Made by a program: the position numbers and the translations under genes. From the IMG/VR virus record IMGVR_UViG_3300044960_000566, positions 1 through 35,123 of that record: a stretch of 35,123 bases of DNA, one strand, 5' to 3'. Position 1 is the first letter of the stretch. Every line of letters starts with the position of its first letter. Under the pieces are notes generated by a model. It made no database searches, was not told where the DNA came from, and saw only the letters and a list, made by a program, of their open reading frames with translations. The DNA comes from a virus. Shown piece by piece: positions 1 to 35,123 of the stretch.

Positions 1-477
1 GTGTGGACGGCGTCCGGTCGTCACGCAACCACCCCCCCCCTTGGCCCGACGAAAGCGACGTTCCTTGCCACTTCCCCGCCGTCGGTCACGCTCCCGTGCA
101 CAGGAACGGCAGTACCGATGGCCGCGGTACAGGTAGACGTTGTCCTCATCGACCAGAGAGTGACCCCGGCGGCACTCCGTCTTCGAAGCGTTCATAGCCG
201 ACGGGCTTTGCCCCCGGATCACGTTCTGGCGGTGGTCGACCTCTTCGAGATGGGCCGGGTTGACGCACCTTCGGTTCCGGCAGAGGTGGTCAATCTCCAT
301 CTCGGCTCCGATGGGTCCTCTGGCCCGCTCGAAGCTGAAGCGATGCGCGAGCACGACAACGCCGCGGCCGACGCTGAAGCGGCCATAGCCGTTGCGCATC
401 GTGCATGCGACCCAGACCCAGCAGCCCGTGGATGGAACCTCCACCCACTTTGCATCGAAGCGCTCGTCGACCGTCAT
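1..477 (-). CDS. HNH (HNH_3-type) homing-like endonuclease, 3' end beyond window
   Basis: An HNH nuclease that nicks or cuts DNA; phage copies next to terminase often help packaging-site cleavage. Residues 62-77 read IDHLCRNRRCVNPAHL, the HNH_3 core with D63, H64, N73 and H76, preceded by GYGRFSVGRG and AHRFSFERARGPIG, the family's usual N-terminal strands. A second Cys/His pair set (C102, H106, C123, C126) follows. The ATG at 477 overlaps the stop of the upstream HNH gene as ATGA. The frame stays open to position 1 (159 codons). It crosses a run of nine C (32-40). One base more there would switch to a frame that, if the molecule is circular, ends in TGA on the terminase small subunit start. 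The gene looks less GC-rich than its neighbours, as HNH elements often do. Family call is firm; the C-terminus is unknown. Confidence 0.85.
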   Translation of the reverse strand, partial: MTVDERFDAKWVEVPSTGCWVWVACTMRNGYGRFSVGRGVVVLAHRFSFERARGPIGAEMEIDHLCRNRRCVNPAHLEEVDHRQNVIRGQSPSAMNASKTECRRGHSLVDEDNVYLYRGHRYCRSCARERDRRRGSGKERRFRRAKGGGGCVTTGRRPH

Positions 478-749
478 CTCGTGCCCTTCCTGCTGTTGCA
501 CCGCCGGCATCGCGTCGTGTGATTCATCCGGTCCCAGATCGCCCCGCCCGCCGCGACCGGCACGACGTGGTCGCAGGTGAGCGGGTTGTCGGGGGACCCC
601 GTGTGCCGGCAGTCCGTGCACCACGGCTGACGCGCGATCTGCCGGGCAGAGGCCCGCTTCCAGGCGGCCGTGTTGCGCCACGAGCGACCGGGGTCGCGGT
701 GGCGCGGGGTGCCGGCCGGGACGGGATCTCCGGCTGATGTTAGGCGCAT
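474..749 (-). CDS. HNH endonuclease, small phage type
   Basis: A 91-residue HNH nuclease of the kind found beside terminase genes, where it supports DNA cleavage during packaging. The sequence shows CTDC (residues 44-47), CDHVVPVAAGG (59-69, catalytic D60-H61), N76 and CRRCNSRKG (81-89). These are a zinc-bound beta-beta-alpha metal fold with four Cys. Longer open frame continues upstream, but the ATG at 749 sits after a hairpin and gives the expected length, so I chose it. The stop overlaps the next HNH gene by ATGA, so the two nucleases are probably translated together. Having two different HNH subfamilies back to back is unusual. Confidence 0.8.
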   Translation of the reverse strand: MRLTSAGDPVPAGTPRHRDPGRSWRNTAAWKRASARQIARQPWCTDCRHTGSPDNPLTCDHVVPVAAGGAIWDRMNHTTRCRRCNSRKGTR

Positions 750-764
750 GCGTGGCAACGAGAA

Positions 765-785
765 GAGCCGCCTCGCGGGCGGCTC
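765..785 (-). terminator. GC hairpin between early operon and HNH genes
   Basis: A perfect 8-bp stem (GAGCCGCC / GGCGGCTC) with a 5-nt loop lies in the 103-bp gap between two minus-strand genes. On the minus strand it is followed by TTCTCGTT, a weak U-tract. It could end or attenuate the early transcript. The same gap is the obvious place for a promoter serving the HNH-terminase late block if the genome is circular; I see no convincing -35/-10 pair. Confidence 0.45.
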
Positions 786-852
786 GGGAGACGCTGGTCG
801 GGGCTCCGGAGATAGCTCCGCCCCCAAGTGCCCGCCCGGGTGGACGACGCCT

Positions 853-1116
853 TCACCCTCTCGCGTCACCCTTCGGGGGGCGGGAGAACCGTAGCACGGC
901 CGGATGACGGTGGGGAGTCGTGCCCCTGATCGCACCTGCCTCCATGCCGACCACGGGGATTCGGGGCAGCTGCTCGCCCGCGCCGGGGACGTGCAGCGTG
1001 ATGGTCATCTTCGCGGCTTCGGCGGGCTCGGCCTCCATCAGCGCCCTCGCCACCTGCGCCAGGCGCTCGCGCTCCTCGGCCCTGCGCTGGGAGTCAGTCT
1101 TCAGCCGTCTGGGCAT
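853..1116 (-). CDS. hypothetical protein
   Basis: An 87-residue protein of unknown function. The N-terminal half is charged and helical (RRAEERERLAQVARALMEAE), the middle has a short hydrophobic strand (KMTITLHVPG), and the end is basic. The ATG at 1116 is preceded by GAGGAGG at good spacing, which supports this start. It overlaps the end of the upstream HTH gene by 23 bases. It is the last gene of the long leftward early operon before a 103-bp gap. No motif gives a role; the N-terminal part resembles small DNA-associated phage proteins only in composition. Confidence 0.6.
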   Translation of the reverse strand: MPRRLKTDSQRRAEERERLAQVARALMEAEPAEAAKMTITLHVPGAGEQLPRIPVVGMEAGAIRGTTPHRHPAVLRFSRPPKGDARG

Positions 1117-1312
1117 GCAGCTCCTCCTCGACCTTGCGGTCCGCTCGGGCCAGCGTGTCGGCCACGGTCCCGCGGCTCACCCGCCGGAAGTACGCGATCG
1201 CCCGGTGCGAGATGCCGCGCTCGGCCATGGCCCAGGTCAGGTACTCGGTGTCGGTCAGCACCCGACGGGCGGCGGCGAAGCGGACCGGGTCGCCCTCGAT
1301 CGCCGGCGTCAC
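1094..1312 (-). CDS. small helix-turn-helix protein
   Basis: A 72-residue probable DNA-binding protein. After an N-terminal extension the segment LTDTEYLTWAMAERGISH followed by RAIAYFRRVSRGTVADTLARADRK reads as a helix-turn-helix like sigma-70 region 4 or a resolvase-type HTH: two helices, a turn at RGISH, and a recognition helix at SRGTVADTL. The GTG start at 1312 overlaps the preceding stop as GTGA, the operon's usual coupling. It could regulate transcription or bind the nearby iteron region 200 bases upstream; neither is shown. A longer upstream open frame is a composition artefact. Confidence 0.65.
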   Translation of the reverse strand: MTPAIEGDPVRFAAARRVLTDTEYLTWAMAERGISHRAIAYFRRVSRGTVADTLARADRKVEEELHAQTAED

Positions 1313-1440
1313 TCCACCTCCCCGTACTCCACGCACCACGCCGCCCGGGCCAGGCGGTTGCGCCAGGCGGCGGCGTGGGCCGTGAAGGCGCTCACACGTC
1401 CTCGTGGCGCCGCAGGGTCCCCGCCGCGGGTGCTGACCAT
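1309..1440 (-). CDS. small conserved-looking phage protein (43 aa)
   Basis: A 43-residue protein ending FTAHAAAWRNRLARAAWCVEYGEVE, rich in Trp, Ala and Arg, probably one amphipathic helix. I have a sense of similar short proteins in other high-GC phages but cannot name a family. The ATG at 1440 is preceded by GAGAGGAG about nine bases upstream, a good ribosome binding site. Its stop overlaps the next gene's GTG (GTGA). It is the first gene after the 195-bp repeat-rich gap downstream of the primase-helicase gene. Confidence 0.55.
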   Translation of the reverse strand: MVSTRGGDPAAPRGRVSAFTAHAAAWRNRLARAAWCVEYGEVE

Positions 1441-1469
1441 CAGGCTGCTCCTCTCGTCGCCGTCCTCGC

Positions 1470-1515
1470 GCGCACGCGCGTAGGCGCGCGTGCGCCCGCA
1501 CCCCCTTCGGGGGTG
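1470..1515. other. two adjacent strong GC hairpins
   Basis: The first is an 11-bp perfect inverted repeat, GCGCACGCGCG (1470-1480) and CGCGCGTGCGC (1485-1495), loop TAGG. The second is CACCCCC (1499-1505) and GGGGGTG (1509-1515), loop TTC. Neither is followed by a T-run on either strand, so these are not classic intrinsic terminators. They sit between the start of the 43-aa gene and the iteron cluster, so they may be part of an origin structure or a factor-dependent pause. Confidence 0.6.
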
Positions 1516-1518
1516 GTG

Positions 1519-1691
1519 CAGGGTGCGCCCCGCCCGCCCTGCGTACCTCGGTCCAAGGGGCGCACCCTGGGGCGCACAGGGGCGCACCCTTCGATTTGCA
1601 GGGATTTTTGAGGGGCGCACCTTGGGTCGCACCTTTCAGAACAGTTCCTCAGGAGGGGCCGCTTCGCCAGGGTGCGCCCCGGGTGCGCCCC
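1519..1691. repeat. iteron-like cluster of GGGTGCGCCCC, candidate replication origin
   Basis: Five exact copies of the 11-mer GGGTGCGCCCC occur: plus orientation at 1521, 1670 and 1681, reverse at 1557 and 1579. Near copies lie at 1569, 1612 and 1624 (reverse). The middle holds the only A/T-rich patch nearby (1591-1611, with GATTT and GATTTTT). Repeats with mixed orientation around a meltable patch, touching the 3' end of the replicative primase-helicase gene, are what a phage origin or initiator-binding site looks like. The last two copies lie inside the helicase coding sequence. That this is the origin is inference. Confidence 0.6.
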
Positions 1692-3486
1692 TCGTTGCGT
1701 CGTCAACTTCATGCCCATCTTCAGACTCCCGGAAGGGGTGAAGCGATCGGTACGTCAGGCCACCTCCGCCGTGCATTCCGGTGGCCTCGATTCGCTCGAC
1801 GTGACCGCTGCGCACGAGCTCCACCAGGGCCTCGCGCTTGTAGCCGGTCTTGCCCCGCACGCCGGCCTCGATGACCCGCTGTGAGACCGGCTCGTCCTGC
1901 TCCTCAAGGAACACCGACACGCGTTCCATGAGCGCCGTCGGCCGCCAGCGGTCGGTCGTCCGGCCGAGCTCCAGTCGCCACGGGACCTCCGCGCGCAGGT
2001 CGAGCGCGAACTCGCCGACCCGGCGGCCCTCACCCCGCTCATGCCAGCCGGGGCGGTCCTTACCGGCGCGAACGATCGCGCGACCCTGCGGGCGGGCCCG
2101 GGTCGGTGGCTCCCCCACCAGCTCGACCGACAGGTGCACGTCGACCCCACCGACCTTCCGCTCAGACCCGTAGGCCCAGCGGCCCCGGCTGTCGCGGTCC
2201 TTGCTGACGTGGTCGACGATCACCGTTGCCACTCCGGCGCCGTGGAAGATCCCGACGACGCGACGCAGGAACGTCTGCACGTCGGCGGTCTTGTTCGGGT
2301 CGAGCCCGCACAACTCCAGGGCCGGGTTGAGCGCGTCCACCACCGCCATCGCCGGGCGCCGCTCGTCGCAGACGCGCTCCATGACCCGGCCGGCCTCCTC
2401 GTCGAATGGCCGGTCGGGGGCGAGGTAGAGGAGGCGGGTGCTGACCGCCTCACGCGGCGCGCCCAGGGCCTCCAGGCGCTCGATGAGCGTCGCCACCCCC
2501 ATGCCGTCGGCGTCCCACCAGAGGACGGTCTGCCCTGACGCCAGCAGCTCCGCGCAGGCAGCGGCCGCGATCCAGGACTTGAGCGTCTCCGGCTCGCCCG
2601 AGAGCAGGTGGCGGGCCCCCCGGTAGATGAGCGCCCCCGATGACCCGCGCAGGATCTCGGGGGGCTCGGGAGTGCGCTCGGCCGCCGCGTAGACGTCGGC
2701 CAGCGGCTCCCAGGTGTCGGGCGAGGGGTCGTCGGAGCGCTGGACGGACACGAAGTCCTCCAGGCCGAGGCCCTCGCCCAGGTGGTCGGCGGCGTCCTTG
2801 CCGGCGGCCGCCTCGACGATCCGAACCGATCGCGCGAGCCCTTCCAGGGTCGCGGCGACCTGGGCCGCGTGCTCTCGGCCCGAGTCATCCCGGTCGGCCA
2901 CGATGACGACCTCGGCGCCGCGCAGGTGCTCGGCGTACTCGGGCCGCCACTTCTTCGCTCCGCCTGAGTTGCAGGTCGCGACCTCGCCGGCGGCCTCCAG
3001 GGCGTGCACGTCCTTCTCGCCCTCGGCGATCCAGACCCGGCGGCCCTCGGCGACGGCGGCAATGACCTGTGGGAGGCGGTACGGCACGCGCCGCACGCCG
3101 CGCAGGTTCCAGGTCCACCCGTCGCGACTCTCAGGGTCAGGTCGACGCTGACGGAACGACTTCCCGGCGAAGCGCACGACCTCGAACAGCAGCTCGCCCT
3201 GCTCGTCCACGTAGGGGTAGCGGGCCTCGATGGCGTCGTGTGAGCCGCCGTTGCGGCGCTTGGTGGCGTCGAACAGATCCCCCATCTCCAGCCCGATCGC
3301 GGCGACGACGGCCTCGGCGGGGCATCCCGCGTGGCAGTGCACGACCACGCGACCGTCCCGGCCCTCGGAGACCGAGAGGCTCGGGTTGCGGTCCTCGTGG
3401 GCCGGGCAGGTCCAGTCGCCGGACCTGTCCCGGCGGCACCCGGCCGCCTCCAGGGCGCCCAGGACACGTGTGAGCGGGGTCGCCAA
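1636..3486 (-). CDS. primase-helicase fusion (zinc ribbon, TOPRIM, RepA-like ATPase)
   Basis: A replication enzyme joining RNA primer synthesis to DNA unwinding. Order: zinc ribbon with CPAH (residues 27-30) and CHAGC (51-55); TOPRIM around 150-230 with IAEGEKD and VADRDDSG; RecA-fold ATPase around 300-450 with SGEPETLKSW, VVDALNP and VIVDHVSKD; a C-terminal winged-helix-like tail. The Walker A loop has Leu before the key Lys instead of Gly. I prefer the TTG at 3486, which puts a normal zinc-ribbon lead-in at the N-terminus. An ATG at 3537 lacks a ribosome binding site and overlaps the upstream gene, but cannot be excluded. The ATPase resembles RepA-type hexameric helicases (AAA_25) more than DnaB. 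The 3' end contains two iteron copies. Confidence 0.85.
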   Translation of the reverse strand: MATPLTRVLGALEAAGCRRDRSGDWTCPAHEDRNPSLSVSEGRDGRVVVHCHAGCPAEAVVAAIGLEMGDLFDATKRRNGGSHDAIEARYPYVDEQGELLFEVVRFAGKSFRQRRPDPESRDGWTWNLRGVRRVPYRLPQVIAAVAEGRRVWIAEGEKDVHALEAAGEVATCNSGGAKKWRPEYAEHLRGAEVVIVADRDDSGREHAAQVAATLEGLARSVRIVEAAAGKDAADHLGEGLGLEDFVSVQRSDDPSPDTWEPLADVYAAAERTPEPPEILRGSSGALIYRGARHLLSGEPETLKSWIAAAACAELLASGQTVLWWDADGMGVATLIERLEALGAPREAVSTRLLYLAPDRPFDEEAGRVMERVCDERRPAMAVVDALNPALELCGLDPNKTADVQTFLRRVVGIFHGAGVATVIVDHVSKDRDSRGRWAYGSERKVGGVDVHLSVELVGEPPTRARPQGRAIVRAGKDRPGWHERGEGRRVGEFALDLRAEVPWRLELGRTTDRWRPTALMERVSVFLEEQDEPVSQRVIEAGVRGKTGYKREALVELVRSGHVERIEATGMHGGGGLTYRSLHPFRESEDGHEVDDATRGAPGAHPGEAAPPEELF

Positions 3487-3491
3487 CGTGC

Positions 3492-3677
3492 TCAGCGCGC
3501 GTTGTCCTCGTCCTCCTGAAGGTCCGACACGGCACATCGCAGGTGGCCGATCGCGCTCGCAAGGGGCGCGTCCGGCTCCACCGTGTAGGAGTGCTGGGCG
3601 TCAGAGAGCGCCTTCTCGGCGAACATGAGGGCCGAGCGGCGCTTGCGGGAGCGGAACTCCTCGATGTCGTGGATCAC
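3492..3677 (-). CDS. hypothetical protein (61 aa)
   Basis: A 61-residue acidic helical protein; it contains EEFRSRKRRSALMFAEKAL and ends LRCAVSDLQEDEDNAR. No known family. GTG at 3677 overlaps the end of the short reading frame upstream (GTGA), the same coupling as elsewhere in the operon. It lies immediately upstream of the primase-helicase gene and would be co-translated with it. A role in replication is only suggested by position. Confidence 0.55.
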   Translation of the reverse strand: MIHDIEEFRSRKRRSALMFAEKALSDAQHSYTVEPDAPLASAIGHLRCAVSDLQEDEDNAR

Positions 3678-3748
3678 TGCCCGTCCTCTCTCTCGTCGTC
3701 GCTCAGATGCCCCGCCAGCCGGCCAAGCTCGGCCTCCACGTCCGCCAC
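3674..3748 (-). pseudogene. short reading frame, apparently missing its 5' end
   Basis: The minus-strand frame ending at 3674 has protein-like composition back to about 3785 (AHDALDDAEG, then VADVEAELGRLAGHLSDDE), but no ATG, GTG or TTG occurs at its natural beginning. The first usable start is GTG at 3748, giving 24 residues. The divergent plus-strand gene on the other side also looks coding upstream of its first start codon. The likeliest reading is a 5' truncation by a rearrangement near 3785-3792, or an assembly join. It may also be a genuine micro-ORF. Confidence 0.35.
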
Positions 3749-3847
3749 GCACCCCTCGGCGTCGTCCAGCGCGTCGTGCGCGAGTAGACGAGCAACCCCG
3801 ACGGGTGGCGCTACGCCTGGGGCGAGCCGGTCCCGGGCGCCGAGGAC

Positions 3848-4297
3848 ATGACCATCTCCAGCCTCTACAACCTGCCCGTGGTCGGCCGGTGGGTGCTCGT
3901 GCCGCGCAGCCTCGCCGGCAACGAGCCCGAGCTGGCCTGGTGCCTCGAGGAGCCCCAGCCCGATGAGGCCGAGCGGGAGCGCCTGGCGCGCATGCGGGCC
4001 AACGACCCATCCATCCCGGCCGACACGATGCTCGTGCCGCTCGCCGAGTGGGACCGCCGCGCGTCCGAGCCGATCGGCATGTGGGCGCCCGAGCTCCACC
4101 CAGAGCGCCTGCTCGACGTCGCCGCCGTCGCGCGGCTGGCCGGCGTCACCCCGGAGACCGTGCGGACCTACCTCTCGCGCGGCACCATCCCGCGCCCGCA
4201 GGGGCACCTGATGGGCTCGCCCTGGTGGACGCGCCCCGTGATCGAGCGGTGGCTGGCCGAGCGTCGCGGCCCGGGGCGGCCGAGGAAGCGATCGTAG
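3848..4297 (+). CDS. excisionase/MerR-like helix-turn-helix protein
   Basis: A 149-residue protein on the strand opposite to its neighbours. Residues about 85-140 carry LLDVAAVARLAGVTPETV and then YLSRGTIPRPQG with GSPWWTRPVIERWLAERRG, the pattern of MerR/excisionase-type HTH proteins with a wing. The N-terminal 80 residues (NLPVVGRWVLVPRS, LAWCLEEPQ) match no family I know. The frame is coding-like before the ATG (NPDGWRYAWGEPVPGAED, from 3793) but a TAG at 3784 and no alternative start intervene, so the true N-terminus may be lost. It converges on the resolvase gene with two bases between stops. It could be a regulator or a recombination directionality factor; no integrase is present to pair with. 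Confidence 0.7.
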   Translation: MTISSLYNLPVVGRWVLVPRSLAGNEPELAWCLEEPQPDEAERERLARMRANDPSIPADTMLVPLAEWDRRASEPIGMWAPELHPERLLDVAAVARLAGVTPETVRTYLSRGTIPRPQGHLMGSPWWTRPVIERWLAERRGPGRPRKRS

Positions 4298-4299
4298 CC

Positions 4300-4797
4300 T
4301 CACGCGGCCTCCACCAGCTCGACCATCGCCGCCGAGACCGCGATCGCCAGCGCGTCGGCCGAGTCCTGGGAGTCGACCTCGAACGGCGCCCGGCTGGCGG
4401 CCCAGAACATCACTTCCGCCTTGTGCGCGTTCCCCTTGCCGAGCACGTCTTTCTTCCAGGTGCCGGCGTCGCGCATGATCTGCGGCGCGTGCCGCCACCT
4501 GGCGCGGCAGGCTTCCTCGACGGCCTCCTGCACCTTCACGATCTCTCGGAACCGGGAGACGTTGTTGACCCAGGGGGGCTGCTCGATCCCGATCCGGCAG
4601 ACCTCGAAACCGCCCTGGGCGCAGATGCCATCAACGGAGTGCAGGGAGTCGCGGACCTGCTCGAAGCGCCATCCGCAGTCGGGCCGGTCGATGGAGTCGG
4701 TGGCCGCCCAGATTGCGCGGTGAGGCGCCTCGAAGGTCACGAGCGCCAGGCCGAGGCGGGTCGGCTGAGGGTCGACGCCGAGGACGACTTGGGTCAC
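4300..4797 (-). CDS. RuvC-like Holliday junction resolvase
   Basis: A 165-residue nuclease expected to cut four-way DNA junctions made during replication or recombination so that branched DNA can be packaged. The RNase H fold is visible: LGVDPQPTRLG with D9, RIGIEQP with E72, NAHKAEV near 123-129, and DSQDSADALAIA with D145 and D148. These are the four acidic residues of RuvC-type enzymes. Length is normal for the family. The start ATG overlaps the upstream stop (4794-4797) as ATGA-type coupling. It faces the plus-strand HTH gene tail to tail. Confidence 0.8.
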   Translation of the reverse strand: MTQVVLGVDPQPTRLGLALVTFEAPHRAIWAATDSIDRPDCGWRFEQVRDSLHSVDGICAQGGFEVCRIGIEQPPWVNNVSRFREIVKVQEAVEEACRARWRHAPQIMRDAGTWKKDVLGKGNAHKAEVMFWAASRAPFEVDSQDSADALAIAVSAAMVELVEAA

Positions 4798-5069
4798 CGG
4801 CCCTCCGCGACGAGATTGGCGTCGAACCTCGTCAGCCCCTCGCGCATCCGCTCACGCAGGTGCTCGGGTGCGGCCTCGGTCGCACGCACGCACCGGCCGT
4901 AGTCGGCACGGTCAGCGGGGTAGCGCACGTCCTCCCACTCGCACAGACCCATCGCCCAGCAGATGAGCGCGTTGGAGGAGAGGCCGGTGTCCCGGCACCC
5001 CCAGCCGTCCGGAGACAGGAACCGGGCGGCCAGGTAGTCGCGCTCGGCGCGGATCTGGGCCTCGGTCAC
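4794..5069 (-). CDS. hypothetical protein (91 aa)
   Basis: A 91-residue soluble protein without signal or membrane segment. It contains RAERDYLAARFLSPDGWGC, CWAMGLCEWEDVRYPADRAD and a helical end, APEHLRERMREGLTRF. The DYGRC...APEHLRERM pattern looks like a recurring phage early protein but I cannot assign a function. GTG at 5069 overlaps the preceding stop (GTGA), which sets the start. It is part of the tightly coupled run 4300-5917. Confidence 0.55.
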   Translation of the reverse strand: MTEAQIRAERDYLAARFLSPDGWGCRDTGLSSNALICWAMGLCEWEDVRYPADRADYGRCVRATEAAPEHLRERMREGLTRFDANLVAEGR

Positions 5070-5278
5070 GTCGCCCTCCACGCCCAGTGCCCGCTCATGA
5101 CGACCTGCTCGGCCAGCCCCTGCTCGACCAGGCGGCCGAGGGCTTCCCGGACGGCATGCTCGGGCCCGTAGGCAATGAAGGCGTACAGCCCGCGCCAGCC
5201 GTGCAGCCCGCGCGGGCCGTCGATCTCCCGCGCGCGGCGCATGACGGCGAGCAGGCGCTCGTCGAGGGTCGTGCTCAC
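5066..5278 (-). CDS. hypothetical protein, possible winged helix (70 aa)
   Basis: A 70-residue protein that starts STTLDERLLAVMRRAREIDG and continues YGPEHAVREALGRLVEQGLAE with a short basic end. The order helix, helix, recognition-like helix, beta strand (EQVVMSGHWAWRAT) suggests a minimal winged helix, so DNA binding is possible. GTG at 5278 overlaps the previous stop as GTGA. No family name is safe. Confidence 0.55.
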   Translation of the reverse strand: MSTTLDERLLAVMRRAREIDGPRGLHGWRGLYAFIAYGPEHAVREALGRLVEQGLAEQVVMSGHWAWRAT

Positions 5279-5490
5279 GACCCCTCCGCCCGGCCGTCCA
5301 GCAGCTCGCGCACGACCGAGTCGTCGTCGAGCGTGATGGCGTCCAGCTCCAGGTCCGCACCCCGGTCGCCAAGAGCGGCCGTCAGGTGGTCGAGCACGCG
5401 CTGCGTGGTCAGCTCGTCCAGGCTGGCGAAGATCACCGGGCCCTCTGAGAGGGAGTGGTCGAGGATGACGTGGACGGCGAGGTCGGTCAT
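5275..5490 (-). CDS. hypothetical protein (71 aa)
   Basis: A 71-residue acidic protein beginning MTDLAVHVILDHSLSEG with PVIFASLDELTTQRVLDHL, then a helix and an acidic end (LDDDSVVRELLDGR). It reads as a small alpha/beta fold with no recognisable motif. ATG at 5490 overlaps the upstream stop (ATGA). Function unknown; the neighbours suggest an early, non-structural protein. Confidence 0.5.
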   Translation of the reverse strand: MTDLAVHVILDHSLSEGPVIFASLDELTTQRVLDHLTAALGDRGADLELDAITLDDDSVVRELLDGRAEGS

Positions 5491-5819
5491 GCGCGCTCCC
5501 ATCGCGGCAGCACGTCGACCTCCCAGCACTCGACCGGCGGCCACTCCAGCTCACGCTCAGGCCAGAGCGGGTCGTACTCGGGCAGCAGCCCCTCGACGTA
5601 GGTCCAGTACCACAAGCACCGCCCGGGCACCCTGTACGCCCAGGCCAGCCGGACGCGCAGATTCTCCGGGCCGAAGCCGGCCCATACAGGATCGAGCCGG
5701 ACGTGTGCCTCGATGGCCTCCTCGGCGCTCGGGTAGAGCTCGCGCGGCCAGAGCATCGCGCGGGTCGCTTCATCGACCGCCAGCGGGACGCCCTCGTCGC
5801 GGGTGATGGGCAGCGTCAT
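5487..5819 (-). CDS. hypothetical protein (110 aa)
   Basis: A 110-residue protein rich in Trp, Pro and Glu, with PRELYPSAEEAIEAHVRLD, VWAGFGPENLRVRLAW and repeated Trp near the C-terminus (WYWTYVEGLL, LEWPPVECWEVD). The composition suggests a compact soluble beta-rich domain. No signal peptide or membrane helix. ATG at 5819 forms ATGA with the upstream stop. I do not recognise the family. Confidence 0.5.
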   Translation of the reverse strand: MTLPITRDEGVPLAVDEATRAMLWPRELYPSAEEAIEAHVRLDPVWAGFGPENLRVRLAWAYRVPGRCLWYWTYVEGLLPEYDPLWPERELEWPPVECWEVDVLPRWERA

Positions 5820-5917
5820 GCGCCCCCCCTCCCCGCGAAGTGGTCCGCCCAGCACCGCTCCCAGCGGGCTGTGTCGTCGGCCGCGGCCTGGAGGACGAGG
5901 CGGCGGAGGCTTGTCAT
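5816..5917 (-). CDS. small protein (33 aa), first gene after regulatory gap
   Basis: A 33-residue helical peptide, MTSLRRLVLQAAADDTAR then WERCWADHFAGRGGA. ATG at 5917 (a GTG directly precedes it) lies inside the left copy of a 28-bp repeat, so regulator binding there would cover its start. Stop overlaps the next gene by ATGA. A short leader-like first gene in a coupled operon may mainly serve translation of what follows. Confidence 0.45.
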   Translation of the reverse strand: MTSLRRLVLQAAADDTARWERCWADHFAGRGGA

Positions 5918-6103
5918 CACCGGGTCATCACCGCGTGACGACCAAGGCGGTCCTATCGGGTCAAGATGCCCGTAGCCATGCCGGAGAACCCCATTCCCAT
6001 GCGGCCCATCGGAGCGGCGTGGGAGTCGAACCGGGGCGTCAACCATGCGGGTTCTCCCCACTTGGCCCGGATTCTGTCATCACCGAGGCATCACGACGTG
6101 ACG
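5913..6103 (-). promoter_or_regulatory. intergenic control region with 28-bp repeats and a long inverted repeat
   Basis: Between the amino-methyltransferase gene and the next leftward gene lie two copies of a 28-bp sequence (5913-5940 and 6076-6103, 24 of 28 identical). On the minus strand each contains GTGATG motifs; the left copy has GGTGATGAC twice. Between them GGAGAACCC (5983-5991) and GGGTTCTCC (6049-6057) form a 9-bp inverted repeat spanning 75 bases. Such paired sites look like operators or an internal promoter for genes 5917 to 4300. I see no confident -35/-10 pair. Confidence 0.5.
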
Positions 6104-6112
6104 GAAACGACA

Positions 6113-7291
6113 TCAGGCGGAGCCCCAGAGCAGCGACAACTGCCGTGTCCGCCGCGCGATCATCTCCGCGTAGTCGGGGGACAGCTCGATCCCCACGGCC
6201 CGCCGGCCGAGGCGACGCGCGACGACCGCGACGGTCCCGCTCCCCATGAAGGGGTCGAGGACGACTCCTGGCCGCCAGGCGCCGTGACCGCAGTCGGTCC
6301 AGCCGGTCGTCGTTGTGCGCTTCTCCAGACGGACACCGAACCCCGGAGACTCATGGCGCTGCGCGAGCGAGCGCGGCCCGTTCGTTGAGCGGTTCCCGGG
6401 GTTCTCGTATTCGACGTCCACCACCCGCCGCGACGGCTCCCCGCACGTCTCGCAGACCCGCTCCGGGCACCCGGCGGCGATGGCCCGTCGCGCCAACTCC
6501 TCGGGGAACGTGGCGAAGTGCGCCTCGGGGAAGGGCTGCGTCGGGATCGTCCAGACCGAGCGGATGTTGCGCCCGCCCCCCGGGGTCCACTGCTCCTCGG
6601 CACCCCGGTCGCCGTAGCTCAGGCGGTGCGGCCGGACGAACCCGTTGCCGCTCGACTTCCCGCCGTCGGGCTCCCGTACCGCCTCCGCGTCCCAGTAGTA
6701 GCGGGGGGCCTTGGTCAGCAGGAACAGGTACTCGTGCGAGCGCGTCGGCCGGTCGGTGACCGACTCGGGCATCGGGTTCGGCTTCGACCACACCACGTCC
6801 GACCGGAGCCACCAGCCGTCCGCCTGGAGCGCGAGGGCGACCCGCCAGGGGATGCCGAGGAGGTCCTTCGGCTTCGTGCCTGGCAGGACATTCCGGGGAG
6901 TGCGGTCGCGCGTCGACCACGAGGCGACGTCAACATCGTCACGAGCCCGCGGATTCGCTTCGCCGCGCGCGTGCTTGCGCAGCGTCACGCCCCCTCCCTC
7001 GGTGCTGCTCCCGCCGTGGCCTTGCGCATAGGAGTCCCCCAGGTTCAGCCAGACCACCCCGTAGGGCGCGAGCACCTGGCGGACCCCGCGGAACACGTCG
7101 ACCAGTCGGGCGACGTACTGCTCCGGCGTCGGCTCTAGGCCGATCTGACCCTCGACCCCATAGTCCCGCAGGCCGAAGTAGGGTGGGGAGGTGACGCAGC
7201 AGTCAACCGATCCCTCGGGGAGTGCGGCGAGCACCTCGCCGGCGTCGCCGACGTAGAGCGTCAGGTCCGGGTCGGAGAGGTAGGGCGTCAC
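6113..7291 (-). CDS. DNA amino-methyltransferase (N4-cytosine/N6-adenine, beta class)
   Basis: A 392-residue enzyme that transfers methyl groups from S-adenosylmethionine to exocyclic amino groups in DNA. The catalytic motif TSPPYFGLRDYG is at 34-45 (motif IV) and the AdoMet loop LDPFMGSGT near 344, in beta-class order. SPPY favours N4-cytosine over N6-adenine but does not prove it. A CPERVCETCG / DCGHG zinc-like knuckle lies in the target-recognition part, as in many phage members. GTG at 7291 overlaps the upstream stop (GTGA). No restriction enzyme is nearby, so it is probably an orphan protecting phage DNA from host restriction. Confidence 0.85.
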   Translation of the reverse strand: MTPYLSDPDLTLYVGDAGEVLAALPEGSVDCCVTSPPYFGLRDYGVEGQIGLEPTPEQYVARLVDVFRGVRQVLAPYGVVWLNLGDSYAQGHGGSSTEGGGVTLRKHARGEANPRARDDVDVASWSTRDRTPRNVLPGTKPKDLLGIPWRVALALQADGWWLRSDVVWSKPNPMPESVTDRPTRSHEYLFLLTKAPRYYWDAEAVREPDGGKSSGNGFVRPHRLSYGDRGAEEQWTPGGGRNIRSVWTIPTQPFPEAHFATFPEELARRAIAAGCPERVCETCGEPSRRVVDVEYENPGNRSTNGPRSLAQRHESPGFGVRLEKRTTTTGWTDCGHGAWRPGVVLDPFMGSGTVAVVARRLGRRAVGIELSPDYAEMIARRTRQLSLLWGSA

Positions 7292-7425
7292 ACGCCCCCC
7301 CGCTCCACCCGTGACCGGAACGCCTGCTCGATCTCGGACTCCCCGAGCCCGAGGTGCTCGGTCACCTGGCGGCGCGTCAGGTAGAGCGGGATCGGGATGG
7401 CCGCGCTCGGCAGGGGCGCCGTCAC
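7288..7425 (-). CDS. mini helix-turn-helix protein (45 aa)
   Basis: A 45-residue protein whose core, LYLTRRQVTEHLGLGESE with IEQAFRSR, looks like an excisionase-type HTH (the 'tRRQVAehLG' opening is typical of HTH_17). GTG at 7425 overlaps the stop of the membrane micro-protein upstream (GTGA). Too short for a complete MerR-like domain; may bind DNA as a dimer. It lies directly before the methyltransferase gene and could modulate it. Confidence 0.45.
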   Translation of the reverse strand: MTAPLPSAAIPIPLYLTRRQVTEHLGLGESEIEQAFRSRVERGGV

Positions 7426-7511
7426 CGCCCACCCCACACCCACAGCGCCACCAGCCCCAGCCCGAGCGCGACGTACACGAGCACCGTGACGACCTGGAGC
7501 ACGAGGATCAC
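7422..7511 (-). CDS. 29-residue single-span membrane micro-protein
   Basis: GTG at 7511 to TGA at 7422 encodes a peptide that is one hydrophobic helix, ILVLQVVTVLVYVALGLGL then VALWVWGGA. Both ends overlap neighbours by GTGA, exactly as every gene around it, which is the main reason to believe it. It would sit in the inner membrane. Phage early membrane micro-proteins often affect host membrane functions or superinfection, but no role can be assigned here. Confidence 0.5.
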   Translation of the reverse strand: MILVLQVVTVLVYVALGLGLVALWVWGGR

Positions 7512-7861
7512 CGCTCCCTCCGAACGCCACCGACTGGAGGGAGGGAACCCGCGAGCGCCTCGATCCGGCTGTACGCCTCATCCAGCAGGCGACGAGTGAT
7601 GCTGACGGTCATCTCCGCCTGTTGGATCCGACGCCAGGCTCCAGCCTCCCATCCGTCCAGCAGCCCCAGCAGCTCCCCCTGCGCCTCCTCCAAGTCCCGG
7701 ACGCGCTGCTCGGCGCGGGCGCACCGCTCGGCCAGGGCCTTCTCGCGCGCGCGGCGGTCGTCATCGCGCGGCTCGTCCCGGAAGGCGCGGTGCGCCTCAT
7801 CGCGCCACCGATCCCGCCGGGCGCGGTCGAGCTGGTGGAGGGTCTGGTAGTCGGCGCCCAT
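7508..7861 (-). CDS. coiled-coil hypothetical protein (117 aa)
   Basis: A 117-residue highly charged helical protein, with long stretches such as RARRDRWRDEAHRAFRDE, KALAERCARAEQRVRDLEEA and RRLLDEAYSRIEALAG, predicted as coiled coil. No catalytic motif. The ATG at 7861 shares one base with the upstream stop (TGATG); a GTG directly before it is a possible alternative. Likely an oligomeric accessory protein of the early operon, function unknown. Confidence 0.55.
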   Translation of the reverse strand: MGADYQTLHQLDRARRDRWRDEAHRAFRDEPRDDDRRAREKALAERCARAEQRVRDLEEAQGELLGLLDGWEAGAWRRIQQAEMTVSITRRLLDEAYSRIEALAGSLPPVGGVRRER

Positions 7862-8136
7862 CACCGCTCCACGTCCACGACGGTCTCCAGCACCCGCCGC
7901 CCCCCGCACGCCTGGCAGATGACGGCCAGGTGGTAGCCGCGCCCCGACGGGCAGGGCCGGGACATGTCGCCGGTCATGCGCCGGGGGATGGTGTGCCAGA
8001 CGTAGCCCTGCTGCCAGCAGGCCCAGCACGGCCGGACCTCGATCCGCACCGGCAGCCTTCGGCGCCAGGCCCGCCACTCCGTCCAGGAGCGATAGGTCAG
8101 GTGGTCGTCCCGGACGCGGATCGGCATGGCGCTCAC
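7861..8136 (-). CDS. zinc-ribbon-like hypothetical protein (91 aa)
   Basis: A 91-residue protein with CWAC near residue 37 and CQACGG near 75, plus another Cys (RPCPSGRGYH) between them. The two CxxC knuckles suggest a zinc ribbon or treble clef, probably a nucleic-acid or protein-binding module. The N-terminal part (RSWTEWRAWRRRLPVRIEV) is basic. GTG at 8136 overlaps the upstream stop (GTGA). No family assignment. Confidence 0.55.
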   Translation of the reverse strand: MSAMPIRVRDDHLTYRSWTEWRAWRRRLPVRIEVRPCWACWQQGYVWHTIPRRMTGDMSRPCPSGRGYHLAVICQACGGRRVLETVVDVER

Positions 8137-8600
8137 GGGCCGGCCTCGTCCGGGAGGCGGTAGACGTAGGCGCCCGGCTCGCCCTCGCGGACGATGTAGC
8201 CGCGCTCGAGGTAGTAGCCGTGGAGGCTCTGCCACTGCTCGCGCGTGATCCCGGTCACCCGCCTGATCTCGGCCGTCGTGAGCGGCCCCGCCTCCAGGGC
8301 GGCCAGGATGCGGGCCTTCACGCCGCCGTGGAGGGTCCGCTCGGCGCCGTCCTTCCCCACCGGCTCGGCCCGCGCCATGTCGAGCAGCCGCAGGGGGTCC
8401 GCCCCCAGACGCTCCGTGGCGGCCCGGATCTTCTCCCTGGCGGACTCGACCTGGCCGGGCAGGCGCTCCTGTAGGAGCCGCACGCGCGCCAGCTCCGAGG
8501 CGCCCTCCAGGTAGAGGACCATCGCCATCCTGGTCTCGTCCGAGACCGGCGGCGGCGGGGCCGGGCGCAGGTGGCTGGGCTGAGCGTGGGGCGGGGTCAC
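8133..8600 (-). CDS. hypothetical protein with C-terminal winged helix
   Basis: A 155-residue protein. The N-terminus is Pro-rich, the middle (LARVRLLQERLPGQVESARE) is a helical hairpin, and residues about 92-150 read KARILAALEAGPLTTAEIRR, VTGITREQWQSLHGYYLERG and a beta wing YIVREGEPGAYVYRLP: a classic winged helix. It is probably DNA-binding. GTG at 8600 overlaps the upstream stop by GTGA. It sits downstream of the Cas4-like and Sak4-like genes, so a part in recombination or early regulation is plausible but not shown. Confidence 0.6.
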   Translation of the reverse strand: MTPPHAQPSHLRPAPPPPVSDETRMAMVLYLEGASELARVRLLQERLPGQVESAREKIRAATERLGADPLRLLDMARAEPVGKDGAERTLHGGVKARILAALEAGPLTTAEIRRVTGITREQWQSLHGYYLERGYIVREGEPGAYVYRLPDEAGP

Positions 8601-8878
8601 GGCCTAGTCGAGACCGGATCCGGGGTGATGCTGATCGTCGTGCGCGGGACGACGTAGACCTCGCCGCTGTCCTTGTCGAGCTTGCGGGTCCACTGGCGGC
8701 GGCTGACCCTCCCGGTGACGGGGTAGCGCCGCTCCCCCACCTCGATCGCGAACGCGACCTCGGTGTCGATCGTGAGCGATTCGAGTCCGGCCATCGGGAT
8801 GCATCCCGTGATGGCCAGCTCGGCTGCGTCGCAGCGGTAGCCCTCGAACATCGTGAGCTGACTCTCGGTGGTGCTCAT
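8597..8878 (-). CDS. hypothetical protein (93 aa), beta-rich
   Basis: A 93-residue soluble protein, with FEGYRCDAAELAITGCIPM and then alternating strands (TIDTEVAFAIEVGERRYPVT, EVYVVPRTTISITP). The strand pattern suggests a small beta barrel, as seen in single-strand DNA or host-factor binders, though no motif proves it. ATG at 8878 forms ATGA with the nuclease gene upstream, so the two are made together. Possibly an accessory of the recombination pair. Confidence 0.55.
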   Translation of the reverse strand: MSTTESQLTMFEGYRCDAAELAITGCIPMAGLESLTIDTEVAFAIEVGERRYPVTGRVSRRQWTRKLDKDSGEVYVVPRTTISITPDPVSTRP

Positions 8879-9810
8879 CGCGCCTCCAGGATTCGTGTCG
8901 TCCATCTCGCCGAGGGCTTGCCCTCCGCGACGAACTCGGCCAGCTCGGCCGGCAGGGACCATCCGGCGGCCTCCATGTCGGCGAAGCGCAGGGACCGCCG
9001 CCCCGGGACCGTGGTGCGCCGCAGCTTCACCCCGGCGGCGATGTAGTCCCGGCCGTCCTCCAGGTAGGGCTCGATCCGGGACCGCAGCTCGTCCCGGCGG
9101 GCCTCCAGGTCGGCCACCTTCTTGGCCCGGCTGATCTGCTCGTCAAGGAGCGCCAGCTCGGCCACGTCCTCGGCCAGGTGGTCTGGGAGCGTGCCCGCCG
9201 GGGGCGGCTGCCACCCGTCGTAGCAGTGCCGCAGGTGCGGGCACTCCCGGCAGGGCCAGGTGCCCGGGTAGGCCTTGGCCTCGTCGCCCAGGCGCGGGGG
9301 CAGACCGCCGCCCCGCAGGGCCTCGACGACCTGGCGCTCGATGCGCTCGACCTCGGGCCGCAGCTCCTCGACGTTGACCGGGTAGATCGCCGTCTCGTTG
9401 GTCGCCGGGTCGACGGCCAGGATGCGGGCCTTGGCGACCCTGCGGTGGATCGCATACCCGGCGGCCTGGACGGGCTTGCGCGGCGGCAGGGCCGCGTCCT
9501 TGCTGGACACGACCTCGATCACCTCGGGCTCGGTCTCGTTCAGCATGTCGGCGTGGTCGACGCCGACCGGATCGTCGAGCGGCCAGCGGGCCTCGTGCTC
9601 GACGTGGACGACGTGGCCCTTGCGCCGGCGCAGATCCTCGGCCACCTCCTCGGCCATCATCCGGCCGAGCCGGGTGCCGCGCATGAAGCGCCGTTGGACG
9701 GCCTCGGGGATCGGATCGGCCGGGGCACCGAGCGCGGCGTAGACCGCCTGGCGGGCGCAGATCGTGGACGCCGTGGACCACCGGACCCCGGTGAGCGTCG
9801 CCGTCGTCAC
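8875..9810 (-). CDS. Cas4-like PD-(D/E)XK exonuclease with iron-sulfur cysteines
   Basis: A 311-residue nuclease of the RecB/Cas4 fold that would resect DNA ends for recombination. One Cys near the start (C18) and three later (C187, C190, C196, in WPCRECPHLRHC) match the Cas4 iron-sulfur arrangement. VDHADML (D88), VIEVVSSK (E99) and QAAGYA (Q115, Y119) are the nuclease motifs. The Lys of the usual ExK is Val101 here; K104 is nearby and may substitute. The C-terminal 100 residues are a coiled region plus strands. It overlaps the Sak4-like ATPase gene (GTGA), the classic phage recombination pair. This is a phage nuclease, not a CRISPR component: no array or other cas gene is present. Confidence 0.8.
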   Translation of the reverse strand: MTTATLTGVRWSTASTICARQAVYAALGAPADPIPEAVQRRFMRGTRLGRMMAEEVAEDLRRRKGHVVHVEHEARWPLDDPVGVDHADMLNETEPEVIEVVSSKDAALPPRKPVQAAGYAIHRRVAKARILAVDPATNETAIYPVNVEELRPEVERIERQVVEALRGGGLPPRLGDEAKAYPGTWPCRECPHLRHCYDGWQPPPAGTLPDHLAEDVAELALLDEQISRAKKVADLEARRDELRSRIEPYLEDGRDYIAAGVKLRRTTVPGRRSLRFADMEAAGWSLPAELAEFVAEGKPSARWTTRILEAR

Positions 9811-10769
9811 AGCGCACCCCCGAGGGTCGGCTGCGCAGGGTCGGCCGGGGGCGCCGGTGGGTCGTCCCCGCGGTCCGGGTCGAAGTCGCGGCCCGAGGGC
9901 GCGTCCCCGGCGTTCAGGGCGGCGATGCCCTCTGCGATGGAGCGGGCCTTGGCCCACGTCTTGTCGTCGCCCAGGTCGGCCGAGGCGATCTTGGCCGCCT
10001 TCAGCTTGGCGACCAGCTCGCCCTTGCCGTCCTCGCCGACCAGGGTCATCAGCTCGCGGGCCCGGCCGTCCACGTCGACGGCCCCATCGGTCAGCCACGC
10101 GAGCACCGCCTGGCCGAACTCGGGGCCGGGCCGCCGGTAGATCGCCTCCAGGCGACGCCCGGCCCGGCTCTTGGCGATGACGAGGTTGTGCTCGTGGTCG
10201 AGGTCGCCCACCACGTCGAACTCGTACTCAACCCCGTCCCGCGCCACGGGCTCCGTCCCGGCCCGGACGTAGGACTTCTTGCCCCGGTCCTCCTGCTCCA
10301 CGAACTTGGTCTTGGAGCGCATGGTCGCGATGACGTGGATGGGCGCCTGCACCATCGCGTCGATCAGCGCCTGCCAGAGGGGCGTGCCGTGCGACCAGGC
10401 CATGTAGCTGTTGCCCCCGAAACGGGCCTTGGCGGCGTCGACCTGCTCCAGGACACCGCCCTTGCCGGCCCAGGCGTGGGTCAGGGAGTCGACGACCACG
10501 ACGGCGTAGCCGCCCTGGACGGCCGCCCGCAGCCCATCGATGTAGCGGTCGGGGTGAAAGTTGCCGTCGAGCTCCATCACGTCGAACGTGAACTCGTCGG
10601 CGTACTTGCTGGCCGACCCTCGCTCGGAGTCGATGACCGCCACCCCGCCACCGTTGGCGAGGGCCTGGGCGGTCACCAGGGACGTCCAGGTCTTGCCCGA
10701 CCCGGAGGGTCCGTCCAGGGCGATGCGGGCCTTGGCCTGCTTCTTGGTCGCGCGCTGGAAGCCGCTCAC
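9807..10769 (-). CDS. Sak4-like RecA-fold recombination ATPase
   Basis: A 320-residue ATPase of the AAA_24/Sak4 type, a minimal RecA relative that helps single-strand annealing and strand exchange. Walker A is GPSGSGKTW at 20-28; Walker B is VVVVDSLTHAW near 93; a sensor strand HVIATMRSKTKF follows, then EYEFDVVGDLDHEHN. The C-terminal tail (DPDRGDDPPAPPADP) is acidic and Pro-rich, like tails of single-strand DNA binding partners. It is followed by the Cas4-like nuclease with a 4-base overlap, supporting a resect-and-anneal module. Length and motif order match the family well. Confidence 0.85.
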   Translation of the reverse strand: MSGFQRATKKQAKARIALDGPSGSGKTWTSLVTAQALANGGGVAVIDSERGSASKYADEFTFDVMELDGNFHPDRYIDGLRAAVQGGYAVVVVDSLTHAWAGKGGVLEQVDAAKARFGGNSYMAWSHGTPLWQALIDAMVQAPIHVIATMRSKTKFVEQEDRGKKSYVRAGTEPVARDGVEYEFDVVGDLDHEHNLVIAKSRAGRRLEAIYRRPGPEFGQAVLAWLTDGAVDVDGRARELMTLVGEDGKGELVAKLKAAKIASADLGDDKTWAKARSIAEGIAALNAGDAPSGRDFDPDRGDDPPAPPADPAQPTLGGAL

Positions 10770-10924
10770 ACCAACCTCCCCACCACCCAGATCACCGCCA
10801 GCCCGGCCGACAGGCCGACCAGCAGGAGCGCCCCGGTCGGCACGCGGCGGCGGTAGGGCGGGTGGCCGTCGTAGATCGGCAGGTGCCGGACGGACGGGAA
10901 CGGGCCGTAGGGTCCGGACGCCAT
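10766..10924 (-). CDS. small single-span membrane protein (52 aa)
   Basis: A 52-residue protein: a polar N-terminal half (SVRHLPIYDGHPPYRRR) and one hydrophobic helix (TGALLLVGLSAGLAVIWVVG) ending in RLV. Positive charges before the helix favour the N-terminus staying in the cytoplasm. The start shares a base with the preceding stop (TGATG), and its stop overlaps the recombinase ATPase start. Function unknown; one of several membrane micro-proteins in this operon. Confidence 0.55.
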   Translation of the reverse strand: MASGPYGPFPSVRHLPIYDGHPPYRRRVPTGALLLVGLSAGLAVIWVVGRLV

Positions 10925-11055
10925 CACCGCCCCCTCCCCAGCCACCGGCCGGTGGCGAGCCCGACGAGCGGGGACGCCGCGACCCAGGCCAGCAGGCCCC
11001 ACGCGAACAGCGGGAGGGCCGGGGCGGGCAGGAGGGACCAGGCGATGAGAGTCAC
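10924..11055 (-). CDS. small membrane protein (43 aa)
   Basis: A 43-residue, mostly hydrophobic protein, LIAWSLLPAPALPLFAWGLL and AWVAASPLVGLATG, with a basic end (RWLGRGR). It could form a helical hairpin or one long span. GTG at 11055 overlaps the upstream stop (GTGA). It is paired with the next membrane protein gene. No family recognised. Confidence 0.5.
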   Translation of the reverse strand: MTLIAWSLLPAPALPLFAWGLLAWVAASPLVGLATGRWLGRGR

Positions 11056-11300
11056 AACTCCCGCTCCCACTCCGCCTGCCGCCACCCCCGCTCGGCCTCC
11101 GCGCACTCGCGGCAAAGGGACCGCCCCTCGTCCGGGTCGAGGCCGGCGCCGCACAGGTGGCACGCGCAGGTGCAGGTCGCTCCGGCGGCGCAGGGGCCGC
11201 ACAGGTGCTGCTCAGCCGCCCGGTCGGCTCGGTCGTGCTCGTAGGCCAGCAGGGCCGACTCGACAGCCTCAGACATCAGGGGGTCGTAGGGGCGGGTCAC
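11052..11300 (-). CDS. cysteine-rich zinc-knuckle protein (82 aa)
   Basis: An 82-residue protein with a helical N-terminus and a dense Cys cluster: CGPC, TCTCACHLCGAGL and SLCRECAEAE. The last part (HLCGAGLDPDEGRSLCREC) is a treble-clef-like CxxC...CxxC zinc site; the first may bind a second metal. Probably a protein- or nucleic-acid-binding adaptor. GTG at 11300 overlaps the previous stop by GTGA. Confidence 0.55.
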   Translation of the reverse strand: MTRPYDPLMSEAVESALLAYEHDRADRAAEQHLCGPCAAGATCTCACHLCGAGLDPDEGRSLCRECAEAERGWRQAEWEREL

Positions 11301-11503
11301 GGCCGCACCTCGATCATCCGATCGAGCAGCCGCAGCGCGGACTGCTGGAGCGCACGCTTGGTCGGGTCGAGCCGTTCCCCGGCGGCGGCCCCGGCGGCGT
11401 CCCTGGCGGCGGCCCCGGCGGCGGCCCCGGCGGCGGCCCCGGCGGCGGCAAGGCGCGCAGCCTCGTACTCGCGCGCGGCTGCCTCGATCTCGTCCGGCGT
11501 CAT
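11297..11503 (-). CDS. alanine-rich helical protein (68 aa)
   Basis: A 68-residue protein: MTPDEIEAAAREYEAARLA, an Ala/Gly tract encoded by 12-bp tandem repeats, then a helix (KRALQQSALRLLDRMIEV). Its first codons and ribosome binding site (GGAGGGTGGG before ATG) lie in the left copy of the 42-bp repeat that also opens the methyltransferase gene. The tract probably varies in length between relatives because of slippage. Function unknown. Confidence 0.5.
   Translation of the reverse strand: MTPDEIEAAAREYEAARLAAAGAAAGAAAGAAARDAAGAAAGERLDPTKRALQQSALRLLDRMIEVRP
11381..11452. repeat. six tandem 12-bp units (ggcggcggcccc)
   Basis: Six 12-bp units lie head to tail, the second and last slightly altered (GGCGGCGTCCCT; GGCGGCGGCAAG). 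They code in frame for Ala-Ala-Gly-Ala blocks in the 68-residue protein. Unit length is a multiple of three, so gain or loss of units keeps the frame. A typical slippage-prone microsatellite-like tract. Confidence 0.8.
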
Positions 11504-11523
11504 CCCACCCTCCGCTCGCGTGC
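11482..11523. repeat. left copy of 42-bp direct repeat flanking methyltransferase gene
   Basis: Matches 12519-12560 at 39 of 42 bases (differences at 11490, 11499 and 11507). It covers the ribosome binding site and first codons of the Ala-rich gene. The partner covers the same part of the methyltransferase gene. One period (1037 bp) equals the methyltransferase gene, so recombination between the copies would remove or insert it cleanly. Confidence 0.85.
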
Positions 11524-12540
11524 TGCGAAGCTCCTGGCCTGGCTGGCAGCGACGTACAGTCGCTGTCCGAGCCACTCGGCCACGGGCACCGTCACGGCGT
11601 CGCCAAGAGCGGCATAGCGACGTCGGTCCGACGCCAACTTCCCACGCCAAGTCACGGCCGTCCAGTCGTCAGGGAAGCCCTGGAGTCGCTCGCACTCGCG
11701 TGGCGTGAGCCTGCGGACATCAGCGTCAGGCTCGGGTACCAGGTGGTGTGCCCGTGCCGCGTTGTCGTCAGGACCGCCGTCACTGGCGCAGAGCGCGCCG
11801 GCGACGACGTAGGGGTCGGACAGGCTGCCACCAAGGCCTCGGTGGTACCGGCTCACGAGCGTGCCAGCGATTCGAGTGCCGTCCGGAGCAGATCGGGCAG
11901 TACCTTGCCGCGTTCCCGCGACCGCCGCAGGATGCCGCGCGCAGCCCGCGCCGACAGAAAGTACCGCCGCGGCACGCTCTGCTCCAGCACGTCCGCCAGA
12001 GTGGTGGCCGACGATGAACACTCTCCGTCGGCGCTGCGGCACTCCGAAGAAGCAGCTATTGAGAGTCCGCCATGCCACGCCATACCCGATATCGACCAGC
12101 GTGCCAAGCAACTCCCCGAAGTCCCGACCGCCGTTCGAGGTGAGCAGCCCAGGTACGTTCTCGATGAGTAGCCAGCGGGGTCGAACAGTGTCGGCCACTC
12201 GGAGGAACTCCCAGACCAGGCCGGATCGGGCGCCGGCGAGTCCACGTCGTGGTCCGGCGACCGAGATGTCCTGGCAGGGGAATCCGCCGCAGAGCAGGTC
12301 GATCGCACTAGGCGACCATCCTCCGCCGACGTCGCGTATGTCCGACGCGATCGGGATGCCAGGGAAATGCTGGGCGAGGACCGCGCGCCGGTAGTCGTCC
12401 GCCTCGCAGAGTCCGACGTGCTCCCAGCCTACGCGCGCGAGTCCAAGGTCGAGGCCACCGACACCTGAGAATGTACTGAGGACCGTCGGTCCATGCTGTC
12501 CGCATCCTGGTCGCGACTCCTCGATCGCGTCCGGCATCAT
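11500..12540 (-). CDS. C5-cytosine DNA methyltransferase
   Basis: A 346-residue enzyme that methylates cytosine at carbon 5. Motif I is STFSGVGGLDLGL (22-34), motif IV GGFPCQDIS with nucleophile C89, motif VI IENVPGLL (126-133), motif VIII PQRRRRVFIVG (168-178), motif IX LTPRECERLQGFPDDW and motif X ALGDAVTVPVAEWL (usual GN is GD). The target-recognition segment, about 180-290, is short and Gly/Ala-rich. ATG at 12540 gives an ATGA overlap. The gene looks richer in A/T than its neighbours and sits between two 42-bp direct repeats: signs of acquisition as a cassette. No partner restriction enzyme or Vsr is present, so anti-restriction use is likely. Confidence 0.9.
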   Translation of the reverse strand: MMPDAIEESRPGCGQHGPTVLSTFSGVGGLDLGLARVGWEHVGLCEADDYRRAVLAQHFPGIPIASDIRDVGGGWSPSAIDLLCGGFPCQDISVAGPRRGLAGARSGLVWEFLRVADTVRPRWLLIENVPGLLTSNGGRDFGELLGTLVDIGYGVAWRTLNSCFFGVPQRRRRVFIVGHHSGGRAGAERAAAVLSVGAGCARHPAAVAGTRQGTARSAPDGTRIAGTLVSRYHRGLGGSLSDPYVVAGALCASDGGPDDNAARAHHLVPEPDADVRRLTPRECERLQGFPDDWTAVTWRGKLASDRRRYAALGDAVTVPVAEWLGQRLYVAASQARSFAARERRVG

Positions 12541-12560
12541 CCCGCCCTCCGCTCGCGTGC
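12519..12560. repeat. right copy of 42-bp direct repeat flanking methyltransferase gene
   Basis: Partner of 11482-11523 (39/42). It contains the start codon and ribosome binding site (GGAGGGCGGG) of the methyltransferase gene and the end of the 96-residue gene upstream. The sequence encodes a similar opening (MMPDAIEE versus MTPDEIEA) in the two genes. Confidence 0.85.
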
Positions 12561-12827
12561 CTCGCGCACGTCGAGCACGTCGCCGGGACGCAGGCGCTCG
12601 TACGCCCCCGCCTCCAGCAGCAGGTGTGCCTCCCGCATGGTCGGTTCGTCCCACCGCGCCCAGTCGATCTCGGCCCGTACGGGGTCCAGGCGCACCAGCA
12701 GGACATAGCGGCCCGCCGTGTCGTACCCGGCGCGCTCGAGCACCCCGCCCGGGTCATCCACCCGGCCCAGGTCGATGACCAGCGCGGGGATGCGGGTCGC
12801 CGAATCGGCGATCGTGATGAGCGTCAT
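12537..12827 (-). CDS. hypothetical protein (96 aa)
   Basis: A 96-residue soluble alpha/beta protein: strands TLITIADSATRIPALVIDLG and RYVLLVRLDPVRAEIDW, then helices REAHLLLEAGAYERL and a C-terminal RPGDVLDVREARERR. The last part resembles short transcription- or restriction-related adaptor folds only loosely. ATG at 12827 overlaps the upstream stop (ATGA). Its 3' end lies in the 42-bp repeat. Function unknown. Confidence 0.55.
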   Translation of the reverse strand: MTLITIADSATRIPALVIDLGRVDDPGGVLERAGYDTAGRYVLLVRLDPVRAEIDWARWDEPTMREAHLLLEAGAYERLRPGDVLDVREARERRAG

Positions 12828-13177
12828 GGCGCGCCTCCAGGCGCGTACTCGGGGAGGCTGGCACCCTCGGAGAGCACCACGTCCGTGACGTCGGCGTAGC
12901 GCAGGTCGGCGCTGCGCAGGTTGGCGAAGCGCAGGTCGGCGAAGCGCAGGTCGGCCCCGCGCAGGTCGGCCCCGTGCAGGTCGGCACCGCGCAGGTTGGC
13001 GAAGCGCAGGTCGGCGAAGCGTAGGTCGGCGCTGCGCAGATTGGCGCTGCGCAGGTTGGCGAAGCGCAGGTCGGCCCCGCGCAGGTCGGCCCCGTGCAGG
13101 TCAGCCCGCTCCCCCCCCTCGCCGCGCAGCCACCGCGCGTGCGAGTCGAGGATGGCCTTCAGCTCGGCGGCGGTCAT
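12824..13177 (-). CDS. pentapeptide-repeat protein
   Basis: A 117-residue protein that should fold as a right-handed quadrilateral beta-helix. After a 28-residue helical start (TAAELKAILDSHARWLRGE) about 15 tandem A(D/N)LXX units follow (ADLHG, ADLRG, ADLRF, ANLRS and so on), then a short tail (VLSEGASLPEYAPG). Related folds mimic DNA and protect DNA gyrase (Qnr, MfpA types), but this example is short and lacks their loops, so that link is a hypothesis. ATG at 13177 overlaps the previous stop by ATGA. The underlying DNA is a 15-bp tandem repeat with a larger internal duplication. Confidence 0.8.
   Translation of the reverse strand: MTAAELKAILDSHARWLRGEGGERADLHGADLRGADLRFANLRSANLRSADLRFADLRFANLRGADLHGADLRGADLRFADLRFANLRSADLRYADVTDVVLSEGASLPEYAPGGAP
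12898..13112. repeat. 15-bp tandem repeat in pentapeptide gene
   Basis: About fourteen 15-bp units of the type GCAGGTCGGCGAAGC lie head to tail, each coding one pentapeptide. Two longer stretches (about 12917-12982 and 13046-13112) are near copies of each other, showing a recent multi-unit duplication. It is coding repeat, not CRISPR: there are no unique spacers. Confidence 0.8.
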
Positions 13178-13809
13178 CCCGTCACCGGCACGTGCGGCGC
13201 CGCCGGGGGCGGGGTGATCGGCATCGGGCAGCGCAACCGCCAGTACCAGCGCGGCCCGGCGCCGCGACGCCGCAGGTCGGCGCAGGTGATGCGCGGCTGG
13301 CCCACGCATCCGAAGCGCACCAGCCACCGGCGTCCGGCGCCGACGCGCCGCAGGTGGGCGCAGTCGATCGCGGGCCGGGTGACGGGCGGCGCCGTGGCGA
13401 CCGGGGGCGGAGGCGGCGCCGGTGCGACCGGCGGCGGCGACTCCTCGCCCGGGGGCGCCGGAGGCAGTGGGGGCGCGGCGCAGCTCACATCGGCCGACGC
13501 GGACCAGCGGTCTCGCCCCACCGCGTAGGCGGCGACGAGGCGGCCCGAGCCGCGCGGCAGCGCCACCGGAACCGACGACGCGGGGCCCGTGAAGCGATGC
13601 GTGCCTACGTGGACGGTCTCGCCGTCGAGGGTGACCAGGAGGCTCCCCGAGATCTCGCGCCCCGGCACGAAGCCGTCGAGGACGACGCGGGCCGTGGGCC
13701 CCTGGCATGCGACGCCGACCGAGACGTTCGCCTCGGCCCGACCCGGAAGGAGCAGGCCGGCCGCGAGGATCGGGGCGGCCAGGATGGCGACTGCGGTGCG
13801 GTCGCGCAT
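13174..13809 (-). CDS. secreted protein with duplicated Cys motif
   Basis: A 211-residue exported protein. The N-terminus is a signal peptide (RDRTAVAILAAPILAAGLLL then PGRAEA, likely cut after AEA). An Ig-like beta domain (to about 110) follows, then a Pro-rich linker (115-145), then two copies of a roughly 25-residue unit, DCAHLRRVGAGRRWLVRFGC and TCADLRRRGAGPRWYWRLRC. Paired Cys at the ends of each unit probably form disulfides outside the cytoplasm. I do not recognise the unit. In an early operon a secreted protein may act at the host surface, for example in superinfection exclusion; that is inference. Confidence 0.65.
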   Translation of the reverse strand: MRDRTAVAILAAPILAAGLLLPGRAEANVSVGVACQGPTARVVLDGFVPGREISGSLLVTLDGETVHVGTHRFTGPASSVPVALPRGSGRLVAAYAVGRDRWSASADVSCAAPPLPPAPPGEESPPPVAPAPPPPPVATAPPVTRPAIDCAHLRRVGAGRRWLVRFGCVGQPRITCADLRRRGAGPRWYWRLRCPMPITPPPAAPHVPVTG

Positions 13810-14153
13810 CAGGCAGCCACCTGCGCGGGCGCGGCCGGGTCGGGGTCACGACCGCCCGGCAGGGCGACCAGGACCAGCCCCTCGCGCTGCTCGCGCCGCC
13901 GGGTCAGGACCCGCAGGTCGCGCAGCCCGGTCCCGATCTCCCGCAGGCGCTCGTCGGCCTGGCGCTCCAGGCGCTCGGCCCGGCGGGCGTACTCGTGCGC
14001 CTTGATCGCGTCGCGCCCGGCGAAGTAGCTCGCCCGTCGGCGGCCGTCGGCGGCCTGGGCCAGGTCGTCCTCGACCTCGGCCAGCAGCCACGCCAGGTCG
14101 TCGATGATGCGAGGGACCCGTCGCAGGGTCCGGGGCCCGTCCTTGGGGGCCAT
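13809..14153 (-). CDS. hypothetical coiled-coil protein (114 aa)
   Basis: A 114-residue charged helical protein: IIDDLAWLLAEVEDDLAQAA, then KAHEYARRAERLERQADERL, predicted coiled coil, with a loose end (LPGGRDPDPAAPAQVAA). ATG at 14153 is preceded by GGGAGGT at good spacing. It follows the Xre regulator directly and its stop shares a base with the next start (TGATG). No enzymatic motif. Confidence 0.6.
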   Translation of the reverse strand: MAPKDGPRTLRRVPRIIDDLAWLLAEVEDDLAQAADGRRRASYFAGRDAIKAHEYARRAERLERQADERLREIGTGLRDLRVLTRRREQREGLVLVALPGGRDPDPAAPAQVAA

Positions 14154-14156
14154 CGG

Positions 14157-14474
14157 CTAACCTCCCGTGTGGGCCCCCGCGGCCGCGCTCATCTTCTTGC
14201 TGGAGGAGGGCGCGTCCTCGGGGGTTCTGTTTGCAGGGGTTTCGTGCGTACTCGCGCCGACGCCGTTGGCCGGCGTGGCAGGGTCTGGGTCGTGATGACC
14301 CTCCAAGGCCGCGAAGATCCGCTCGACGGTGCTCAGGCGCGGGTCGGTCGTGACGCCCTGCTCGATGTTCCGCAGCGCCGTCAGGCTCACGCCGGCGGCG
14401 ATGGCCACCTCGACCTGGGTCAGGCCAGTGGACTCGCGGGCGCTACGGACTCTCTCTGCGAGGGTTCCCGGCAT
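14157..14474 (-). CDS. Xre-family transcriptional regulator (putative repressor)
   Basis: A 105-residue regulator. Residues 3-60 are a five-helix Cro/C1-type HTH: LAERVRSARESTGLTQVEVA, IAAGVSLTALRNIEQG, STVERIFAALEG. The remaining 45 residues are low-complexity and polar, with no protease-like domain, so induction by self-cleavage is unlikely. It is first in the leftward early operon and divergent from a Cro-like gene, with palindromic sites between them. It most likely represses its own and the divergent promoter. It is short for a lambda-type repressor, so it could equally be a lytic-stage regulator. Confidence 0.8.
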   Translation of the reverse strand: MPGTLAERVRSARESTGLTQVEVAIAAGVSLTALRNIEQGVTTDPRLSTVERIFAALEGHHDPDPATPANGVGASTHETPANRTPEDAPSSSKKMSAAAGAHTGG

Positions 14475-14578
14475 TGGTGACTACCACCGTACCGGTACCG
14501 GTACGCGAGCGCAAGTGCGCGCCGGTGCCCGTGCGCCGGTACTACCGCCAGGCGGGTACCTGTTTTACGGTTCCCCTC
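14475..14578. promoter_or_regulatory. divergent control region with operator-like palindromes
   Basis: This 104-bp gap separates the Xre gene (left) from the Cro-like gene (right). It holds a perfect 18-bp palindrome, CGTACCGGTACCGGTACG (14488-14505), and two related sites, GGTGACTACC (14476-14485) and GGTACTACC (14538-14546), plus a further GTACC at 14556-14560. These are good candidates for repressor and Cro binding. Divergent promoters must lie here; no consensus -35 boxes are clear. Confidence 0.65.
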
Positions 14579-14815
14579 ATGGATCAGGTGGACGTCATCG
14601 CGGAGATGCGAGCCGCGGCCGGATCGCGCCAGAAGCTGGCCGAGATCGCCGGCGTCGCCATCTCGACCGCTCAGGCGTGGGAGAAGGGCGTGCCGCCGAA
14701 GAGTCCTCCACTGTCCCGGCTCAACCGCTGGCGACCCGACCTCACGGCGAAGCTCATGGACGCGATCGCCGCCGCCGACGATGCCCGGCGGGCAGCCGAC
14801 GCGGCCGGGGAGTGA
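14579..14815 (+). CDS. Cro-like HTH protein
   Basis: A 78-residue DNA-binding protein. The segment IAEMRAAAGSRQKLAEIAGV then AISTAQAWEKGVPPKSPPLS is a Cro-type HTH (like YdaS/DUF-type antirepressors, with the 'AWEKG-PP' wing). The N-terminus is tight and the C-terminus is a short acidic helix. It is divergent from the Xre gene over palindromic DNA, so it likely competes for those sites. The ATG at 14579 sits inside a longer open frame, but upstream sequence is the operator. It is followed by a gene on the other strand that overlaps its 3' end. Confidence 0.75.
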   Translation: MDQVDVIAEMRAAAGSRQKLAEIAGVAISTAQAWEKGVPPKSPPLSRLNRWRPDLTAKLMDAIAAADDARRAADAAGE

Positions 14816-14942
14816 GAGAGTCAGCGATGCGCTCCACCGCCGCGGCGACGCCTGGGCTCACGTCGGGCATCGACGCCGCCTCCCGTGCCACCCGCGCTAC
14901 CCGTTGCAGCGCACGCCGGTCCGCCTCTTTCCACCCGCTCAC
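14754..14942 (-). CDS. possible antisense-overlapping small protein (62 aa)
   Basis: A minus-strand frame with a protein-like front half, SGWKEADRRALQRVARVARE then AASMPDVSPGVAAAVERIAD, and a basic low-complexity end where it runs antisense over the last 62 bases of the Cro-like gene. GTG at 14942 follows AGGGGTGGG, a fair ribosome binding site. If real, transcription would cross the cro 3' end. It may equally be a remnant. Support is codon pattern only. Confidence 0.4.
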   Translation of the reverse strand: MSGWKEADRRALQRVARVAREAASMPDVSPGVAAAVERIADSLTPRPRRLPAGHRRRRRSRP

Positions 14943-15125
14943 CGCCCACCCCTGTCCGGCCGGGGCTGGGACACGTCGGGCGCCCCGGGATGGGGAGGCT
15001 ACCGAGCGGCCCGGACGCGCCGCCACCCCCGTGGTCGGCGGACGACACCCCCCGTTCAGGGGATGCGCCAGCCTGCCGATGCAATCAGACGGCCCACCCG
15101 TAGGGCCAGAGGTTAGGAGGTCCGC

Positions 15126-15380
15126 GTGGCCCACACCGAGCCACAGCCCCCCGCAGGGGTCGAGCAGCAGACCGGCATCCGGTGCCCCAACTGCGACGTC
15201 CGCACCGAGGGGCTGAAACTCCGCCAGGAGCGCAAGGCGACCAAGCGCCACGGGGTCGGGTTCTGGACGGCGACCGTCTTCTCGATCGGCACCTGGGCGC
15301 TCTTGCGGGCGATCTTCGGCCGCAAGCAGATCATCCGGTACTACCGGTGCCCGGCCTGCGGCTATCAGTGGAGCCCGTAG
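15126..15380 (+). CDS. zinc-ribbon protein with hydrophobic segment
   Basis: An 84-residue protein with CPNC (about 20-23) and CPAC (about 76-79) knuckles enclosing a basic stretch and a hydrophobic segment, VGFWTATVFSIGTWALL. The two CxxC pairs form a zinc ribbon across the middle. A perfect AGGAGG lies seven bases before the GTG start (15126), the strongest ribosome binding site in the region. Upstream (14943-15125) I see no gene. It is the last rightward gene before convergent sigma factor transcription. Function unknown; could be membrane-anchored. Confidence 0.65.
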   Translation: MAHTEPQPPAGVEQQTGIRCPNCDVRTEGLKLRQERKATKRHGVGFWTATVFSIGTWALLRAIFGRKQIIRYYRCPACGYQWSP

Positions 15381-15461
15381 CCCGACCGCCCCACGCGCTA
15401 CGCTTGCAGGGCCACGGAAGGGCATGCGATGGCCTCGGCGGGATGCCGGGGCCGTCGCCGT

Positions 15462-16094
15462 TCAGGCGGCCCGCGCCCTCTCGGCCATCCGCCGCGAGCG
15501 CATGTACGCCCCGGACTCCGTGATCCCGAGGGCCGCCCCGATCGCGCGGAAGCTCTCGCCGCGGATGCGCCCGGACAGGACGGCCCGCTCCCCCGGGGTC
15601 GCGACGGCCCACAGGCGGCGCAGGGCGTCACGGGCGATGACGACCTGCTCGGGCCCCTCGGCCGGGTCGGGCAGCGCCTCGGCGAACGTCTCGCCCTCCA
15701 CGTCGCTGACCAACGGGACGTCCAGGGAGAGCGTCCAGAAGCCGTGGTGCTCGTGCGGGCCGGACGCGCGGCCGAGGCGCGTGCGCAGGACGTCCACGTA
15801 GGCCAGGACCAGGACCCGCCACAGGAACGCCTCCGGGTCCACCCCGCGGGCCCGGGAGAGGGGCCAGGCCCGCGGCAGGCGGCGCAGCAGCAGGGCGCAC
15901 ACGTCGGCCACCACGTCCTCACGGTCCGTGAGCGGCCCCTCGCCGCGCTCCCGGCACCAGCGGGCAAGTCGCCTCCGGACCTCCGGCAACAGGGCCTCCC
16001 AGGCGCGCTCCCGGGCAGGGCCGCCCCCGGCCGCGCCGTCGAGCGCGGCCCGCAGCTCCGCCCCGGCGAGGCGCGCGGGGCGGGCGGCGGACAC
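15462..16094 (-). CDS. ECF-type sigma factor-like protein
   Basis: A 210-residue protein with the two-domain plan of extracytoplasmic-function sigma factors. Region 2 is about 35-110: LTDREDVVADVCALLLRRLP and PEAFLWRVLVLAYVDVLRTR, the core-binding and -10 part. Region 4 is about 160-208: LRRLWAVATPGERAVLSGRI, GESFRAIGAALGITESGAYM, a -35-reading HTH. The linker is long and acidic. It may direct host RNA polymerase to phage promoters. No anti-sigma gene is adjacent. GTG at 16094. It is encoded at the end of the late block, facing the rightward mini-operon. Confidence 0.75.
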   Translation of the reverse strand: MSAARPARLAGAELRAALDGAAGGGPARERAWEALLPEVRRRLARWCRERGEGPLTDREDVVADVCALLLRRLPRAWPLSRARGVDPEAFLWRVLVLAYVDVLRTRLGRASGPHEHHGFWTLSLDVPLVSDVEGETFAEALPDPAEGPEQVVIARDALRRLWAVATPGERAVLSGRIRGESFRAIGAALGITESGAYMRSRRMAERARAA

Positions 16095-16097
16095 GGG

Positions 16098-16136
16098 TCA
16101 GCCGACGTGGATGACGCCGGCCAGGATGAGGTCCAT
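16098..16136 (-). CDS. 12-residue overlapping ORF between holin candidate and sigma gene
   Basis: ATG at 16136 shares a base with the stop of the upstream gene (TGATG) and reads MDLILAGVIHVG, then TGA, just before the sigma factor start. The precise coupling is like the rest of the genome. It could be a leader peptide that tunes sigma translation, or chance. Too short to judge by composition. Confidence 0.25.
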   Translation of the reverse strand: MDLILAGVIHVG

Positions 16137-16420
16137 CAGCGCGCCTTGTAGGCCTGCATGTACCGCCCGATGTTCGTGATCGCGACGAGCACGCCGCCGA
16201 TCACGATGAGGATCGCCTTGATGTGGTCCGGCAGCGGCAGCTCGGCCGCGGAGGCGGCGATGCCCACCCCGGCCGAGGCGGTGCCGGCCACGTAGCCGCC
16301 GATGGTGGCAAAGCCCACCTCGACCTTGCGGCCGATCTCGCCGACCGGGGGCGCGTCGGTCGGGGTCGCGGGCGGCGGCTCCACGACCTCGACGTCCTGG
16401 GTGCTGCGGTCGATCTCCAT
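16136..16420 (-). CDS. putative holin (two membrane helices)
   Basis: A 94-residue membrane protein. After a polar acidic N-terminus it has two hydrophobic segments, YVAGTASAGVGIAASAAELPL and AILIVIGGVLVAITNIG, with a short basic end (RYMQAYKAR). Size, two spans and position right after the endolysin fit a class II holin, which opens the inner membrane for lysis. No specific family motif. The protein 17267-17599 also has a membrane helix, so the two may share this role. Confidence 0.6.
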   Translation of the reverse strand: MEIDRSTQDVEVVEPPPATPTDAPPVGEIGRKVEVGFATIGGYVAGTASAGVGIAASAAELPLPDHIKAILIVIGGVLVAITNIGRYMQAYKAR

Positions 16421-16433
16421 GCTCGCTTCCTTA

Positions 16434-17264
16434 CTACGTGGTGGACAGGGCGCCGGCCGCCGTGGCGGTGCCGCCCTCGGTGCTGACGGGGACGCGCCTG
16501 CGCCAGCGGCGCAGGTTCATGTGGCCGACCCGGCGGGCGTAGGCGGCCAGGCGCTCCTCGCGGACCTCGCGGCTCGCCCAGCCGCCGAACTCCCACGTCG
16601 CCCCGAAGGTGCCGATCGGCCCGGCCTCGAAGGCGTAGGGGCTCGCCCGGTTGATCCGCACCGCACGGGTCCACATATCGGGGCGCGCGGCGGCGAAGGC
16701 CTCCATCCGGGCATCTCGGGCCTGTGCGCTCGCCCATCCGCCGAACAGGCGCGGCCGCAGGTTGAGGTCGTCGAAGCCGTAGCTGTCGCGCATCACCACT
16801 CGCGTCGCCGTGCCGGCGACCGCGGGCGGCACGATGATGCGCCACTCGTCCTTGGCGCGCACCAGGCGGCGGACGGCGTTGCCGACGTTGCCCTCGATCG
16901 TGTCGAGCAGGCCGTTGCCGCGGTCGCGCACGACGATCCCGACGTGCACGCCGCATCGGATGGTGAGGCTACCGGGCGGGGCGAGCCCGTCGGGCGCCAG
17001 CCCGCCGAGGGCGTCGGCGCGCTGGCAGATGAAGCCTGTGAAGGGATGGCCGAGCATCGTGTCGAGCTCCACCCCGGCCTCGGCGTAGACGGCGCGCACG
17101 AAGATCGCGCACCAGGGCGCGCCGCGGTAGGTGCCGCGCGGAAGCCCCAGCGAATCCTCCGCGGCCCGCTGCCAGGCCTCGATCTGCGGACCGTCGTTAC
17201 GGCCAGTCGCCTCGTCGACGCCGACGTAGCGCTCGGCGACGGCGACCACCCTCTGTCCGGACAT
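16434..17264 (-). CDS. endolysin with CHAP/NlpC-like cysteine peptidase domain
   Basis: A 276-residue lysin that should cut peptidoglycan cross-links at lysis. The N-terminal ~140 residues show a Cys-peptidase pattern: GAPWCAIFV (C52), CGVHVGIVV (H107), DTIEGNVG (E124/N126). The C-terminal half holds two copies of an FGGWAS unit, LFGGWASAQARDARMEAFA and EFGGWASREVREERLAAYA, that may bind the wall. No signal peptide, so it needs a holin. ATG at 17264 follows GGAGGAGG, a strong ribosome binding site. It lies between the two membrane-protein genes, a normal lysis cassette. Confidence 0.75.
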   Translation of the reverse strand: MSGQRVVAVAERYVGVDEATGRNDGPQIEAWQRAAEDSLGLPRGTYRGAPWCAIFVRAVYAEAGVELDTMLGHPFTGFICQRADALGGLAPDGLAPPGSLTIRCGVHVGIVVRDRGNGLLDTIEGNVGNAVRRLVRAKDEWRIIVPPAVAGTATRVVMRDSYGFDDLNLRPRLFGGWASAQARDARMEAFAAARPDMWTRAVRINRASPYAFEAGPIGTFGATWEFGGWASREVREERLAAYARRVGHMNLRRWRRRVPVSTEGGTATAAGALSTT

Positions 17265-17266
17265 GC

Positions 17267-17599
17267 TCAACCTCCTCCGAATCCGAGAAACGCCGCGGCG
17301 GCTCCCACGCCGGCGGCGATGACCAGGCGGGCGACGTCCCACAGCCGGTCGCGCCAGCGCTGCCTCCGGGCCGCCGCCGCCGCGGCCTGTCGCGCCTGTT
17401 CGAGCGTCTGGCCCTCCTCGACCGCCTCGGCCACCTCGTGCGCCCCAAGGCGCTCCAGCGCGACGTCGAGCTTGTTCTCGATGCGATCCCAGCGGCGCTC
17501 GTCGCGCTCACGGTCGGCGAGGTAGGCGGTCCAGGGGACCCACTTGCTGCCGTTGCCGGCGCGCGGGTATGGGAGCTCGTGCGCGTCTGCGCGGCTCAT
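17267..17599 (-). CDS. lysis-region membrane protein, holin candidate
   Basis: A 110-residue protein with a polar N-terminus, a coiled-coil middle (RERDERRWDRIENKLDVALE, EEGQTLEQARQAAAAAARR) and one C-terminal hydrophobic helix (LVIAAGVGAAAAFLGFG). The tail-anchored form, directly upstream of the endolysin, fits a class III-like holin or a spanin-type helper. ATG at 17599 starts after a gap with an inverted repeat. The exact role is open. Confidence 0.55.
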   Translation of the reverse strand: MSRADAHELPYPRAGNGSKWVPWTAYLADRERDERRWDRIENKLDVALERLGAHEVAEAVEEGQTLEQARQAAAAAARRQRWRDRLWDVARLVIAAGVGAAAAFLGFGGG

Positions 17600-17613
17600 G
17601 GCCAGAACGACGA

Positions 17614-17636
17614 CGGCCCCGTCGTTGCCGGGGCCG
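17614..17636. other. 8-bp inverted repeat in divergent gap
   Basis: CGGCCCCG and CGGGGCCG with a 7-nt loop (TCGTTGC) lie between the minus-strand lysis gene and the plus-strand metallopeptidase gene. No T-run follows on either strand. Could be an operator serving both divergent genes, or a barrier to read-through of the tail transcript. Confidence 0.45.
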
Positions 17637-17661
17637 CTTCGGTGGGGGTAATGTCGCCCTC

Positions 17662-18327
17662 ATGCGTATGCGCGTCCCTGTGATCGTCGTTTTGGTCCTC
17701 CTGCTGCTCCCGGCAACGGCCGGGGGGCAGCCTGCGGACCCGGCGCAGCGGCTGGCCGACGAGACGGCTGACTGGATCGGGGAGGTGCTGCGCATCCCCG
17801 CCCAGCGCGCGGAGCTCGTCACGGCCGCCGACGACCAGCTGCTGGTCGGGTCGGGCGGCGGCCAGGTCGTCTGCTCCGACCCGAGCGTGATCCACCTGGG
17901 CGACTTCTCGCGCGAGCGCCTCAACGGGATCGCGGAGGGGCGGATCGAGGACCCGCACACATCGGCGCTCCTCGTCCACGAGCTGCTGCACATCATCACC
18001 CTGCGCCTCCACCCGGCAGGCGAGGACGGCCGCTGTCCCTTCGACCGCGAGGTCGAGGAGGGGATCGTCGAGGCGGTGACGCGCGACCTCATGCCCGCGT
18101 GGACGCACCGCTTCTCGTCCGGGTGGTCGCCCCTCTCGCACAACTCGATGTGGGATCGGGAGGTGCTCCACATCCGCGGGGCCTCGCGCTACCTGTCGGG
18201 CTGCCCCGGCTGGCGCTGCCGGGAGGCTCGGCTCATCCGCCGCGTGATGCTGCTGGCGAGCAGGGACGACCGCCGCGCGGTGCTGCGGACGGCCGAGCTG
18301 CTGCGCGAGGCGAAGCTTCACGGCTGA
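17662..18327 (+). CDS. secreted HExxH zinc metallopeptidase (zincin)
   Basis: A 221-residue exported protein. Residues 1-23 are a signal peptide (basic RMR, then VPVIVVLVLLLL, ending ATAGG). LLVHELLH places the zinc motif at H106-E107-H110. FDREVEEGIVEAV (E130-E137) supplies a glutamate about 25 residues on, as in gluzincins. Cys at 71, 125 and in SGCPGWRC suggest disulfides. It is read against all its neighbours, between tail hub and lysis genes, ending five bases from the hub stop: the position of a moron. Substrate unknown; peptidase activity on envelope proteins is inference. ATG at 17668 is an alternative start. Confidence 0.75.
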   Translation: MRMRVPVIVVLVLLLLPATAGGQPADPAQRLADETADWIGEVLRIPAQRAELVTAADDQLLVGSGGGQVVCSDPSVIHLGDFSRERLNGIAEGRIEDPHTSALLVHELLHIITLRLHPAGEDGRCPFDREVEEGIVEAVTRDLMPAWTHRFSSGWSPLSHNSMWDREVLHIRGASRYLSGCPGWRCREARLIRRVMLLASRDDRRAVLRTAELLREAKLHG

Positions 18328-18332
18328 GGTCG

Positions 18333-21083
18333 TCACCGCAGGACCTCGACGAAGATCTGCAATCCGATGTTGGTCGTCGAGCCACCGTTGTTCCGCATCC
18401 GGGCGTAGATGCGACCGGTGTTGTCCACCGCGGTCGCCGCGTAGCCGGTGATGTCGATCTCGATCGGGATGGTCGTCCAGCTTCCGCCGAGCGGCGAGGT
18501 CCGGTCGACCCCGTTGATCTCGATGCCCAGCGGCTGCGCGGCGGAGTTGGAGTTCACCCGCACGAATGCCCGCACCACCTGGTCCGCGGCGTGCAGGTTG
18601 ACCATCGAGTACGCGCTGAACCCGCCCGCGCCGACCGACGTGAAGGGGCGCTCCCCGGTGAGCATCACCTTCTGCCGTTGGTAGGCCCGGTGGGGCATGG
18701 TCGCGGCGCGCAGCAGCCGGCGCATGCTCACCGCCCCCGAGCGCGGGCGCTGGCGGAAGGCGACCTGCGTCGCCGTCCGCCCCTCGGCTCCGAACGAGCG
18801 GGTGACCTGCAGGAGCTGGCGGGGCTCGGCGTCCTCGACGCCGATGTCCGGGACGGAGATCCGCAGCCCGTCGCCGGGACGCCAGCGCATGGCCGAGAGT
18901 GTCTCGGACAGCGGCCAGGTGTCGGCCAAGCGCTCCTGCGCGCGCGGGACCCCCCGGAGCTCCTCCCAGGGCGTCGCCCGCAGCGCGAGCTCGGCGTTGA
19001 GCCGCGCCTCCAGGAGCTGGGGGAAGCCGATCTCGGGCGCGTCGACCCGCGCCTCCAGGCCGAAGAGCGCCTCGCGCAGAGCGGGGATGTCGGCCACCTC
19101 CGCCGTCACCTGCGACCCCCGGCCGTCCGGCAGCCCGGCAGCCGATCCGCGCAGCACCACCGCCTGGTCCTCGGCGTCGATCGTGACCCCGGGCGAGAGG
19201 ATCGGATCGGCGCCGTCGGTGTCCTCGACCTCTAGGACGACGTCGGTGTCCCGGCCGACCCGTACCCGGGGCACGAGCCGTCCGGGGAACTCCCCCGACT
19301 CCAGCTGCATCGGCTCGCAGGTGAGCTGGTAGCCGAACTCGCGCGCGGCTCCGTAGACGAGATCGAAGTGGCTCTGTCCCTGGACGCGGTTGTCGTAGCA
19401 GCCGAGGGGGCTGAGACTCGTGCCGGGGACGTTCTGCCAGGTCGACCCGGTGATCGCCCCCCCGCCGGCGTCCGTGTACGAGGCCGGCGGCAGGAACTGC
19501 ATCGCGATCGACTGGGCCCCGCCCGACTCGAAGTATTCGAGGACGAGGGGGTACCAGCCAGCCTCTGCGCCGATACCCGACAGCGTCGCCGGACCGATTG
19601 TCCCGGCGCCCTCGACCCACCCGTCGAGCAGCTGCTCGCCCCATCCCGTCCTGGCGACCCAGAGCCGCGCCCCGTCGTCGACGTTGGTGAGCCGGAACTG
19701 GTAGCTACCGAGGTCCTGGCGCAGGTAGACGGCGCCGAGCCACCGCACCGAGAAGTAGTCGCCCGAGCTGCCCGGCTGGATCGGCGTGAGACCCCCGCCG
19801 GCGGACACGGCCTCCACGCGCTCGCCGTAGTGCTCACGGACCGGGGCCAGGATGCGCGCCCGGCGGTGGGCCGCGCTCAGCCCCTGCAGGTCGCCGTGGT
19901 TGAAGTACCGGCCCAGCAGGCCGCCCGTCGGGTAGTCGCCCGGAAGGACGTAGTTGCCCTTGTCGGCGCCGCGGGCCAGGAAGGGGCGGAGGCGCTCGAC
20001 GACCACGCGCTTGAAGGTGGCGCGGATCCTCCCCGATGGTGGCAACGACCCGGAGACGCGCACCCGCACCTGGTCGGGGGCCGTCGCCCCGAGGTTGGTG
20101 ACCTCGAACTGGCCGACCAGGCGCCCCTGGGCGAAGGCCCGGATCCATCGGCCCTGGCGCTCGAGGACCAGCGTGATCGGGGTGCGCAGGACATTGCCCT
20201 CCGCCTCGGGCACGCTGGCGATCACCCTGAGATCCCCGACCCCGCCGGGGGGAACGTTCGCATCCGTGAGCGCAGCCTGCCCGAGCTCCACCCCGACGCT
20301 GACGTTCTTGCCGCTGCCAGAGTTGCGGGCCTGGAGGTCGGCGCGCACGTGGTCGGTGTAGCCGTCGAACCTCTCCGTCGACACCACTACGGCGGTCATG
20401 CGCCAGTCGTCCGAGCCCACGTCGATCTCTCGGTAGCCGACCCCGTCCTGCTCGGACGAGAAGTTGCACTCCACGCGCACAAGCCGGAGGTCGACGTCGG
20501 AGGAGTTGCCCTGCTCGGGGTCGTCGTGCGTCGTGACGGTGCCGGCCGCGGTCAACCATGTCGAGTTGGTGATCGCCCAGGTGGGCACCCGCGTGTAGGC
20601 CTCGACCACGTCGCGCGGAGCGTGCGTCCAGGTGCGGTCGCCCTCGTAGGTCCGCCGTAGGAGCGCCGAGGCGTCGGGCCCGGAGATCTCCACGCGCCCG
20701 CGGTCGACCTCGATCCGCTGGATGACGCCCACGAACTCCAGGACGTCGTCGCGGTAGATCTCGATGAACTGCATCGAGCGGTCGACGCTGAAGCGCTCGC
20801 GCCAGAGGCCCTTGGAGCCCGCGGCGTTGGGGAAGGTGAGCGAGAACTCGCCCGCGTCTCCCAGGCGCCGGGTGTAGGTGCCCTCGACGAGGTCGTGCGA
20901 GGTCGGAAGGTGCGAGAGCGGCAGCTCGGTGAATCCGTAGGTGCGGCCGAGGATGGTCTGCGTGGCGCCCTCGGACGGCCGCCCGCCGAGGTACGCCTCG
21001 GTCGGGTGGATGTGGCGGATGCGGTGCTCGCGGGCGTCGACGAGCTGGGCCGGGGCGTCGCGGGTTCCGATGGCGGTGCTCAT
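18333..21083 (-). CDS. tail hub/minor tail protein with inserted PA14 domain
   Basis: A 916-residue structural protein. The first ~150 residues (GDAGEFSLTFPNAAG, MQFIEIYRDDVLEFVGVIQR) resemble the Gp37-like tail-hub family of siphoviruses. A beta domain follows (about 200-370), then a PA14 domain at about 388-531: LGRYFNHGDLQG, VRWLGAVYL, FRLTNVDDGARLWV, WYPLVLEYFESGG and MQFLPP. The rest returns to hub-like sequence, and the last 120 residues form another beta sandwich. PA14 domains bind glycans, so adsorption to a host polysaccharide is likely. It is the last tail gene. Confidence 0.75.
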   Translation of the reverse strand: MSTAIGTRDAPAQLVDAREHRIRHIHPTEAYLGGRPSEGATQTILGRTYGFTELPLSHLPTSHDLVEGTYTRRLGDAGEFSLTFPNAAGSKGLWRERFSVDRSMQFIEIYRDDVLEFVGVIQRIEVDRGRVEISGPDASALLRRTYEGDRTWTHAPRDVVEAYTRVPTWAITNSTWLTAAGTVTTHDDPEQGNSSDVDLRLVRVECNFSSEQDGVGYREIDVGSDDWRMTAVVVSTERFDGYTDHVRADLQARNSGSGKNVSVGVELGQAALTDANVPPGGVGDLRVIASVPEAEGNVLRTPITLVLERQGRWIRAFAQGRLVGQFEVTNLGATAPDQVRVRVSGSLPPSGRIRATFKRVVVERLRPFLARGADKGNYVLPGDYPTGGLLGRYFNHGDLQGLSAAHRRARILAPVREHYGERVEAVSAGGGLTPIQPGSSGDYFSVRWLGAVYLRQDLGSYQFRLTNVDDGARLWVARTGWGEQLLDGWVEGAGTIGPATLSGIGAEAGWYPLVLEYFESGGAQSIAMQFLPPASYTDAGGGAITGSTWQNVPGTSLSPLGCYDNRVQGQSHFDLVYGAAREFGYQLTCEPMQLESGEFPGRLVPRVRVGRDTDVVLEVEDTDGADPILSPGVTIDAEDQAVVLRGSAAGLPDGRGSQVTAEVADIPALREALFGLEARVDAPEIGFPQLLEARLNAELALRATPWEELRGVPRAQERLADTWPLSETLSAMRWRPGDGLRISVPDIGVEDAEPRQLLQVTRSFGAEGRTATQVAFRQRPRSGAVSMRRLLRAATMPHRAYQRQKVMLTGERPFTSVGAGGFSAYSMVNLHAADQVVRAFVRVNSNSAAQPLGIEINGVDRTSPLGGSWTTIPIEIDITGYAATAVDNTGRIYARMRNNGGSTTNIGLQIFVEVLR

Positions 21084-21084
21084 C

Positions 21085-23052
21085 TCACCGGCTCACGATC
21101 GTCTGGGGCGAGCGGGAGTCGAAGAGCACCTCCTGCGCCAGGTCGCGGGCGCCGTCGTAGACCGGCGCGGTCGGATCGGTGCGGTCCTCCAGCTTGTGGG
21201 CCTCGATGCGGTCCACGAAGAGCGTGCCGGAGCTGATCCAGGCACGGATCTGGAGCGTGGTGGCGTTGGCGGTGATGTCGCCCAGGTCGAGCCAGACGTA
21301 GGACGTCGAGGTGGTGGTCCTGACCGATCCGGTGGTGGCGCCGGTCTGGGCCCGGATCGAGAGCGTCCCCCCGGCAGAGGTCCGCACCCGGGCGAAGACC
21401 CGGTAGCGGCCGCGGGCGCTGTTGGGCCAGGTGGCGCGGGTGACGTGGTCGGCCTCCGAAGTGCGGGTCGCCTGGGTGGTCGTGCCGCCGGAGGCGTTGG
21501 CGTCGGAGGTGCTGCTCGTCCCGGAGGCGGCGGTCATCGACTCCGCCTCCATGACCTGGTCGGTCATCGCGGAGTGGACGCCGATCTGGGCGGACATGTA
21601 CCCGGCGCTCGACAGGTACGGGCCGATGACGTTGCGGGCCGTGCCGTACGGCTCGGTGGCGCCCGCGCGCCACAGGCTGGCCGCGGACTGGAGCACCGCC
21701 AGGGTCAGCGCGAACGACTCCCCCTGGCGCAGGAGGCAGGCCAGGTTCTCACCGGTGAACGTCGCCGCGCCGACGTTCGCTCCGGTGCCGTAGCTCGCCG
21801 AGAAGAGCGCCGAGCCCGTGCCGGCGGTCGAGACGTTCACGCCCGCTCCGGAGGCGTCGATCTTGCAGACCGAGGTGTTGGGAGGGACGGTCGAGATCGC
21901 GACGACGATCGTCGCACCCGCCGCCGTGCCGTCCGCGCGCAGCGCCGGGTAGACCTCGATGCGCGGCCCGCGCCAGCCGCGCTGGAGGGTGAGGTAGACC
22001 TCCTCGCGCGATGAGGCGTCGGCGGCCCGGCGCAGTACGACCCGCACGACCGCGCGGTCGGGGGCCCACTCGACGACCGCGGCCGACACCAGCGTGTCGC
22101 AGAAGCCCTGCGTGGCGCCCAGGCGCTCGATGATGACCTTGCCCGTCTCGGTCCAGACCGAGCCGGTCCAGACGTCGATCGCGAAGCCGGGGGTGTTGGC
22201 CGAAGACCACCTGATTCGAGTCAGGGCGTTGTCGAGCACCGGGACGTCACCCGCGGTGAGCGGCTGGTCGGGGCCGTAGACCTCCTCCCAGGCCGGGTCG
22301 GGCCCGCCCGATGGCGCGGTGATGACCCCGCGGCGGTCGTAGAGGACCACGTCGCCCCTGTTCCGGTCGGCGGCCGCCTGCTCGAACGATGCGACCGCCA
22401 GGTCGAGCGTGTTGGGCGGGGCGGGGCCGATGAGCGCCCGCAGGAGCGCGCCGCCATGGCCGGGGCGGGATCCCGTGATCGCGATCGGCAGGCCGAACGG
22501 AGGCGGGATGTAATCGGTAACGACGTCCGAGACGCTCGACGGCAGCCACGCCAGCTGGAGTGCGGAGAGCGTCCCGAACCCGGTGTCGTAGATCCGCTTG
22601 AGGGTGTCTCGGGGAGTCGTGGCCAGCCGCCGGTCGCGCAGGTGTACCTCGATCGCCCGGCGGTGGGTGCGGGGACGGCCGAGGAGCGCGAGTTCCAGAC
22701 CGGTGAAGCGCCAGAAGGCCGAGGCGAGCGCGCCCTCGCCGGCGACGTCGAAGGTCGCCCCGCCCGGCACGTACCAGCCGTCCTGCTCGGGGTCCTCACT
22801 CCAGGCGACGTAGAGCCCCTGCGCCCGCGCGGTCAGGTTGTTGAGCAGCGCCCGCAGCTGCCGGCGCACGCGCTGGCGGTCGGCGGCCGTGTCCCCGGCG
22901 GCGGCCGGGAAGGATGTGAGTCCGGCCGAGACGGAGAGGCCCTGGCGGCCGCCTGGGACCGGTGTGGCACCGACGCGCGCGATCGGCTCGCCGACCGCCT
23001 CGGGGAACGCTTCCGGGTCGTCGAGCGCCAGCCGACCGATCACGAGGCCCAC
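21085..23052 (-). CDS. distal tail-type protein with C-terminal carbohydrate-binding sandwich
   Basis: A 655-residue protein directly after the tape measure, where the distal tail (Dit) or upper baseplate protein sits. The N-terminal 180 residues look Dit-like (NLTARAQGLYVAWSEDPEQD, FWRFTGLELALLG). The middle is rich in beta strands. Residues about 500-620 form a CBM6/35-like fold, opening VMEAESMTAA and continuing GRYRVFARVRTSAGG, SYVWLDLGDI and SGTLFVDRIEA. It probably holds the hub and touches cell-surface sugar. Only two bases separate it from each neighbour. Confidence 0.65.
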   Translation of the reverse strand: MGLVIGRLALDDPEAFPEAVGEPIARVGATPVPGGRQGLSVSAGLTSFPAAAGDTAADRQRVRRQLRALLNNLTARAQGLYVAWSEDPEQDGWYVPGGATFDVAGEGALASAFWRFTGLELALLGRPRTHRRAIEVHLRDRRLATTPRDTLKRIYDTGFGTLSALQLAWLPSSVSDVVTDYIPPPFGLPIAITGSRPGHGGALLRALIGPAPPNTLDLAVASFEQAAADRNRGDVVLYDRRGVITAPSGGPDPAWEEVYGPDQPLTAGDVPVLDNALTRIRWSSANTPGFAIDVWTGSVWTETGKVIIERLGATQGFCDTLVSAAVVEWAPDRAVVRVVLRRAADASSREEVYLTLQRGWRGPRIEVYPALRADGTAAGATIVVAISTVPPNTSVCKIDASGAGVNVSTAGTGSALFSASYGTGANVGAATFTGENLACLLRQGESFALTLAVLQSAASLWRAGATEPYGTARNVIGPYLSSAGYMSAQIGVHSAMTDQVMEAESMTAASGTSSTSDANASGGTTTQATRTSEADHVTRATWPNSARGRYRVFARVRTSAGGTLSIRAQTGATTGSVRTTTSTSYVWLDLGDITANATTLQIRAWISSGTLFVDRIEAHKLEDRTDPTAPVYDGARDLAQEVLFDSRSPQTIVSR

Positions 23053-23054
23053 CG

Positions 23055-26000
23055 CTACACCTCCATCCCGACCAGGCGGTCTGAGCTCGGCGGCGCCAGC
23101 GAGCGCAACACGTAGTCCTGGCCGCGGTAGCCGAAGACGACCGAACCGCCGAAGGTGCGGTTGAGGTCCTTGAGGGCCTCGGTGTTCTCGTTGATCGCCT
23201 TGATCTGCTCCTCGATGCTCTCGCGCTGCTGGCGCGCGGACAGGTACGCGCGGGCCGCGTCAGCGATGCGGCGCGGGTCGCCTGAGGCGAGCGCGGCCTC
23301 GTAGTCCCGGCGGGCGAGGTCCTCGATCGTGCGGGCGGCGGAGAGGTCGTCCTCCAGGCCGGGCGTGAGGGCGGCCTGCGCGAGCGCCGCCTCGGCGAAG
23401 TCGGCCTCTGTGGGCGGGCCCTCGCCGTCCCCCCCGGCGAAGTTCTCCTCGTACTGCTCCTGGGCGATCTCCTCGTTCAGCTCCTTGAGCTCGTCGATGA
23501 GCTCGGCCCGGATCTCGATGAGCTCGTCGCGCTCGCGGCGGTTCTGCCGCATCGCCGCTCGGATGCGGTTGAGGGCCTGTCGCCGCGCGGCGGGGTCTCC
23601 ACCGCCCTTACCGACCCGCTTGAGATCGGCGCGCAGCTTGGCCCAGCGCTTGGCGAGGCGCTGAAGCGCCGCATTCACACGGCGGATGTCGGCCCGCAGG
23701 AGCTGACCCTGCTTGGCGCGCTCGGCCGCCTGCTCATCCGCCGCGACCTGGTCGGGCGGCTTCCCCGCCGCGCGTGCCCGCCGGGCGGCGGCGCGTCCTG
23801 CGGCGCGGACCGCGCGCTCGCCGCGGGCGGACGAGGTGCCCAGGCGGGCGCCCACCGCGGCCGAGACGTCGGCGCCGGCCTGGAGGACTCGGTTGACGAT
23901 GCCCTTGGCGCCCGAGGAGATGCCCGCACCCCGGATCGTCTGAGCGAGCCGTTCGCGAGGGCTCAGCTGGGGTGCGCGCTCCTGCGAGGGCGTGAAGTGT
24001 CCGTCATCGCCACCCTTGGAGCCCGGCTTCCCCGCCGGGGCCCGGACGATCGAGTGCAGCGCCGACAGGCTCGTGGAGCCGAGGTGCAAGTGCGGGCCGC
24101 CGTTCACGCCCTCACCCAGGTAGCCGAGCACCTCGCCGGCGCCGACGCTCTGGCCGGGTCGCACCGCTACCGACTTCAGGTGTTTGTAGTAGAGCTGGAT
24201 GCCCTTGGTGCTTAGGTAGACAGCGTGGCCCCAGAAGCGCGGGTCCGACTGAAACGGGCGCACGGCCCCGATCACGCCGGGCCCGGCCGCCACGACCGGC
24301 ATGCCGTCGCGCCCCATCAGGTCGTACGCCGCGTCCGACTGCCAGTTGTTGGGTGGCGCGGTGTAGGAGTGCGTGCCCTGCCCGGGCCCGCCGCCCAGGC
24401 GTGCCCCCGGCGCGGGGTGCACCCAGCCGCCGCTGGCGAACGCCGCCCCGTCGCCGCCGACGATGCCGCCAGTCGCCCGCAGAGCGCCCATGATGCGGTC
24501 GATGCCGACGATCCGCTGCTGGCTCGGGTTGAGGACGACCTCGCCCGCATGGGCGACGATCGGCACCGCCTGGCCGCGGCGGCCGGGGACGGTCCCGCCG
24601 CGGTCGAGTACCGCTCCGATGGGCCCGAGCGCGTCGAGGATTGCCCGGCCCACTCCTCCACCCCCGCGGCCTGGGATCGCGTCGAGGATCGCATCGCGCA
24701 CCGCGTCCCTGATCTCTCCGGCGATCGACTTGATCCCCGAGACGATGCCGCGGACGATGGCTCGGCCCATTCGCCGCACCGCGTCGAGCGCACGACCAGC
24801 GAGCCCACCGATCTTGCTGATCCCATCCATGACGCGATCTCTCAGCGATGCACCCAGCCCGCGCAGCCCGTTGAGGATGCCCTCAGCGATGCGTTTGCCG
24901 ATTGTCAGTGCAATCGACGCGGCGGCCTGGGGGATCGTTCGGAGGAAGTCAAGAACGCCCTCAAGGTTCGTCCGAGCGATCGTCTTGATCGCACCCCATG
25001 CCCGTCCCCAATCGCCGCGCAGGAGCGCCATCGCAAACGCGACCAACTCCCTGATGGTGATCATCATCCGTTCTATCGTGCGGCCGACGAAGCGGGCTAC
25101 TGCGCTGATCTCGTCGCCGAACTCGCCCCAGAGTCGCCGAGCGCCGGCGACCACCGTGCGCACCGTCGGGACGACGTTGGCATCCATCCACCTGACGACG
25201 TCGGAGATAACTACCCGCACGTCACGGAACGCCGCGGCGGTCGTGTCACGGAACGCGGGCCAGTTTCGTTGCGCCCACTGGGCGACATCGTTGACCACGC
25301 GGAGGGTCTGGACCATCAGCGGAAGAAACACACGTCCGATCTGAGCGGAGAGGTCGGCCATCTGGGCCTTCGCGATCCGCTGGGCATTCGCCATCCCATC
25401 CGCGGTGCGGGCGAAGTCGCCCTGCTGGTCGGCGGTGTCCTTCAGGAGCAGCGAGTAGCGGGCCTGGATCTTCTGCTGCTCGGTCAGCTCGGCTCCGGTC
25501 TCGGCGATGCCGACCTTGTAGGCGTGCTGCTTCACGCGGGTCTCGGTCAGCACGGCCCCGAAGCGCTTCAGCGGCTCCGACTCCCCCGAGAGGCCGGAGC
25601 GGATGCGGTCGAGCATCTCGGTCGGGTCCTCGTTGTTGAACGAGGCCATGTCCGACGCGAGCTGGACCATCTCGCGGCTCATCTCGGCGGCGCGCTTCGG
25701 CGCGACGCCCATCGGCTTCAGCATCGCGCCGATCGAGGCCGCGTTCTCCAGCGCGGCCGCCTTCGACATGCCGAGCGAAGTGGCCGCCGTGCTGGCCCAC
25801 TTCTCCATCGCGGGCCCGGCGGCCTCGAAGGTCTCCCGGCTCTTGTTGACCGACTCCTCCAGGTCGGAGGCGGCCCGGGTGGCCTTGACGGCACCGGCCG
25901 CGAAGCCGGCGCCAGCGGCGGCGCCGGCCAGGGCTGCGCCTCTCGCAAGGCGGCCCATGCCGCGGCGAAGTCGGTCTGAGGACTTCTCCAGGCCGGCCAT

Positions 26001-26081
26001 GTCCCTGTCGACCTGCCGGAAGGCGCGCGAGAGGGACTTCGGGTCCCCGGTGATGCGGACGCTCAGCTCGCGAGTGCTCAC
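23055..26081 (-). CDS. tape measure protein with embedded M23-like domain
   Basis: The 1008-residue protein that sets tail length. Residues 1-250 are the tape-measure domain (LSVRITGDPKSLSRAFRQVD, AAGAGFAAGAVKATRAASDL, LTEQQKIQARYSLLLKDTAD). Then come amphipathic helices, a Gly-rich part, an M23/LytM-like fold at about 575-670, and a long coiled coil (670-960). In the M23-like part GPHLHLG keeps the HxH zinc pair, but the first motif reads SDAAYDL, so the usual leading His is Asp; enzyme activity is therefore uncertain. GTG at 26081 overlaps the chaperone stop (GTGA). About 490 bases in the middle look lower in GC. Confidence 0.85.
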   Translation of the reverse strand: MSTRELSVRITGDPKSLSRAFRQVDRDMAGLEKSSDRLRRGMGRLARGAALAGAAAGAGFAAGAVKATRAASDLEESVNKSRETFEAAGPAMEKWASTAATSLGMSKAAALENAASIGAMLKPMGVAPKRAAEMSREMVQLASDMASFNNEDPTEMLDRIRSGLSGESEPLKRFGAVLTETRVKQHAYKVGIAETGAELTEQQKIQARYSLLLKDTADQQGDFARTADGMANAQRIAKAQMADLSAQIGRVFLPLMVQTLRVVNDVAQWAQRNWPAFRDTTAAAFRDVRVVISDVVRWMDANVVPTVRTVVAGARRLWGEFGDEISAVARFVGRTIERMMITIRELVAFAMALLRGDWGRAWGAIKTIARTNLEGVLDFLRTIPQAAASIALTIGKRIAEGILNGLRGLGASLRDRVMDGISKIGGLAGRALDAVRRMGRAIVRGIVSGIKSIAGEIRDAVRDAILDAIPGRGGGGVGRAILDALGPIGAVLDRGGTVPGRRGQAVPIVAHAGEVVLNPSQQRIVGIDRIMGALRATGGIVGGDGAAFASGGWVHPAPGARLGGGPGQGTHSYTAPPNNWQSDAAYDLMGRDGMPVVAAGPGVIGAVRPFQSDPRFWGHAVYLSTKGIQLYYKHLKSVAVRPGQSVGAGEVLGYLGEGVNGGPHLHLGSTSLSALHSIVRAPAGKPGSKGGDDGHFTPSQERAPQLSPRERLAQTIRGAGISSGAKGIVNRVLQAGADVSAAVGARLGTSSARGERAVRAAGRAAARRARAAGKPPDQVAADEQAAERAKQGQLLRADIRRVNAALQRLAKRWAKLRADLKRVGKGGGDPAARRQALNRIRAAMRQNRRERDELIEIRAELIDELKELNEEIAQEQYEENFAGGDGEGPPTEADFAEAALAQAALTPGLEDDLSAARTIEDLARRDYEAALASGDPRRIADAARAYLSARQQRESIEEQIKAINENTEALKDLNRTFGGSVVFGYRGQDYVLRSLAPPSSDRLVGMEV

Positions 26082-26547
26082 TCAGCGGCTCGCTTCATGT
26101 TCTCGGCGTCGGCCACGATCGCGTCCCACTCGTCAGGCATGAGGTCTGGGATCTCCCAGGGCTTCAGGCCGTAGACGCGCGCGAGCGCCGGGTGCCACTG
26201 CTCCCGGCCCTGGAGGTCCGGCGCTGTGGCGCGGCCGCGGGCTCGGCGCCCTCCGAGGAGCCCGCGGCGTCGGCCGGGGGGATCTCCTCGTCCTCCTCGT
26301 CGCGGATCTCGATGGTGCCCTCGCCGACCGGGAGGTCGAGCAGGTCCTCGACGTCGACCTCCTTCCCCGCCCGGCGCATGGCGATGACCGCCAGGACGAG
26401 GACGAGCTCGACGTCGCCGGCGTCGAGTGCCTCCTCGACCTCGCCGGCGCGCAGGCCGGTCACCTGCTTGACCAGGCCGAACTCGCGCCCGGTGAGCTGG
26501 TCCGGGAACGCATAGGCCTCGCCCTGAACCACGATCTTTCCCGCCAT
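26078..26547 (-). CDS. tail assembly chaperone, -1 frameshift fusion (GT)
   Basis: The long product made when ribosomes slip back one base at C CCC CCG (26275-26281). It shares the first ~90 residues with the short chaperone, then continues in the other frame, ending EQWHPALARVYGLKPWEIPD and LMPDEWDAIVADAENMKRAAE: the typical T extension that binds tape measure. Stop at 26078 overlaps the tape measure start. The coordinates span both frames and cannot be translated straight through. Confidence 0.7.
26164..26547 (-). CDS. tail assembly chaperone, short form (G)
   Basis: A 127-residue chaperone that coats the tape measure during tail assembly. The core (FPDQLTGREFGLVKQVTGLR, VELVLVLAVIAMRRAGKEVD) is the usual helical bundle, followed by an acidic tail (IRDEEDEEIPPADAAG) and a basic, non-conserved end read only when no shift occurs. 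It lies between the gp10-like gene and tape measure, its standard place. ATG at 26547. Confidence 0.75.
   Translation of the reverse strand: MAGKIVVQGEAYAFPDQLTGREFGLVKQVTGLRAGEVEEALDAGDVELVLVLAVIAMRRAGKEVDVEDLLDLPVGEGTIEIRDEEDEEIPPADAAGSSEGAEPAAAPQRRTSRAGSSGTRRSRASTA
26275..26281 (-). other. -1 slippery heptamer C CCC CCG
   Basis: In the zero frame the codons are ATC CCC CCG GCC, so the heptamer matches X XXY YYZ. Slipping one base back joins the short chaperone frame to the conserved T frame. It is the best candidate shift point in the overlap of the two frames. A GC-rich stem downstream is likely in this sequence but was not folded. Confidence 0.65.
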
Positions 26548-26550
26548 CTG

Positions 26551-26967
26551 TCATCCCTCCCAGGTGTCGCCGATCTTGTCGAGCAGGCGCTCCAGGGCCC
26601 GCTCGACCTCTGCCTGCTTGGCGGCGAGCGCCGGCCGCAGGAAGGGCCGGTTGCGGTCGCCGTACTCGTAGCGGCGCGGGTAGCGGTAGCCCTGCGGCCA
26701 CGCCGCGCTGCGCTGGGTCACGTTGGCCACCACGAGCGCGACGTCTCCGCGCACCCGCGGACGGATCGCGTCGGCCAGCCGCTTGCGGGGGCGCCGACCG
26801 GGAGGGATCGGCCGGCTCCCCCGCGGCGCCCGGCGCCGGGCCTCGGCGGCCACGATCTCGGCCGCATCGCGCAGGGCGTCCGTGATGCCCTGCCCCAGCT
26901 GCACGTCGATGCGGCGCAGATCGCGCCGGAACTCGCGCAGGCCCTCGATGTAGACCTGTCCCTCCAC
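26551..26967 (-). CDS. HK97 gp10-like head-tail or tail-completion protein
   Basis: A 138-residue structural protein; residues 1-60 read VYIEGLREFRRDLRRIDVQL and LRDAAEIVAAEARRRAPRGS, typical of the gp10-like family (a minor tail component or head-tail joining protein). The middle has a conserved-looking aromatic stretch (WPQGYRYPRRYEYGDRNRPF), and the end is a helix. GTG at 26967. Usually this gene precedes the tail terminator; here it lies after the major tail gene. Confidence 0.65.
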   Translation of the reverse strand: MEGQVYIEGLREFRRDLRRIDVQLGQGITDALRDAAEIVAAEARRRAPRGSRPIPPGRRPRKRLADAIRPRVRGDVALVVANVTQRSAAWPQGYRYPRRYEYGDRNRPFLRPALAAKQAEVERALERLLDKIGDTWEG

Positions 26968-26975
26968 GCGCGGTG

Positions 26976-27953
26976 CTACGGCGTCGTGTCGTCGGTGCGG
27001 TAGACGATCGAGATCGGAGGGTTGGTCCCGTCGTTGAGGACCCTGAACGGGAGCGACTGCGGGACGATGTCCGGGCCGCCCACCGTGGGCGTCTCGCCGT
27101 CGAAGCGCACCGCCGGCAGCGTGATCTCGACGTGGTACTTCAGGGCGCCCTCGATGATCGGGCCCTCCCACTTGGCGACGACGCTCGCGATCGTGCCGTT
27201 CACGAAGCGGTTGTACGCCGTGAGGTTCTCGAACTCGGCCGACAGGGAGCCGGACAGGTCCACCATCTCGGCCGGGACCTGCTCCTTCTTCAGGGTGCTC
27301 GCGCGGATCAGGTGGCGGTCGGTCTTGAGGCCGTTGGAGCCCTGGAGGCTGAATTCGGTGAGGTCCATCTGCGACCCGCCGACGATCACCGTGCCGCCGA
27401 CGTAGGAGAGGAGGGTCTGGCCGGTGGGGTAGCTCGCGGTCGCAAGCGTCTGGGCCGTGTCCTCGTCGCGCGCGTCGAAGGTGGTGCGCAGCGCCAGAAG
27501 CCCCCCGACGCCGGACGAGATCTCCCACTGGGTGATCTTGGCCCCGGTGTAGTCGAACGGACGTACGGTCCCGCCGACGTCCGGACGGCCCACCTGGATC
27601 GAGAGCGACAGGCCGTCCATGTCGCCGAGCGTGGCGGTGTGGTCGCGTGTGTTGACGCCGCCGCCAGGCGTTGACGTCGCGACGGCGCCGAGCATGTGCT
27701 TGAACAGGAGGCCGAATCCGCGGGTGGCGACCTCCCACTCCACCTGACCGGACGCGCCGCGACGGTCGGCGACCCAGCGATCTGATCGCAGGACACGGTT
27801 GCCCGCCCGGATGGACCGGCTCTCGATGCGCTCGATCGAGAGCTGGAAGCCCTCCGTGACGAACTCCAGGAAGCGCGTGGGGGCGACCCGCGTGCCCCAT
27901 GTCGACTCGGCCGCGAACCCGATCTGGGCCACGAGCCCTGAGCGCAGCGCCAT
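26976..27953 (-). CDS. major tail (tube) protein
   Basis: A 325-residue protein that should polymerise into the tail tube. Opening LVAQIGFAAESTWGTRVAPT and FLEFVTEGFQLSIERIESRS is the pattern of the 'Phage_tube' families of high-GC siphophages. The rest is beta-rich with FKHMLGAVATSTPGGGVNTR, DYTGAKITQWEISSGVGGLL and LKYHVEITLPAVRFDG. It lies before the chaperone pair and after the terminator-like gene, in keeping with this job. Ends in TAG. Confidence 0.8.
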   Translation of the reverse strand: MALRSGLVAQIGFAAESTWGTRVAPTRFLEFVTEGFQLSIERIESRSIRAGNRVLRSDRWVADRRGASGQVEWEVATRGFGLLFKHMLGAVATSTPGGGVNTRDHTATLGDMDGLSLSIQVGRPDVGGTVRPFDYTGAKITQWEISSGVGGLLALRTTFDARDEDTAQTLATASYPTGQTLLSYVGGTVIVGGSQMDLTEFSLQGSNGLKTDRHLIRASTLKKEQVPAEMVDLSGSLSAEFENLTAYNRFVNGTIASVVAKWEGPIIEGALKYHVEITLPAVRFDGETPTVGGPDIVPQSLPFRVLNDGTNPPISIVYRTDDTTP

Positions 27954-27956
27954 GGC

Positions 27957-28148
27957 CTACTCCTCCCTCTTGGCGGCCTTGGCGGCCGACGGCTTCTCCG
28001 CGGGCTCCCAGTTGCCGGCCTGCTCCAGCAGGGAGTCGGCGACCTCGTCCGGGAACTCGGCGGCCTGCCCGTGCGCGACCTCGATCTCTCGGCCGTCGGG
28101 CAGGGGGACGTAGACCCCTCGGTGGGGGCCTCGGTACACGAGCTTCAT
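27957..28148 (-). CDS. hypothetical protein (63 aa) in structural block
   Basis: A 63-residue protein: KLVYRGPHRGVYVPLPDGRE, then a helix (PDEVADSLLEQAGNW) and a Lys-rich end. Small proteins like this are common just before the major tail gene and may aid head-tail joining. ATG at 28148; three bases separate it from the major tail gene start. Family not recognised. Confidence 0.6.
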   Translation of the reverse strand: MKLVYRGPHRGVYVPLPDGREIEVAHGQAAEFPDEVADSLLEQAGNWEPAEKPSAAKAAKREE

Positions 28149-28176
28149 GGGTGGGCCTCCTCGGGCTCCGGGGGGG

Positions 28177-28614
28177 TCAGATGCGCGCTCGGCAGGCGAT
28201 GTGCACCGTCGCCCGCGCCGTGCGCTGGTCCGTGTCGAAGGTCTCGGTGAGGTCGGTCTTCTCGACCAGCGCCCAGATCAGGTCGGCGACGCCGAGCGGC
28301 GGAGCCGAGAGCGGCCGGAGCGCCTGCTCGATCTCGGCCACGAGGACGAAACACCGCTCGGAGACGTCTCGGGCGGGCTCCAGGGATGGCCGGACGACGT
28401 TGACGATGACCTGCACCGTGTAGCTCTCGTCCCGGCGCTGCTGGCCGATGGCGGCCGAGTCCTGGCTTCCGATCACGTCGCCCACGCAGATCCACTCGCG
28501 CGAGATGGCGTCGTGCGGGATGCCCCAGGTGACCTGGACGCCCGCGAGTGCCGGCCGCGCCTGGATGGCGGAGACGATGGCCGCCTTGACCGCAGGGATC
28601 GTGCTGGTCGCCAT
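28177..28614 (-). CDS. tail terminator/completion protein
   Basis: A 145-residue alpha/beta protein: AVKAAIVSAIQARPALAGVQ, a beta part (VTWGIPHDAISREWICVGDV, SYTVQVIVNVVR), and helix VLVAEIEQALRPL. The pattern and location between connector and major tail genes fit a tail terminator that caps the tube and joins it to the head. It resembles gpU-like folds in layout rather than by a strict motif. Confidence 0.65.
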   Translation of the reverse strand: MATSTIPAVKAAIVSAIQARPALAGVQVTWGIPHDAISREWICVGDVIGSQDSAAIGQQRRDESYTVQVIVNVVRPSLEPARDVSERCFVLVAEIEQALRPLSAPPLGVADLIWALVEKTDLTETFDTDQRTARATVHIACRARI

Positions 28615-28615
28615 C

Positions 28616-29233
28616 TCAGACCGTCACCCTCGCCCAGGGCTCTAGCAGCCGGTGCGCGGCGCTCGGTATCGCCCATGTCGATGCACGGTCGGGGCGGATC
28701 TCCCACCCGGCGTCCGCCTCGATCGCGTACTGCGCCACGGCCCGGTCGGACCAGGCGCCCACGGTCACGATGCAGGCACGCTTGATGTCCTCCGGGACCT
28801 CGACGGTGTCGAAGAGCCCCCACGCACCCGCGATGTCGAGCTGAGCGAAGCCGAAGGCGTCTGCGAAGGCGGAGGCGAGGCTGGTGCGGGTGGACAGGCG
28901 CAGGCGCAGGTACGAGCCGCCGAGCGATCCGCCGAGCGGCTCCAGGGCGTAGTCCTGGTCGGCGACCAGCGCCATGGGCGAACCGCTCTCGGGGTGCAGC
29001 GTCACCGAGGACGCGCTGCGCAGGTCGTGGGGGGCAAGGTCGACCAGGCGGCCCTCAACGCGGAACCGCCTCGTCTGGCTCGCCGTCTTGGGAGCGAACT
29101 CGCGCACGTAGCGCCGCGCGATCGCGCGGCTCGCCGCCGTGATGAGGGCACCCAGCAGGGCATCGTCGCCGCTTGTCGTCACCTCAAGCTGGGCCTTCAC
29201 CTCGGCGAGCGTCACGAGATCGACAGCCGCCAT
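28616..29233 (-). CDS. head-tail connector (gp6/gp15-like)
   Basis: A 205-residue protein with the helix-rich opening of connector proteins (VTLAEVKAQLEVTTSGDDAL, ALITAASRAIARRYVREFAP), then beta strands (FRVEGRLVDLAPHDLRSASS, VTLHPESGSPMALVADQDYA) and a final helix bundle with EDIKRACIVTVGAWSDRA. It should form a ring beneath the portal. ATG at 29233. It lies in the usual place after the capsid genes. Confidence 0.75.
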   Translation of the reverse strand: MAAVDLVTLAEVKAQLEVTTSGDDALLGALITAASRAIARRYVREFAPKTASQTRRFRVEGRLVDLAPHDLRSASSVTLHPESGSPMALVADQDYALEPLGGSLGGSYLRLRLSTRTSLASAFADAFGFAQLDIAGAWGLFDTVEVPEDIKRACIVTVGAWSDRAVAQYAIEADAGWEIRPDRASTWAIPSAAHRLLEPWARVTV

Positions 29234-29239
29234 GTGGGG

Positions 29240-29458
29240 TCAGCGCTCCCGCGTCTGGGCACCGCCGCCGCGCGGACGCGACTGCTTGGCGCCGATGCGC
29301 TCCAGCGCGGCGTCGACCGCCCGGAGCCGCTCGTCCATCGCCTTGGAGGCGTCGGTGTCCTTGCGCGCGATCGCCATCTCGCGCCGTGCCGCGTATCCGG
29401 CGCGCTCGCGCTCCAGCGCAGCCCGGTACGAGGCCGATTGCTCCTGGGTCATCGTCAT
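29240..29458 (-). CDS. small helical protein (72 aa) after capsid gene
   Basis: A 72-residue charged helical protein (EQSASYRAALERERAGYAAR, SKAMDERLRAVDAALERIGA), with a Gly/Arg-rich end. It lies between the capsid hairpin and connector gene and may be a minor head component; no family known. ATG at 29458 after AAGGGGAT. Confidence 0.6.
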   Translation of the reverse strand: MTMTQEQSASYRAALERERAGYAARREMAIARKDTDASKAMDERLRAVDAALERIGAKQSRPRGGGAQTRER

Positions 29459-29486
29459 GTGGGATCCCCTTCGTGATGCCGAGACG

Positions 29487-29514
29487 CCAGGGGCCCGCCG
29501 AAGCGGGCCCCTGG
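29487..29514 (-). terminator. 12-bp perfect hairpin below major capsid gene
   Basis: CCAGGGGCCCGC (29487-29498) pairs with GCGGGCCCCTGG (29503-29514) around loop CGAA. It lies in the 76-bp gap just after the capsid stop. No U-run follows on the minus strand, so it may act as a leaky terminator or stabilise the capsid mRNA 3' end, giving more capsid than connector. Confidence 0.6.
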
Positions 29515-29534
29515 TCCGGTCCGGTGCTGACCGC

Positions 29535-30881
29535 CTAGAAGGTCGGCGTCACCAGCCCGGTGCCGCTGATGATCGCCGTCGCCTTCGGGTAGCGGCCGGC
29601 CGTGAAGGCCGAGTAGCCGTAGACGACCAGCTTCACCGTGAGATTGCCGGCCAAGGTCTGCTCGAAGCGCGCCTGGCGCGGCATCCCGTCGCCCTCCTCC
29701 CAGAGCAGGAGGTCAGGGGCGCGGGACACGACGATGATGTCCTCGTTGGTGCCCGCGCCGAGGTTGGTCGGGATCGAGGCGTCGGTGATGACCGGCAGCC
29801 CCATGATGCTTCCGACCACCTGGCCGTACCCGGCCGCCTCGCCGACCCCGGCCGCGTTGAACGGGCCGCTGGGGTTCGGGACGACGAACGGGCGGCCGGC
29901 CGAGTCGACGGCGGCCGTCAGCCAGCCCCAACGGCGCGGGTGCATGTAGATCGTCGTCGGCGCCATGAAGCGCAGCGAGTTCACCCGCTGGATCGCGTCC
30001 GCGAGCTTGGGGTAGAGCTCGGAGACCGTGGGGGACGCGTCGGTGTAGGTCACCGTCTCGATGCCCGCGGTCTGCCGGATCCCCAGGTGCGTGCCAGAGG
30101 TGCCGTCGTCGTTGACGATCCCGCTGTTGAGCTTGGTGTGGTAGTCGGCGACCAGGTCGGCGAAGACCACGTCCTCGACCATCTCCGAGCGCTCCAGCGC
30201 CTGGCGCGAGACGTCCTGCTGGCCCGCGTAGGTGCGGACGTTCACGTCCAGCTTGGTGTCGTCGATGTCGGTCTCCTGGACCGCCGCGTTCTCGCTCGCC
30301 TGGACCGCAACGGCGGTTCCGGTGGTGATCCGCGAGATCGAGATCACCATCCCGCTGTCGGGCAGCGGCAGGCTGCGCAGCGAGTTCGCCAGCGGGCGGC
30401 CGGCGCGCGCCAGAGGCGCGACCAGGTCGAGCAGATACTGCGGGACGGTCAGGCCGGCGAACGCGCCGGTGCCGACGTCGCGCTGCTGAGCGGTCTCCTG
30501 GCGGTGCCGGCTGAGCCGCTCCTGCGCCGCCACGTCGCCCAGGAACTGCGCGCGGTACATGTCGGAGAAGAAGCTGTGGCGGCCCTCGCGGCGGTAGGTC
30601 TGCTCCTCGCGGACGACCCTGACCTCGCCCTGGCCGCGCTCGGGCTCGGCGTCGCGCTCGGGTGGCGGGAAGGACGCGCGGGCCCTGGCGATCGCTTCGG
30701 CGCGATCCTGGTGGGCGCGGGCCTCCTCGGCCTCGGCGACCGCCTCGTCGAGCACGCGCTTGCGCTCCTCGATGAGGTCCTTGTCGGGGCTCTCGGCTCC
30801 GGCCGCCTCCTCAAGCGCGTCGGCGGCCTCGTTGACCCGCTGGGCGGCGAGCTCCAGCGGGGTGCGGGTGTCGGTGGACAT
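29535..30881 (-). CDS. HK97-fold major capsid protein
   Basis: A 448-residue capsid subunit. The first ~130 residues are a charged coiled coil (LELAAQRVNEAADALEEAAG, AVAEAEEARAHQDRAEAIAR), the delta scaffold domain normally removed by the protease. The HK97 fold follows with LTVPQYLLDLVAPLARAGRP, SGMVISISRITTGTAVAVQA, YAGQQDVSRQALERSEMVED and MHPRRWGWLTAAVD. ATG at 30881 follows GGAGGTGAG, a strong ribosome binding site for a highly expressed gene. The protease gene precedes it. Confidence 0.9.
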   Translation of the reverse strand: MSTDTRTPLELAAQRVNEAADALEEAAGAESPDKDLIEERKRVLDEAVAEAEEARAHQDRAEAIARARASFPPPERDAEPERGQGEVRVVREEQTYRREGRHSFFSDMYRAQFLGDVAAQERLSRHRQETAQQRDVGTGAFAGLTVPQYLLDLVAPLARAGRPLANSLRSLPLPDSGMVISISRITTGTAVAVQASENAAVQETDIDDTKLDVNVRTYAGQQDVSRQALERSEMVEDVVFADLVADYHTKLNSGIVNDDGTSGTHLGIRQTAGIETVTYTDASPTVSELYPKLADAIQRVNSLRFMAPTTIYMHPRRWGWLTAAVDSAGRPFVVPNPSGPFNAAGVGEAAGYGQVVGSIMGLPVITDASIPTNLGAGTNEDIIVVSRAPDLLLWEEGDGMPRQARFEQTLAGNLTVKLVVYGYSAFTAGRYPKATAIISGTGLVTPTF

Positions 30882-30886
30882 CGTGC

Positions 30887-31687
30887 TCACCTCCGGGTGG
30901 TAAGGGACGCGACCCGCGCACGGGCGCGGATCGCCGCGAGCTGTGCGGCTCGCGCGAGGTCGCCATCCGCCGGGGGCGTGGTGGCGTGGTGGTCGCCCAC
31001 CCGCGCAGGGGTGTGACGAGGCCGGAGGCCCTCCGGGTCGATACCGGAGTGACGAAGGCTTGCGAGGGCGGCTCGCAGGCTCGCCGAGGTCTGGGGGTAT
31101 GCGCCCTGCGCACACACGCAGACGTCGTAAAGCTCTGAGACCTCGATGATCGTGTAGTGGTCGGTCTCGTGGCCGGTCGCGGGATCGACCGTGGTGCGCA
31201 GCACATCGCGGCCGATCTCAAACTTGAAGCTCATCTGGTCGACGACCCCATCGGCCATCTGGACGGCGAGATCGCGGACGTGCGAGAGGTCCGGGTTCAA
31301 GCGCGCGAAGACGTGCAGCCCGTCATCCTCCTCCCACAGCTTCATCCCGCCGACCTTGACCGGGCCGTCGGGACCGCCGTGGGTGAGCCGCGCCATCGCG
31401 GTGCGCATGTCGTGGCCGTGGTTGAGGTGGACATCGGGCGGGCGGGCGAGGACGGCGGAGAATGCCCCGGGAGCGATCTCTTCCTCCAGCGTCCACCACT
31501 TGCCGCGGTAGAGCGTCGTGGTCTGGCCGAAGACGGCGGCGACGCCCGACAGGGTGTACGAGCCGTCGCCGGTGCCGGTGGCATCGCGCAGCTCCAGCCC
31601 CCGGACGCGCGCCATCACCTGGCGCGGCTCCCGGTCGAGGACACGCTGAATCTCCGGCGGCAGCGCCGGCATCTGGGTCAGGTCCAT
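30887..31687 (-). CDS. HK97-type prohead protease
   Basis: A 266-residue serine protease that trims scaffold from capsid shells. LSGVAAVFGQTT, EEEIAPGAFSAVL, PDVHLNHGHD (H90), LYDVCVCAQGAYP and VVDQMSFKFEI (S153) match the family; His and Ser are in the expected order and spacing. The final 60 residues are low-complexity and basic. ATG at 31687. It lies between portal and capsid as usual. Confidence 0.85.
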   Translation of the reverse strand: MDLTQMPALPPEIQRVLDREPRQVMARVRGLELRDATGTGDGSYTLSGVAAVFGQTTTLYRGKWWTLEEEIAPGAFSAVLARPPDVHLNHGHDMRTAMARLTHGGPDGPVKVGGMKLWEEDDGLHVFARLNPDLSHVRDLAVQMADGVVDQMSFKFEIGRDVLRTTVDPATGHETDHYTIIEVSELYDVCVCAQGAYPQTSASLRAALASLRHSGIDPEGLRPRHTPARVGDHHATTPPADGDLARAAQLAAIRARARVASLTTRR

Positions 31688-31693
31688 CGGCTC

Positions 31694-32938
31694 CTACTCC
31701 TCGCCGCTGGTGTCTTGCGCGGGCTGCGGGGGGTTCGGCGCGCCGCCGACCGGAACGATCTGCGGGATCATCCCCAGGCCATTCGGCAGCGGCGGCAGGC
31801 CGCGCGGGATACGCCACTCGTCGGGCATCAGACGCCCGTCTTGGATCTGCTGGTGGGCGATGGCGTCCTCAGTGATCAGATCGCCGCGTACGACGTCCTC
31901 GGTGAGGAAGCGCGGGTAGACGCGCGATCCGGGGCCGAAGAGCTGCGGGTCGGCACGGAGCGCCTGCTCGATCCGGGCCAGCCGTGGGCCGAGCCCGTAG
32001 CGCAGCCAGCGATCCTCCTCGTGCTCTGGGCTGAGCGGACGGTCCGATCGCTGCACGCCGAGCAGGCTCGGCTGCACGTTGAAGATCCGGGCGACCTCCT
32101 CGACACCGAACTGCATCGCCTCGACGAATTGCGTGTCGGTCATGCTGAGTCCGATGCGCTGGATGCTCGCCCCACCGCCGAGGACCGCGGTGCGGCCGGC
32201 GTTCTGCGGCCCCTCATAGGTCTCGCGCCAGAGATCGCGCCAGGCCCGCGCCTTCTCTGGGGTCATCGTCTCCGGGTAGGTCACGGCCAGGCCGATGCTC
32301 GCGCCGCGCTCGTACGTGGTGGCCTCATGGGCGATCTTCGCCAGCGCCGCGCCGATCGTCCGCCGGTGGAGCTCGATGGGGGAGGGTGCCAGCATGGCAC
32401 CTCCGCCGCCGTGACCGCGGATGTGCAGGATGGTCTCGGGACCGACGGTGTAGACGCCATCGCCCTGCCCGACCGGATCCACGAAGCCCCTGCCGACCGT
32501 GACGCGCCAGACCAGGCGGCCGGCATCCATCCGCGGCGCGACCTGATCGGGGTGCAGCGCCCAGAGCTCGACGACCTGCGAGGTGGCCGGGTCGACGGTC
32601 TTCCAGACGAAGGCGTTGCCGCGGAACGAGAGCGACTCTTCGATGGTCTCCTTGACCTCGAACCAGGTCTGGTGTCCGTTCGGCGGCTCGGCGAACAGGC
32701 GCGCCCGCCAGCCGGTGCTGACGCGCTCGCGTGTCTGGCCCGTGCCGCGGAAGACGCCCAGGTCGAGGACCGCGACCGACTGCGCGGCGATCCTCACGGC
32801 CAGGTTCACGGCCGGGACGCCGCGGGCGGCATGATGGGTGACGGTCTGTCCGCCCGCCATCGCCGGTGGCCGCGGCGGAATGCCGATCTCACCGAACGTC
32901 GTGCGGACGTTGGTCCCCTCGCGCGTGGCCAGGATCAT
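31694..32938 (-). CDS. HK97-type portal protein
   Basis: A 414-residue portal subunit, the ring through which DNA enters and leaves. Visible family features: VPAVNLAVRIAAQSVAVLDL, SLSFRGNAFVWK, LWALHPDQVAPRMDAGRLVW, ILHIRGHGGG and AMQFGVEEVARIFNVQPSLL. C-terminal tail is Pro-rich. ATG at 32938 overlaps the small gene upstream (ATGA). Length is normal for HK97 portals. Confidence 0.85.
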   Translation of the reverse strand: MILATREGTNVRTTFGEIGIPPRPPAMAGGQTVTHHAARGVPAVNLAVRIAAQSVAVLDLGVFRGTGQTRERVSTGWRARLFAEPPNGHQTWFEVKETIEESLSFRGNAFVWKTVDPATSQVVELWALHPDQVAPRMDAGRLVWRVTVGRGFVDPVGQGDGVYTVGPETILHIRGHGGGGAMLAPSPIELHRRTIGAALAKIAHEATTYERGASIGLAVTYPETMTPEKARAWRDLWRETYEGPQNAGRTAVLGGGASIQRIGLSMTDTQFVEAMQFGVEEVARIFNVQPSLLGVQRSDRPLSPEHEEDRWLRYGLGPRLARIEQALRADPQLFGPGSRVYPRFLTEDVVRGDLITEDAIAHQQIQDGRLMPDEWRIPRGLPPLPNGLGMIPQIVPVGGAPNPPQPAQDTSGEE

Positions 32939-33180
32939 GCGTGGAGCACCTGCACGAAGACGACTCGCTCGGACGGGACCTCGACCGTGCCCTCAAGGGG
33001 GATCGTCCGGTCCTCGGTGTGGAGCACCTTTGGCTGGAGCAGGACGTAGTGCCCGCACCAGCGGCCGAGCATGATGCCCTCGATGCTCGGAGCCGGCACG
33101 CCCGGCCGGTCCTCAAGGTGGAGCCGAACGCGCCGCTTGCCGCGCAGCGCGTAGAGGATGCGCCCGAGCCAGCGCGGCAT
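32935..33180 (-). CDS. small protein between terminase and portal (81 aa)
   Basis: An 81-residue protein: a basic start (PRWLGRILYALRGKRRVRLH), then beta-rich SIEGIMLGRWCGHYVLLQPK and VEVPSERVVFVQVL. Proteins of this kind recur between terminase and portal in high-GC phages, with unknown role. ATG at 33180 shares one base with the terminase stop (TGATG). Confidence 0.65.
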   Translation of the reverse strand: MPRWLGRILYALRGKRRVRLHLEDRPGVPAPSIEGIMLGRWCGHYVLLQPKVLHTEDRTIPLEGTVEVPSERVVFVQVLHA

Positions 33181-34706
33181 CACCAGACCTCCAGGAACGG
33201 CTGGACAGCGGCCCGGCGCGACGCGCGCCAGACGGCCAGCGCCATCGCCGGAACGGCGTCGATCGGCCGTGAGTGCCGGCGCTTGTGGACGATCCACCCG
33301 CGCTCGTCCTGGGTCGCCTTACAGGCGGCGATGTGGGCTGCGATCTGCGGGTCGCCGCGGTGGCGGACCCTGCCGTCAGCGACGGCGCGCTCGAAGGCGG
33401 CCAGGGCGTCGCGGTAGTGGTTGCTGCCCGGCTGGACGTCGAAGATGGCCGCCTCGGGCAGGCGCGTCTCCAGGATGTCGGCCGAGCGGTCGAGGTAGCG
33501 TGGGTCGTAGGCTGCCTCGATCACGCGGTGCGCGCCGAAGCGCTCCACGATGAATTCCTCGACGTGGTCGTAGTCGATCCGGCCGCCCTCGTGCAGGACG
33601 TGGTGCGGCGCGTCGCGCCGGACCGAGAAGATCCGCGCGTCCACGTCGATGCGCCCGTCCTCGGCGGGCGAGGCCCAGGCGACCACGGTGGTGTCGTGCG
33701 TGCGCGAGCCGTCGAGGCCGAGGTAGACCTCCCGTCCCTCGGCGATGGGGCCGCCGTCGCCGAGAGCGCGCCAGTCATCCACCGCGATGTAGGTGTCGGT
33801 CGCGGCCGCCCACACGCAGGCGTGGAGCTGCAGGAACTCGGCGTCGGTGAGCTCGGGGTTCTCGGCCTGGCGGCGCAGGTAGTCCTCGCTGACCCAGCTC
33901 GCCGGGTTGGCGGCCTTCACGGCCGCCACGTCGTGCCGGTCGGCGGTCGGGGCCGAGTAGTTGTAGACGAGCGTCCGCGAGGCGAGGTTGCGGCTGATCG
34001 TGAGTCCGGGATGAGGTGACTCGGTCTCCCCGGCGGCCTCGTTGCCGTCGATGATGCGCCCGAGGATGCCCTCCTCGCGATCGTGTGCCTCTCCGGCCGT
34101 CGTGATCGTGAATGTCTGCGCGGCCCGACGGGCCCCGCCGCCGGTGGTGAGCGCGGCCCATGCGCGGCGAAGGGACGGCGTCGTCCACTGGGCGAGCTCG
34201 TCGCACACGACCAGCGAGGGGTTGTAGCCGTGCAGCCGCTCGGGGCTGGACGACATGCGCAGGATCTTCCCCCCGCCGTCGACACGGGCGATCTCGCCGA
34301 TGTAGTCGCGGATGTGGACTTGGTCGGCCAGGTGCGGGGAGCGGCGCACGAACGAGGCGACCGAGTCGAACAGGCGCCCGGCCTGACGGTCCGAGGAGGC
34401 GGCGAGGAGGATCTCCGGGGCGCCGTCGTCGTGCAGTAGCCGGTAGACCGAGTACGCGGCCAGGAGCGTCGTCTTGCCGTTCTTGCGCGGCAGCACCAGG
34501 ACGACCGAGCGCCAGACCGAGCGCTCCTCGTCGTCGACGGCCATCGCCTCGCCCATGAACTCGCGCTGGAAGGCCTCGATCCGGAGCGGCTGGCCGGCGA
34601 AGTCGTCGACCCACTGCTCGCAGTACGTCTCGGCCCACCAGGCGAAGTGGTCGACGCCGGTGGCCGCGGCGTAGGCGGCGCAGCGCTCGGGAGCGAGCGT
34701 CGTCAC
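33180..34706 (-). CDS. terL: terminase large subunit
   Basis: A 508-residue packaging motor and nuclease. ATPase: PRKNGKTT (73-80, Walker A) and LVVCDELAQW (D169-E170, Walker B), with a coupling segment FTITTAG. RNase H-like nuclease: GLDGSRTHDTT (D332), AAYDPRYLD (D401) and a late Asp in RPIDAVPAMALAVW. GTG at 34706 overlaps the small subunit stop (GTGA). It is normal in length and domain order. Confidence 0.92.
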   Translation of the reverse strand: MTTLAPERCAAYAAATGVDHFAWWAETYCEQWVDDFAGQPLRIEAFQREFMGEAMAVDDEERSVWRSVVLVLPRKNGKTTLLAAYSVYRLLHDDGAPEILLAASSDRQAGRLFDSVASFVRRSPHLADQVHIRDYIGEIARVDGGGKILRMSSSPERLHGYNPSLVVCDELAQWTTPSLRRAWAALTTGGGARRAAQTFTITTAGEAHDREEGILGRIIDGNEAAGETESPHPGLTISRNLASRTLVYNYSAPTADRHDVAAVKAANPASWVSEDYLRRQAENPELTDAEFLQLHACVWAAATDTYIAVDDWRALGDGGPIAEGREVYLGLDGSRTHDTTVVAWASPAEDGRIDVDARIFSVRRDAPHHVLHEGGRIDYDHVEEFIVERFGAHRVIEAAYDPRYLDRSADILETRLPEAAIFDVQPGSNHYRDALAAFERAVADGRVRHRGDPQIAAHIAACKATQDERGWIVHKRRHSRPIDAVPAMALAVWRASRRAAVQPFLEVW

Positions 34707-35098
34707 TTCACCCTCCGCATCCGCGGCGGCGAGGCTGCACGGTCCGGCGCCGACACCGAGGCGACCGGGCGGCCGGGAGCGCGCTTGGTGCGGGCCGAGA
34801 CGTCCAGGCCGACCGCGGCGGCGTACTTCGCCGCGGCCGCGTCGGCGTCGGCGATCATCTTGACCAGCGGGTGGGGGATCGGCTGGCGCATCGAGCCCTC
34901 GGCGAGCGACGGGCGGCCCATCCCGTCCCACTCCTCGCGCAGCTTCGCGGCGAGGGCGACCGCGTCGGCGTAACGGTCGACCGCCTCGGCGTAGGCCTCG
35001 CGCTCCAGCTCGTCCGGGACGAGTCGCTCAAGCGCGGCGCGGGCCCGGCGGACGGCGGCGGCACGGGCCTTCGCCTCGGCGCTTTTCGAAACGGCCAT
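34703..35098 (-). CDS. terS: terminase small subunit (P27-like)
   Basis: A 131-residue DNA-recognition subunit that binds the packaging site. Helical (ARAALERLVPDELEREAYAE, RYADAVALAAKLREEWDGMG) with PHPLVKMIADADAAAAKYAA, typical of the P27 family where the middle motif is 'NP-v-kl...a...l'. The C-terminus is basic and Pro-rich. ATG at 35098 shares one base with a stop codon at 35098-35100 of a frame coming from beyond the window. Confidence 0.75.
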   Translation of the reverse strand: MAVSKSAEAKARAAAVRRARAALERLVPDELEREAYAEAVDRYADAVALAAKLREEWDGMGRPSLAEGSMRQPIPHPLVKMIADADAAAAKYAAAVGLDVSARTKRAPGRPVASVSAPDRAASPPRMRRVK

Positions 35099-35123
35099 CA
35101 GCGAGAATCCGTCCGAGGAAGGT
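35098..35123 (-). CDS. C-terminal end of a gene running in from outside the window
   Basis: Seven codons (LPRTDSR) before TGA at 35100-35098, overlapping the terminase small subunit start as TGATG. If the molecule is circular, this frame continues from position 1 and meets the HNH gene at the C9 run (32-40). It is then probably the true end of that HNH protein, given one base difference. Confidence 0.4.

Follow-up and report, generated by a model that had tools for sequence, protein, structure and literature searches.

A phage gene for a predicted exported zincin-like protein, encoded opposite the late genes

The gene and its surroundings

The window, by which we mean the entire 35,123-nucleotide stretch of DNA that we analyzed, is a virus record with 72% GC. 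Its minus strand encodes TerL, the portal, the major capsid protein, the tail tube, and a tape measure protein with an M23 domain. On the plus strand, an open reading frame starts with an ATG at 17662, has a stop codon that ends at 18327, and encodes 221 amino acids; we refer to the product, which is predicted to be exported, as the zincin-like protein. The GC content of its three codon positions (0.75/0.48/0.95) follows the same pattern as that of other genes in the window. A long minus-strand reading frame that covers it (17596-19644; 0.93/0.64/0.60) was rejected as spurious. Three other phages and a bacterial plasmid encode full-length homologs in which the HExxH residues and the two downstream glutamates never vary, so this is not a chance reading frame. 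Thus, by codon-position GC and by homology, 17662-18327 (+) is a real gene.

As the earlier note had described, the gene lies on the opposite strand to the late genes, with tail genes on one side and lysis genes on the other. It ends 5 bp from the end of a convergent gene for a minor tail protein (18333-21083 (-); PHROG minor tail, E = 8e-4, with a weak match to PA14). A gap of 62 bp separates its start from that of a divergent gene, 17267-17599 (-), whose small product has a C-terminal hydrophobic, membrane-spanning segment and is possibly holin-like. The endolysin gene comes next (16434-17264 (-); PHROG endolysin, E = 4e-7), and its start at 17264 has a Shine-Dalgarno sequence, AGGAGGT. Also near the lysis genes, 15462-16094 (-) has a weak match to sigma-70 region 2 (E = 8e-4) and might encode a phage sigma factor. 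The tape measure gene is at 23055-26081 (-), and parts of it differ in a contig (L045) that is 99% identical to the window.

Late transcription, on its way from tail to lysis genes, would cross the zincin-like gene in the antisense direction. The gene may have a promoter of its own: at 17625-17654 (+) we found TTGCCG, an 18-bp spacer, and TAATGT, which ends 7 nt before the ATG. Among 1,750 ATG or GTG codons in the window, the start of the zincin-like gene is the only one with a well-placed TTG/TANNNT pair (TANNNT is well placed at five, of which this is one). This start also has no Shine-Dalgarno sequence, while many other genes in the window do, so we consider the site a candidate leaderless promoter. 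Leaderless starts are common in actinobacteria. A stricter scan for sigma-70 promoters did not find one for this gene, and a search of 17200-18500 did not find a terminator-like site. We also considered an inverted repeat upstream of the gene (17614-17636), but such repeats are no more frequent than expected by chance (26, versus 20 in shuffled sequences), and it has no other copy.

Export signal, putative zinc site, and homologs

The N terminus has a short basic stretch, then a hydrophobic core, and then an A-x-A site, as expected for Sec-dependent export. The signal peptide (17662-17721 (+)) reads MRMR-VPVIVVLVLLLL-PATA, followed by GG, with cleavage predicted after A20 (between A-T-A and G-G). 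The three phage homologs have export signals at the same place, with similar cleavage sites. HELLH is at residues 106-110 (17977-17991 (+)), and a pair of glutamates, E132 and E133 (18055-18060 (+)), lies within DREVEEGIVEAV and is the candidate for the third zinc ligand. In short, the signal peptide, the HELLH, and the downstream glutamate that the earlier note reported are all present, and the HExxH and the glutamate pair are conserved across the five members of the family. In the five-row alignment, the invariant positions are H106, E107, L109, H110, E132, E133, D142, L143, and W147, along with a C-terminal set (R172, A174, S175, G180, R193, R194, R204, and L208).

From this conservation, we infer a catalytic zinc site and proteolytic activity. 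H106 and H110, with either E132 or E133, would bind the metal, and E107 would be the catalytic residue; a gluzincin-like metallopeptidase is the most likely type. A metzincin was rejected because the motif HExxHxxGxxH/D is absent: the window has HELLHIITLRL, and the other family members have HELLHTHNLTP, HELLHRRDTVR, HELLHRADTRA, and HEQLHRDDTSG. The spacing from HExxH to the glutamate ranges widely across the five proteins (22, 15, 18, 18, and 10), the last value being short for a gluzincin. Structure prediction with AlphaFold, from one or four sequences, gave no confident fold (pLDDT of 45-46.5); in this low-confidence model, E132 and E133 fall within a helix (residues 129-151). Structural searches with these models (Foldseek, VIA-align 2) gave meaningless matches and did not match any zincin. 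At the sequence level, no family in Pfam, PHROG, NCBIfam, or the PDB sequences matched the protein, and our search for a known gluzincin profile in Pfam, NCBIfam, and the PDB sequences gave empty or irrelevant results.

The homologs are remote. The window's protein had no match among phages, plasmids, PDB sequences, or profile libraries, and searching viral and genome contigs with its full length also found nothing; the homologs were reached solely by using a core fragment, a degenerate DNA pattern for HExxH...EEG, and alignments. The core fragment led to a full-length homolog in a 47-kb phage contig (34% identity; pairwise E = 8e-15), and the DNA pattern added one homolog from each of two further phage contigs, 55 and 36 kb long (E = 1e-29 and 2e-25 with a two-sequence profile). 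All three are full-length and are 34-38% identical to the window's protein. A tblastn search with one of the two found by the DNA pattern gave a marginal match (E = 2) in a megaplasmid of Miltoncostaea oceani (Thermoleophilia); this match was confirmed by hhalign (97.6%) and by a four-sequence profile (E = 2.2e-15 in 815 kb). The plasmid protein, WP_217924841.1, is annotated as hypothetical and is a full-length homolog at 25% identity, with HEQLH and IEE. It differs from the window's protein in that an N-terminal anchor replaces the cleavable signal, which the other four family members have, and in that alanine replaces glycine after the glutamate pair. There are no obvious phage genes near it.

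As far as these comparisons reach, the family is unnamed in the searched libraries and undescribed, with members in four phages and on one Miltoncostaea plasmid. The match in M. oceani suggests that the phages' hosts are Thermoleophilia. Between the two closest copies, from the phages that we call G012 and G013, dN is 0.20 and dS is 0.59 (NG86), with third positions varying the most; by this measure, these copies are under purifying selection. Three other proteins that matched the DNA pattern (in L049, L051, and L053) were not family members when inspected by eye, and the record for L049 also lacked a profile match. In phages with related terminases (L001-L010), most of which are fragments, we did not find the zincin-like gene. 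Another phage with a related terminase encodes a HELAH protein (L044:12054-13034 (+)) that is ArdC-like by eye and lies outside the family.

Related phages and a candidate partner

A contig that is 99% identical to the window (L002:7596-7604) joins positions 35123 and 1, with 7 nt between them. The window therefore represents a phage genome that is essentially complete, about 35.13 kb long, and circular or circularly permuted. We did not find a tyrosine or serine integrase in this apparently complete genome, so any persistence of the phage would be hypothetical. There is a regulator-like pair, in which a helix-turn-helix regulator (14157-14474 (-)) faces a weaker helix-turn-helix protein (14474-14815 (+)). 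Another phage with the zincin-like gene, G012, has a tyrosine integrase, along with an exported transglycosylase that resembles Rpf.

The location of the gene varies. In phage G011, whose TerL is 62% identical to the window's, the zincin-like gene belongs to a series of genes on one strand, with methyltransferase genes on one side and terminase genes on the other, and its beginning overlaps the stop codon of the preceding gene. The lysis genes of G011, which encode a holin-like protein with two transmembrane segments and an Amidase_2 endolysin, directly follow a large putative tail gene; the zincin-like gene is absent there and is instead about 11 kb away, among genes for DNA metabolism. Given the similarity of the terminases, the gene occupies different sites in relatives. 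In the other phages of the set, it is also away from the lysis genes, in a stretch with DNA-metabolism and terminase genes.

The window encodes a second exported protein, with an N-terminal domain and a proline-rich tail (13174-13809 (-)), which is a candidate partner. The N-terminal domain of its mature form is homologous to an exported protein near the zincin-like gene of G012, and the exported proteins of G012 and G013 strongly resemble each other over a C-terminal stretch of 74 residues (63% identity). So a homologous exported protein is found in three of the four phages. G011 has an exported proline-rich protein near its zincin-like gene, which is at most a possible homolog of 13174-13809. 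Homologs of 13174-13809 were not found in the terminase relatives that were searched or on the M. oceani plasmid. A sample of four phages makes this association no more than suggestive.

Several other features of these genomes were observed. Just downstream of the partner gene, 12824-13180 (-) encodes a pentapeptide-repeat protein (Pfam, 4e-26). L059, which also carries the zincin-like gene, encodes an exported Rpf-like transglycosylase at 13545-14156 (-) (PF06737, E = 1e-15). It also encodes a conserved phage protein (10413-11186 (-)) whose N-terminal part is 72% identical to L062:5067-5849 (+); the L059 copy has long repeats rich in Asp-Ala-Ala. L046:9048-9800 has repetitive open frames in several frames (rich in Arg, Gly, and Ala) and resembles a degenerate repeat array.

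Possible roles and known systems

We give about even odds (0.5) to the reading that this is a moron-type accessory gene, probably with its own leaderless promoter, whose product is an exported HExxH metallopeptidase that cleaves one or a few surface proteins of the infected cell. The promoter would allow the gene to be read independently of the late operon; the protein would be exported through the Sec pathway and would then act at the cell's surface. Here, the timing and the substrate are what we infer. The substrate might be a host envelope protein, leading to lysogenic conversion or to exclusion of other phages, or it might be the phage's own second exported protein. Overall, the zincin-like protein of this soil-type actinobacterial phage probably trims a protein on the surface of the cell that it infects. 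The earlier note's proposal of a secreted zincin moron is largely supported by the export signal, the conserved HExxH and glutamates, the altered location, and the promoter candidate, with the zinc site coming from conservation. Of the features of a moron, the different position in G011 and the candidate promoter were found, but a terminator was not.

Other roles seem less likely. First, the protein might be an accessory lysis factor: an exported protease might weaken the envelope or activate an exported phage protein, and so aid the holin and endolysin. The gene does adjoin the lysis genes in the window, and in Listeria prophages, Mtz-Tim lies downstream of the holin and lysin and enhances lysis (PMC8235301). 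However, the gene is encoded on the other strand, has a promoter candidate of its own, and could not be part of the late transcript in the sense direction, and the copies in other phages are away from the lysis genes. A contribution to lysis is thus unlikely, and it was the weakest part of the earlier note. Apart from lysis, we give similarly little weight to a two-component exported system of Thermoleophilia phages, in which the unclassified zincin would mature or release the co-inherited exported protein outside the cell and so change the surface of the infected cell.

Second, the phages might have acquired a cellular gene for a protease that the host releases into soil to degrade environmental protein, for nutrients or competition. 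The homolog on a bacterial megaplasmid, away from obvious phage genes, fits this idea, but the zincin-like protein is small and single-domain with no binding module, and the anchor of the plasmid homolog suggests action at the surface; we consider it somewhat less probable than a lysis factor. Equally doubtful is the idea that the exported protein is not a peptidase and uses its HExxH helix for structure or for noncatalytic metal binding. The variable spacing and the failure of sequence and structure searches to match a peptidase family fit this idea, but the invariance of five residues (H106, E107, H110, E132, and E133) among homologs that are just 25-38% identical to the window's protein speaks against it.

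If the host class is right, these are phages of Thermoleophilia, which have been little described. Four of them share a protein family that carries an export signal and an invariant zincin motif and has no name in the searched libraries. These traits point to a role at the host surface, one that is open to direct assay.

Among known systems, the gluzincins of MEROPS clan MA(E) (such as M1, M4, M48, and Peptidase_MA_2) share HExxH followed by a conserved glutamate, in an E-G context and a predicted helix; the window's protein differs in having no profile match, a spacing of 10-22, and only a low-confidence fold. Like prophage morons, the gene lies between functional modules and on the other strand, has a promoter candidate of its own, and takes another position in a related phage; unlike them, it has no visible terminator, and lysogeny of its phage is only a possibility. 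In the phage-derived Mtz-Tim system of Listeria, the secreted metzincin Mtz cleaves its exported partner Tim and sensitizes cells to lysis (PMC8235301). In both systems, a secreted HExxH protease of phage origin would go together with an exported partner, and the cell envelope is the supposed site of action. Mtz belongs to the metzincins, Tim is a TIMP-like lipoprotein, and their genes are paired (PMC8235301), whereas the window's protein lacks the metzincin motif, and its candidate partner has no lipobox and is encoded 4 kb away on the other strand. Mtz-Tim is the closest working model, and the window may hold a second, unrelated case in which phages encode an exported protease together with a partner that is also exported.
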